Below are positions 1-64,000 of a stretch of 64,000 bases of DNA, in pieces. Within the stretch, counting starts at the first letter, position 1. Each line of letters opens with the position of its first letter. The translations under genes and the position numbers were made by a program. The notes beneath the pieces were generated by a model. That model had not been told where the DNA came from. It saw only the letters and a program-made list of their open reading frames with translations, and ran no database searches. The DNA lies in contig LUGG01000009.1 of the NCBI GenBank assembly GCA_001683735.1, forward strand, positions 1,736,001-1,800,000. Reading direction: 5' to 3'. This stretch comes from Grifola frondosa. Lineage: Eukaryota; Basidiomycota; Agaricomycetes; Polyporales; Grifolaceae.

Positions 1-59
1 CGACCTGTCTTGGTGCTGTAACGTTTCACCGAGCATGATTAACTTGCTCAGAACTAGAA

Positions 60-933
60 ATGACACCAATACGTTCTTTGCCTCAACGCGAACATGGAGT
101 AGCCAAATTACCATGTGGAACGGCTCTGGAATATACCCTTTCCTCTCCACCCATTCCAGCTCATGTCTCCGAATCGGCGGATAATACTATGAATGGCAAC
201 AAACTCGCGGTCTGCCTGCATCCATGGTCCTGGCTCGGCGGAAGGATGGATGACCCGTATGTTTCCTCGCGCTATTCTCTCTAATTGCTGACAGCCAAGT
301 GCATTGGTACGTTTGATCGATACCAGAGTGCTGTCGCTTTTCGTACAGCCTCTGCACGAGCACGGCTACTACGTGCTACGGTACAACTCCCGCAGTGTAG
401 GGAAATCGTCAGGATGGCCGTCGATGACCGGCGCTCGTGAAGCTCAAGACTTGAGGGAGCTTGTGCGATGGGCTGCAGACCTCATTACGTCTGTGAGGTC
501 TGTCGTAGTGATCGTGAGTCCCTCACAATATTTATGTCCATTCCTAGATTGATGCTTGTGTTCCAAGGGGTACTCTTATGGTGCCCTAATTGCATCTTTG
601 CTTCCTCTGTCACCCGAACTCAAGATATCACATGTTCTACTGTCGTACCCTCAAGGTCCCCGGCACTGGTTGACAGCCTTCCACGGACGAATGTACGATA
701 CCGCTCTGAATTCTCTCCTTCATGATCCACAGTCCAACGTTCTCGTCTTGTATGGCGACCACGATGAATTTACTTCGGTCGAGGCTTACGACATATGGAC
801 AACTACCCTTCTACAGCAGGCAGGCAACAGAAGGAATCACAGTATTGTCAAAATTGTAAATGGCACTCATTTCTGGAGGGAATTTGAGCCTATGAACAAG
901 ATGGTGGACACAGTCAGCGAGTGGTTGCCATGA
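60..933 (+). CDS. alpha/beta hydrolase-fold protein
   Basis: Three exons, join(60..256, 327..513, 568..933), with GTATGT and GTGAGT donors; phases agree and give about 249 aa. The nucleophile elbow GYSYG begins exon 3, an Asp candidate sits in YGDHDEF and the His in NGTHFW near the C-terminus, so the Ser-Asp-His triad of the alpha/beta hydrolase fold is present in the expected order. An HPWSWLGG segment near residue 55 precedes the RYNSRSVGKSSG loop typical of small cytosolic hydrolases. No signal peptide or membrane segment is evident. The substrate cannot be told; small hydrolases of this type include esterases and acyl-protein thioesterase-like enzymes. The start is the first ATG in the open exon. 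No lesion seen. Confidence 0.8.
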
Positions 934-1427
934 GGTAACTATAGTTTGCGACAGTCTCATGTAAATTTTCCTACTCGTTCGCAGATACCATTCTAGTTGT
1001 TCTGGTATGTTCGATGTCGCTATCGTGATATTCTCGGCTGCTGCAGTGTCGATGAGTCGCGTTCTACTGCCTGAACCCGGCTGGCGCCGAACGTTAGTAA
1101 AAAAATATCAATAAATGCTGTGATCTCATTAGAACAAGTTACTTATATTTCAGGCTCCGCCAACATTGATGCTGCATCGATGTTGTAGTGTTGCTATCGT
1201 TGGTGAACTTCACGTTGTCTCCGACCAAGTCATATTTCCACATAACACATTCCACCCATTGCGCGTTCTTGCCGGCAAGAGCGATTTAGCATTTCCCGTT
1301 CATAATACGCGTGCACGACACCTCAGCGGAACCGGACAATAATGTGCGCTCTCTCTGTTCATCATGACGATCGTCTCCCATCTGATGAAGTCGCGTCAGG
1401 CCACTGCCCGACGAACGTCCACGTCAG
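934..1427. other. intergenic, no gene seen
   Basis: No convincing coding exon. The 5' exon of the next gene is expected somewhere here but could not be fixed. Confidence 0.5.
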
Positions 1428-2975
1428 AGCGTTGCAAATCTCATCGGACGCTTCGAACAGCAGAATAAGCGGCAGTCTGTGACGGCTTCTGGGCTGCCGC
1501 GCACGTCGAGCACGGCGTCACTTCACGCGGACGCTGCTAAGGAGGAGATCAAGGAGAAGCGCGAATGGCCTCCGAAGCCGAAGCCTATGGTTCCCAGTGA
1601 CCCGGCGCCATCCTCGCGAGAGGATACAGCGGCGAAGGAGCAGGCGCAAGAACCATCCCAATCTCCATCACCGCCACCTGTACCCAAATCGCCGCCAGAG
1701 AAGGTTACAGTTGAACCAGAGCCAGAACCATCCGCAGCTGCAGAACCAACACACCCGCTCCGCCCCAAGAGAAAGCGGTTCCTGTTCCTAAACCCGTCGC
1801 TCAGCGGCAGTCTAGTGTGGGCTCCGTCGTCTTCACGTACGCCTGCCAGTAGCCCAACCAAAATGAGAGAAGGTCGGCCGAGCACAATTTCCAGTACCAA
1901 GTCGGCTGGTCGTACCCCTGCCAAGTCCCCACCCTCCTCGTTCCATTCTGCCGTCTCCACGTCGGCTTCTACTCCTTCCTCACATCCTCCGAAGGCACCG
2001 GCAATTGCGAAGGTGGCCCCCTCGAGATCGCGCCCATCCTCTCGTGCATCGGGGGCGATGACCCCAGTCCGTTCAAAGACTCCTTCCGGTTCGCGGCCGA
2101 AGACCCCATCCCTCGCGTCATCGCCGAGGCCGAAGGTCTCATCGGGCCTCTTTGCACCTACCGCAGCATCCTTGGCCAAGGCACGTAACAGCGAGGTCCC
2201 CCCTCCTCCACCTGTGCGGAAACACACCGCGGGACCGGACACGTTCGAAAGGCTGAGCAAGCCGACTGCTGCGAGTATCTCGAAGGCGCGAACAACTCCC
2301 GTGTCTTCCCCTGCGAAAGGTGCAAGGGCTCCTGCTAGGGGTGCGGCTCCTACGAGAGGGACTGCGACTGTTAAGCCCCGGGTTGGTCTGGCTGGTGCGA
2401 AGTTGAATACGCAGAAGAGGAAGGTTGCTCCCAAAGCTGCTGCTGCTGCTGCCAAGACTAAGACGACAGCGGCAGCACCAGAAGCTGAGTATCAAGAAGC
2501 TGAGCATCATGAGGAGCTACCTGTGGAGGCTGAGGACCACGACCACGAGGGGTCAGCAAGTACTCTGGTCGACGAGCCGGAACATTCGGAATCGCATGAA
2601 GCTGAGGCTGTGCAGCAGGAGGAGAGCGTTACAGGGGATGAGGACGATCATGTAACTCCGGCATCGCCCTCGCATTCCGATCCAGGCTCTCAGACGAACT
2701 CGGGTTCTGAATCTCCTGACGAGCGCGATGCTTCAATGGTCGAGACGGAGGCAGAAGTCCCTCATGAGGGTGAACATGATGCCTCAAAGGTCGAGACAGA
2801 GGCAGAGGCAGAAGTCCCTCATGAAGACGAGACGGACGCCATTGTCGAGACCCTGGATCACGCCAAGAAGGGAGATTACCTTGCGGACATGGTCAACTTC
2901 CTGGAGTCAAACCCTCGACCCACGAGCATTGCGCTCATCCCTGACGAGATCGCGGATATCCCGGATGAGGACTAA
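1428..2975 (+). CDS. disordered Ser/Pro/Ala-rich protein with acidic C-terminus
   Basis: One long exon, about 515 codons. The open frame starts after a stop at 1386 and has no ATG before its conserved-looking opening segment VANLIGRFEQQNKRQ, so a short 5' exon spliced to the AG at 1426-1427 is likely. The protein is low complexity: Pro/Glu-rich, then Ser/Thr/Lys/Arg-rich with many SP and TP sites, then an acidic tail rich in HE, EAE and DD ending IPDED. A ten-residue motif occurs twice, as PTAASLAKAR and PTAASISKAR. A basic, phosphosite-rich middle with an acidic end is common in cytoskeleton- or chromatin-associated scaffolds, but no domain is recognised. Long antisense frames opposite it are shadows of its composition. 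Confidence 0.7.
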   Translation, partial: SVANLIGRFEQQNKRQSVTASGLPRTSSTASLHADAAKEEIKEKREWPPKPKPMVPSDPAPSSREDTAAKEQAQEPSQSPSPPPVPKSPPEKVTVEPEPEPSAAAEPTHPLRPKRKRFLFLNPSLSGSLVWAPSSSRTPASSPTKMREGRPSTISSTKSAGRTPAKSPPSSFHSAVSTSASTPSSHPPKAPAIAKVAPSRSRPSSRASGAMTPVRSKTPSGSRPKTPSLASSPRPKVSSGLFAPTAASLAKARNSEVPPPPPVRKHTAGPDTFERLSKPTAASISKARTTPVSSPAKGARAPARGAAPTRGTATVKPRVGLAGAKLNTQKRKVAPKAAAAAAKTKTTAAAPEAEYQEAEHHEELPVEAEDHDHEGSASTLVDEPEHSESHEAEAVQQEESVTGDEDDHVTPASPSHSDPGSQTNSGSESPDERDASMVETEAEVPHEGEHDASKVETEAEAEVPHEDETDAIVETLDHAKKGDYLADMVNFLESNPRPTSIALIPDEIADIPDED

Positions 2976-4318
2976 TCGAGCAAAGTGGTTGCTTAGAAAG
3001 AAATTATGGAGGAAGTTTTGGATCGAAAGGGGGGTCCACACTCACCGCCGTTGTAGGTTTTTTGGTCAGTGGATACCGCTGTGCTTGTCTCGGTCGATAT
3101 GATATTTTATACCAATGCTCAACGAATGCTTTGCTCCCGCAACTACAGTACAAACGTCTCCCACTGTTCAGGTCTACAGTTCTCGTTCTTTCTGTACATT
3201 ATCTTACATCGCGGATGAATATCGATTTCTTGAAGATGCCCGATCTTTATCTTTGTTTGCCATCGCCTTGCCTGTCGTTCCCATGTCTCTTCCAATTACT
3301 GAACTGTTTTTGTTCTGCATCGACTCTGCAGCATGCTCATATTTTTGTCTACTCATTCGAAATCTGAGAAGAACCATCGGTGGTACAATGTACAATTAGA
3401 TTATACCGTGCAGCCGGAAATCGGAACACTCGGGTGCAAAAATTCGGACAACTCGTGGCCACTCATCTGCTGTGGCACATACCATGGTGAGTAATTCAAG
3501 CTGATTCACTGGTAATTTAATATATATTATCGCTGATTTGCGTCGTACAGTACTCGGAAAGAAGTCATTGCTTCTCAAATATATAGGTATGACTATCTCA
3601 TGAAGCCGAGAATGGTGCTGACTGTAGTCTCTGCAGTACGTATAACTCCTTGGAAACAAAGCATCTGAAGTCGAGGATCAGAAATGTGTTGTCAATTCTC
3701 ACCTCAATTTCAAGACTGATAATTGTCGCCGTCTCTCATAGTTGTAAGCTTTGGCACTTCTGTAGTCTTGACGTGTATGGGCCGATGGACCGAGTTCGTG
3801 TTGGAACTATTCCGACGAGCAGACATTCAAGACCCGATCCACCTTTTGTATCCCTGGCTACGTACGATGTTTTCGATGAGACGGAAGCAATGAGCCGGGA
3901 TCGATATGAAACATCAGGCGCTGGGAGACTTTGTGGCCCCGACTCACCATTTTCAGCCCTCGTGGTATGCCCATGCGCCAAGTTATCCACGCGTATGCTT
4001 AGAGTGGTACGCCACATGATTGACTAAGTTAGGATCTCGAAAGTTTTCGCCTCTGCTGATGGGCTCATTTATTACAACAGCATGGCAACCGCACGCGTAT
4101 AGGCTAGCAAGTCCCTGTGGCTCCAACTAACCCGGAATAGCTTTTTTCGATGAGCCACAAGGCAATCGGGTTGTTTTGTGGCTCGACGATTTACAAATTC
4201 TTTGTAGATCAGCGCCACGCCATACACGCTGGCGCATATAAAGGCTTCAAACTTCAGGCTCTTCCCGTTGTCGTTTTCTTCGCCCACTGAAGTCCTCTCC
4301 CGTCCACTTTCGCACCAT
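2976..4318. other. intergenic, no gene seen
   Basis: Short overlapping frames in all phases, none with domain-like sequence or consistent splice sites. It probably holds the 3' UTR of the upstream gene and the promoter of the phosphatase gene. Confidence 0.5.
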
Positions 4319-5416
4319 ATGGCTGATAAACTTGCTCACAGTTTGAATGGACTCTCTTCTGAGGTCGTCTTTGCGGTGGCTGTCTCTGCGGATGAGATGG
4401 ATCCTTCTCCTAAATATCTCATGGAGTCGACTGCTGTTGGCGAGTCCACGAACGACATATCTCAGGCAAATAGCCATCCGCCTCTTTGGTTGACGCTTAC
4501 ATTGTTTCGACACGGCGAGGTAAAGATCATCTCTGTACTCCTTCACATCGATGGCTAAGCCACGGTTCAGTGTCTCAACAATATCATGACGACTACGCGT
4601 GTCTTCCACGATAACGACGACGACGTCTTTAACCGCCATTGGAATCGTACAAGCACAAAAGCTGGGAAACAAATTTGCAGAAGTTCCTTTCGACACCATC
4701 CTCTGTTCGCCACTCAAGCGTGCTGTACAGACTATGGAATACCTTATCGAATCGAACGACGTAGTCCCTGCATCCGCAGCCTCTCAGCAGCTGTACAATT
4801 TTGAAGAGCAAGATCACGGTCCACGATTTCGAGAGCTGGTGGTTACAGGGCACTGGCAAGCCGCAGCCAGGTTGAAGTCGCGATCCTGCCGTGGGCGTGA
4901 TTTCCGTAACTATAAGCCTGACGGTGGAGAATCTCTAGCAGATCTCGAACGACGCTGTATTCAAAACATCACCATGCTTATGCATCAGTGTGGACAGGAA
5001 GTCTCTCAACACCCGGAAGGCCTCAACGAAAAGTTGAAGGCTTTTGGACGGCGCATGCCTATTACCAAACTCCCAGGTCATCCGAGGTGCCAACCAGATA
5101 CACTTCCTATTCATATTCCGCATGTGGGCGTCGTCAGTCACAATCTCCTCTTGACGGAAATGCTCAGGACGCTCCTCTCATGGAACAGCGAGAGACAAAC
5201 CGATTTGTATATGGCATTTGAGAACGCAGATTGGTATGTCGCACCTCTATATCTGGGTGTCATCTCCACGGCTTACACATTTGCAGGGCTCGGGTTGTTA
5301 TTTGCTGGAATCCATCCGCTGAGAATGTCGTCCTTGACAGATCCAATGATTTGCAGAGGCCTGGTCAGTTAGACGTCTGGTTCCTCAAAGCACCATCTGG
5401 CTCATACTACCGTTAA
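4319..5416 (+). CDS. histidine phosphatase (phosphoglycerate mutase-like)
   Basis: Exons 4319..4519, 4571..5233 and 5287..5416. The catalytic RHGE motif ends exon 1 (TLFRHGE); it supplies the phospho-accepting His and the Arg of this superfamily. LTAIGIVQAQ and CSPLKRAVQT follow at the usual spacing, and the distal His lies in GVVSHNLLLTEML. Exon 3 ends APSGSYYR. The family hydrolyses or transfers phosphate groups in the cytosol; the substrate here is unknown. Within exon 2 the frame changes near 4620-4628: one frame carries the expected RHGE-adjacent NN segment and DNDDD, the next carries LTAIG. One extra base, or two missing bases in the TTT run, would account for it. The gene is otherwise well preserved. 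Confidence 0.75.
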
Positions 5417-5808
5417 CGCTGAAATCCGCCTTTCCACTCAACAATTGCAAAGCTGGAATCCTTATATATCACAGTACTCGTCGTATATGTCGCGTTGGTC
5501 GATATTTTAGAATGATGATGCTATATATTCTCGTAAGGAAGCGGGCAGTGGGGCTTTGCATCACCAAGAGGAAAAGTGCCTCGACGCATGCCAATTTTTC
5601 TTCAGACTGAGTTCAGACTGGGAAGTTATGGTTAGTATCAACCAAGAAGCACGTCCCTTCAATAGCCCAACGAGGCATATTTCGAATCTATCCCGCCGAC
5701 CATCAATATAAAGCTCCACAAAGCTCAGCTCAATATGTTCAACTCATGGACATGTCAAATTGATAGTAGTCATTAAATTACACAGCAAGTCAAGAATAAC
5801 AGACACTG
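5417..5808. other. convergent intergenic region
   Basis: Between the 3' ends of the phosphatase gene (+) and the sugar porter (-). No gene seen. Confidence 0.5.
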
Positions 5809-8024
5809 TCACGCGTGCCCACTAGTCGTCTCGGCGTCGCGCATCTCTCCAATTGCGCCGCCCTCATGCTCATACAACGGTGGAAGGTCCTTGACTTTCA
5901 TGCGGAGGAAGTACTTCTTGATGTTGTGTGGCAGCGCCTTCAGCTGGTATGCCGCGTGCATATGCGTCGGGACCGAAAACACTATGCGCATGTCTCAGGG
6001 TCATTCCCGCGATACTATGATACCCACATACTTTGTCGAGTTCTTCGAGCGAGAGTGCCTTCGTTTCAGGGACGAACAGCAGGATCATCACGAACCCGAT
6101 CAGGTTCCAGCCTGCATACCACCCGAACGCGCCTTGAGGCGTGAAAGCGCCAGACAGTCTCGGGAATGTTATGGCGATGACGAAGTTGCTGCAGAATTTT
6201 CAGTATGTAGGCCGCGCCATATGCGAGGAGGACTCACAAAAACCAAAGGACAGACGTGGCCCATGACATGCCGACGTCACGGATGTACAGCGGGAATGCC
6301 TCTGCCGAGTACTGAGACATATGGACAGTCAACAAACTTGATTCCGTCTGACACTCGTGCAACACTCACCGTGAATGGCACAGGTCCCTCGCCAGGCGAA
6401 TAAGCCACCGAGAACAGATACATGCCGAGTATAATCACAGCAACGCGTGCTGTCTCGTTGGCCTCTGGGATAAAGAATGCGAAGCCAGTCATGAGGAGGA
6501 ACACGGACATAAGGGGGAACGTGGTGAGGAGCAGATTCCTTCTGCCGAATGTGTCGATTGTATACATCGCCGGGAACGCGAATAACCAGTTAAGCATGCC
6601 GAAGCCCCATGATGCGATGAGTGCTTGCACTTGGCTGAGGTTCGCCTCGCTGAATATGTTCGACGAATAGTACGCGATGACATTCACTCCACAGAATTAC
6701 TGCATGAACATCACGATCGTTGATGCGAGAGTTGCGCGTCGATTCCGCGGCACCGTAAACAGCTCCAGAAATAGGTTGCGCCCCGACTGGACCTCTTTCT
6801 CTGCCTCTAAAAGCACGTGTATATCTAAAAAGTGTTCAGCCTGTTGAGGGGAAGACTTAAAAGACCAAACATACAGTAGAGGTCGCGTGCAGCTTGCATG
6901 GGACTATGGCGGAGGCGACAGAGCGATTCGTATGCCATGTCATAGCGGCCTTTCGAAATTAACCAACGTGGTGACTCCGGGCAGAAGAAGACCTGGGTCA
7001 TGATGATAAGAGCGGGAATACCGGCCTGACCATTTGATGAGCTATTGTACTCAAATATTAATGACTGAGATTTACGCTTCCAAGCATGAGACGCCAATTT
7101 AGTCCGGTGACATGAGGCTTGTTAGGAACGTGGTAGAATGCTAAGTCGCAAACGTTACCAATCATTATCCCAAACGCAGTCCACATTTGCCTACAAGATC
7201 ATCAGCAACGATCGTATCGAACTAGTCAGTACTCACCACATCATTACGAGCGCACCGCGGATCACAGGCGGGGAACACTCTGCCGCATACACAGGGACTG
7301 TGGGACTCTTTGGGCCGATGCCGAGACCGAGGATGAAACGGGCAATAAAAAGGTTTTCCCTTCATTGGAGTGGATAGCCAACAGCTGAAGAGGCCACAGC
7401 AAAGCTGATAAAATAGGGCTTATAGTGAGGTACACTTGTGGATATGTTGGGTTTTCACTCACGTAAGGTGCAGAATTGACCAAACCGAAGAGCCACTGGT
7501 TGCGGCCGGTGTCCCCCATGCTCGGGTCGATCCCGAACTGAGATGCAAAAAACAAGTTCGCGCCATTGATCGCCGACTGGTCCATCTGCATAGATAAATG
7601 CTTGATCAGACCCGACATTGAAAGATAACAAGGAAATTTCACTCACGCCTTGAACAGCGGCGGACAACGAACACAGAATCACAAGATAGTACAACTGTGC
7701 CGGTTGCGCCCATCTGTGTGTCAACTCTCTGCGAAGTACAGTCTTGTCCTCCTCAGAGAGCTGGGACAAAGACTCGAAGGAGGTGGGGTCTTGCGCGACG
7801 AGCGCACCCTTCTGGAACTGCTCAGCGAGGTGGCCGAGGCCATGAGTACCTGCAAAGGCAGCGGCGTCGGTCATTAGCTGGTCATGGGGAACGTGCGCGA
7901 GAGGATTGGCAAGTTTGACATTGATGTTCTCCGTGTCAACTTGCTTGGCCCCTCTGGAGTTGGCATCGGATGCGGACTCGTGCTCCTTCCTCTCAATATA
8001 TTCTTTCCCGTTGTCGCTGAACAT
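5809..8024 (-). pseudogene. MFS sugar-porter family transporter, broken copy
   Basis: About eight exons from ATG at 8024 to the stop at 5809. Family hallmarks of the fungal sugar porters (inositol/monosaccharide transporter branch) are clear: a long N-terminal tail, HRWAQPAQLYYLV, MDQSAINGANLFF, ILGLGIGPKS, PESPRWLISKGRY, GVNVIAYYSSN, DTFGRRN, SPGEGPVPF and VPETKALSLEELD. Two lesions are not homopolymer slips. In FMQ-stop-FCGVNV the second Gln of the conserved QQFCG is a TAA codon at 6697..6699. After CCGLFSCWLSTP the segment that should carry the RGRR loop and helix 3 (about 25 codons) is missing and the frame changes before ARFILGLG, near 7345-7365. A functional twelve-helix transporter cannot be made from this copy. 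Confidence 0.8.
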
Positions 8025-10227
8025 GACTATTGGTCAATATTTCGGAGAGGTGATGCACCAGTAAGCAGGCGGGGAAGAGTGGGGTAAGAGGATCCATGGA
8101 GTAAAGACTTTTATAATGACCTAGCATGCTCTGAGCAAATATGGATGATAAAGGCATCAGATTCTCTCGAAACTACTCCACTCCACATACCTCCAACAAT
8201 GATATATGGACGCTTAGCGTGGCTGCGTCGTTTTCTTTCTGACACTTAAAATTCAGCATCTCGTAACATGCTGTCCAATACTATGGTTTTGGCACTCGAC
8301 CAGACAAATGTGCGCGACGTCCGATACAAAGGATTGTGCGGGTAGAGTCTCCGTTTGCCACTGGACATTGGACGAGCTATCTCCTGATATTGTCACTGAC
8401 CGCCTTCCGAATGACGTGGTACGACCTGTTCATCAAGGTTTGAGAAAGGCTCCACATTCGGCACGTACCCAGCGTTCCGCTTGGTCATAATTGCAGCCCG
8501 GACGCACACCACAATGAGGAGAATGACCGCAGCCGCAGACTCATGACTATCGTTTTGTCGCGCATCAGCCTGAGATTGACATCGCGGGAAGAACGCTCGG
8601 CCTCATCACTGAAATGCTGACCTCAGAGGGTAGAGAGTAGTTAGCGAAAGACGGGGTTGGCGATGAGCCCATCGCGATGTCGAGTGAAACACTGACAATA
8701 CATGTGGCTGTACCAGTGACTGGGCGTTTGATTGACGAAGGCTCTCCAAAAGCTTGCAGGGTCATTGCATCAATCTCCACCTCCACCGTTGGCGCCAGTT
8801 AGCTACGTAATGTTTGGACTCCGGTCAGACGACTCTTAGAAACCACTCATGTTGAGACACTATACAAAAGGTGGTTCACTTCCTCCCTTTATCCAATTCT
8901 GAAGCTTACGAGCGTATAGACATTGAGCAGGAATATTTCGCCCACAATATTGGGTGACGGCTGCCGACTAGCATCCAATTCACCTGTTACAGTTTTAGTG
9001 TTAGAACACAACAAGAATAAGGACACGTAGCTGAGTAATTATCCTGCTTGAAGATAACTTATGGAACTAGGAACCATGCACTGTTGAAAAAAAGGGAGAT
9101 GCATACATCGATTCAGACGCCCACGCGCATTCTGTGACCATAATAGGCAGTCGTGCAGGATCGTCCAGTGCCACAGTAAGATTTCGGAAGACCTTGGCCT
9201 TGCCAATTTTTTCCCCTTTCAAACATCGGTGCATCAGTGGTACGGAGATGTCTGTATAATCTAGAAAGATCTGTGGATGATGAGCCTGTTGTTGAAAATT
9301 CACTCGTTGTCAATAAACAAAGCTATTTCACCTCTCTTGTAGTAAGTTCTAATCGGATTTTTCAGAGTGCATCCTTAAAATTTACAATTTGTGCGTAGAT
9401 CAAGCTCTTCACAGCCTCGAACGGGTTGACTACGTGAGATTTACCAGTCTAGCGAACGGTTCGCGTATCGTCTAGACTGTCGCTACACAATAACCAACAA
9501 GGCCTAGGTCATGTATTCGAAATAGTCGCCAAGACCCATTGTTGCCTCGATACTCAAAATCACAAGTTTCGAGCATTCGTACCATGTCCTGTACAACAAT
9601 TTGCATTTTGCGAGTAACACGTGCAATAAGTACAATACATACAGGCCGGACAACGGTAGTAAACCAAGAAAGGCCAATACTAGTACATGCAAGTATAGTT
9701 CCGGCACTCTCAGAGGAATGGGGAAAGAAGGCCAAGACATATACAAAGAGGCGCCAACTGGTAGCGGATTAGAAGAGCTATGAGTGGCACAATGCATGCG
9801 AAAGAACGAAAGAAGACTACGCTAGGCATGCTGGGTGGTGTTGTGAAGTACCCCCGCAGCTGCCAGCACGAACGAGTCCAGCGCATTCGTCCAACTCCTA
9901 AGCCCACACCTGCCAAAAGGCTCGTCTAGCGAATCACGGGAGGGGGATAGCGGTGAGTCGACATGGGGTAACATCCGAGAAGGTGTGAAGGATAGGAGCC
10001 AGTGCGGGATATACGAAGTGGCACAAAAGTGCTTTTCCCGGAGACGACAGAATGGTCATTTATACACCCTGCCGCGAGACGATTGCTTGGATGTTACAAT
10101 GGATGACATCGCGGGAGGCTTGAATGACATAGCGGGATGCGGAATGATGCAGATCATGACAAGGAAGTCGGCAGAAGACGGCAAGAGGCAGAAAAAGACA
10201 GTATGGCGATTTTGGCTCTGGGGGACA
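8025..10227. other. 2.2-kb region without a recognised gene
   Basis: Contains only short frames. A 97-codon hydrophobic minus-strand frame at 9504..9797 and a minus-strand frame at 9067..9303 are open but have no recognisable domain, splice context or partner exons, so they are not called. Confidence 0.45.
8108..8115 (-). promoter_or_regulatory. TATA-box candidate for the sugar porter
   Basis: TATAAAAG on the minus strand, about 85 bases upstream of the ATG at 8024. Motif and distance are plausible for a fungal core promoter; no other support. Confidence 0.35.
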
Positions 10228-10993
10228 TCAGTTAAAGCCGTCAAAGTGCCCCTTGAGAATGCGCTCGCCCATCGGCGACGGTGCTCTCGGAGGCCTCTGC
10301 GTGCCAGGAGCTAAGGTATTGGAGCGACGGGTCTTACGAGTGGGAGCAGCGGCTGCAGCAGACGTTGATTTCATGTCAGGGGGTGTGGTGCTGCGCTGCC
10401 GTGGTGACGATCCGTTGTGCGGCTTTTGGACTGGAATGGACGGCTATAGCGAGGAGACCCAATTATTGTCAAATGCGTACCCCAAAGAATGTAAACATAC
10501 AGCAGTCAGCGAACCCCCCAGCGAGAGACGCCGGAGAAGGCCTGCAGCGCGGTCCTGTTGGTTATTGGAAACAGGCGGCGGCTGCGTGCCTGCCCATGCC
10601 GTACTAGCTCGACGGACATGCTTGGGAGAAGCCCTGTCGCTATCAAAGGCCTCCTCATCTAAGCGAACAAGATAAGATAAATATTTAATTGCGTAGCGCT
10701 GAGAAGCTCACCTTCGACGACAGGGGGCCGAAATTCCTCCGGAAAGGGAAGGTCGACGAAGGTGACTTCGGCGACTGGCTCAGAAATAACGACAAGATGG
10801 GAGAGGATGACGGCGAGATTGTAGCTATGTGAGGCAAGGTCCCAGAAATTGGAGTCGGGAGAGGTGATGCAGGAGAGGTGGAAGAGTCGGAGGAAGATGA
10901 GTCAGACATGGACTCTGAACGGCGGCGGTGACGGCCCCCAATCGGGATGGGGCGGGAGTGAGGGACAGTGTTCTTGTCAGCGGACGACGACAT
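10228..10993 (-). CDS. conserved Ser-rich basidiomycete protein
   Basis: Three exons: 10993..10712, 10658..10501 and 10443..10228 on the minus strand. It starts MSSSADKNTVPHSRPIP, has a Ser/Pro-rich middle with SPILSLFLSQSPKSP and TFPFRRNFGP, and ends APSPMGERILKGHFDGFN, the most conserved-looking part. No catalytic domain; the serine-proline motifs suggest a phosphorylated regulatory protein, which is inference. Exon 1 ends in the wrong phase for exon 2 unless one more C is placed in the C5 run (10723-10727 on the plus strand); with it the reading runs from NFGP into PVVEDEEAFDSD. Introns have GTGAGC and GTATGT donors. Confidence 0.7.
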
Positions 10994-12808
10994 AAACTCG
11001 AATGCAGATGGAGAGTGATGGGCTTGAGAGGTGGGAAAGAGAAAGTAAGAGAGAGATCAGGACGAGCAAGTCTGGAATGGCTTATGAGGATGGTCCATAT
11101 AAGCTCCGATCTAATGGACCCCTCCAATATACCTCGGCACTCGCCGAGAAGCTTCTTATAGTTCTTACACCACAACCATCATCATTAACTTATCCGTGGC
11201 TCTAGACACTGGCTCCCTCCCGGAGGTAAATCAACTCACTTGCAGCTGGTATTTCCCATTTAATTCCATCACATGTGGCTAACGCATGTCGCAGCGATTA
11301 GACTGTGGATCTCAGCGGCTGAATCTCCCATATAGTCTAACCCCTTTACCCCGCATTGCTAAGCACACTCGGGCACTCGTGACGCGATGCGGTCCAAATT
11401 TGTCGAACAGGTGGTAGCCACAGCCCTTCCGCCTTTGCGGAATCTTGCCCAGAATACCGGGTACCGGTCCAACCTTTCCTGACAATGCAGTGGCTTTTCA
11501 AAACGCCTCTTAATTGTTCCGTGATTCCAAGACTTCTGGTAAATCTCGGCATATAAAACTTATCTTTTCAGGTTCTACTTAAAATATCTATTTGTGACCG
11601 TCCCGATCGCACTGCCCGGTTGATCTGCGGTCTCGCCCCGTCGCGCTCAAATTCGCATTGATCGCAAAACATTGTCGTCGTGCGACATATCGTTATGCTT
11701 ATTCATGCCATGACTTCGTTTGTGCAATCCGGAGGCGCCGTCGTACGATACCGTGGACAATTCCAGATGAACGGGAGCTATTAATTCCCTTGACGCGTGT
11801 ACGTGTTAGGACCTGCTGCTACCAACCTTCCAAGTCTGGACTGACCACATACTCGAACTAACCTCTTACCCGAAACTCTAGGAAGTAGTTGGTTGCCGCT
11901 CTCCATGTGTTTGCCTTGACATCGCGTCGACCCTTGCCGATGTACGCTGGTGTTCAAGTGACTGTTCTGACGTCTCGCGTCTCCCCCCGTTGTGCCACAG
12001 GATCCCATTTTCACTCGGACCAAGTCTTCGAGGCTCGATATATGCAGATCCGTTCAATCGCCGCCCAGTTGCAAGCAGTCTTCCTTTGGGCTCTCACGTG
12101 CCACCGTCCTGCTTACAGACTGACAATGGCAAGATCTAACCGCTCCTCAGTCATTCTATCGGACTCCGTTACGAGCATGAGGCCAGCTGAAGAGCTTCGC
12201 GAGCCACTGCGCATGTCACACGCATGGATCATGCCCTATTCACATACGGCGCTGCGCATGAGTAATGAATGACTGGAAGACGTTACTCATCCATCATGGA
12301 CTTGGAACATGTTTCGAGCCCCTTGCGCACGGCTATGCTATGTTTGGGACGTGGAAGCCATGCCGCGAAGGTGATCGACTGCGATGGCGCAATGATTTCA
12401 TTTGTGGAGCTTCAGCACGGGCTGTACGGGTGGAAGGGCCGAGTGTAGATTCATCCGGTTAGATGTGGTCTCTACTGGCACTCCACTCGGGAGCTCGCAA
12501 AGCATTGCGACCAGATGATCAGACCAGCATGTCGAAGCGAAGAGAGTTGTAAAAACAGGAGATAGACAGTGAAACCGACTCGCCTTATGGCCGCCTCCGC
12601 GGGGTGCCTCGGGCAACATGCGAACGATAGACGAACACACGGGGGATTTCAATTTGAAGACAATTGCAACCAGGTTTCAGCATGGAATGCACATCCAGAA
12701 GGGATCCAGTGCCACTGACGTAAAAAACATCCGAGGATGGAAGAGTTATGGCACAGAGTGGTATATGTATTGTGTAGACCGGGGGCGGTCGAGACATGTC
12801 TCGGGTTG
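10994..12808. other. 1.8-kb region without a recognised gene
   Basis: Short frames on both strands without domain-like sequence or splice consistency. It should include the promoter of the Ser-rich gene and the 3' UTR of the ATG22-like gene. Confidence 0.45.
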
Positions 12809-15373
12809 CTACGCGGTATCTGCGAACGCCGCACGCTTCGCCTCTGCGCGCACGAACTCCTCGCACTCCTTGCGACTCTTGCCGACGTCCACAAAGTAGA
12901 GGAAGACCGTACTCAGCGCGCCGCTGGGGCCAGTGTGAGCGCGATGTGGCAGCAGATGTGTGTGAGCGGGCGGGACCTACAGCGTAAACAGGAATACGAA
13001 GGGGTAGTTGTCGTTGTTGCCCGAAGCGGTGATGATCGCGGAGGAGACGAGGGGTCCAATAAATGCGGACGTCTTGCCTATCTGCGCTCACAGAAGATGG
13101 AACAAACGGGTCAAGGTTTGAGCCACGTAAATAGACGAGGCACGTACAACTGAGAACAGCGCGAAGAACAGGAACCTGGGAGATTCGTGCTGTCATTGGC
13201 ACAGCAACGGGGAACGGGCAGCGCACGTACATTTGCGGCAGTGGCGAGACCTCGCTGATCATCGTTTGGCTGTACGCATACCAGGGACAGACCATCAATC
13301 CGTAATACGCCTGGTACAACCTGCGATCGAATGTATTAATTGGGGGCAGGCTTGGAAATTCGGCTGAAGCTACCAGATCTCCCAAACGTGCTTAAATCCG
13401 AACTTGTCAGTGTGAATGCCGATAAGGCCCCAGATCGTTAGGATCTTAGGAGTCCCCGCTCAGTACATATCATGAAGCTCAAGTGTTTTGTGGCATTTAC
13501 CAGGATCCAGAAAACGTTGAAACAGAGCATCTACTCATATTGTTAATCAAAAGTGCTCAATAAATAAAGGGAGTGACGAACAGCCTTCGTAGAGATATTG
13601 AAGCGTTTCTGCACCAGCCAGAATACGCTACGGTCTAGGGCGTAAATTACCTGTTATGAATGATGGCCGCTTGGAGCACGCACTAAATTCCCAAGCCTTG
13701 CGTAACGATACCAACAATCAAGAGGAGTGTGAGTTGTAGTGTAGAATAAGATACGACGCTGATGGCATGAATATTCAGATACCGCGGTCAATGAAATTGC
13801 GGTGAAACCCTACCTGTTCTGCAGCGTTCCGATAACCGTGCTGCCGTCAACAATTCGTAGAAGTTCAATTTAAAGGCCAGTTGTATAGTATAGAAGCTTA
13901 CACTGTGGTGTTGAGAACATCACCCCTGCAAACGATTGATTCAGTACGCCACGTTTATTATGTCAATCGGAAGAATCTCATACATAAGGAAATAAAATAT
14001 GAGATACAGAAAGGTCTGCTTAAGCCTCAAGCATTCGCGGAAGGCCACGAATGTCTGCTTGAACCCAATCGTCAGCATCGACGATCCAGATGGCAAGGAA
14101 AGGCCGGGTCGACGCTTCTCGAGGAAGAACCAAGGCAAAGAGCATAATACTGCACCCAAATAAAGCTGTGAGCGAATGAAAAATGTGGACAGCAGTTACG
14201 CACGCCAAATCCCGCCGGAGAACGCGATGAGCACGCTGAACGCTCTGGTATTATTTTCGGTGCTCGCATCCGACTTGAGGCCTTTGAGGATACCGACCAT
14301 GACAGCCAGGATGATGATCTCTCCAGCGGAGCTAACAGCAAAAGAGACATTGGAGATACGGTTACGGGAAATGGACTCTAGATTGGCATGTTCCTCGGGT
14401 CTAACGGTGTTCCATGTGAGCGCTGGCATGCAACTACCATTGATGAAACAAACGTTTTTGTGCCGCCCATCACTTGCGATGTGGACAACTTGACCTCGGG
14501 AAGACCACGAGCAAGCCCAGGAAAAGCAGCCGTCCAGAAGGTAAGCGCACACTGAGAGGCATTAGGATCAATAAATTCATGGTATCACCATGTCTTACCT
14601 GATACGTTATCACTGAACATATGTCCTACAGTATTAGCTTCCTACAATACGGACTGGACGAATATAACCTGTCCGTCTGAAAATTATGACGCACAGCCTA
14701 GTATGTATAAAGCAACACCTGCTTGCCATTTCGATGGGTCCTCGACACCGAGCCACGCGAAGGAGACTGCAACAGCTAGGATCGTAAACAAGATCGTGAT
14801 GTTTGGCCTGCCCGATTTGTAGACTCAAGTCAATTAGTTGCTTAAGATTAATGTAAGACCTTGATGCGGACCTCCAGCGGCCGTAATCTGCCCAAGCGCC
14901 GATCATCAGGAGGACAACTGCTTGCAGGGCAAAACTGATGCCGTTGGTCAACAGCACGATTGAGTTTACTGTAATTTGATGCAATTGAATGAATGCGCGT
15001 AAGTAAAATTAATAAAAATTGACCATCGCGAACACGACCAAGATAAGGAAGGACACAGTCAGTGCCGCTCCCACAAGGTGCAGTGAAGGGAGGTTGACTA
15101 GGATCGTAGCCTGCAAGGAACAGCAGGTTCTGGAACTGGGAAGGTCCAAAGTTAAAGCCCGATAGACCATTGTTTCCCTGCGATTGTCCTTGTCAGTATG
15201 TTCGGGACGGAGCAAAAGGTTGAGACATACGATGTAGTACACATAGAACGCCACAGTTCTGATCTTGTGGTCGTCCATGCGTTCTCGTTCTGATCAGCAG
15301 AGCTAGTACGGTCCACCGGGAGAATTACTGCTCCCAGGTTCTTATCCGACTTTTCCAAGACAGTGACCGACAT
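12809..15373 (-). CDS. ATG22: ATG22-like vacuolar effluxer (MFS-type membrane protein)
   Basis: About a dozen exons on the minus strand, ATG at 15373, stop at 12809. Atg22 proteins are polytopic vacuolar-membrane transporters that export amino acids released by autophagy. Diagnostic segments in order: TTRSELW, GNNGLSGFNFGPSQF, GAWADYGRW, FPGLARGLPEV, SNVSFAVSSAGEI, WFFLEKRRPG, TVIGTLQN, FWLVQKRFNISTKA, IGIHTDKFGFKHVWE, AYYGLMVCPWYAYSQTM, GKTSAFIGPLVSSAI and a KSRKECEEFV tail. Exon 1 loses frame at TTRSELW: GG (15251-15252) where GGG would give WAFYVYYI, another homopolymer shortfall. An apparent TAG at 13683..13685 is removed by an intron with a GTGCGT donor. It is transcribed divergently from ATG15, with an inverted-repeat element between them. 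Confidence 0.78.
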
Positions 15374-15449
15374 GGCCAGATACGTTCAGACGAGGAGAAT
15401 AGTTCAGATCAACCTGGAGCCGCCGACACCATGTTTGTGGGATGGAATA

Positions 15450-15481
15450 GGCCCCGGGCAACTCCACTAGACGTTTGTCCG
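15450..15481 (+). repeat. left 32-bp terminal inverted repeat
   Basis: Begins GGCCCCGGGCAACTCCACTA; identical to the reverse complement of 17622-17653. It lies 76 bases upstream of the ATG22-like start codon. Confidence 0.85.
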
Positions 15482-15560
15482 CCGAAATCTCCAAAAAGGG
15501 CCTCAAAAATGCAAACTTTTCGGCCTCAGAAATGCTAAGTCGGATAACACAACAGTCACA

Positions 15561-15597
15561 TGTCACGATTTGTCACGATTTGTCACGATTTGTCACG
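15561..15597 (+). repeat. 10-bp tandem repeat, 3.7 copies
   Basis: Three exact copies of TGTCACGATT at 15561, 15571 and 15581, then a partial TGTCACG. It sits just inside the left end of the inverted-repeat element. Confidence 0.9.
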
Positions 15598-17621
15598 TAT
15601 ATATCACGGTTTCCGAACCTTCCATCGCCTCCGAATTATGATTGAAGGGTAAATACATGTTTCTTGCTCAAGATTCTATGCAATTCTTGTCACTAGATGC
15701 TTCCCCCCGGGATCTTGATTATCAACTTCTGCACCTTTGGTTTGCTCAAAGCTCTCCAGTGTGCGGCAGCTGTAGAACTAAGGACCATGTTGTCTGACGT
15801 GCCGGACATTCACTGCGGTCCTCGGGAATTCTCCAGGTCCGGATTGGAGACGGATTGACGTCAAAACCGGGGAAGATCCGGGATGGCTACATCTGTAAGC
15901 ACCCTGGGATAGACTCCGGAAGCCCCTCCAATCCAGCAGGATCTTGTCGGTTATGGCTGATATCCGCATGCCCTGATCAGTGTCAAATCCTTCTTATAGT
16001 ATTTAGGATTCTTCATATATCCTGGCCCTGGGTATGATCCACATACCCTTGGGATTCGCTTCGGATTTAAGTTACATAGAACATCTTTGTAGTACCTATA
16101 GCATCCAATAAAACACGAATTTCGATAGCTATCCAGCACCATCAAACTGTACCATATGGTCATAAACCATGGGGGAGTGCTCGCTGCACCCGTCTACCCC
16201 GCCGCCCACTACCTGCCCGCCCGCAGGACCACCTATCGACGCCGCCCAGACCCGTGAGCAGTCCCCGTTGTCCACTGTTTCTTGCTCACCGGACAGCATT
16301 AGCATATGTTTCTGGTCCTCGTAGTCGAGCTGCAAAGCATTAATTGTGTCAGTAAGCATCCTGGGAGCCTAGCGAGCAGGTCAGTCTAGTGAGTGTGCTG
16401 CGCGCATACACCGCACTCGGAGGAGCTGAAATACAACCGCATGAACAACTAGTGGACAACCACACCCATGAGGAGCTTGTTGCGCACGTCGTCGATGTTC
16501 GCATGGCTGCCACTGCGGTGCGTCAGCGCTTCGATTCGAGGGAAGGTTCATCGAGAGGAGAGCTAAGAGACGTACCAAGCCTCGATATTGCGTCCGCTGT
16601 GGTGACTCGCACACGCAGCGCATCCGTGCGTACGTCGATGTGCAGTTGGCTCAGCAACGTCCACATACGAGAGGTAAATGTGGGCGTACCTGAAGATATC
16701 CACGAACCCATGCTGCAAGTCTCATGACGAAAACATCTACAAGAGAAAATAGTGAAAGAAGTCAGCATTTGCACTGCGAGAGAGCAGCAGCCATGAAGTA
16801 TCCAATGTTCTCGTTACGTACACCACTTGCCGTAGAGCGATTGCAACCTGTGCAACTTAGAGGTTGATGGGGGGAGAGAAGAAGGTTTGCTGTGCCCGAT
16901 GACGAAGAGCAAAGTTCATAAGTACACTTGGGCAATCCTGGGCCATGCTAGGGTCCGGATTCCAATGGTAGCCCAGTGCTAACAATGGGATATTGGACAA
17001 TCCCTCCATTATCCTGTGTGCAGGAAATATCAGCTATTTCAGTCGAGCTAAAGGCAGGATTAGAAAAGAACAAATTATCAAGACTTTATTCTGATAGGAT
17101 TCCAGGTGTGGCTTGACAAAATCCGTGCTCAGGACATCAAGATAGCTAGTTCACATATATTCGGGATTACACGTGGGATCGGCGCGAGATATGGGGATAA
17201 TTCTGTGATCCATCTCAAATCCGGGCTTGGACAATTCTTAGGTTCCGCAGTGATTGCACGCGGGCCTAAATTATGTAAGAGGTGTGTGACTTGACCGTGA
17301 GTGTGAATGTCCGACGAACGAGCGCGACAAGAGAAATGTGCGGTAAGTTCTTCATCGCCGTCTGACAGATGTTCATCCCCGATGAGGTCGGCGTTCGAGG
17401 TACCAGCATCCTAACGGTAAGACTCCGTTAAAAATACGGAATCCGCCCATATTTCCGAGTTCTCTCTTCAGTTGTCATACGGTGCCCCGGAAATTGACCG
17501 GCCGGGCCTCAAAAATGCTAAATCTGGACAACAAATCCAGAAATTTGACTCGATTTGGCGGTAAAAAATGCAAAGTCGGACAAGAATTTGGCCCATTTTC
17601 GGCCCTCAAATATGCTAATTC

Positions 17622-17653
17622 CGGACAAACGTCTAGTGGAGTTGCCCGGGGCC
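17622..17653 (-). repeat. right 32-bp terminal inverted repeat
   Basis: Reverse complement of 15450-15481 with no mismatch over 32 bases; 162 bases upstream of the ATG15 start codon. Confidence 0.85.
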
Positions 17654-17815
17654 TGATGGAATGGGGAAGCGCTGGAGGAGATAAGAACATTTGATGTAGA
17701 TAAGTCTTCTTTTGATTTTGATTTGCTGCGGATAAGTCCATATACGGACAGGTCGGTGGACGGACGAGTGACCTCAGCCTTGCCTTTCCACCGTTGACTA
17801 TGTTTTCAACTAACG

Positions 17816-19568
17816 ATGCTATTGGCATTGACGAACTTGCTCATTCCTCTGCTTTCCATCTTCTCGCGGGAACAGACGCCGATATCAGTCCCTGAAGTCT
17901 CTTCTGCGCCGGAGCTGCACTTTGAGCTGCGCCATCTCCATGCGGCCACCCCCTCAGGACAAATCCTCTTTCATGACGTTCACCCTGCGGATTCATTCAT
18001 AGCGGACAGTCAGGTCTCATACACACTCCGCACGCGACATATCAAGTCGCACAAGCCGTCCTCTTTTGCAGCGTTCTCTAGGGCACGCGCACGGTCGATT
18101 GAATTTGGCGAGAGTGAAGCTCTGCATTGGGACATAGAAGAGATGATCGGTCCCGACTCAGAGGACAGGGATACGTTGCTGCAGATAGCCAAGATGACGA
18201 ACAATGCCTACCTTGAGCCTGGTGAACCAGGGTGGTATGATCTGGAGGGCAAGTGGAATGTGGTAAGTCTCGCTCCTCACTGCACCTCGTGCTACCTGCA
18301 TGGCAAGCCATCACACAATATGGGCGGTTGTCTGAAGGTATATTGCGCCTTTGTCTAATGACCGCTACGTCGATGAGAGACACACGTGGTCTGCTGTGTC
18401 TATGGATCACTGCGCTTGCCCCTGATGTTGTTTCACAAAGTTCTGGCTCTTCTATGATAATCACTTACATGATTCCCTCAGAGCTACCCTTTTGGTTGGG
18501 AAGCAGAGGATGATAGCCTTCGCGGTCATATCTTCGCTACTTCGGATAATTCCACCGTTGTGCTGGCGATCAAGGGCACGTCTGCTGCATTCGTCGGTGG
18601 AGGCGGCCCTACTTCAAAGAAGGACAAGGTTAATGATAATCTGCTGTTCAGCTGTTGCTGCGCTGGGTGGACTGGACGTGGACGACAGTGTGTGGCTGCT
18701 ATAGGGGCGGGTGGAAATGTGACCAGAACTGTCTAGAGGACGCGCTCATAGAGGAGAATTTGTTCTATCCGATCGGAACTGTAAGCGAACAATTTTCTTC
18801 AACATGTATCAACCTCACTGAGATGCAACTCAGAATTTGTATAATAACTTGACATATCTCTATCCAGACTCAAATGTTTGGGTCGTCGGCCATTCCCTCG
18901 GCGGTGCGTTGGCTTCCTTGCTCGGGGTCACTTTTGGCATCCCGGTCGTGGCGATCGAATCGCCAGGCGAGAAGATGGCGGCGGCGCGATTGCACTTGCC
19001 TTCGCCGGTTAGTATAATGGTTTTCCAAAGAGGGTTTGCTTGCTGATGCATCGTTTACCAGCCTTCCGTACAACATATAACACATTTATATCACACCGCG
19101 GATCCTATCGCAATGGGGACGTGTAACGGTGTCCTTTCTTCGTGTGCTTTGGGTGGATATGCCATGGAGAGCAAGTTAGTCTGTCAGCGTTGTTCGTCGT
19201 TCCTAAGTTAATCAAATTTCGCAGATGTCACCTTGGCTCTTCGATTATCTATGATACTGTCTCGAATCTCTCTTGGGCTGTGGATATCCGCACACACACG
19301 ATCGTGAATGTCATCGAAAAGCTGCTCGCTTTGCCTTGGCCACCTAGCGTTGAAGTTGGGCGGGAGGTTCCCGAGGCAAAGCCGGAAGAGGACTGTGTGG
19401 TGAGTTGATTCTTTTTGGTGTACATCGATGGATAGGAAGTTTACATATCAACCATCCCAGGAATGTTTCAGTTGGGAATTTGGCGATTTCCCCGCATCAG
19501 GTCGGGTGGTTAGCGCCTGTGATGTCTTTCCGCTGTATACTATGTTGCCTGATCTTGGATGGCAATAG
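17816..19568 (+). CDS. ATG15: Atg15 vacuolar phospholipase (class 3 lipase)
   Basis: Exons 17816..18262, 18482..18780, 18834..19007, 19062..19174, 19225..19399 and 19461..19568, all with matching phases. Atg15 is the lipase that lyses autophagic bodies in the vacuole. It opens with a hydrophobic N-terminal anchor ([16 protein letters not shown]). The active-site Ser lies in [15 protein letters not shown], an acid candidate in [10 protein letters not shown], and further Atg15 hallmarks are [53 protein letters not shown] and PEEDCV. A frameshift falls at GGG 18665-18667 (GGGG would restore AGVDWTW). The rest is clean, so an assembly error is more likely than loss of function. The divergent ATG22-like gene upstream acts at a neighbouring step. 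Confidence 0.88.
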
Positions 19569-19888
19569 CACCGACTTATTGATGTCTTCCCAATATTAGG
19601 GTTCAAAGTCATCTGGACTGCACGACATCTCGCCCATACATGATTGAGCGTCTCTCTCGACATTTGTTCTCCCAAATTGGCATTTGCTGCGTTGATCACG
19701 AACCACATCATTCCCAGCTCAACCTAACGCTCCCTTTATCCGCATACATTTCGTGTTCTCCTAGATGGCATATAATACCCCCAACAGGACGTCGTATCCG
19801 GAGAACAGTATCGATATGCGCTAACGAACTTCGTGTGTATCCGGGTTGTCGATATCCTACATAATGCTCATAGTAAGCCTTTGTATAG

Positions 19889-20959
19889 AGAATCGCCCAC
19901 GAGAAGGTGGAGGAACAGCGGATGCAGCTGCAGGAGCAAGAGCGGCAAGTTGCACTGTTGCGTGCACGTATCGCATTGCTCGAAGGAACGAACCAGGATG
20001 GGCAAGCCGGCGCGTTCGCTATGGAGGGTAGCAACTCCGTGGATGATTTCTCTATCAAGGTGCGTGATGAACAGACAGGCTGTACATCCGATACGGCGTC
20101 ACTCACATCGACCGCAGAACGCAGCATCGAACCTGGGACGGCTCATGAATCGGTGGGCCGCAGACATTGTCAGGGCTCCCCCGGTGCCTCTGGACCAAAT
20201 CCGTGATGCTGCGGTCAAGGATCTCTTGGACGGCGACATCCCAGAGCCAAATCCATTCACCTCCAATACCACAGGCATGCAGGTCCAAGGCCTGCTGCGC
20301 CATGCGATGTCCCAGACCATCTCAGAAGGCATCATTAATTGTCTGGTTATCACCAACTGTCCGGACGCGAACATCCAGCTCACTAGGATTCACGAGCACA
20401 TCTTCTCTCGTACGTCCCTCCCTAGAGTTCTTTAGGAGTTATGCTGATAAACAGCGTAGGAGATGCTACTGTAGCAGCCGTGTGGCGCAGGCAGACCTTC
20501 TCCGCCGCAGTAGAGTCATGCTCCAACGAGATGTCGCGCTTTTTACTAACAGAACACATGGCGGCTCTCACAGCGACTCTCAACATTGAGAATGGCAAGC
20601 CCCCAGCGAGCGAAGCGCTGGACGTTCTCCAAGCCGCATACGGGTTCTCACGCATGCTCCACGGCTCGCCATCAAGCTCAGGCGGGACCGTCGACGCCTT
20701 CTACCGCGCATTTGTCCCGGAGCTTAGGGGCACGCTGGACCCGCAGCAGATTGAGCTCGTGAAGAGATGCGTAAAGACCGAGCATGGACAGTCCGATCGT
20801 GTTGGGGCGACAGTATTCCCCGGCCTGGTGAAAGTCAGTCGCAGCGCGGCTGGGCCCAGCGGGCAGGAGAATACCCAGACCGTCGTCAAGAGAGCGCAGG
20901 TCGTCTGTGAATGCGCACTGGGTGTGAATACGGACGCACAATGCTCAGAGTGGTATTAG
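19889..20959 (+). CDS. conserved fungal hypothetical protein with N-terminal coiled coil
   Basis: Exons approximately 19889..20059, 20118..20409 and 20460..20959. The first recognised exon is a heptad-rich helix (EEQRMQLQEQERQVALLRAR); the start codon lies in an unresolved upstream exon, possibly near 19765. The middle exon reads NAASNLGRLMNRWAADIV. The C-terminal exon is globular-looking, with FYRAFVPELRGTLDP, QIELVKRCVKTEHG, VGATVFPGLVKVS and VVKRAQVVCECALG, and ends CSEWY. I recognise this as a conserved type of basidiomycete protein without known function. No signal peptide, no membrane segment and no lesion inside the called exons. It is convergent with MIC60, whose stop is 124 bases away. 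Confidence 0.65.
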
Positions 20960-21083
20960 TTTTGCCTGCGCCAGAATCTCTACTTACTGTATCTTGTTGC
21001 ATTACAATTTTGATTACAGGCGTTCGCGCCTCGCGGGCTCTAACATTCCCATGTTATAACTCTAATAGGATAACGCTTAGGAT

Positions 21084-23274
21084 CTAGTCCTGGACAACCA
21101 AGAGAGATGCGAGCGTTGCCTGAGCCTGAACAACCTGTGAGACGAGAATTTTTTTCAGTAGAAGTTTCCGCTGCGTGCAACAAAAACATACCTCCAACGC
21201 CTGCAATACTTCCAGTCTCTTTCGCGCCGCGTCCAGCCAGTCCGTCAGCAGTATCTTCGCAGTGCCTTTGAGCTGGTTCAGCTCGCGGGTAGCATTATCC
21301 AGATCCTTCTCGTTCAAGTAGTACTCCGCCCTGGCCAACACGCTCAGCACGTCAGAGCCAGGAACCAGCCCTTGCCGTTGGAACCTGAATGACGAGAACA
21401 AATTTGAAGCCAGATGTGAGAGAACGCCGGCGTTTTGATCGGGAACCAGAGCAACAGTGGAGACACGGGGAGCAACAGAGGTCGTGAACCAGGAAGCAAG
21501 GTCGGCAAGGGGCTCCACTCCAACATCCGGGACGTCCGACGCCTCCAGACTCTCCAAAGCAGCAGAGACGACAGGATCCTCGCGAGCGGCTGCGACGTGG
21601 CGCAGGACACGGAGCTCCTCACGGAACGGCTTGCGCACAGGGGACTCGACTGTGTGGTTGACTGCGCGGAGGGCAGACCAGAGAGCGTGGATACGGATGT
21701 TCTCGTCAAGGTATGCGGAGTTGTCGAGGGCGACACGCTCGAGACGCTTGAGATTGGTCGCGAGCTCGTCCAGTTTGGCAAGACGACCACCGCGCTCCTG
21801 CTCGACGCGGACCTTAATTTCGCGGATCCAACGTCGCTGCATCTCAATGCCTTGAGCGATCACTTCCTCCTTCAGGCTGGCACACCACGAATAAGTTGGA
21901 TCCAGGACTGAATGTGCGAACACAGCTCACCGCTCGTTAATGATCTCACTTTGAGTATGGAGTTCGTGATCGAGTTTCTGACGGTATGCCTGGACGAAGG
22001 AGGCCTTTTCCTGTTCAAAGAACTTCCTGAAATCCTCCTCCTGGTTGTCCAGCTTATCTTGCGCCTGCATCTCAAGCTCAAGTAGCTTCACAGTGTACTC
22101 CCTAGTCTGCTCATCAAGCTTCGCCTCAAGCTTCTTCTGCTCTTCTGCCTTCACTTGATCGATGCGGGTTGCGAGTTCCGTCAGATCGACCTTTGCGGAG
22201 TCGAGGATATCACGGGCTTTCTCAGCGGCAGTCGGGTTAGAATTCAGGTAGGATGCGAGGTCGTCGATAACGGATGCGAGCTGGGCAATCACAGGTTCGG
22301 ATGCGCTGAATTCAGAGACTGCGGGAGCAACGAGAGGCAATGGTGGTAAGGCAGCCTCTTCTTTGACGAGTTCGGGTGCGGGAGCAGGCTTCGGAGGTGC
22401 CGGACGGGAGAAACCTGGAGGAGGCTCAAAACCAATAGGGAGAGGAATGTCGTACAAGTTCTTAGGCTTCTCAATTAATACCTCTTGTACTCCAGACTCC
22501 GGTGCCTCAATGTCGTGCGGGGGAGTGATCTCCAGAGGAGACACAGCGGGCTGCTCTGGCGTCGTAATGACTTCGGGTAGAGTTTCAGTAGGCTTCTTGG
22601 ATAACGCAGCCTCGGCCTCCCTCGCTAGATCCTCCACGCCGTCGGAAAACTGTTCAGACTGGTGCTTGGCGATTGCCGCCGCCTTCGAACCTTTGTCATA
22701 GATCTCGTCCTCGCTCTTTTCGACCGTCGTCTTGAACGCGGTCGCCATTGACTTTATCCGCTCCTTCGACTCCTGGATTTTTTCGGCGGCTGCGGCCTCT
22801 GTTTCGTGCACCTTCCGGATGGCAGACTCCTTCGCCTTCTCGAGGCCATTATTCGAAATGAAGTCGTTGACCCAAACCCAGGCAACTCCGAACGCCTCCT
22901 TACCAGAATCGACAGCCTTCCTGACCGTGAGGGTGTCCCACTCGTGGTCTTCCGCGTACTGCAGGAACGACGCGCCCAGCGGGACGTTTTCGACGAAGAA
23001 GTCGTGGTAGACGGGGACTTTGAAGGACACGAACGCGCTGGTGACGTAGAAAGTCGCGGTCGCCGCGGTGGTGTAGAAGATGAGTCTTCGGACGACGCTC
23101 TTCTTTTTCTTGAGCGGCGCGGGGGGCGGTTCCGTCGCAAACCGCTGCAGGTCGGGTCTGTTCTAGCTGGAGCACACGAGTGTATAGGAGTGCACTCACG
23201 CGACGGACTACCCTGACCGACACCCTTCCTGAGGAGGCCCTCACCGCCCTCGAGACAGGCAGAGCACGAATCAT
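21084..23274 (-). CDS. MIC60: MICOS subunit Mic60 (mitofilin)
   Basis: Exons 23274..23200, 23162..21931, 21876..21192 and 21134..21084 on the minus strand; phases are consistent and give 680 aa with no lesion. Mic60 is the inner-membrane core of the MICOS complex and shapes crista junctions. The 25-residue first exon is Arg-rich without acidic residues, a mitochondrial presequence. It is followed by KKKKSVVRR and one membrane helix (LIFYTTAATATFYVTSAFV), then PVYHDFFVENVPLGASF, a Pro/Glu-rich linker, a long coiled coil, and the mitofilin domain with RWIREIKVRVEQERGGRL, ALWSALRAVNH, FRFQRQGLVPG and LARAEYYLNEKDLDNATREL. The AG at 23163-23164 was chosen as acceptor because it alone keeps the frame. 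Confidence 0.93.
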
Positions 23275-23745
23275 TCGAGCACCTGCAGCGTTGTAGCTGT
23301 GGTCACCGACGTCGGAAGAATGTGGAACAGTGTCCAAAATTATTCGGATTTAGAGTAGCTAACTCCACGTAAGGACTCACTTAGCTGGTCAAACTATTGA
23401 ATAAATATTTATGTGAAAACCGGCGACTCCATGTCAGTCATGCAAGTTCATCAGTTCTACATTCTTATGTACCGTTATGTGAGGATTCGAACATGAACGA
23501 ACGTCAGCCCATTTTTTTGAGTACGGATGTAGAGGCCTTTGAAAGGTGATTTAACTTTTATGTTTTTATCGCACATTTCAGCGCAGTGATCTAGGCCACT
23601 CCGAGAGCTGCCCTACATTCTATGATTGCGATACAGCTACAAGACAATACATATATAGATATCATGGTGCAGTCGTGATTACAGTCGGATGCCCGCCTCA
23701 CAGCCATACATTACAAACCAAGAAGCAGTGTCCTACGCACCGACA
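23275..23745. other. intergenic, no gene seen
   Basis: AT-rich, between the 5' end of MIC60 and the 3' end of the membrane-protein gene, both on the minus strand. It should hold the MIC60 promoter; no clear TATA box. Confidence 0.5.
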
Positions 23746-25225
23746 TCAAACCTCCGCATGCATCTGATCAGATTTCACCTGTTGCAATGCATACGCGTCA
23801 TCCTGGATCACATCGTGCATATCAGAAAACGTCGCCTGCGTCTGGTGTATGTGTATCTGTACAGCAGCACCAGAGTCCGCAGTCCCCAATGTAAACCGCG
23901 GAGGACCCAGATATCCGCCATCGACCGTCCGGAGGTCTCCAGATTCCGTCCTTCCGTGTGTGAGCCCCAAGCCGATGCGCACCACGATCAGCAGTGGGCA
24001 AAGAGTCTTCGACGTGCGTGATAAGCACTCGACACAACCCACATCGTCAGCCACTCACCGCAAGTTGGACCAGCGAGTTGACGCCCGCCAGCGAATCGAG
24101 GGCCGTCGGCGTGTTCAGGTACAACACGACTACGATGAAAGTCGCGCCGGCGAATAGCCCACCGGACTCTAGGATGGTGTAGGCGACACCGAAGTAGATG
24201 TTGGTGGCGCCTGGTCGCGCGGCTGCGGTCTTGCGGCCGACCCACCATATCTTGGTCGCTACCGCCGCGGTGGTACTCATGTTCAGGATCAGGAGGAGCA
24301 CCCAGGCTGCTAGGCCCCAAGCCTTCACCGAAGCATCTTCTGCGGATGTGCCCCTCCAGAAGCTAATGACGGCCGCGAACGAGCAACCTGAGTGGGTGTA
24401 AGCGTTCAGGTAAAATGGGTTTCAGGTGGGCATTACCGATATGGACAAGCTCCAGGATGAACTGTGGAATGATTAAGAGGCGAGTGCTCGCGAAGTGTAG
24501 AACTTATACTCACGGGGACGACGGCGACCCTCCAATCACATCCCCATACAGCGTAGAGACGCCAGATCTGAAAGGCCCAGTAAAATTAATGCCACAGGAG
24601 ACGACTTGAAGAGTACACACTAGGATGAGATTTTGTGTGACATCCTGGTCGCGAATATGAGCCAGAAAAGAGAGGGAAAGAGAGAGAAAGCGTGGCAGCA
24701 CGTACATTTACTACATAGAGCAATTGTTTGATGAATGCAATTGTATATGTCTGGGTAGCGAAGTACAAGGAGGCACCGCCGGGCTTCATCACAATAGAAG
24801 GTGTGATGAATGCAATTAACAATTGCCTCAGCGAAAGAGCGACGTGAATGGTGGACGATGTGAATAGAAGAATTGACGTGAACAACAACCACCTATTGGT
24901 TTGCGGACCAAATGAATAATCCTCCACAGCGGACCAGATCTATGAATCGTACCCATGAGCAGCGGTACGCGATCTCTTCGTCATAAGGACATATACAGCT
25001 CCAGAGAACACGATGAAACTGAGATAGATGATGAGCTACGGATTCATAAGACAACTGGGGCGATCTGACTTACTTAATGCCTACTCATTCGCGTAGAAGC
25101 TCCAGTGAGTACGACTCTAACCGCCAGACGTGGTGGTGGGACCCACCATAGATTAGAGTCTCGATCCATATACCGATCATAAACATCTTGTCTGCAGGCG
25201 GAATGGCGGGTTGAACGGCGTCCAT
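23746..25225 (-). CDS. seven-helix membrane protein of a basidiomycete-expanded family
   Basis: About seven exons from ATG 25225 to the stop at 23746. It begins MDAVQPAIPPADKMFMIGIW, continues with a first helix (LIIYLSFIVFSGAVYVLMTK), RWLLFTSILLFTSSTIHVA, the short exon IWRLYAVWGCDW, FILELVHI, helices AWGLAAWVLLLILNMSTTAA and ILESGGLFAGATFIVVVLYL, and ends with PLLIVVRIGLGLTHGRTES and a soluble tail. The layout (about seven hydrophobic segments, WRLY after helix 3, RxGLGL after helix 7) matches a large family of uncharacterised agaricomycete integral membrane proteins. The ligand or function is unknown. No frameshift was needed. Confidence 0.78.
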
Positions 25226-26579
25226 CTCGAGTCAATCCGCCAAAGACGCAAGACGAATTGCGAAGCGATTAATATACTGAGAGAGAGGAGGGGGGGGGAA
25301 ATCCGAGAATGGCATATCGAGCTTTATACTGGCGCGTGTACAGTCATACGGACGCGCATCGTTGCACAAAAATAATCGAATACGTAGCAGCAGTCCACGA
25401 TGTTCCGGAGAGACGGGTCCATTGGCGCGAGAGCGGTACTTCTCCACCGAATCATGATGGAGATGACTGCAATGCGTCTCGCGAACGGTACATATGGAGA
25501 AAGGACTTACAGCGGTGGTAACTTACAATCGTGACGCACCGGCGACTCACGTTGAAACGTGACCGACCACCGATCATGATCGGGCTCTTCAGTTAAGTTC
25601 GTCTGCATTCGACCGTCGAGATACCGCGATATACATATACACACTCGCACTGGCTCGGCCCATGGCGACTCGACGGGGTGCGGTAAGCTCGGAAACTTTC
25701 GTTGTATTCGAGGCTTCTTCGAAACCTTAGGCCTTACCGCTGATACCGTTGAAAATTTCAAAGATCATTCAAGCTGTACTGAGCGGTATAACGCCACATC
25801 AACGTACAGCAAATTTTCCCTGAATGGCCGCCACGACGTCCTTTATGACCACTGAATCCCTCCAAGCGGGTTTAGAATCAATACAACCGAAACGCACAAT
25901 CTGTCCATCTTTGGATGCAGTGCTTGGTATCAGTGATCTCATCCCGCCGCATCTGAACTTACTCCGTCCGCGCATGGTTGCCTCGTCACGAGGGTGGCAT
26001 TTTCACACCGGACACTTATGAGACCACCTTCGACGGGGTTTCGGTTCAACATTCGGTGTCCGTCTGGTGCGTGGACTTATCGGCACTAGCAATTCATGTG
26101 TAGTTCATCGAGTGGCCCTTCCTCTAGATTTATCAATAGAGAAGTCGATTTTGAAAACTGTCGCATCGCTATCTAATATAATTCCTTCCAATCAAGGATT
26201 GATATATTCTATTCCACAGGAACGTGCTCTCCCATGTCTAAGAGAATAACAAGTACTGCCACTGCCTAGACAGTGAGTTGCGGTCTTGCGTCATGTGCCG
26301 CCATTACCGCCCCTGCTCAACTATTTCGCTTACAGACTGGGCTGACTGGCATAGTACGTCTACCTCCGGAAACATGATGACAGTGGTAACTGAAAATGTC
26401 CCACATGGACGCTGTTCCACTCCTGAAGCCAGTTGCGAACTTAGCAAGATACAGTAGGGCGCGTGCATCGATATTAAAATATGAGAAGTAACGCGTCCGA
26501 TCGACCATGGTAGGCACCTACAGCCGCTGAGTGCTTGGCACTCACTATATGTAGTCCCTGTCCTAGCCAGCCTCTATAT
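25226..26579. other. 1.35-kb region without a recognised gene
   Basis: Several short frames on both strands (for example 25507..25761 on the minus strand) without domain-like sequence. A G9 run lies at 25291-25299. Confidence 0.45.
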
Positions 26580-27412
26580 ATGCGGAAGACAGTCGCTCCT
26601 TACCCCTGTCCCATCTGTCTCCTCAACGAAGACTTTGTCCTCTGCCGCCATGAAAATCTCCGTACCCCGGTTGAACGTGCTCGTCTTTCACAGACGATGG
26701 GCGAGTACCTCTGGCTCATGGAAAAGTACTCTGACAAAGTTCGCTACCTGCCCAACGTCTCTGAACTCTACGCCTCTGCCACCGAGGAATGGACAATGCT
26801 CGGTCTAGCGAAACCATCTCGAGCAGAAGCAGCAAGGCGAGGCGAGTACTTCAAAGTCTGTGATGCGATGTGTAAAGGCAACCCATCTATCCCACTGCAG
26901 TACGTATGCCCTTGCTGTCGTTTAACTGGCCACGCTGAGTGAGTCTCCTCTAGGTGTGTACTAGCTGTCTTTGCAGCCTGGGGGGCACTCCAGCTCATTT
27001 CAGATCACGACACGTTTTATTTGTCCGAGGATGATCAGTGCGCTATTCGTAAAGCTGCCAATGAGTATATGTACGTAGTCTTTCGTTTTTTTAAGAATCA
27101 TTTTGTTGCTTCTGATCTATTTCGTTGGTTTTCAGGATGGAGCGAATCAATTCGAAAGAACCTGATCGCAATCTCCTTCCCCCTCACATCCAAAATGTCA
27201 TATACCTTGATGAGAACCAGGATGCTGGTCCGAAGATCGAACTCGGACAAGTGATACGGTATCGGAATCGCCAAGGAAGAATTAGAGAGTGCACTGTTGT
27301 CGATTATGGTACGAGTAGCATCAGCAAAAGTCGAATTATCCTTTTTGGCGCTTTTTTTACTTGTACCAGAGAAATAAGTAATCCAAAGAGGGCTCGATAC
27401 TTTTTCTTCTGA
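26580..27412 (+). CDS. small Cys-rich hypothetical protein, structure unresolved
   Basis: Starts at ATG 26580. Exon 1 reads VAPYPCPICLLNEDFVLCRH, then a helical stretch and YVCPCCRLTGHAE; the CPIC and CPCC pairs suggest a small zinc-binding module. The frame meets TGA at 26941..26943. Downstream, the same phase stays open through VFAAWGALQLISDHDTFYL and then ERINSKEPDRNLLPPH. It may end at 26943 as a 121-aa protein, or continue by splicing; I could not find a donor/acceptor pair keeping the phase. An intron from 27072 to about 27136 is plausible. The last part (27310-27412) is probably untranslated. No function is suggested. Confidence 0.4.
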
Positions 27413-27589
27413 AAATGGCCGAATTTGTTGCAGCCCTTCAATTAGTAAAATAAGTGAATTAAGACCGAAAATCAACTCCAGCACACAAAGAATTTAGCTA
27501 CTGCAGGGCTGCTCAAGATTTTAAGGAAAACAAGCACAATAATCAATTAAAGATACACCAACTACATTCAAACAGCTAAGACTAGAAAG

Positions 27590-28445
27590 TACATCCAACT
27601 CTCCGCATTCGCACCTCTCGCACGGCTCATGCTGCCTCTTCACCCCGCCATGCCACCCATCGCCCACGCAGCACTGCCCAATGCCGGACGCGTGTACGCT
27701 TGCGCCCATCGTGATCTGCGTGCGCCCGCCGACGAGCGTGTTCGGCCCGATCTTGCATGTTCTTTGGGTGGGTGAGCTGGGCGGAGAGAGGGAAAGGAGG
27801 GGCATACCAGGAGAGGACGACCTGCGCCACGCGGGCCATCAGCTGGGCATAGCGAGCGAACGGGTGAGCAGGGCGACGCACCTCGACAGAGCAGATATCT
27901 ATGAAGTAGTCGATGAGTCATCGCAGACGTCCGCCTCCGGGTGCTCTGCGAGGATCTCGCGCGGGATGCTGGCGTGCGCCTTCGGCGGGTACCCGATGAC
28001 GGGCTCGTAGTGCGGAACTCGGACGTGTGCGCGGCGAGCACGAACACGCCCGAGTCGCCGCACGACTTGCAGTCGGGTCAGCCAACAACCCAAATCCGAA
28101 GCCAAAGCACGCACTGTGTGCGGTGCGCGGTGCCTCTCCTTCACAACAATGGGTATGATCGCATCCTTGTTCGTGCGGCGGCATTCCTTATGCGCGCGCA
28201 CTACCCTGTCGACATGCACGTTGCTCACGAAGTCGCCCGTCACGAGCACAAAATCCGACGTGATGATCCCATGCGTGTAGATGTCGTGCATCGCGTAGCC
28301 CGGCGAGAATGTCTCCTTCGCCGTCACGAGCGGCACGATCTTCAGCCCAGAGCTCGGTTTCGACCACTTCGAGTCATACTCATTGCCGCACCAATGGAGG
28401 ACATTCCTGCTCACGCGCGCGCCCACAGAACTTTATGAGACCAGT
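27590..28445 (-). pseudogene. internally deleted copy of eIF2B epsilon subunit
   Basis: The minus strand carries pieces of the guanine-nucleotide exchange factor subunit eIF2B-epsilon (GCD6). From the nucleotidyltransferase-like part: KWSKPSSGLKIVPLVTAKET, TSDFVLVTGDFVSNVHVD, GDSGVFVLAAHTSEF, HYEPVIGYPPKAHASIP and DICSVEV. After a gap come AQLMARVAQVVLS and the left-handed helix piece RTCKIGPNTLVGG. The frame shifts at least twice (near 28010 and 27915). Most of the middle and the whole C-terminal catalytic HEAT region are absent, as is the expected start. Homopolymer error cannot explain a loss of this size, so this is a partial duplicate and a functional copy must be elsewhere. Confidence 0.75.
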
Positions 28446-28776
28446 AGGGGCTGCAGAATAGCTGACAGCCGTAAAGCGGTAACAGAATTGCCTCAGCTTG
28501 ACAGGTCCAGAGCGAGATTCTGGATAGATGTGTTTGTGGCAAGGGAGTGGGCGGTTGCAAGAAGACAAGGCCTGCAGGAAAAATCTCTAGCTGGAGAGGA
28601 GCAAGAGAACAGTGCACGAAGTTCAACATACACTTCCAAATGCGGCAGTGTGCACATGACTCACACGCACAAATCGCACGAGTCTTTCAAACTCCGTTCC
28701 CTCCTCGCGTTCATGCCTGTTCCTGTACTACTGTGTCAGTGCGGGCGAGACCCCCTTCCGCTCACTGGCACAGCAA

Positions 28777-29443
28777 CCCCCAGAGCTTCGCGCGCGGCAC
28801 CTCGTGTTCGGCGCTGGCGCTGCGCGACGACGGTGCGGCGACGTTCTACGGCCACTCCGGGCTCCGAGGTATGTCCCATGTGTTCGTGTCTCCATTCGTG
28901 ACCATTCCCGTTCGCTGTCTCTCAGAGCCTCCTACTGGTATGTACATCCTCTCCGTCTGCTGCTTTGACCATTCAACTCACCTGCACACCTACAGAATGA
29001 ACTGCCCTGGCCGACCTCGATCTCCTCCCCTCACCCATACTACCTGCCGCTGTGACGCGCCTCGCGTCGTCCTTCCCCGCCTCCCCGTCCGACTTGTCCT
29101 CCTTGCACCAGATCCATGCACACCTCCTGCAATGGTCTCGCGCTGCCCAGCTGTGCGACCTGTACCTGGTGCAGGTGCCCTGGTCCTTCGGCGCCGTCGC
29201 GCGCAGCAGCTACTCGACAGCTCCTCCCGCTGTTTTACCCCGAGGTGGCGGCGGTGAGCACGGGTGCGGCGGGGACCCCGGCAGCATTCGGGCTGCCTGC
29301 GTGCGGCGCAGTGTCTGCGCACGACCTCACACTGCTGTTTGTGATATTTTGTTTCAGCGCGCTGACGGACAGCACGCTGCCTCCCGCGCCGTTCAACCAG
29401 GAGGCGGAGACTATTTTTTTGGCCACGAGGGGCGGCATATGGT
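28777..29443 (+). pseudogene. fragment of a fungal Zn2Cys6-type transcription factor
   Basis: Plus-strand exons with retained introns (GTATGT donors near 28869 and 28938) encode the part of a basidiomycete fungal-specific transcription factor between the DNA-binding and middle-homology regions: LALRDDGAATFYGHSGLR, ADLDLLPSPILPAAVTRLAS, RAAQLCDLYLVQVPWSFGAV, LLPLFYPEVAAVS, SAHDLTLLFVIFCFSALTD and LPPAPFNQEAETIF. Frames alternate, the Zn2Cys6 cluster at the N-terminus is missing, and the domain stops at 29443. It is head-to-head with the eIF2B fragment. Retained introns argue for DNA-level duplication or capture rather than a processed copy. Confidence 0.65.
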
Positions 29444-29449
29444 GAAGTT

Positions 29450-30370
29450 GCATTTGGTGAGCATTGCGCGTGCACATCGTGCGATTAGCGGCATCCACAC
29501 ATCCCGCAGAGTATGCGCTAGGAAGTTTCAAAATCAACTTATCCAACTTTTCACTCTTTTCTTTCTTTTATCCCTCTCGTTTGAATAAAAAATCATCAAA
29601 GATTGCCTAGAACAATAAGGAAAATAAGGACACATCGTGATTATTGCTCTTCTGCCTCTGGACAGCCTGAAACGTCTTATACTCTTGATAATAGCGATAT
29701 TTGCACCTAAATGTGTTTCCTTGTCTTCCTTTCAGTTCTTGGATAGTGAATTAATCTTTAGTTCCTTATTTCCGATCATAGCTCGGCTTCTGATATCACT
29801 TGATATTTCTTTTTGCCCTTTTTTGTCTTAAAATAAGGAAAATAAGTTCGAGAAAGGTAATAAAGCGAAATTGGAGTTTTGCTGATGTTTTGCCCGAGAG
29901 GGCGGGGTACTCATGTATTATGTGGCTACGACGGTTGAGAAAGCTCCGTATGCAATTCATTTCGATATGGTCATCAATTGTAGATGTCGAACTGAACGCC
30001 GTCTACACCCTGGCCAAGTTTACGAATTTGGGCAGTGGTGGCACTGGTGCCGCGTCTCACGCGTCGTGATCACGGATACATCACGTGCACGACCGCTGTG
30101 TTTAATGTTAAGTTCCGACTTGTTCTGTTACATTGTATCATTCCACAATACTGATTTCACGCGCCCCACTGAGCGCTGTATGTGCAACAGGCGCACACTT
30201 CTTGCACTGTCTACTATGATTCACATTGCGCGGTCAGGTTCGAAGCCTCTTTGTCCGAGTCAAACCTATGCGTTACGCAACAAATCACAGCGTCTGCGGT
30301 CAGGCGTCCTGTGTCTATTGAGACAGTTTGTTAGACACTTTGCATTGCCCTCAATATACATTCTGATAAG
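29450..30370. other. AT-rich region without a recognised gene
   Basis: 29510-29880 is notably AT-rich with T runs. Nothing domain-like. The 5' exon of the next gene may lie near its right end. Confidence 0.45.
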
Positions 30371-31642
30371 TTTACTCCATCTCATCAGGCTTCGTCCAGT
30401 CACGAGGGCGAATCAGACGCCTTGGATATACCCAACGGTGATTCCCTACCACAGCCACTTCGCACATCTTTACCTCGTTCTCGAGCAAAGGACATCGAGG
30501 AACCATGGAAGGTTGTCACGCCAGATTATACATATTCCCAAGCCAAGATGCACCTGCTCCGCCACCTCAGTCCCAATCACCTTGGTCCTCTCGATTATGT
30601 GGATTTATCCGACGCAGTATGCTACCTCCGAAACCGATATTCTCTGGCAACGGCAGCACCCTCGAGACTGGTTTACACCAGGAAGGACATAAAACTCCCA
30701 ACGGAAGCCAAGAACATCAGTATCTTCCATTCCCGAAGGGCACGCACGGTTTCCTGTACTATCACTCTCCTCCATGGCTCCCTGCTACCTGTGGAGAGGT
30801 TCGCTTCCGGATCACCGAACAAATGTCTGCCTCAAAAACATCCTTTAGATATAGTAAAGACCTGTTATTACCCGTAGGTAGCCATTGGCGCATCCCCCTG
30901 CTCAGCATCATCGATAGTGGGCCCTTCACGGTGTTCCAAGAAGTCTTAGTCAACCAAAAGCTACTCTCCCCATGGCTGGTCTCCCAGTGTCAAACACTCC
31001 AACGCAAGATATGGCCCCGGAAGATCGGGCCGAGAAGTCGCATCGTGCACTCCTTCAAGCAGCTATTCTATGGCGAGACCCACGGCCTGCATGAGCTGGT
31101 GTTCGTCGTGGACGCGAGGCGGGTAGACACGTTCGACTTCACGTCTGCGTTGGACATTTCTGGGGGAAGTACTCCATTCCCGTACAAGGGTGAGCCCCTA
31201 GCGCGAAGGCAAAGCGCACATCATCTCGCTGACACCGGCACACGCAGGTTCTGCGCTGTGGAGGTTCGAGCGCTCTGATCTACCCGAACATGCAGGCCGG
31301 CGCGTGGTTGTCCTGCGGTGCGCGAAGATTGTCGATCCCATGCAGTGTGTCGTCCCCAATTACGACGGCCTCGTCGCTGAACCTCGGGAAACGGAGCTCG
31401 TCACCGTGGCTGGGCGGCCATGGGCGCTGGATGTCGACGGTCCCGAGTCCTCGCTGTCCCAAAGTTTGCGGCGGTTATTTATCCAAGATCATCTTGCCGA
31501 GAAGTACAAAAAACGGGCGAAGGAAAGGAAGGAGGCACAGGCGCTTGAGGCCGTCAAGTCATTGGGGTCTACTGAAGTGCCTGAAGTGCCACTGTCCACA
31601 GGTGTGAAATGTCAGTATTGTGCAGCCGCTGTCACGTACTAA
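30371..31642 (+). CDS. uncharacterised basidiomycete family protein, copy 1
   Basis: Exons roughly 30371..30670, 30721..31189 and 31248..31642. The 50-bp first intron (GTTTAC to ATCAG) joins PSRL to YLPFPKGTHGF; the second joins FPYKG to SALWRFERSDLPEH. Family segments shared with the copy at 43.4-44.6 kb: THGFLYYHSPPW against SGFFYWYS, EVRFRITE, WRIPLLSII, KIGPRSRIVHSFKQLFY, VVVLRCAKIVDP and VPNYDGLVAEP, with a basic coiled-coil tail. No known domain, signal peptide or membrane segment. I recognise the family only as a lineage-restricted one in agaricomycetes. The start codon was not found; the open frame begins after a stop near 30333. Confidence 0.6.
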
Positions 31643-31898
31643 CTTGGTCATTTAAGCCGAGAAATTATCGCAATTATCTCATACATAACGACGCTCCGTA
31701 GGGCACGCTTCCACATCGCCCATGTCACCGGGTTTACAGAACATGGATTGCAGAATGGCGGGCCTCTAGCGTCACCGCGCTCAGACATTATGTATAACTA
31801 CGCCTACGTGCAACGTAAACATGAAACTCGACCGGACGTCCCTGGGACTTTTCCATCGCTCGGACTATCGTCGAAGCTGACCGTTGGCAGAATCTCCC

Positions 31899-34800
31899 TC
31901 ATGGATCGTTGATCGTGGCCTGCAGTGCTTCCCAGTCTGCGCTCGCCCGACACATCTCTCTGAATGCCCCGTCCGGCTTCTGCATCAGAACTTGCGGCGT
32001 GTCGAATTCGATAATCTCGCCGCCACCGAGGACCATGATCCGATCGTAGTCCAACACCGTTTTGAGCCGGTGCGCGATGGTGATGACGATTGCCCCGCGA
32101 ACTCTTCCCGTATCGTGCGCTGGATCTATCATATCGTCGCAGGGTCCACTCAGCTGCGCGCACAGGGACAATGCACTGTCGCTCCTTACCTGATCGTCTA
32201 GTTTTGAGTCTATCTGGGACGTCGCCTCATCCATGATCACGACGTTGCTGCGCCGGAGGACAGCGCGAGCCAGCGCAACGAGCTGTCGCTCGCCTGCACT
32301 AAGTGATCCCATCTGGCTGATGGGCATATCTAAACTGAGCTCTACTCCTTCCGACTCGCTAGCAGATTGCTTGAGGACGGAAGTGAGATGACACCGCTCT
32401 AACACTTCCCTACATTCCTCGTCGGAATGCTCTTCGAACGGATCTAGATTGCTCCGAATTGTACCGGAGAAGAGGGAGACGTCCTGGCTGACAATAGTCT
32501 GCGCAAATACGGAAGATTGTCAAGGAGAACAGGTGCTGAACGTTCGCGGAGACGTACAATGCGGTTCCTGAGATCGTCGAGTCCGATGCGTGAAATGTCG
32601 ATGTTATCGATCCTAGTAGGTAAATAGTCAGAGCGAGCACTACCACCAATATGCAAATATACATGATTCTTCCTTCGCTCGCCTCGATAATTCTCAGTAG
32701 GGACAACGCGAGCGTAGATTTGCCTGGAAAAGGATGCGCGTTCAGCGCACATTCTGACTTTTGAGCGAACAACATACCTGATCCTGTCCTTCCGACCTAT
32801 ATTGAAGCATCAGCCTCCGTCCTCATCGTGCATGAGTTGGGAACGACTCCAATTTTCTCTGCAGGCCGTACAGAGAACGAGAGATGATGGAGTACTGGTG
32901 GAAGCTCGGGGGCATATTTGACGACGAGGTCTTCTACAACGAGCTCCCCATTGCTAGAAGGCCAGTACGCAGGAGGTCGGCTATCAGGGACTACCGCGGG
33001 TGCTTCCTGAGGTACGCCAAGATATTCGACAACACGTTCGACAGAGTTGAAATCGAGTTCCAATTGTGCAAGAACTCTGAAGTCGGCGTAAGTCCCTGAT
33101 CTGCCAGAAATCTACAGAATGACAACGCACCTGACCAAGTCTCTAGATGCATCAGCGAAGACACCAGCTTGAACGATGACGAGCGCAGCATAACCCGATG
33201 ATACTGAACCTCTGAGTGCAAATAGAGTCGTCATGAATACTACCACGGAACCAAGACCTACAGTAGGGGGAAAAATTAAAGCGATCACCCCTGCATCAAG
33301 ACATAATTGTCACTGACAGTCATATCTCCAATGGAGCCATCCAGATACCAGCCACTGAGCGCGAAAGAAATATATTAGACTGCATATAACCTTGAGCTCT
33401 GAGTTGACGTACATATACGTGATCGAACGACTGGAATTTATCGACTCGAGAGTAGAACCTATCCTGATATCTCTCCTCCATGCCGAACGCACGCACATGT
33501 GGCAACCCTCTCAATAGTTCGTCGAAGCCGGCAAAAGCAGGAGATAGAGAAATGGATTCCAGACGGCGGAGATCACGCGACGCTCTGACGAACGACGGCG
33601 CGAGTCGGATGTATAGCCAAGCGATGATGATAGCGAACGGTGCAAACATCGGCACCACCCAGATTATAACTAGAAAAGACGCAACGAAGTTCAAAGCACC
33701 CGACAACGCCTGTCTAGCCGAGCCCTGTAGCGCATAGTCTATAGTACGATATCCGAGGTGAATCGGTTGAGAATTCTTCCTACAGGGGTTACATCGAAGA
33801 ATCGAGACGGCGCGCCGGATAGTCGTTGCAACATAGCCACAAATAATGCGCGAGATGCCTGAAGACTTGCGTAGTAGCCTAGAGAGATGTAGGCCAGAAC
33901 GGTGAATCCGCCAGCGATAGAGATGTAGAGATAGACCATGAGCCAAGGTTTTACATCCACGTCTGGTGGAGGAAGTCGGTCAAATATGGACCGCATCTGC
34001 AAGAGCATGTTCAAGATCGATGATCCCGTTTGTTCATAGGCTTCGCCCCATTTGGCCAGATAGAACTGTACAGATCTATGAGAACACCGTTATAGCCATG
34101 AAAGCACAGCACACCTGATTGCCAATTGTGATCCCACGAATTAACAACATGAGTACGATGGTCAGTACCCAACACCATACACCCGCCGCACGCATGTAGG
34201 TGATATAGGTATGGATGGAGACGCGTCCCTCCGCGCGCGCTTCGGCTTCAACGAGTCTTCCATCAGCTTTTTGCATGTTTACCGAGTTGTCCTGCTCTTC
34301 ATCTTGATTCTGAAGCTCAACTTGGTTGTCTACCTCCGTCACAGAAGATTGAGTCTTATCTTCATCAGCGACATCCTCCGTCTTCACGAGTTTGTCAAGC
34401 TCGCCCTGCTCTCGTAGCTCCTGGGTAGAGCCGTGGCGCAAGACAGAGCCGGCTGACATTTCAACAAGGTAGGATGCTAATGGCAAGCATAAACTGATAT
34501 GGTGAGTAACGAGAATAATGGTACGATCACGAGCGAGATCTCCAACTAGAGCGTTCTTGACGAGGTGCTGGGCAGTATGCATGTCGACGGCAGCTAGACT
34601 ATACCTCAATCAGTAGTGAATATCAGTGGCCTGATGTCCTCACTTACGGGTCGTCAAGTAAGATACACTAAGACGAGAATAAGCCTCATCCTATCTGTCA
34701 AAGCAATAGCTTACCGTGGCCTGAGAATATAGCGCTCGTGCTAGTGCGACTCGAGCCCGTTGACCCCAGAAAGCGTTATTCCCTTCTCCCCAATCTCTGA

Positions 34801-37783
34801 AAGACGACGATGCGTAAGAGAGATTGCATGGGAATGACATAAACCCTCACCAGTCATATCTCCAGCATGAAATATTTCGAGATCTCTCGTGAGGCCGCAT
34901 GCCTCAATCACAGCGTCGTATCGTACTTCATCGTAACCATATGCAGAGCCGAAAATTATGTTATCTCGGATGGTTGCATGTTCAAGCCCTATAACTTCTG
35001 GTGAATACCAGATGCTATAGAACACATGCGACTTACATGGATTTTGGGCGCAATATGCGACCTGGTGGCTAGCTTTGTTGAAGATCACTTCACCAGAGGT
35101 ACAGTGCATTTCTATGGATCATACTCGGAAACTTGTAGGATATCATGGGCATGACTGTGACTTACCTCCTAAAAGCGCAGCAAGGAGAGCACTCTTGCCA
35201 GAACCTGTAGGCCCACTCACTAGACTGACTTTTCCCTTCGGGAATCTTAAATCGAGTGGTCCCAACGTAAATCTCGAAGGTACATCCTTTGGGGAGACAT
35301 CCCACTCGAAAGAAGCTTCATTGAATCCTGCTTCAGTATTATCTGCAACATTCGGATCGGAGGTCCTCTTGAGAGACGAGGCCCAGTCGGGGACCTCAGG
35401 CTCGTTCAAAAACTTCTCGATCCGCTGCATGCTAACGTAGGCTAACGAAAAATCAGTCATTGATTAGCCGCATTATACCATGATAAAGGGATAGTATACC
35501 GTGGAGCAAAGCAAAGATCAATCCAGGAATCTCAGTCATCGGTCCCTGGAGCTGCGAAAAAAGCGCAATGGATGTGAAGGCCTTCGCGACGGTCAATCTC
35601 TGTTTCGCAATGAGTGTATAGCATAGGAAGGCGGAGAGCGCGGTGGCGGATGGGATCCAAGTCCAGATGAACGAAATCACGATGTCTACGAAGTTTGCTA
35701 CAACACGCCAATGCAGCTCGGTTTCTCTTGAATCGCGCACGCGTTGCTCCATCGCATCTCTTTTCAGTACTGAATTAGCCGATTACGATGCACGTCGAAG
35801 GATCACCTACCCCAGCCGTAGAATTTCAGAAACCGGATGTTCTGGAACAACTCATTAATCAAGTTCATTCGGTCATCTCTCGCTTTCCATTGTTTGCGAG
35901 TTAACTGGTCAAAGCGATCAGAGAAGGCATATCACAGTGTATGAAACAAAACTTACGAAAATCTCGTATTTAAGCAGAGGGTAATTCAACACATAAACAA
36001 CCACGATGACAGCTACAGGGGCAAGAGAGCTCCATCCTAAAACACTTCAAAAACCGATGTGTCAGAATCGTAATTATGCAGTCACATTTGCTCTATCCGC
36101 TTACTGGTAGAGAAAAATCATGGCAATCGTGAGGCGGACTGGAGCCATGAAAACTGGAGAAAAAGACCAAAACCGCTGTGCCACAACGTAAGAATCTCCT
36201 CTGCGAGGGCAAAATATTTAGCAGGCTGGCATATCAACCGATATGAAGGCACCCACTGCATAAGGTTCACGATCTTGCCAAGGTCTGCGCTTCCTTCGTC
36301 CTCTTGTTCTCCGTGGCCAGTACTCTTTCCACCGATGTCGCGTCTCTTGAGGGCCCTATCGCTGGGATAAGCCCACGAATACAAAGGTGTTTACATCGGT
36401 GACATACTTGTAATGCAAAGCGCAGAAGAGCTGACCGCGCGTGCGTTCGTAACACCGGCGCGTGAACCACAGGTGATTTACATCTTTTTGGGCGAATGAG
36501 AGGTTTGCTAGGAACGCCACTATCGCAAATACGTATGCGGTGGTCTTCGCGTCTGGAGAGGGGTCCGCGAGTGCCGTAAGGATGCGCTGAAGACAGTATG
36601 GCGGGACAAAACCTGCATATATGCTGTCAATATCAACCCTAGGTTATAAGATAGTAGCCCGACAAACCAACAACTGCGCTCCAGAGTTCCAAGGCGACGT
36701 CAATAATCAAGTCAAGTGAGTTTGACACGAGGAGGAAGCGCAGCAGCGAGTGCGTGGGGTGCCTGCAAAACGGATGAGATCCGGTTCAATCCCGCACATG
36801 GACACATACTCGTTGCAGTACTGCAGGTACTTTGTGAACAGATTCTTGTGTGTGAAAAACGGGGAGAGCGTCCACACGTCCGAATCATTGACCGTGCGCG
36901 CGTTCGCGACAGCGAACAAGGGCTCTACGAACGAGAAAGTATTCCACGACCACATGGTTGCGCTGTCCTCTGGCATCGTGTACTCGTTCGATGGGATCTG
37001 TTTGTCGTGTGAGCCCGAACGGCATCACAAGGCTCGAGACCCACCTCCGACTCCGTCGCGACATTCCTCGCTGGCCAAATCGCCTCTAGCGGGTACGTAC
37101 CCGCTATGTAAATTGCAATTGTCGGAACGGATAGGCGTAGCACGTTCAGCACCACCAAACTGGGGCCCATCCGCCGTCCATGAATGCGAATGCAAGCTCC
37201 AGCAGGGCGGCAGTCGCATATGTGAGATAGAACAGAATGAGCAAGTACGGCGGCGTTACAGGTGGTTTCACTGTTGCCCGCAGTGCCGCATAGAACTGTC
37301 ATGACGGACCCATTGCCTTAGCCTCTCCGAACGTTGGTGGAACAAGAATTCACATACCCATGCCAGACACCCCACGGCCGCCTGCACGCCTAACGCCGCG
37401 TTGGCTTCAGTTCCTCCCCTCGTCTCCGCATAGTACGCAAACACCGCAGCCCACCCGGCGGCTTCGAGCACAGCAAGCACCGTGAGGGCGCGCGCCTTCC
37501 ATGGAGGCGCGGGGATGGGGCAGTCCACAGGCTCTTCAAGGTCGGCAGGGGTCAGGAACGTTCGGAACGGTGCTGTGAGCGTGATGAATGCATGCCGAAC
37601 GTATTTTGGGTACTGAACCGCTGAGAGTAGGTCGTATGCGAGCAACAGAAGTGCAGTGCATGCTGGCACAAGCGTGCTCAGGACGACGGTGAATTCTGGT
37701 GCGATCCAAGGTGTGGCTGGTTCAACGCTACTGGCATCCGACGCATTCTGCATGGCGACGGGGACTTGTGGGTCCCAGTTCAT
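31899..37783 (-). CDS. ABCC-family full transporter (MRP-like)
   Basis: ATG at 37783, stop at 31899, many introns. Layout is TMD0-TMD1-NBD1-TMD2-NBD2, about 1,400-1,500 aa, as in fungal multidrug-resistance-associated pumps that export conjugates or drugs using ATP. NBD1: Walker A SGPTGSGKSALLAALLGG, signature LSG..RARVALARALYS, Walker B CILLDDPLAAVD, switch VTHH. NBD2: Walker A GRTGSGKSTLALSLL, Q-loop TIVSQDVSLFSGTIR, signature LSAGERQLVALARAVL, Walker B VVIMDEATSQID, switch TIAHRL. Both NBDs lose frame at a C4 run on the plus strand (34764-34767 and 32093-32096) where C5 would restore LSGGQRARV and EEFAGAIVITIAHRL. TMD2 carries an acidic linker before it (EDVADEDKTQSSV). Substrate unknown. 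Confidence 0.83.
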
Positions 37784-39438
37784 CGTGGCGTCCTCGACGA
37801 TGTGGTTCAGTCTTTATCGCCGACCTCATCGCACATGTCTTATATACGTGACGAGACGCAGCGCGCTTTCAATCTCTCATATTTCTTCTCCATGGCGCCG
37901 GCGTGGCTACAATGTACAAGTAATGAAATTCCTTCAAGACGTATATAGTACATAAACGAGGACATCGCAAAGCCTATAGCTTATCAGTAGAATTGGTCTA
38001 GACAACGGGTATAGCGCTGATCACGATCAGGCAAGGAACGTGCACCAACCACGGCTCAGATTGTATGTGGGATCAGTGAAACGAACACACCCTCGAAAAT
38101 ATCCGAGACACGCAGAGCTTCTTGACGTCAAGATAAGTCGCAAATTTAACCTATTGCTTGCGTGATGGATGAATCTGGAGACGAAGGTGCCATATTATTC
38201 CACGATAACTAGATAACGCAACGTGGTATCCAGACAAGCGAAGGAATTTCGCACCGCCATGGAAAGCGGATTTACAAGCAGCTTAGCACGTTGATACGGA
38301 GGGTGTGAACGACGTGCATAAGTCGTAGTCATATAGTGGACATAGATTGTCGTCGGCCGATTTGCAAAGACGCGGTGGTAACGAGAGCACGACCGGAGCA
38401 TCGGGGAGATGGGCGTCCCGGCTTTTGAGCATCCCTGAGAAAAGTAGGCAAGCATTGGCAGAGTGCAACATGTGCTTGAGAGTTCAAAGATGAAAAAAAC
38501 ATGGTCGGCCACTGAGGGCTGCTCCCGCTTCCGTAGGGACCGAAGCACGATTGCGGCACCGGAAACAAGGAGATAGAGAGCACAAGTTCCGCACTAATAA
38601 CACCCCGAGCGGGATTAAGACACGGAACGACACCCCTAAATAGGCACAGGAGCATATGAGAAGGCACAATCGAGAGAGAGCGAGAAGAGGAAGGCATACA
38701 AGCAACTATTGGCCCTCCTTCGGATGGACAAAACGGATCATGTTCCTTTGTCACACACGACATGGATTTCGGCAGACAAATGACCATGCGCTATCATGCA
38801 GCAGGCCACGCGTGTGGTCCTGTTCACTGAAATTCTACTGAGGTCGACGTTGGCAGATGCACACAGCGACAGCCTTGTCGTGCCACATGACAATTGAGCC
38901 ACGCGCCCATCATGGTAGTCGTCCCATTCGATGGTGGCGCGCGGTGCGGGGAAGCGATGACGAGGACAGATCAAATCTCCGGGGTTTAAGTAACCTCTGA
39001 ACAGGGTGAGAGGTTCCTGGGAACGGGCTGAGAAGCGTGCGAGATGACCGTTGAAAGATGGGCGGCAAGAATGCGGGGAGAGCATAGCCGGTAATGTTTC
39101 ATGTTTTCAGACGTGGCCAGCTGAGGCTGAAAGGGAGCAAGACGCCAGGTTGGATGAAGAGTATAAAGGCAAAGAAGGAGTAAAGCTCTAAGGAGCAGAA
39201 AGTCTGCGCAAGACTCTAAGAGAGACCGGAGTAGACGGAGTCAGAAGTCTAACAAAGTTAAATAATTAACTCGGTACGACTCTCCGGCCACCAACAGCTC
39301 TGCCCTTCCCTTCATCGTCGTCTCCTCCATTCTCCACGCTTGATATTCTTACTTGATCCCAACTTCAAAGCATTCCTTCCCCAGCCCCACGCTACACTCG
39401 ACTCCTATATCTCTTCCTAGTTCCTACATTATACCCCA
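37784..39438. promoter_or_regulatory. 1.65-kb divergent intergenic region of ABCC transporter and NTH1
   Basis: Separates two divergent genes. Short frames on both strands are not supported as genes. The last 180 bases before NTH1 are pyrimidine-rich, as in many fungal leader regions. No STRE (AGGGG) cluster was recognised in the part nearest NTH1. Confidence 0.4.
39162..39168 (+). promoter_or_regulatory. TATA-box candidate for NTH1
   Basis: TATAAAG, 277 bases upstream of the NTH1 start codon, with a CT-rich stretch between it and the ATG. Confidence 0.35.
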
Positions 39439-42400
39439 ATGGCTCCAGTCTTGTCTCATCCGACCAGCGTGAATTTCATCGAGGAGCAACATCGCCCCGT
39501 AAACAGTGAGGCAGACACCTACTACGGTGGCGAAGAACGTTTTAGTCGTTCAAGAACGTACAGCGCTGTGAGTACCTCATTCATCCTTAATCTGTGCATA
39601 GGGCTCAGCGCGTCACAGTCCTTCGCCCATGGCTACAACCCGAAACGTCCGCCCGCCTTCCAGAATGAATCGCACATGAGGGCTCGGCGTATGTCTCACG
39701 ACGAGAAAAGCACTGCTCCAAGGCGGTTCCTCATCGACGTCGAGGAGACCATACGTGTTGTGCTCGAGCAAGAGGACACTGACGGCGATTTCCAAATCAG
39801 CGTCACGGATGCTGGTCCGAAGCTCATGGCTCTTGGAACTGCCACCAGCAATGGTTTCAAGAGTTTCGATATTCGGGTGAGTGTCCCTTTCCATCTCATC
39901 TGCACTTCTTTTGTCGTCGCCATCCTATAGTCGAATGCGAAGGCGCGTTGAGCTCAACGCTGCCTACACGCTGCCTACAACATGCCTCATCCATTCCTTG
40001 TGCTCACATCATCCGAAGGCGTGCTATTGCGCGTTAACGGATGATCTGCAGTCACCAGAAGCTGTCGACGCCAGGCAGCTGAGCAGATCCGCTCCCGCAT
40101 GATCTCGGTCTATGGAATCGGAATCATCTGAGAATGCGTTTGTTATATTGCGATTCCATTTCGGAATGATGCCCCTTCTCCGCATCGGGGTAGTTCAGAG
40201 GTCCTGACGCGGTTCAAAGGCGACCGGGCGTCGACGTCGGCACGATTCGTCCGATGAAACGTCGTGAGGTCCGGCATGAGCGTTGTTCTCATCTTATCCG
40301 GTCGTAAGATGTCGAGATGGGCTTGATAGCGCTTCAGACTTTCTGACATGCAAACTATAAACTTCACGTGTGCTTGCTGACATGGTGTTTCAGGGAACGT
40401 ACATGCTTTCCAACCTCCTGCAAGAGCTCGCGCTCGCGCGGGATCACAACCGCAAGCGCATCGTGCTGGATGAAGCGCGCCTGACAGAAAACCCCGTCGA
40501 TCGCCTCTCGCGGATGATCAAGAATTCTTTCTGGAATTCCCTAACGCGACGCATCGATGGGGACGGCCTCGAGATCATCTGCGCAGACCCGAAGAACCGT
40601 ACGGGACGAGTGAACCCGCGGATCTACGTGCCGCACGGCGAGCCCGCCATGGCGGAATACTATCGAAAGGTCGCGAGGGAGAAGCCGCACCTGAATCTGG
40701 ACGTGCAGGTGCTTCCGTCTAAACCCGATGACCCGTGTTCGTGAAGAGCCTGAACAACAAGCCGGGGATCTTAGCGCTTGCGATGAATGAGGTCGACGAT
40801 GGCAAGGGCGGGAAGACGCTAAAGGGTATCCCGTTCATTGTCCCCGGGGCGCGGTTCAACGAGGTGCGTCGCGGCCCCTGCCCGCGCGCGCTGAAGCTGA
40901 TGTGTTGCATTTAAGCTTTACAATTGGGACTCGTACTTCATCTCGCTCGGGCTGCTCGTCGATGGATACGTCAACATGGCGAAAGGCATGGTGGACCACT
41001 TCATTTTCGAGATCGAGCACTACGGGAAGATCCTGAATGGGAGCCGGAGCTACTACCTGTGCCGCACGCAGCCGCCGTTCCTGACAGACATGGCACTTCA
41101 AATCTACAATCAGCTTGACCGCACGGACATGGGGAACCGGGCGTGGCTGAAACGCGCTATCCAGGCTGCGATCAAAGAGTACCACACGATATGGGTGGCA
41201 GAGCCGCGGATGGACCCGAAGACGGGGCTCTCGCGCTATCGGCCGGATGGGCTGGGGATTCCGCCAGAGACGGAGGCGACGCACTTCACGCACGTGCTGG
41301 AGCCGTATGCGCTGAAGCACGGGCTCTCTGTGCTCGAGTTCAGCGAGCGGTACAACAATGGGACGATCCACGAGCCGGAGCTGGACGAGTATTTCTTGCA
41401 CGATCGGGCGGTGCGCGAGAGTGGGCACGACACGACGTATCGGTTCGAGAAGCGGTGTGCGAACCTTGGCACGATCGACCTGCAGGCGCTGTTGTACAAG
41501 TACGAGGTTGACATCGGCACCGCGATCCGCGAGGTATTCGACGACGAGCTTGAGCTCGTGGAGGACTTTCCCCTCGCGCCATTCCCACCGTCCCCTGAGG
41601 CGTATGCCCGGCCGGACCGGGAGCGCTCGACGGGCCGCGTGCAGACCAGCGCAGAGTGGTTCGACCGTGCGGAGTTCAGGAAGGAGATCATCGACAAGTA
41701 TTGCTGGAACGAGAGCAAGAGCTTGTACTTTGATTACGACACCGTGCAGGAGAAGCAGATCTTGTATGAGAGCGTGACTGCGTTCTGGACGCTGGGCAGG
41801 ATGTGCGAGCGAAGAACAGTGCTGGAAGCTCATGTACGTCATACTCCTGTCCTGTGTCGCAGACGGCCCACTGATATTCTACTTCTAGTTCTCAATCATT
41901 GAAGAAGTTTGAGGTTCTGGGTGGGCTTGTATCTGGTACAGAAGAATCTCGTGGAAAAATCTCTCTTGACCGTCCGAATCGTCAATGGGACTATCCGTAG
42001 GTTTTTTTACAAAGTGGCTGGTATATTCATTCTGATGGCTTAATTTTTTTAGTTATGCATGGTCAGTGTCCTTTTTATTCTATTTCATTGTACTCTGCTA
42101 ATGTACGGACGCCAGGCCTCCCACCAAATAATGACATGGGTCGGCCTTGAGCGTTACGGCTACCTAGAAGATGCACAGAGACTAGCTTACAGGTGGTTGT
42201 ATATGTGAGTACCACACCATTGCCGTGTGGGATCCGGATGTTGAGCTATCTACAGGATGACTACTGCATTTGTCGACTTTAATGGTGTTGTTCCGGAGAA
42301 GGTTCGTAACCACTTTTGTCTACACATTTTTCATACTAAAGTGTATCTGTATAGTTCGACGCTGTCAAACTGTCTCATCTCGTGGATGCCGAGTACGGCA

Positions 42401-42872
42401 ACCAGGGAATCGACTTCAAAATGGTCCCAAGGGAAGGATTTGGATGGATGAATTGTGCGCGGTCTTCTCGTTTCTGTGATATCCCGGCTGACTTCATTGC
42501 CTCTCAGCTGCGTATCAGGTTGGTCTGTCATTCCTCTCCACAGGTATGCGCCGTGCGGTCTCCGCATGTACAAGCCCGGAGGTTTTCTTCGGCCACACCA
42601 TCAACCCCCAGCCTGCTCAGACCTACTCTACGATCGCCTCCACAGACCCCCTTGGTCTCGCAATGGAGAACCTCCGCCTATCCTCTCCCGTCCTGCCCCT
42701 ACTATCTCTCCCACGTATTGATCATCGTCGCGCCCAACGTGCTTCCTCTTGTCGCCAACTCGCCTATTGTACAGTAATTCAATGCCCGTCCGGCTGTAAT
42801 CATTGTTTTCTTCCGCACGGACTATGTAATGATTCTGACGCCCTCGTTCTCATTTCTCTCGCACGTTCTTAG
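39439..42872 (+). CDS. NTH1: neutral trehalase (GH37)
   Basis: ATG at 39439. Hydrolyses trehalose to two glucose in the cytosol. Exon 2 has the regulatory calcium-binding region, [17 protein letters not shown], after [20 protein letters not shown]. The catalytic (alpha/alpha)6 barrel shows [65 protein letters not shown] and [15 protein letters not shown], with REGFGWMN and [14 protein letters not shown] near the end. Frame breaks: CCC at 40732-40734 (CCCC needed), an extra base near 41805-41812 before EEQCWKL, and probably GG at 42115-42116 for WASHQIMTW. The intron 39877..40393 is unusually long (517 bp). The exact C-terminus is uncertain; frames ending at 42721 and 42872 are both open. Confidence 0.85.
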
Positions 42873-43388
42873 ACTGTAGATGTCTTGCAGTTCATGAAAC
42901 CCATGTATTTTATCCCGGATCCTCTTCCCATCCTCTTATGATGTACATAGCTTGGTGCATGATGCGCGCCCCACTTCTCCTTGCAATTATCCATGCTCTT
43001 GTCTATCACAACGATTCGAGTAAACGCAAGGCGAGAGATCTGTGACTTCCCCATGTATGCCATCCTTGATCCGTTGCAGGTAGTCCTCGTTTGCTCTGGA
43101 CCGGAACGCTGTGAGGGAGGCGTGTGTTGGTCATGTTGAGCGGCGCTGCTTTTCAGCAAATCATGTTCATCGGGGCACCACTGTGATAGCATATGCTGTA
43201 AGTGGTGTCAAGCGCACACCCGCAACGTCAAGATTTCCACGATATGCAAAAAGTCGTCAAAGCATCCCAACAATGCTGGGAACGCGCATCTGGGCTAACG
43301 TTCAGTTAGGCTATGCCAATGAACATATTTAGAAAAGGCCAATAATAAAATTACAGGGGACTCTTACTGCTGCGGTCGTGTGATGCTT
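42873..43388. other. convergent intergenic region
   Basis: Between NTH1 (+) and the second family copy (-). No gene seen. Confidence 0.5.
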
Positions 43389-44611
43389 TCAAGATTTTCC
43401 GTGCATCGCCTTCGACTGCTTTTCGTACTTCTTCTGATTCTGTGCTTTCACCTTGGAGACAATGGCATTTGCGATCTGCCTCTGGATGAGGAGGCGTTTC
43501 ACCACCTTTGCCATCGCGGACGGAGGATCCATATTGATCGCATACGGCTGTCCACCCACCGTGAACAGTGCGCCAGGAGTCGGCTCTGTGACGTAGCCGT
43601 CGTAGTCTGGCGTCACCCTGCGTATCGGCTCTATAACCTGAAGACACCGCAGGACGATTATCCGTTTCTTGCGATGTTCAGGCAGGCGTGACCGTTCGAA
43701 ACACCACAAGGCGGAACCTGCAAGAACAATCATGAGTTGACAAGGTTCTAAAAAAAATGCCACATTGTCGTCAGAGCACCAACCAGCGTATGGCCAATGC
43801 TTGGGATCACGCCAGTCTGCAAATATGTCGTCTAATTTGAGATCCTGTAGATCATGAGCAAGGAACCAGAGCCGTTCGTTGCAACGGTGCAATTCGGCGT
43901 AGAATGACTGGCCCAAAGAATAGATGATGCGGCTCCGCGCACCGACCTTCCCGGGCCAATTCATGCGGAGCATGCCCTTACACGATTCGACGAGCTCGTT
44001 CGTGAGCTGCCGAGAGGTCAGGAGCGTGTCTTTGATGATGCCGAATGCGCGGCTTCCGCAAATCGCCAGTAGAGGTATACTCCAGGGCAAGCCCCATCTC
44101 CACAACAAATCCTGTCCGCGGGCGAACGACCGCGGGTCAGAACTCTCCGTGATACGAAATCGGAGCTCGCGCGCTGGGGGAGGCATGCCCAGTACAGAGT
44201 ACCAGTAGAAAAACCCGGACGTGCCGTCGGGAAGGGCACGCTCTGAGACGAGAACTGCCGATCGACAAGTGTGTGTGTCTTCACGTAGCAGAGCTCCAGC
44301 GGCGATATGGGGCTGAGGAAGTTTGGGTGGCGTAGTCTGCAGATTTTGCCAGATAGTTCGACGTAGTCGCTGGCTTGGAGCCTTTTCGGATTGAGGCAAT
44401 ACAGCGTGTGTGTCACGATGGGATCCCAGGAGGTGATGGTCGGTAAGTTTTCCCATGGCGCGAGTGATGTCTGGGCTGGCTTGTTGCTGGACGCTCCATG
44501 CTTGGGACAAGGTGGATGGTCAGGGAAGTTTCCGATGGCATATGCTTCGTCCACGCCGCTTGTGGACTGAAGGATGGTGTAACATATTGAGTAATGCGGG
44601 CCCGAAGTCAT
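43389..44611 (-). CDS. uncharacterised basidiomycete family protein, copy 2
   Basis: Minus strand, ATG at 44611, exons 44611..43784 and 43717..43389. Paralogue of the protein at 30.4-31.6 kb, inverted relative to it: LPDGTSGFFYWYS, ELRFRITESSDPRSF, PWSIPLLAICG, KVGARSRIIYSLGQSFYAEL, then PYAG spliced to SALWCFERSRLPEHR, IIVLRCLQVIEPI, VTPDYDGYVTEP and a Lys-rich tail ending KQSKAMHGKS. The splice inside G-SALW is conserved with copy 1. The N-terminal part (ASDYVELSGKICRLRH) and the rest are in different frames near 44240-44285; copy 1 has a 50-bp intron at the equivalent place, while here only a 30- or 42-bp GT-AG pair exists and neither restores the frame. Function unknown. Confidence 0.6.
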
Positions 44612-45235
44612 TAGTTTGACAGAAAACTCACATATTGAGACAATCTACCATGCCATTCTGTGTATCGTAGTCTTTTCCATCGGCTATGGGTCCATTGGTA
44701 TGAATGCCGTAGTCCATGTCTGCCAAAACAGACGGTCGACATCCGCTAGGTACCCTAGTCCCGCCAGTGACTTCGAGCTCTGGAGCGCAATAGGACGTGA
44801 ATCCAAGACGGAGCGACCATATGGTTGTCGTCAGAACTCTGATAGTATTCGACACAGCCCGACCAGTCACTAGTCACCGGTCAAAACTCTCAAGAGTGGT
44901 CAATGATGAACGTTGAAGGCCGGTGTAGCGTTCGCGATTAGGTAATCGGTGGCGCGACAAAGAACTTAAGCACACAAATGAGAGACAGGTGTATGCTCTA
45001 CTTGTGGTTGCGAAAAAGCTACCGTAAAGAGGTACAAGAGCCGTTCTTTTATAGACGAAGGAAAGCCGAGAACGGCAGAGAAAATTGTAAGTCTAAGAGC
45101 TCAAAACGGAGCTCGGAAAACAAGAGGTAAGAAAGCAATTAGGTAAGAAAAATAACGGAAGACGAAAAAGGAAATGGATTATGAATCCGCTACATTCGCC
45201 CTCCAGGCAGTCGCGACTCACGTGGTTGCGATGCC
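44612..45235. other. intergenic; right part purine-rich
   Basis: Contains a purine-rich plus-strand stretch at about 45040-45180 next to the 3' end of the Ty3/gypsy fragment. It may be LTR-derived, but no matching LTR was found elsewhere in the window. Confidence 0.4.
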
Positions 45236-48200
45236 TCAGACGCGTCTATTCCTCCATCGACAGCAAACCGTATTGGTCGGCAACAGCGCCCAGCGCACCT
45301 TCGGGACCCGACGCGCTCGACGCGCCAGCTGTGCCCGACGAGCCACCCGGCGCACCGCTAGACCCCGACGGTCCAGCGCCGCCATCCTTCGGATCGTCCT
45401 TCGGCGGTGCAGGCGCTCGGTCAGCGGGCCTTTGCCTTTGGCCTTACTATGCCCGCCAGCCTTCTTCTTCTTCGGCTTGCCAGCAGTGCGCTCGTCACGC
45501 TCTTCTTGTTCATCCTCTTCCCCCATCAACCGCGGCCTCTTGGCGACAGCAGCAGCCTCTGCCTTCTCCGCCTGCCTCTTGGCATAGAAATCTTGTCGCC
45601 GACCGACCTGCATGGCATTTTGCCATAAGAGGTTGTCGACCGCGCGGCGCTGCGCAGGGGTAAACTCCGGAGCGCGCTCCTCTTCACGAGGCGGGAGGAG
45701 GTAAGATTCGACGACAGGCTCACCGAAGACGCGCGTCTCGCCGGTGGTCACGACGACTTGACAAAACTTGTATGGGCAGTGCGGATCGGAATTCCAGAGA
45801 GCCATGAAGGTGTCGTAGCCGCCCGGAATAACATCGCGGTCACGGCTGTAGGGACGAGAGCGCAGGAGCCGATCGAACTCGACGTAGAGGCGGACCTGGG
45901 GCACAAGGAAGAGGTGGCGGTCATGGAGGACATTATCGGTGAGGATAATATCTTGGTTACGGTTCCGGGCCAAATTGACGTTGTTTGCCATCAGTGATAG
46001 AATGAAGCAGTCGGGATTGAAGAAAGGAAAGCCTAGCAGTGATGGTTCAAGATCCCGAGGGTCAAGCAGAGTAGTCGGAGGGGGATTAGGAAGGTGTAGA
46101 ATAGGACTAGTGTTTTGCGGTAAAGTATCTGGGGCGAAAACTCGTCGAGTAGGAGTTCTCCGCCCCACGCGCTCTTTTAAGGACTTGCGGCGCGCAGTCT
46201 CGACGTCCGACCGGAACTCGAGACCTCCCAAGAACACCTGGGGATCGTTCGGCACGTTTCCGTTTCCTTCACCGAGCGCAGAAATTTGATCTACCCCGTT
46301 TGCTTCTAGATACGCCTTTAGAGCATCGAGGTGCTCAACGGAGGCATACGGGACCCATGTACGGTCGCCCGACTTCCAGACGGCCTCGAAGACAGCGCTC
46401 TCGCGCGCTCCACGGTGCGAGACTATTTTATCGATCGCCCACTCACCGTCTCGATCTTCTAGCTCGGCTACCTGGCTATCCAACCGCCCCGGGAATAGGC
46501 GATCATCGTTGGGCTCGTGCACGCGGAGCAAGGACGAGTGGAATATGTCATGTATCCCACGTCGTCTGAGATTGCTTGGTAAGTCAAGCCGATAGGAGTT
46601 GTTACTGAAGTCCCTAACAATTTTGTAGGGTCCGATAAATTTTGGAGCCAGCTTGCGAGCAAGCCCCTTCGGTAATGATATGTTTTTAGTCGAGATATAC
46701 ACAAGGTCGCCTTCGACGAACGGCGCGGGCCTACGGCGTCGATTAGCGCCACGAGTTTGCTTTACTCGGGCAGCTAGGATACTATCGTGCGCGGCCATGA
46801 CCGCATTCTTGACGCGCTGCGCGTACGCACGAACACCGGGGTATTCGTTCTTCGAAGCATCCTCCCAGACCATAGTTCGAGGCATGCGGCCGGTGTTGAG
46901 AAAGAAAGGTGCGAAACCTGTTGTGTCCGAGCATGCAATATTGATTGCGAACTCGATAGCGGGCAATTTCGATACCCAATCCTTCTGAGTGGCCCCGACA
47001 CACTGACGCAGCATCTGTGTTACAGTGCGGTTTGCGCGCTCGGTGGACCCGTCCGATTCAGGGTGATATGCGCTGGACATGCGTAGTTCAATACCCATTA
47101 ATTTATGAAGGTGCGTCCAAAACAGACTTGTGAATAGAACATCTCGGTCGCTTACAATGGCATGCGGGAGTCCGTGATGTTTATAGACTTCTGCAAATAT
47201 TAGTTCGGCAACTTCTCGAGCAGTGTAGGTGGTCCGACTAGGTACTAGGTGAACCATGCCTGAGAGTAAGTCAATTATCACAGTTATTGAATCATAACTG
47301 CCGTCTCGGTTTTTAGACTCGGGCATTGGTCCAACGAAGTCAATGCCGATGGCTTCCCACGGAGAGCCCGGAACAGGCAATGGATTAAGGAGTCCATACG
47401 GTTTCTGATTAGAAGGTTTGCTCCGCTTGCATGTCATGCAAGTTTCACAGTACTTCTGAGTGTCTTTTGCCATAGACTTCCACCAGACCTGGTCCCGGAG
47501 TAGTCCCAAGGTCTTGTAGGTTCCTAGGTGAGCCAGCAGAGAGTGAGCATGCAAGATAACCACCTCTCGGATGCTTCGGCCACCTTCCAGGATGTCAGGT
47601 ATGCATAGAAGCTCATGCTTCTTTTCCTTGATGTACACTAATCCATCTGTCACCCGAAAGTTCTTGAACTCTTTCGGGCTGTCTAGTATCTGCTTGAAGA
47701 ACTTGTCCTCAATGTACCGGTCCTGCAAGACAGTCAACAAGTCTATTTCCTTCAGCACTTTCAGTCAGATGGGCCAGAAAGTGGCTTCCGAGACGAGGCG
47801 CTTCCGGGAAAGGTGAGTCTGGTGCTTCCGTTTGCACGCCCTCCGTCTGTTGCTCACCATCTTGTACGTTAGCCGGCAAGGCTTCGGACACGGACGGAGG
47901 TGGCGCGCTAGCGTCTACATCACTCAAAGGTGAATTATCCTGTGACGGAGTGTCTGTTATTGACTGTGTTGGGTTCAAAGGTGAATTATCCTGTGACGGA
48001 GTGTCTGTTATTGACTGTGTTGGGTTTATAGTGGTACCCTCGCCCTCCTGTCGTTCCACACCTTTCAGTCCGGCATTTCTGTTGGTAACAGTCAGCCGGT
48101 CACCGGCTTTTTCTGTTACCACAGACGAACCAGCCCGGCCCGGTATTCTCAATTTCTCCGTATTATCAGCCCGGCCGGCATTCTGTAACCACAGTCCGGC

Positions 48201-48275
48201 CGAGTTTCTGAGCACATGTCTTGCGGCCAATGAATTGTGCCGTCGGTGAACATCAAATGCGGGAATCACACCCAC
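45236..48275 (-). mobile_element. 5'-truncated Ty3/gypsy chromovirus polyprotein
   Basis: The minus strand encodes the 3' half of a fungal chromodomain Ty3/gypsy element. The integrase has its zinc-binding HHCC region (HAHSLLAHLGTYKTL then CETCMTCKRSKPS) and the DDE core (GIDFVGPMPES, HAIVSDRDVLFTS, SAYHPESDGSTERANRT). A GPY/F module (KFIGPYKIVRDF) and a chromodomain (WAIDKIVSHRGARESAVFEA, then ASVEHLDALKAYLEANG) follow, then a basic tail. The upstream segment 47763-48275 (spacer with a tandem duplication) is joined through a frame break near 47762. Protease, reverse transcriptase and RNase H are absent upstream, so the copy cannot transpose by itself. It ends where the CCG-biased KDZ block begins. 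Confidence 0.85.
47924..48025 (-). repeat. 51-bp tandem duplication
   Basis: Two exact copies (47924-47974 and 47975-48025) encoding the 17-residue unit NPTQSITDTPSQDNSPL twice in the retroelement spacer frame. Confidence 0.9.
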
Positions 48276-48587
48276 GTATACCTACCGGCATAGTAAAGCA
48301 AATAAAAAGGTTATTGTTGTCCAGTGACCAGATGAAACGGCAATTCCAATAGGTGCGGCATTTGAGCTCCAAATGCCGCCCCGGTATTATCTCTCGGTAT
48401 CACATCTGTAATTCATACCACGTCTGGTAACGGCATTTCCAATCTGGGCTTTTCACATTTCCACACAAACTGCCATCGCAAATACCATTATCGGCCTGAA
48501 TGTCACAGATAAACATGACATCTATTGAAGACTACTATTACATAATCAGTAAACAGGGGCGTTTCTTGACTATCTCTGCGCGTTGAG

Positions 48588-48686
48588 TTAACCGCTTGGT
48601 GTCCGCATCCAATGCACCGTACGGTACCGATGCCAAGATATTGCGGTGTTCTATCGGTTGGGCATATGAAACAACAAACAACAATG
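48588..48686 (+). repeat. diverged direct repeat, copy A
   Basis: Shares with copy B (48936-49043) in the same order: TAACCGCT.GGT, CAATG.ACCGTACGGTA, TGCC, TGTTCTATCGGT or TGTTCAATCGGT, and ATGAAACAACAAACAA. The spacing between copies is about 348 bases. Confidence 0.7.
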
Positions 48687-48935
48687 TTTAGTTTATGCCA
48701 TCAGCAGTGTATGTGAATGTTTGATAAGAGAAGCACACCTGTTCATGATTATATTATGAGCATAGCAATTGACGACTTTCGATAACGGCATTGTGAATGC
48801 GGCCTTTGAGATTTGACGTGACCGGTATAATTACCGGAGCAAATAACATTGCCGGTTGGAACATCCCTGAGGTAAACATCAAATGTATTGAACTATTACC
48901 GAAGCGGTAAACGTGAGCTGTCCGACTTTTTGTCC

Positions 48936-49043
48936 TTAACCGCTCGGTATCGATATTCAATGAACCGTACGGTATGTATGCCGTTATGTTGTGGTGTTCA
49001 ATCGGTCATTTGAGGATTCCAAAATGAAACAACAAACAAACAA
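48936..49043 (+). repeat. diverged direct repeat, copy B
   Basis: Partner of 48588-48686; same word order with scattered substitutions and small indels. Confidence 0.7.
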
Positions 49044-49117
49044 TATCCATTGATACAACTGCAGCGCGATACATCGGTAATCGTACACCCGCAAAATCCT
49101 ACATCCCTCAACTACCT

Positions 49118-49967
49118 TCAACGAGGGCCACGATTGCCGGTCGGTGACTCCCGCCTCACTGCCGGGATGCTCGACCAATTTGCGCATGAACGCCGTGGGT
49201 GTGGAGGGGAGTGCCGCGGAGGGGGGGTCGAAGAAAAGGCGGATGAACCGCCAGAGTGATTGCCGACGGCACTCGGTGTGGTCGGCTGCACGGCACGCGG
49301 TGTGCCAGGTGCCATGTTGGCGATCAGGCTGGAGGACGGCCCCGGCGTGCCGCTTCGTGATGTCGTAGAATGGCCTTCTTCCTCAAGTTCTCCGACTGGG
49401 GAGGACCTGCCCGGCGAGCCGGGTGGAGTGCGGCGCCCAGGGCGAGGGGTGAACGGCCTTTGCGCGGCGCGGATGCCGGGGAGGGAGTGGACAGGGAATG
49501 TGAAGACGTCCGCTACGTCCGGTGAAGTCTGCAAATCAATGTTCAAATGGATTTACCGCCGGTAAACGACGACTCACCTGCATGACCCGCGTGAATGCGA
49601 CCGCGGTCACAAAAGCAATGTATGTGTCGAACGGCGCGGTAAGGTGCGGCGGAATCTGCCCATCCGCGGTAATGGAGGCGGCGACCTCACGCATTGCCGA
49701 GGAGCGCTTGAGCATGTCAACCGCGGTGTTCATCACGTCAGACTCCATCTTATTGGCCTTGAGCTGCTCTTCGGCAGTCGGCAGGTCTAGAAACCACTCG
49801 GCATATGGACCGTGCCTAGAAAAACCATTAGCGAACATATTGCCGACGGTACACACTCACGGCATATGCAGGAGGGGCCGCATGCGAAGTGTTGCCAGCG
49901 CGGCAAAAATGTGAGCGTTGACGTGAAAATCGCGGGGGTCACAGTTGAAGTGGGTGGGAGATTCCAT
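49118..49967 (-). CDS. 251-aa orphan protein beside the KDZ transposase
   Basis: Exons 49967..49861, 49815..49578 and 49528..49118 on the minus strand; phases fit exactly and no lesion is needed. Starts MESPTHFNCDPRDFHVN, followed by IFAALATLRMRPLLHMPRHG and PYAEWFLDLPTAEEQLKANK, a helical middle (MESDVMNTAVDMLKRSSAMR, PHLTAPFDTYIAFVTAVAFT), and a Pro/Ser/Arg-rich disordered C-terminus (TPRPGRRTPPGSPGRSSP). I do not recognise the family. It lies downstream of the KDZ gene on the same strand, inside the CCG-rich block, so it is a candidate passenger gene. Confidence 0.65.
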
Positions 49968-50596
49968 GGTAAAGATGCTGGTTGGATCGATCTGGTGTCA
50001 GGTCTATTTAACTGAAGCGACATAATATTTGGGAGGCATTTTCAAACTGTATAGAATTCTAAGATGAAGAGGTCTCCAGGGTCCGTGTGACCAGGTACAA
50101 TGGGGCAGATTTGAATAGATGAATGCTAATCTGCAGATAATCATATCGGTAATGATACTGGACAATATATCCCTGCCACGTGGTCAGATTTACTGAGATC
50201 ATACAGGATTGTAAAAATAGTATCTAAGCGGATTATCGCAACAGGGACGATGGTGCGATATATTAGGTTCATAATGTGTCACACAAGCTTTACCGGCATG
50301 CCCGAGAACTGTCAGCAGAACCAGAAGAAGTCACCGACAGAATATACCGTGAACTAAAGAACCATGTCATTGAATATACCGCACATGTGCGGGACCATCC
50401 AGATTACCGAGGACCGTGTGGTTTCCTGGTCATGAGTTGTTATCTGTCTGATATTTGAGAAGACCTCCTCACTTCTCTTCTAAGAAGACAAGAAATTGCA
50501 AATTATGGAAGCATCCCGAAGCTGTCAAGTGCCGTTCAGTCCATCAACGTACACATGATCCTTGACTATTTATATACTACCAGATAGAATCCCCAC
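49968..50596. other. spacer between orphan gene and KDZ 3' end
   Basis: A plus-strand frame 50276..50458 (YRHARELSAEPEEVTD) is open and shares the local word bias but has no ATG; it may be a gene remnant. Otherwise nothing seen. Confidence 0.4.
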
Positions 50597-53500
50597 CTAA
50601 GAAACCCGCGAGGCATTGAGATCACCGAAGGTTGCCGCTGCGGTATCTGCAAACGATTTCCACATTCCTGCTTGTTTTGCCGCATAACACCGATGACCGG
50701 CATTCAAAGCTTTACCGGCCCTGGTTTTCCATATCTCTTGATATCGTCGGAAATATCGGATGGTCCAATCCATTTCACACCTCACAATAACAAGCTCCTC
50801 CCTCCACCGATCGGCACGTGCTTTCGCTCGAAGCCAGTTGACGCGGTGAACTGTTTATCGTTAAAAACAATACTGACAAATGCCTGATCACTCACATTCC
50901 CTCATCCATGCAACACCGTTGCTATCGCCGGCCAAGTCGAGTGTCCAGAACCACGGCAATGGTTTATTCCTCAAGCCCCGGGTGTGTGCCTCAACGAGTG
51001 CCGTACCGACTTTCAAATCCTCCGGTGACAATACTTTGTACCGCGAGAGAATGAGTTGCCGAGCGTCGTGCCGCTCGGCATTCGGTATATCGGGATCAGA
51101 AGGATATAATGATAGAAGGGACCGGCGGGCATGGTGATATATACGGGATTGCACGGTGACCTCATTTTGAACGATGTGAACCTCATCGAATGACCGAAGT
51201 TTTGTCCGCTGACTTGTTGCTTCACGTACACGTGTCCTAAACAAGAATGATTTATATCCCAGCGATAATCGAATCCTGTGAAGGGCATCGTTCATTTGAC
51301 CCTTTCGAAGTTCGGTTTCATGATCGGCAACATGTTCCAGATGAAGTCGCCGAGAGGTATTCCACCCGATCATCGATGGCATATGTAACAGCTGTTTCTC
51401 CGGCGGCACATCGTCGCGGAGTTCGACCACTTCATCGATCCCGGTATTGGTACCGTCTTGAATATCGTACCATCCGGCATTCGTGTCCAATATTACCGAA
51501 TCATCCCCGATATCAGATTCAGATTCACCGTCGGTGGCGTCCGGTGAACTGACCATGTGCACTGCGGCACGTCTCTGGAAATTATCGATGCGGGTCTGAA
51601 GTCTTTGCCGGCGATCCAGGATTTGTAATTTCTCAGCAGCCGTCGGATTTCTACCCATATGCCGGATCTCCGCCGCTAGCAATAACCTATGGCAAATCAG
51701 ATGGAAATCATATATTACCGAACGGCAACTTACTGGCTCTCTTGAATCCGTATGCCGGAGGAAAGCCAAGCCACAGTTCCACGAGGAAGACCTTTCATCT
51801 CCTCAGTCTTTGCAAGTTCAAGCTGAATTTCACTTCGCGTCGGTGCTGAGGAAATGTGAATGTATTGCAGTGGCGTTTCAGGTGATGACTGACCTTCTCG
51901 CTTCTTGACTTCAAAAATGTCCATGACTTCAACATCGCGATGCCGTTCGGTCATCGCCCGGTGATACTGTGCAGTCCACTCGGTCACATCATCGGCATCG
52001 GCATTTTCGACGGCAGCGTCGAAACTCTCTCGGTGAAGCTTTTCTCCGGTGACAGCCTTTCGGTATTTCCGAACTAGTGTCGGTACTGATAGATTTTTGA
52101 GTGGTGTATGTGGAAAATATTAGGAGTGAAATTGCTTACTCATCCTAGTAAGCTTCTTCCAGTTGGAGTCATTCATGTGGTCATCTATTACTTCTTTCCT
52201 GTGTGCCGTGGACATTCCGCGAGTACTACCGGAAATGTGATTTAGCGGAGCCCACAAGGTTTCGATAATTTCACCGTCGATTTGCCCGGCACCTTCGATA
52301 AAATTCGGCGAATATCTGGCAAAGCATTGGTCTTGATGTCCGTGCACATGGAAAAGGCCGATGCCTTGGAGAATCGTAAGACCGAGCGGCATTGTGAGGT
52401 ATGGGTTCCCGGCGAATCGCTCCCTCATCCGTTTGCCATATTGACACATGATGTCATACAACAGTAATAACAGGGTTATACCGCAAAGTGTTGCCAGAGC
52501 ACCGTTAAAGACGTAGTCCATGTTTTTTTGCCTGTATCCCGTGAATATCCTGCGGTGTTGACAGGTACCGAGAACACTCACCGTTCACCCTTTTGAAAGT
52601 CGACGACAGAATGCGGAACAAAACAACCATGCCGGGCACAGGCGGCCGCTCCAATACCGGTGGCCTCAAGATTGTGCCGGTTTGCATTAGCTTGATTCAC
52701 CGCAGCATGATCGTTACATGTTGACCGCTAATGACCGAAGATGCAATTACCGGGGTGCTCATAAGAATGCCGAAGATAACTGACCTCTCTGGATTCCTTT
52801 GCGACTTTCAAATGGTTTTTGTAGTCCCGGTCCTGCACCATGAATCCTTCACCATCCCGCAATTTCACATCATCGTCCGGATTCCTCATTTTCATGTGCT
52901 CTGCGGTGAAGTTCCCATCCATGACAAAACTCCGGGTATATTTCCATCTGTGGTTGTTAGAATTACCACCAGCGATGCAATCTTATAGAACACACACCGG
53001 TCAGTTTCATCAGTTTCCCAGTCCCTCGGTAGATTTACCCCCGGTTGGGGGCATGCGGCACAGAAAAGACCATGACTGCCTGGTCCTTTCACACTCTCTG
53101 ACTCATGGGCTTCCCCGCTCCATTTGGCATTTTTCAGCTCTCTCCATTGTCGGCTCACCCTTAACAGCTCACGATACCGATCCTTTGCGGGGAATAAATA
53201 CATTGCCTTCCGGTATATCATATAACTCACCGGAACAGCATGAGGAAATGCCGGTGATGTCACCCGGCGAAGCTTGTTATAGTAATTCAATGCCGCGGTC
53301 TTGCATTCCTTGTTTTCCAGAAGAAAATCGTCCAGAACCCGGAACGTGAATGCCGTGCGGGGATATTTGGCACTGGCCGGATATAATCCGAGATCGAGTA
53401 ATTGGATGTCTGGCTGCACGGCATTTGGACAACCGCACCAGTGTGCCTCAAGGTGGTGGATGCCGTTGATATCCACTACAACCAAAGTCCGGGTGGTTGG

Positions 53501-54188
53501 GTTGACCGTCGGCATAATATTCGGCATTGTGTCCATGCTGTCTTCACCTTCCCCGGCATCTGAATCTGATTCACCGTCAACGGTACTCTCACTCGGGCAA
53601 GCTAAGCCACCGTGACCGAGGTACAGCTCCACCCCGGTAGACCGAAGTGAGCCAGGCCGAAAGTATTCGCCGGTCCAAGATTCCACACGGTGAAATGGTA
53701 GTCCAGAATGTTTTACCCTCGTGCAATCCAGACATGTGACCGGAAATCCAAGGCATTCAAGACATCTCCATGTACCCTCCCTCACTTTGCATCCGGCACA
53801 TTGAAGTCCACCTTCGGGATGCTCCAAGTCGACGATGCGGTGCAAGAATTCGGCCTTTCGTGGTAGCCATTCCCGCATGAAGTCATTTTGGCTCTACAAT
53901 CCTCCGGTAATTACTCATATCATTTACCGAAGCTTTTCTCACGGCACTCACTTTTGTCTTTCGTCCCTTTTTCCCGCAGGCTGCATCGAGGTTATCGTTG
54001 ATATCCCAATATTCTTCACGTTCTTCAGGTACTTGTTCACTATTACCGCGGTCTCGTACCGGTGCGGCCGTCACCGGGCTTTCTGTGTGGTTTACCTTGA
54101 TCCGTTTGCCGGAGATGTCAGATTCACCGTGTCGTATACCGCTCTTTGATATCACATTCCGCCGGGGAATTATGTTTTTTTTTGACAT
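50597..54188 (-). CDS. KDZ transposase with CxC2 cysteine cluster
   Basis: Eight exons: 54188..53952, 53893..52998, 52947..52785, 52727..52582, 52531..52140, 52085..51734, 51686..50896 and 50850..50597 (minus). All phases agree: 3,231 nt, 1,076 aa, no stop or frameshift. The CxC2 cluster (C-x2-C-x8-C-x2-C-x6-C-x2-C then His) lies near residue 100, followed by HWCGCPNAVQPDIQLLDLGL and RTAFTFRVLDDF. The Kyakuja-Dileera-Zisupton transposase domain shows WKYTRSFVMDGNFTAEHMKM, ATGIGAAACARHGCFVPHSV, LLYDIMCQYGKRMRERF, FIEGAGQIDGEIIETLWAPL and KEVIDDHMNDSNWKKL, then a long helical C-terminus (VNWLRAKARADRWREEL). It should cut and join DNA in the nucleus. Complete, so potentially active. The TET/JBP gene is 80 bases upstream on the same strand. 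Confidence 0.93.
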
Positions 54189-54268
54189 GGTGCGGCTGGT
54201 TGGTAGGGGTAATTCAGTGTGGGGATCAGATTTATATACCAATAGACACGTGTTGAATGAATATGTAA

Positions 54269-55621
54269 CTACTCCGTACAATGTATGTAATATTCCATGC
54301 TCATCCAATGAGGATACTGGACTCCGGCACGACCAAGGACATCAACAGACATGAAGCATGCATAACATAACCTTTCTCCATCCACTGCCTTGACCCCATG
54401 ACGAACGACCTTACCGCACAATCCCACCACCGATCCGGGATTATACGTTGCCGAAACTCCCTCGTCGGCAATTCCAATACCGCATGTTCGTACCGCCCCA
54501 AGGTTACGAGAAGGTCCATCCACGGTGCTCTGCCAGATGTATCGCGGTGAAGCGGTGTTTCCCGGTTAGAGATGACCTGAATTGCGGTAAATGTTGATGC
54601 CCATAGGTCAATCGCCGGCTTTAGACTCGGATCACCGGACATATGCCGCAGGGATCGAATGCCTGCATTGTACAAATCTGGTTGCATAACCCGCAATATG
54701 CCGCTGAGAACGGCGTCAGATTCTCCAGACAACTCCAACCAATGCATGCATTCAGGGTGTTTTTGCAAGGAAGCCGAGGTTTCCGGCATGTATGGTGGGG
54801 TCTTAATTTCATAAGTTCCATATATCTTTTACAATCTTATCAAACTCACCTTATGTCCCATTTGAAACCAGGCTGCGGACATCGTAATAATTCCCGGAGG
54901 GAACCAGTGACAATTCTCGGGTTTCCTATATAAATCCCGGTTCTCTCGCCATGACGTTGCCTTCCCGCCCGGTATCTTTATGACATCTTTCATTTGCCCG
55001 ATCGAGTTTTCCATGGCTTTCTGTGATGTTAGGTGAGATCCCAGTAATTAATACCGAAAGTCGTCAATGATACACGCACCTGTCGAATGCCGGATAGAAT
55101 GCCGGGGAGTATCCAGCACAATATCCGCAGGTGCTTGTCGACTATCACCGCCGGGCTGCTAACATGAGATGACGGAATGCCGGGAGGAAACCTGGTATTC
55201 ATTTTGTTCTCCAACTTTTCGCTTCGGCCCGTCGGTTTTGTCCCGATTCCATCGGCATATTGATCTGCGTCCCATTCTACCGAGACTTCCCGTAGATTTG
55301 TGAGTGCCGTATAGAATTGCCGCAGGATTACCGAGACTTACTAGGGTTTTTGTAGGCTTGTACCAGACCATGTGCCAAACCCATGCACTCATATACCATG
55401 TCCACACTCAGCATGATATTTGGAAGGGGCCTGGACATGGTAATGGGTTTTGTTGGGCTCCTAGTATTCACATGCAATGTATATTTGAACAGCTCTAGAA
55501 GATACAGAGACAATGCCTCTGTATATTCCAGATTGTATGCTTGCAAATACTAAACCAAACAGAGGGTTTGGTTGCTGAACTGTTTATTGTAAAACCTGCT
55601 TACCTTTCTATTGGAATCCAT
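54269..55621 (-). CDS. TET/JBP-family 2-oxoglutarate/Fe(II) dioxygenase
   Basis: Exons 55621..55604, 55549..55342, 55276..55080, 55020..54850 and 54801..54269 (minus), about 375 aa. TET/JBP enzymes oxidise 5-methylpyrimidines in DNA (5mC to 5hmC and beyond). Family segments: AVIVDKHLRILCWILPGIL, FPPGIITMSAAWFQMGHK, ISNRETPLHRDTSGRAPWMD, LLVTLGRYEHAVLELP, YNPGSVVGLCGKVVRHGV and DGERLCYACFM. Iron ligands are HxD (HRD, 54541-54549) and the distal His (54398-54400); the 2-oxoglutarate Arg is at 54371-54373. One frame break lies between LELP and DEGVSATYNPG, at 54466 (one G short in CCGAC); all catalytic residues are present across the two frames. The start in the 18-base first exon is tentative; 55822 is the alternative. 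JBP-like size, no CXXC domain. Confidence 0.85.
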
Positions 55622-56077
55622 ATTGTCAGAATTGATGAGGGAATCAAGTGAAGCAATTTGAATGCAAGAAGTGACTAAAGCAGGAAGATGAACATGCATG
55701 ATTGATGTTGTGATGTAGTTAAAAAAACACTGCATGGACAAACATAGATATACTGCTGTACACGAAACTGTGGCTGAATGTAATACCGAAAATGGAGCAA
55801 CATGGTGGTCATATTGGTACACTGATGAGTGATGTTTCCCCAGTGTAAATTAACTGTGACATTTTAAAAGTGTTATCAAATTACAGGTTACCTATGTACT
55901 ACATCACGGCAAGGTGAATGAATAATGTAGAATATGACAGAGGGAGAAGAATGCTGCAGAAAAGGTGATTCAGAGACATGTGTTGAATGACCTTGATCAA
56001 ACTTCAAAAGATCTCGTTGCCATTGGTGGAGATTCGATCAAGGTCGGAATTTAAATTTCACATTCAAATCTCGTATC
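55622..56077. promoter_or_regulatory. AT-rich, CpG-poor divergent region between TET/JBP and the HMG-like gene
   Basis: The two genes point away from each other here. The stretch is visibly poorer in CpG and in CCG words than the DNA on either side. A shared promoter region is plausible; no specific site recognised. A minus-strand frame from 55822 could extend the TET/JBP N-terminus. Confidence 0.4.
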
Positions 56078-58772
56078 ATGAGTAAGCCAGCAATCCAAAC
56101 AAAGAATCAACTTTCCCTCCTTCATCCTTCTACAATGCCCTCCAACATGGTGTTTACTGAGGCTGAGCTTCTGAAGCTGCAAAATGCTGCTGAGGAGCAT
56201 TTGACAGGATTGAAATCTGACAGAAGGACACTTAGGAAAAGACTGGCAGCTGAATTCTGTCAATCTCGGGGTGAAAGTGACAAAGGTTTCGAACAAAAAA
56301 TATTGCAGGTGTGTATTGTTCGATTGCTTCGGTAATAGGGTCTCACACCGACATAGGAAATCTGGACATGGTATTCGAAACGGGAGAAAACCCGCCGTCA
56401 TAAAAAACCGAAACCTGTGGACGGGCATTACCTGCTCAGAAAGTGGACGGCATATAGAGTGTGGCGAGCGGAACATGCCCGGGAGATTATCGAGAGAGCA
56501 AAAGAAATTAGCGGCGCGGAACCAGGAGCCGATCGCCGATTCATCCAGGCATATCAACCGGCAGCAAGTGAACTTTGGAACAAAATCGGCAAGAAGGAAC
56601 AAAAGGAATACGAACGAACCGCAGATAAGTGGAATGCCACCGGACCGCCGACGACCGTCCAGCAAATGTAAGTGACCGAATATCAGCATTACCGAGGATA
56701 CTAATGCCGAACAGTATCGCCGACGAACAACTTACCGAGATGTGCGCTAAGTTTGCCCGCATGGTAAAACTGCAAACAAATGCCAACGTTTTTATCTTAA
56801 CGGGACATCAAGATTCCGGCGGCGATATGGTGGTAATCAGGTATGGTATTTGTTCCTAAATGTCATGACATTAGCTTCATCCCAGCATAGACATGACTTC
56901 AACGACCGATACAGTCAGCTACATCAAAAATTTACCACCGCCTGTCCGAAATGGGCCACTGAGACATATGCCTCCTGGGTAAAATTTACCAGGAAGTGCT
57001 TCAGTGAGCAATTAGTTCCTACGGTTAAAATGGTATTTACCACGGTGAACATAGATACCGACGGTGATAACGAAAGTTCCGACGATGAGGAATACCTGCG
57101 GCCATTAACGGTGAAGCCGAAGCTTTTACCGTATCCTTTCAAACGGGATCATAGCGGCATTCCTGTCATTCCCGCTTCGGTAGAACTGAATCTGCTTGCA
57201 CTACAAAATTTCATCCGGACATTCCTCACGATGCATTGGAGTGTGTTCAAATTTCTGTCTTCAATAAGAGGTGCTGACACGTGGCGGTATTTCAGATCTT
57301 GCATGCGGCAATATGACCGGCCGATTACCTTGGGATCGCCTGAATAAGGAAGGATTCCACCGATATATTGTGCCTGGATCGGTACCGGAAGGAATGGTGT
57401 TCTGTGACCCTTCCAAAATCAAGAAGGAACAAGCCGAACAACTGTTACGATACTGGCAAGACCGACAGAAGAATCCTGATCAAGAGGTTTTCAGGTTCAG
57501 TCACGGTATTGTGAATGCCGAGCGGTGTGCAGCGATATATGCCGTTGTGGAAGACAGCGATGCCGATGCGGATGATGAGCATTCCCCTAGATATGCCGAG
57601 GTATCGAAGAAGTCGAAGTCGAGGAAGGCAAGAAAGAAAGGTAAAGGAAAAGCCAGGGCAGTTACCGGGACTGACGGTGAGGACGATGGACCGATGGACA
57701 ATAATTTGGACCGATATGAAGACCGCGGGAATAGGGATCCAAACAACCCCGCGATTCCTGACTGGGACTTGAGAGCGGCAAAAGACCAGCCACCGTCTTG
57801 GGCCGGTGATGTGTATCGGAAACGTCGGATATTCCTTGCATCTTTGTCACAGGAGGCATTTTACCAGACCTTGATCAAGGTCATCCTGGAAAGACCGGTA
57901 TGTCATATGTACCGCATATATGTACCGTAGCTAATGCCACCCAGGGAATGTTGAACTTGAAACTGCGGGATGCCCCTGGCAATTTCTGGGCCAACTGGAA
58001 ATATGACCAGTCATGGCTTCCTGAGGATTTTCATCGGCATTCGAACCGACTGACGCGGTCATCGAGTTTTGGAAAGAGGAGATTGTCGACTACAGGAGCG
58101 GCACAAAGACCGTCGATGTGGATGAAATCGTTCAAGCGGCATTGGTGTTCGGTCTCATACTACGGGACCTGCACCGCGCACAATTCTCGTTCAGTGATCC
58201 CGAAGATGCAGTTGCCGCACCCATCCCGACATACATCTCCACCTCGCCGCATTCATTCGAGCAGATTACCGAAATCTCAACTCTTTGCGGTGATCTTGTC
58301 AGGATTTATGTGGAACGTCAAGACCTTGATGAGGCATCGCTCATGCTCCCAATACAGCCCGGCATGAATCATTACAGATTCCAGCTTCACCCATCCAATC
58401 CACATCAAAAAATCAATTGATATCCTATGTACATATCCCGGTGTATGTTCCGTCGATATCGACAGGACCTCGGCAAACGAACGGTACACACCGGTGGCCA
58501 CGACGAATGCCATTGATAACATTGACGATGTACCGCCGGTGATTGGATGGGATGCTGAATTATCACCGCAAGTCACCGCACGTCGAATTACCTCCAATGA
58601 GATTACCTTGAAGGCTCAGGAGATATCGAAGGTGAAAGAGAGGTATCCAGCTTCACAGGGTGCGGAAGACCAGAATACATCTGGAACTCGCAAGCGGAAG
58701 AAATCGTCGGAGCTGGTCACTCCGGCAAAGAGGTCGCGGCGTAGTGAACCCACTGGTGCAGCACGCGGATAA
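56078..58772 (+). CDS. HMG-box-like protein of an agaricomycete-expanded family
   Basis: Exons 56078..56308, 56357..56667, 56715..56840, 56891..57240, 57296..57897, then 57945 onwards. Phases agree up to exon 6. Exon 2 encodes an HMG-box-like helical segment: KKPKPVDGHYLLRKWTAYRV, FIQAYQPAASELWNKIGKKE, QKEYERTADKWNATGPP. Later parts: LTEMCAKFARMVKLQTNANV, NMTGRLPWDRLNKEGFHRYI, FCDPSKIKKEQAEQLLRYWQ, a Lys/Arg-rich KKSKSRKARKKGKGKAR, then FEPTDAVIEFWKEEIVDY, and a C-terminus with RKRKKSSELVTPAKRSRRS. The frame breaks at the T4 run 58028-58031 (T5 fits) and again near 58400-58430. I recognise the domain order from a multicopy agaricomycete family of unknown function; DNA binding is inferred from the HMG-like part. 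Divergent from TET/JBP. Confidence 0.65.
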
Positions 58773-59004
58773 CCCGCAGTGTTGCCCGGCAGAGTCAACC
58801 GATGACACGTAGTATGGCGGCAAAGAGGAATGCCGCGGTGACATCCCGTCAAGGCAATGTACACATGCCGAACAAGCGGAGATAAAGGGCTGCGGTGACT
58901 GGTATTTGTAAACACCGCAGGTTCTTATATAAATGGTGAATGCATATTTGGTATATACAACTTTGAAACGTTTTGAAAGTACACGAGGTAAAGGTAAAGC
59001 ATAT

Positions 59005-60637
59005 TTACGATGACGATGACCGAGCGGCATCTGTTCCCGGCGACGGATATCTCGGCGGCTGCACCTCCCATTCCTTCAGAGCCTTTTCGTACCTGTGCCG
59101 CCTGCGGACTATCTTTGGCCAGGAAATGAGCTGAGTTTCCAGCTCAGGCTTTGCCGCGAGTAAACCTTGAACGCTGTCCATGCAAAGGCCCGCGGCTCTC
59201 GTGTGAACCATTTCCCGCAGGTCACTCAACTCCTGCCGCCAACTATTTACCCTCAGCGTCTCCTCCCTATCCACTGCAACATCTCCGCCCGGTATTGAAG
59301 AAGGTCGCCCTGCGACATTTGCGTCCTTCACCTCCGAGTGGATGCACCACATCGGCAATGTCTCCGGCATCCATCCCTCCACAGCCTCAGGCATGTCACC
59401 GCGAAAATGCGCTAACATTGCACCCGGTGCGGCTCGAGGAACCGCGGTTGTGGACGTACCAGCGGTAAATGTCGAGCGGGTCCGTATCTGCATCGGAGAG
59501 GGTGCTCGGCTCATTGTACGGCGTTTCGATTGCCCAAGTCATCGGACGTTGCACAGTCGGCACGGTGCTTGACTGTTGCGGCATATCCTGCATGAGAGGT
59601 TGCAGGAGAGCCGTGGCTCCATGACCGGTGCGCTCTGTGTTTACCAATGATGGCAGATGGGAGACGACTGGGACAGATGGTGGGAAGACTGCTTGCGGCA
59701 GTGGGAGCTGCCCCCATTGCAGCGGCGGCAATGCGTTGCCTGCAGTATCGCCGGTGGCCAGCGGTACCGTGGACGGTGCACGGGATTGAGTGCGAGGGAC
59801 TTCAACATTGGCTTCAGGAGGCTGGCTCATGGGAGTTCCCCATTGGTGGGGAGAGGTGGTGCGCCAATCTGGTCAACATCTCCTGCAGGTGCAGGAGAGT
59901 TGAATTGCACAGGGGAATCGGGACGAATGTCGGGCGATTCGATAAGCCATGTGTTTTGTTTGCCGACTGGGGAGTGTGCCGGTGTGTTACCGGGTGACGG
60001 TGTCTCGAGATTGAATGACCGAACAGGTGCCGTGGTGTGGATCGTTGCCGGGGTATTACCGCGGGATGGAGTTTCAAGGGCAAAGGTCAGGACTGGTTGA
60101 AGACCGTGAATAGGTTCCGGGGTGTTGCCGCGTGACGGTGTCTCCAGATTGAATGACCGAATGCCTTGCATTGGGTCGATGTTTGCCGGAGTGTTGCTGC
60201 GCGATGGTGTCTCGATGGCAAAGGACATGAGTGGTCGAGGGGCATGCATCACGGGCGGGGTGTTGCCGCGAGATGGTGTTTCCAGATTGAACGACCGAGG
60301 TGCATCGACGGTATTCTCGTTTGCCGGACTGTTACCGGGACGGCGTTTCGAGTTGGAAGGACCTGGTGACGTGGGCCGGGTTCTGTATTGCCATTGCGTT
60401 CAGGCGGGACGGTACAGAATGACTATCTACGGTGATCTCGCTAGGCTGTGCCGGAGTCCACTCCATGGCGTCCGACTGGTCTACGTCCATTGGGAGATCT
60501 GTAAACAAATGGTCAGTATACCCATGAGATACGCAAACGTTTGCCGATGTATACTTCGATAAAGCTGCGATACAACAAATAACATAATTGAGGAATTATC
60601 GAAAGCGGCATTTATGAAGAGAATATTTACCGGACAT
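59005..60637 (-). CDS. repeat protein with ETPSRGNTP units
   Basis: Minus strand. The start ATG at 60635..60637 lies in a 7-base first exon (ATGTCCG, donor GTAAAT) spliced to 60498, giving MSDLPMDVDQSDAMEWTPAQ. Then six or more copies of a 20-25 residue unit, core SFNLETPSRGNTP, vary in the linker (PPVMHAPR, ANIDPMQG, EPIHGLQ, ATIHTTAP). Degenerate units follow (TWLIESPDIRPDSP, TWAIETPYNEPS). The C-terminal part is globular-looking and Arg-rich (SWRQELSDLREMVHTRAAGL, SWPKIVRRRHRYEKALKEWE). Frame breaks: GGG at 60337-60339 (GGGG fits) and the junction near 59440-59510, where an intron phase could not be fixed. No family recognised; SP/TP-rich units suggest phosphorylation. Part of the accessory block. 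Confidence 0.6.
59990..60375 (-). repeat. coding tandem repeat, unit about 60-75 bp
   Basis: Six recognisable units starting near 60365, 60300, 60230, 60160, 60090 and 60015 (minus strand), each encoding a variant of SFNLETPSRGNTP plus a variable linker. Confidence 0.75.
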
Positions 60638-60943
60638 TTTGCGACGGGTTTCTGCGGCTATTGGAACGTAAATACCTCAGTTGCGATTTTACAGAGAAGA
60701 GACGACTTGCCTGATGGGTGAGAGGAGGGGGCAAAATTTGAACTTGTTCGGTGGGAGTTTTATGTACCTTCCGACGGAATTTTACGTCAACATGTGATCT
60801 AGATTGATGGGCTAGGGCAAAGAAGTGATCACGTGATCGCTAACCGGCAGTCCTCAAATACCTCTCTCTCAGGCTCTCAGGCCAGTCTGCTTCCTCATTC
60901 CCCCAAGTCCCTCACCTCACTATACCGTTAATCAACTCCCCGC
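60638..60943. promoter_or_regulatory. 305-bp divergent intergenic region
   Basis: Between the divergent repeat-protein gene and the Cys-cluster gene. The right half has a CT-rich leader (CTCTCTCTCAGGCTCTCAGG) before the ATG at 60944. No TATA box recognised. Confidence 0.4.
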
Positions 60944-63441
60944 ATGGCTGCTCCTACTCTGTCTGAAGCGGATGTCCAGCTTGCTCTCACGGCACTCGAC
61001 GTCACCGCGGCACGGCTCTGCGGTGAATATCGATCACCGTCCCGACGTCACTGCCGCCGGCAACGAGGTATTCGTCGCTACTTGGTGGAATCAAGTGGTG
61101 AGCACAATGCATTGCCATTAGTGTGAATTGTCTCATCGGCTCCCAGCAAAGTCTTTATCAGGATGCGGTGAAACTTCGGCGATCCAACAACGTTCTGTGG
61201 TCCTTCCCGCGGATTCTTCTCAGTGCCGTTGCCGAGGGTGGAGATGCCGAGGCGAAGCGTGCTCAGCCAAACATGGACAATCTCCGCAAGGATGACCGCG
61301 GCTGGATCAATACCGCAAGTGGAATAAGGTTGCGAGGGACGATCCGCCGGTAATACATGAGCCAGGTATGCTTCAAGCTTTTTACATGAATTACCTAACC
61401 GGTACATGAAGCGATTACTGTGCCTACACCCGTGCCGACGGTTCCCAAGGATGTTCCTGTGCGCCGGTTACCGCTGACGATCTTGTGCCGCCGGTGTCCA
61501 CAGATGTTCCGGTCTCTACCACAAAGGTTAAGCCTGAAACACTGCCAGAAGTGACCGAGGAAGATAAGCATGCCGCTGCGGCACCCATCGTGGATGTGCC
61601 GATGAGTGGTGTTGTCGCTGAAGCAGGTTTGTATTTATCTATATTTATTTGACTATTGTTACATAAGCTGAGATACCGCTTTACATTTATAGCTGCCAGG
61701 AGTGAAGCATTGAAAACCTTGCGGTTCAAGAAAACGCCGAAGGCGGGCGGTGCAAATGCCGGTGAAAGTACTGGTGTGTACGCGCAATATCCAAGTACCT
61801 GAACTAACATTCCCTCAGAGAAGCCGAAGCTGACATTGAAATTGCCCGCCAAACATGTCCTGGAGGAAACCGCGGAGGAAGAGGTTCAGGTTCAGATCAA
61901 GAAGCCGCGAACGACCGCGGTGAAGCGATCTACCGCCGGCAAACAGGCCACCGGCAAAGGCAAGGAGCCTGAAGATGTCGAGATGGCGATCGAGGATGAT
62001 GAGGACAGTGAGGACGACATGCAGCTGGACAGCGAGGACTTCGACGAGAGTCCGCCACCGAAAAGTATGCATGGTTATTTGGTTTCGATTCCTGCTGACC
62101 GGCATTCTTTGTTCATAGAGGCAAGCAAATCGTCGAAGAAAAAGCCGGCACCGAAGTCGGTCGAAATCATCGAGGAAGACGACGACGCACCGCAGGCACC
62201 CACAGGTCCCAAGACCGGCGATGACACTGTCGAGAGTGTCGAGGAAGAAGAAGATGCCGACGATGACACCGGCCACAAATATACCCCGGAGGACATTTAC
62301 CCGCGGTACGTAGATATAACTGTATTTGCCGCTGCGGTACGCTAACGAGTATCTGTAGGAGAAGACTTGCACGAAATGCCGCAAGGAGGAAAAGGTGGTT
62401 TATTCTCCTGAATACACACGCGACCGCATGCATTGGGTGCCGTGTGGTAAAGCAGGCGTGCAGCCTCACGCCGCGGCCCGACACCGATAATGGCCTCAGC
62501 GCCAAAGACGTTCAATACCTCATGTTTCGCAAAGCCAAGGTGAAGCGCGAGGCGGAGGGCAGATCGCTGCCTAAGCGAGACCTCAAGTTCGAGCTCGGTC
62601 TCCTCACCGAGTTCCAGCGTACCCAGGACCTTGCGAGAAAGCTGCGGGAAAGCAAGGCAGCCCAAGTCGCACCGAAGCCGCCACGAGGTGCCGGTCGCAG
62701 GTCCCGCAAGACCAAGGCCGTGCGGGTTAACACCGGTAAATCGATCGATTTACCTTATTCACCGCGCTCCATTTTTTAGCTTTTGTTCTTATAGGTCACA
62801 CTAAGCCAGACTCAACCGCCGCAGCGACCGGTGATGAATCATCGGCTGCGGTAAAGATTGATCGCGTCACCGGTAAGCAGACCGCAGTCGCACCTCCGCG
62901 GATGCGCTTCGGTCTTCTCGACGCAGATACCGATGTCGACACCCCCACAGGTAGCGAGTCGAATACCGTCGGCACCATGGTCCTCGCTGGCGATTCCCGC
63001 AAAGAGCTGGTGAGAGATGTCGCACGGGAGGCCATGGCATTTTTTGTGGAGGAGTTCAAGGACGTTTTGGCCATGCCGAAGGCGATGCAAGTGATGCAAG
63101 CGATGCACGAGGACCTTAGCGGCCAGTTGGCCCCACTGCGCACCATTCCCGCAGACCTTGAGAAGGTCAGCCAGGGTCAAACGGTCCTTCAAGACTTTTC
63201 GCAGGTGAACAAAGAGATTACCGATATCAAACTCGGTAATCTCGAGACCAGCACCGCATCGTTGGCCGCGGTGACGGAAACGCTACGCCTTGAGCTCCAT
63301 GCACTGAAATTGGCGAAGACTTCGAATACCGTGGAGGATACCGCAGGGATGCCGCAGGCTGTCGTTGAAAAGCCGGGGGAGAGTTCAGGATCTGGACCGC
63401 AGGCAAAGCCGGGGGTTTCTGGTGAAGTGGCAAAGGACTGA
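60944..63441 (+). CDS. Cys-cluster protein with acidic middle and C-terminal coiled coil
   Basis: ATG at 60944 (MAAPTLSEADVQLALTALDV), stop at 63441. Later exons: QYRKWNKVARDDPPVIHEP, EVTEEDKHAAAAPIVDVPMS, KLTLKLPAKHVLEETAEEEV, a very acidic stretch (MAIEDDEDSEDDMQLDSEDF, ESVEEEEDADDDTGHKYTPE), a Cys cluster (TCTKCRKEEK, then CIGCRVVKQACSL), a basic segment (RGAGRRSRKTKAVRV), and a helical C-terminus (VREAMAFFVEEF-like, then KVSQGQTVLQDFSQVNKEIT). The C-x2-C / C-x2-C-x6-C arrangement suggests a zinc-binding module and the charge pattern a nuclear protein; both are inference. At least three frame breaks occur (near 61300, 61465 and 62385). I recognise similar Cys-cluster plus coiled-coil proteins from agaricomycete genomes but no assigned function. 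Confidence 0.58.
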
Positions 63442-63776
63442 TTCTCCAGCTAGTCACACGTGTCGCGGTTTTTGTCTTTGTACGATAGTCGATGTTCGGT
63501 ATATTCGTTTGTCTTGGCTTATGCAATTTGCTTCGGTTATTGGTACCGTCGGTCATACTGCTATGGTAATCATGGTACCGCTGGCCATACTGCTACGGTA
63601 ATCATGTGTGCTTGGTAACTATGTTCTTTTGTAAATGACTTATTGTTTTCCTGACTATTGTTTATCGGAGTTTCAACCTTATTAACCGCAGCTTTTTAAG
63701 TCCAGGTTTTTATCACTACAAAATAGATCATTTTCTTCATTGAAGTATTCCTAATTACCTATCATCCTCTTACACA
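63442..63776. other. intergenic with a 32-bp tandem duplication
   Basis: 3' flank of the Cys-cluster gene and promoter side of the next gene. Otherwise AT-rich. Confidence 0.5.
63542..63605 (+). repeat. 32-bp tandem duplication
   Basis: Two copies (63542-63573, 63574-63605) starting GGTACCG and ending GGTAATCAT, with four mismatches. Confidence 0.85.
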
Positions 63777-64000
63777 ATGTCTACCACAGAAGACCAGTCT
63801 CAAAAATCGAAGGAACTTTATTTCCGTTGTGCCGCTACGGAAATGCAAATTCGGGAATGGCGCATCTGGCATGCGATGAAAGTCTATCCTCAAGATCCCG
63901 ACGAGCTCACGCACCTTCGGTGGTCTCAAGGCCTGCAAAATGAGATGGTAACGGTATTTGCCTATGGTATATCGCGGTGAATGTTCTCATCATGCTGCAG
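63777..64000 (+). CDS. 5' end of a hypothetical gene, cut by the window edge
   Basis: ATG at 63777 after a pyrimidine-rich leader. Reads MSTTEDQSQKSKELYFRCAA, TEMQIREWRIWHAMKVYPQD, PDELTHLRWSQGLQNEM, then a possible donor GTAACG at about 63951; the frame otherwise stops at 63980. No domain visible in this short piece. It shares the CCG/CGG word bias of the accessory block. Confidence 0.4.

Follow-up and report, generated by a model that had tools for sequence, protein, structure and literature searches.

The KDZ-TET pair and its transposon

The window analyzed here is a 64-kb stretch of Grifola frondosa contig LUGG01000009.1 (C8 below), and all positions are window coordinates unless a contig is given; L051 designates the DNA past its right edge. 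It contains a KDZ transposase gene and, upstream of it on the same strand, a TET/JBP dioxygenase gene, with 80 bases between them (54189-54268) (Table 1). This spacing and orientation had been proposed in a first-pass annotation, with which Pfam domains and coordinates agree. One transposase exon matches PF18758 (KDZ; E=3.5e-31, 109 bits, cut-off 26.6) and another PF18803 (CxC2; E=1.9e-25, 89.5 bits, cut-off 27), giving the combination of a KDZ domain above cut-off and a CxC cluster that defines membership; the nine-exon splice model avoids stops by design.

The dioxygenase exon at 54301-54828 matches Tet_JBP (PF12851, E=2.5e-12). The annotation had also reported both motif sets and the catalytic residues; Pfam supports both families, but the distal iron-binding His of the window copy lies in a different frame from the HxD, which is read in the frame of that exon. 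The catalytic residues are split because of a one-base difference near 54461 that sets the window copy apart from all four siblings (L012-L015) and could be a sequencing error. The siblings match the Tet_JBP profile stop-free as far as position 162, compared with 119 for the window copy, and all four sibling copies are in frame at the distal His; L014 has its own one-base gap near 54330, past the His. A model built from the siblings, when compared with CcTET of Coprinopsis cinerea (7vpn, 7w5p, 8jkk), indicates a related catalytic core (E=5e-42) with putative equivalents of H326, D328, G331 and D337, whose roles are taken from excerpts of Kojima 2025 (PMC12730594), whereas the N-terminal half is only weakly alike (17.9 bits). 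The HxD, distal His, G331/S and D337 equivalents of AG-type enzymes are all present in this model and divided between frames in the window copy.

Table 1. Features of the transposon and its left flank (window coordinates).
Feature	Position	Strand	Details
Left target-site duplication, 7 bases	48050..48056	.	GTCGTTC; matching right copy on contig C64 (2375-2381)
Transposon	48057..64000 in window	.	ends 856 bases beyond right edge (C8:1800856 = L051 position 856); total 16,800 bases, 5'-CACACC...GGGCTC-3'
Dispersed motif CGGYR (CGGCA, CGGTA, CGGTG)	48057..64000 + 856 bases beyond	both	380 sites in 16.8 kb, ~1 per 44 bases
Left terminal region, ~120-170 bases	48057..48226	.	related to termini of other KDZ families and, inverted, to the right terminus
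Gene A, left-arm open frames	49118..49856	-	ORFs
KDZ (Kyakuja-type) transposase, CxC2 cysteine cluster	50597..54188	-	9 exons, 1063 aa (own gene model)
TET/JBP dioxygenase, AG-type, CcTET-like	54269..55621	-	frameshifted in window copy
Divergent promoter region between TET and gene 3	55622..56077	.
Gene 3, HMG-box-like protein	56078..58772	+	exon 56357-56667 contains putative box
Gene E	59005..60490	-	62- and 129-aa stretches related to families C2c and C2d (35%, 29%)
138-base tandem repeat within gene E region	59976-60298
Gene F model	61602..63441	+
Open frame, may be further exon of gene F	63744..63977	+	runs on past window

The pair belongs to a 16.8-kb DNA transposon that is TET-positive and Kyakuja-type, three times the size of the pair itself, with five near-identical insertions, as established from shared borders and homology. 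In a DNA search of the genome, four other copies start at query position 53-57 of window 48001-50700 and right ends fall at 856-857 of L051; near-identical left ends number five. These borders derive from shorter DNA queries, since a 20-kb query missed most near-identical copies and was left unused for this purpose. The common borders (48057 and 64856) enclose the TET gene and a 7-base duplication flanks the copy on contig C2, which bears out the earlier view that the dioxygenase is carried by a mobile element. For the C2 copy the duplication is CTTTGGT, its left side found by pattern and its right side deduced from near-identity with L051. For GTCGTTC, the right terminus followed by these bases has a single match without mismatch (C64:2358-2381), and two other places match with 3 mismatches, pairing the left side on C8 with a right side on C64; a misjoin is suspected among the element copies on C8, C64, C27 and C2. 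The element ends share an imperfect inverted similarity of ~120-170 bases; the left end begins with CA, but the right end is GGGCTC instead of the TG of Kyakuja. The Kyakuja-type label rests on the target-site duplication and the TET type, with one terminal feature departing.

Across the genome, 19 of 22 TET matches lie inside KDZ elements. The suggested search for similarly spaced pairs elsewhere found a same-strand KDZ gene 767-1972 bases downstream of 17 of the 22, with ~0.004 expected per TET. Two observations had been named that would speak against the element carrying the enzyme, namely KDZ copies lacking a dioxygenase neighbor and element borders excluding it; the former holds for 60 of 77 KDZ loci (no same-strand TET 0-4 kb upstream), whereas the borders here enclose the TET gene. 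When eight of these 60 loci were compared with the window KDZ protein, five matched over stretches of no more than 96 aa, at 27-34%, and the other three had no match at E<=1e-4; judged by this low or absent similarity, the eight look like other lineages.

Remaining gene content

Gene 3 may encode an HMG-box-like protein, as suggested by a single-sequence structure model (pLDDT 66); Pfam yields no sequence match to an HMG box. The end of its gene model is unsafe because the reading frame appears to shift near 58.04 kb when compared with family C2c. Neither the TET nor the gene 3 query matched a large protein collection, which is probably poor in fungal proteins and hence uninformative on relatives. 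Gene A lacks a Pfam match and resembles a 34% identical stretch downstream of KDZ in family C12b. The gene F model has no relative among the loci compared; the open frame to its right has relatives in C2c (51%) and C2d (50%). A search for PF20515 found no match in the G. frondosa genome and none in the controls either. Among the family pairs compared, pS is 0.71-0.88 and pN 0.17-0.35; with synonymous sites saturated or nearly so, only protein conservation is relied on and no dN/dS ratio.

Distribution of the CGGYR motif

A short motif that includes a CpG, CGGYR, paints the element over its whole length; the literature searched offered no published description of an element-wide counterpart. 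The sites exceed the 100.8 expected from shuffles keeping the element's own dinucleotides (z~31), whereas three equal-sized flank pieces give z of 0.0, 0.2 and -0.2, and the step in density coincides with the left border. Simulations of order 2 and order 3 give 213 and 334 sites, because such models absorb the motif itself. Density is equal in exons (23.3 per kb), introns and intergenic DNA, and neighboring sites are dispersed, with 180 in the same and 199 in opposite orientation. The apparent gap in the promoter region between TET and gene 3 (2 sites against 0.5 predicted) is due to the composition of that region.

The KDZ exons contain 86 sites against 39.7 after synonymous shuffling, and 0 of 1000 shuffles exceeded 59. 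By this approach, codon bias was rejected as the source of the motif for KDZ and gene 3; the case is weaker for gene F, where 36 sites compare with 38 in the highest of 1000 shuffles. The cluster CGGTA..CGGYA..CGGYA, with 247 places genome-wide and 533 for a reversed control, is not rare; among 100 listed cluster places (contigs C1 to C7), 9 fall in the C2 copy, whose 16.8 kb would hold 0.1 at the average genomic density.

CpG words of related elements

Eight TET-positive KDZ families were compared, with family words corrected for k-mer choice. The window family and four others are clearly painted with CpG words, C2d is borderline, and C6 and C12a have no clear CpG word. The words are partly overlapping and partly distinct: CGGYR is also enriched in C3, C12b and C2d (z 10.6, 12.0 and 8.2), and the window element is also enriched for CCGGCA and TCGGTG-type words. 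Owing to this overlap, clean separation is limited to CGGTA and the C2c/C8b word. In its TET catalytic exon, C8b is nearest to the window family, with 72% compared with 63% to C2c, and yet it has the C2c word. The C12b word becomes scarce toward each of the two terminus-like ends. Of six distinct TET-less KDZ loci examined, among 60 in the genome, five (L001, L002, L004, L005 and L007) are unpainted; the sixth, L008, has its own CpG word (reached by 2 of 200 shuffles), so that painting may not depend on TET. The strong word of C6b (CAGGTC, ACAACC) was rejected as painting because it goes with period-31 tandem arrays. One control region outside KDZ elements (C2:3335000-3344999) has an AT-rich word that 3 of 150 shuffles reached. 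K-mer scores were also compared by a rank test, but its 59 bins were hand-picked and included siblings, and its outcome was left aside as unreliable.

Between families, differences at motif sites involve many substitution types and all positions of the 5-mer, CpG included, in comparisons whose direction is not polarized. Sites of the C2c type diverge no faster than average (67.5% identity against 64.8% overall). Between C2c sister copies, CpG transitions are 15-fold in excess, affecting 11 of 392 motif CpG positions and 67 of 2002 other CpGs (p=0.76); motif CpGs are therefore unprotected. In families such as C12b and C2d, CpGs outside the motif are strongly depleted, with TGN/CGN reaching 9.7 in C12b, whereas those in CGG contexts persist. 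DNA methyltransferase-domain matches are present.

Relation to described elements

TET/JBP genes have reportedly expanded in basidiomycetes in association with KDZ transposons, and such elements are said to carry an additional gene whose HMG domain is divergent, a feature that gene 3 may share, both in work ascribed to Iyer et al. in 2014. A TET-bearing KDZ transposon is thus not new, and is an already known kind in the excerpts of Kojima 2025 (PMC12730594), where TET-positive Kyakuja elements have a 7-base target-site duplication, 5'-CA..TG-3' termini and no terminal inverted repeats. The window element shares the KDZ transposase, the AG-type TET, the 7-base duplication and the presence of several copies, and departs from that description in its right end and perhaps in the imperfect inverted similarity of its ends. 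Those excerpts describe no element-wide DNA motif. A parallel to the motif is VANDAL21/VANC21 of Arabidopsis, in which, in excerpts of Hosaka 2017 (PMC5735166), a dense short motif marks one TE family and a different motif its relatives, DNA methylation is the opponent, and self-recognition is proposed. The elements studied here likewise have dense short motifs that differ between related families, some words overlapping. Unlike VANC motifs, which in the same excerpts lie mainly in non-coding DNA as tandem repeats of one orientation and without CpG, the window motif is dispersed, occurs in both orientations and in exons, and always contains CpG; in addition, its element encodes a TET-type dioxygenase.

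Candidate functions of the motif

In the first-pass annotation, the enzyme would possibly let the element escape silencing or mark its own target or ends; of these ideas, the marking of a target is the one to which the element-wide motif is most relevant. The best explanation, to which we assign a probability of roughly 0.4, is a TET-positive Kyakuja-type element in which CGGYR serves as a self-address guiding the element's own proteins, the guiding being the part that we infer. Motif clusters would be read by a DNA-binding protein of the element, with the HMG-box protein and the cysteine-rich KDZ protein as the likeliest candidates, or by TET, and TET would thereby be concentrated on the DNA that encodes it. 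By oxidizing methylated CpG there, the enzyme would release its own family from silencing and leave the host unaffected. Copies in which the motif is denser would be favored, and it would therefore accumulate through point substitutions, including synonymous ones in coding sequence. Several results count against such a self-address: the unprotected motif CpGs, the overlapping words, the lack of a clear word in C6 and C12a and the borderline one in C2d, the painting of L008 without a recognized TET, the ordinary divergence of C2c-type sites, and the C2c word in C8b despite its TET exon being closest to that of the window family.

Two of these results, the CpG word of L008 and the lack of protection, would also suit an ordinary TET-positive Kyakuja element whose motif provides transposase or HMG-protein binding sites for transposition, DNA compaction or expression, unrelated to TET. 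Plant elements are known to have transposase binding sites with a CG core, and this alternative is possible, if doubtful: all five clearly painted families are TET-positive, the five unpainted TET-less loci (few of the 60) fit an association with TET, and hundreds of sites running through exons far exceed what excision needs. The persistence of CGG contexts in C12b and C2d could instead reflect retention, in which other CpGs are lost by 5mC deamination and one context survives through TET or repair protection. Retention is unlikely, as the motif exceeds host density in the window family (CGGCA 160 against 35, CGGTA 113 against 16), motif CpGs mutate as fast as others between C2c sisters, and the unpolarized differences between families extend beyond the CpG. 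More improbable still is a foreign signature acquired from donors whose genomes carry such words; the motif is indeed element-wide and ignores gene boundaries, but its excess holds against shuffles preserving the element's own dinucleotides, and within this single genome, related families whose genes are syntenic carry different words, most clearly C2c and the window family.

The self-address reading may also be extended, more tentatively and with considerable doubt, to TET-carrying families in general: each would write its own CpG-centered word hundreds of times into all its DNA, exons included, through point substitution, its own TET-guiding protein would read that word, words and readers would diversify, and families would demethylate mainly themselves and close kin. 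Such systems might be a source of sequence-addressed demethylation tools. An element-wide CpG word bounded by the element ends offers a concrete and testable answer to the questions of why transposons carry TET and how its action might be confined to the element instead of spreading genome-wide, and it predicts reader-word pairs. If the extended reading is true, transposon TETs would be sequence-addressed erasers and not general ones.

KDZ-TET gene pairs and the ends of the element

The KDZ transposase and the TET/JBP dioxygenase lie side by side on the minus strand with a gap of 80 bases, at the positions reported in the first-pass annotation. In our own splice model, built to avoid stops, the transposase comprises nine exons and 1063 aa. 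The window copy of the dioxygenase gene carries a frameshift that separates the HxD motif from the distal His; its four siblings (L012-L015) give a stop-free Tet_JBP profile match reaching position 162, and L014 has a separate one-base gap further along the gene. A TET model that borrows sibling letters matches the Coprinopsis cinerea protein CcTET at E=5e-42, and alignment to CcTET places equivalents of H326, D328, G331 and D337, whose roles are described in PMC12730594.

Across the genome (39.06 Mb, 64 contigs), at least 128 KDZ exon matches were detected; joining those on one strand that lie no more than 3 kb apart leaves at least 77 loci. Tet_JBP matches number at least 22. For 17 of these 22, a same-strand KDZ follows 767-1972 bases downstream; two further TET genes adjoin interrupted KDZ sequence and three have no nearby KDZ match (see table). 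No TET was found at the corresponding same-strand, upstream position in 60 of the 77 KDZ loci. The three TET loci without a KDZ match, L020, L029 (C6) and L030 (C2), also lack a painted word; the catalytic exons of the latter two are 84% alike, and the first, GC-rich with normal CpG, could be a host TET.

Identity between copies starts at window position 48057 and stops 856 bases beyond the window edge (64856 in window numbering; position 856 of the adjoining stretch, L051), giving an element of 16,800 bases. Left ends, 98-100% identical, occur on contigs C8, C64, C14, C2 and C13, the last also holding a partial relative (85%), and right ends on C8, C2, C64, C14, C27 and C13. The two ends form an imperfect inversion with TTCAGTC in common, and the terminal 80-150 bases recur across the genome at 70-88%, sitting, where placeable, at the ends of other families. 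The 7 bases CTTTGGT open the C8 right flank and also stand immediately to the left of the C2 copy; since the C2 and C8 right flanks are near-identical (compared at match level), these bases indicate a 7-base duplication at the C2 copy. GTCGTTC, the left flank of the window copy, directly follows the right end on C64. Window 62472 corresponds to the place where C64 both ends and begins and C27 begins (C64:1, C64:57571, C27:1), so that three contig ends meet at one point inside the element. A misjoin is probable: the counts of five left and six right ends are most simply explained if the C8 tail beyond about 62.5 kb copies the C2 flank and the window insertion truly runs on into C64. Ectopic recombination is a possible alternative.

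A CpG-containing word throughout the element

A comparison of CpG content first revealed CCGG and CGGTA far above expectation inside the element. The word CGGYR accounts for 160 CGGCA (expectation 39.6 by dinucleotide frequencies and 35 by scaling the flank count), 113 CGGTA (23.6 and 16.4) and 107 CGGTG (38 and 40.9), summing to 380 sites against 100.8 under dinucleotide shuffling (z=31), while three element-sized flank pieces gave z of 0.0, 0.2 and -0.2. In 500-base bins, sites number 0-5 from 40 kb to the border, and the four bins that begin at 48001 hold 12-14 each; the 96 outside bins average 2.7 (maximum 8) and the 32 inside bins 11. The longer word CGGYRWW occurs 202 times, at 12.0 per kb compared to 1.4 per kb in the flank. 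Sites are split 188 and 192 between strands, show no preferred relative orientation, and are separated by gaps averaging 44 bases (SD 50). Modelled exons (23.3 per kb) carry them at much the same density as introns (24.7) and intergenic sequence (21.1). The clearest gap, at 55.5-56.5 kb, surrounds the promoter region from which TET and gene 3, a putative HMG-box-like protein gene, are divergently read; base composition there already predicts few sites (2 observed, 0.5 expected).

Words of other families

By DNA and protein similarity, 19 of the 22 TET loci were sorted into eight KDZ families, and the best 6-mer of each was set against the best one obtained after shuffling.

Best 6-mers of TET-associated KDZ families and positions of related features
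Feature	Position	Best 6-mer	Shuffles reaching it	Remark
Window family		CGGCAT	0/89	
C2c family		TCCGGA	0/83	
C8b family		CGGAGC	0/200	
C3 family		CCGGCA	0/200	
C12b family		CCGGCA	0/188	
C2d family		ACCGAA	1/127	
C6 group		CAGCTG	2/200	no clear CpG word
C12a family		ATTTAC	1/200	no clear CpG word
KDZ locus L008	C8:994398-997952	TTGCGA	2/200	no recognised TET; word 12 vs 1.8
C2 stretch	C2:3335-3345 kb		3/150	AT-rich word
TET, L016	C8:1402708			adjoins cut-short KDZ; next KDZ match 9.4 kb off
TET, L021	C13:926030			adjoins KDZ cut where inverted segment starts
TETs without nearby KDZ match	C2:3334903; C6:1978575; C2:3214961			
TET locus L020	C2:3333403-3336858			
Tandem arrays	L050 1752-2847, 4938-5721			two arrays of 31-base repeats near C6:1978575 TET gene
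Tandem repeat	window 47924-48026			perfect, two copies of 51 bases; ends 30 bases outside left border
L041, L042, L035, L036	C13:900000-937000			apparently two tandem C2c-type copies; stretch between two shared breakpoints apparently inverted
Gene 3	window about 58040			apparent frame change; frame continuous in C2c family

No CpG word was found in TET-less KDZ loci L001, L002, L004, L005 and L007 (13-106 of 200 shuffles), part of a sample of 8 of 60 loci chosen as best KDZ matches, from which L003 and L006 were omitted as near-identical to L001 and L004. At E<=1e-4, no match links the L008 transposase to the window KDZ. Likewise, no word emerged from the three KDZ-free TET genes (reached by 35-62 of 200 shuffles), three pieces of the window's flank (19, 7 and 37 of 89), or stretches outside the C12b (40/200) and C12a (15/166) elements. 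In C12b, terminus-like sequences lie near 582 and 590 kb, and there the density of the word drops from 10-17 to 0-3 per kb.

Using z from first-order expectation, CGGTA reaches 18.4 in the window family and 2.8 or less in all others; CCGGCA reaches 14.6 in C3, 14.4 in C12b and 10.6 in the window family; and TTCGGT plus TCGGTG reach 10.9 in C2d and 7.1 in the window family. Families thus use overlapping variants around a CGG core. The C2c and C8b words are a sharply different exception: CCGGAG plus CGGAGC give 16.2 in C2c, 13.1 in C8b and 5.3 in C3, and are not enriched in the window element (0.8).

Origin of the words

Protein sequence and codon usage do not account for the excess. Under 1000 synonymous-codon shuffles, KDZ has 86 sites against 39.7 expected (top shuffle 59) and gene 3 has 45 against 21.8 (top 35); the conclusion is least sure for gene F (36 against 23.9, top 38). 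Five sister copies of the C2c family, two of them incomplete, align over about 20 kb and differ by 161 SNPs. Among them, transitions affect 78 of 2394 CpG positions and 38 of 17405 others, a 15-fold ratio somewhat inflated because a CpG SNP requires CpG in either allele and the denominator is consensus CpG. In smaller sets, CpG transitions account for 1 of the 3 SNPs among window siblings and 3 of the 5 between the two C3 copies, but for only 1 of the 10 in the three C6 copies. 5-Methylcytosine usually leaves an excess of CpG transitions behind, and the genome holds five DNA methyltransferase-domain matches at four places. Motif CpGs are not spared in the C2c sisters (11/392 vs 67/2002 others, p=0.76), and CpG outside the words is reduced in most TET-bearing families and L008, mildly in the window family, with no loss in the five TET-less loci pooled; the words are thus more than CpGs escaping decay. 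These five loci retain host-level CpG, unlike most TET-bearing families outside their words.

Window-type sites retain the same 5-mer in C2c in 10 of 122 cases (8.2%), against baselines of 10.2% for CpG-containing and 14.3% for any 5-mers, and motif columns are 57% identical compared with 65% overall. The reverse comparison does not show faster divergence (C2c-type sites kept in the window element 11/64, 17%; identity 67.5%). Differences at window-type sites, which are unpolarised, span many substitution types. Synonymous divergence between families is at or close to saturation, so time sufficed for the words to arise. From these unpolarised comparisons, repeated gain under selection or drive would fit better than one mutational bias.

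Interpretation

The window element is a transposon of an already described kind. A term search of the main text of Kojima 2025 (PMC12730594) found no such element-wide motif, nor was one reported in the mostly open-access literature searched. In the available part of PMC8889193, 5hmC and 5fC are mapped in transposable elements of Laccaria and Coprinopsis, with KDZ unmentioned there. In role, the word is similar to the VANC motifs of Arabidopsis VANDALs, as described in PMC5735166; compared to these, the Grifola word has another layout and always includes a CpG, and the element itself encodes the eraser, TET. On these grounds we propose that the element-wide CpG word would serve as a self-address for TET: it would be read by an element protein, and this reader would direct TET.
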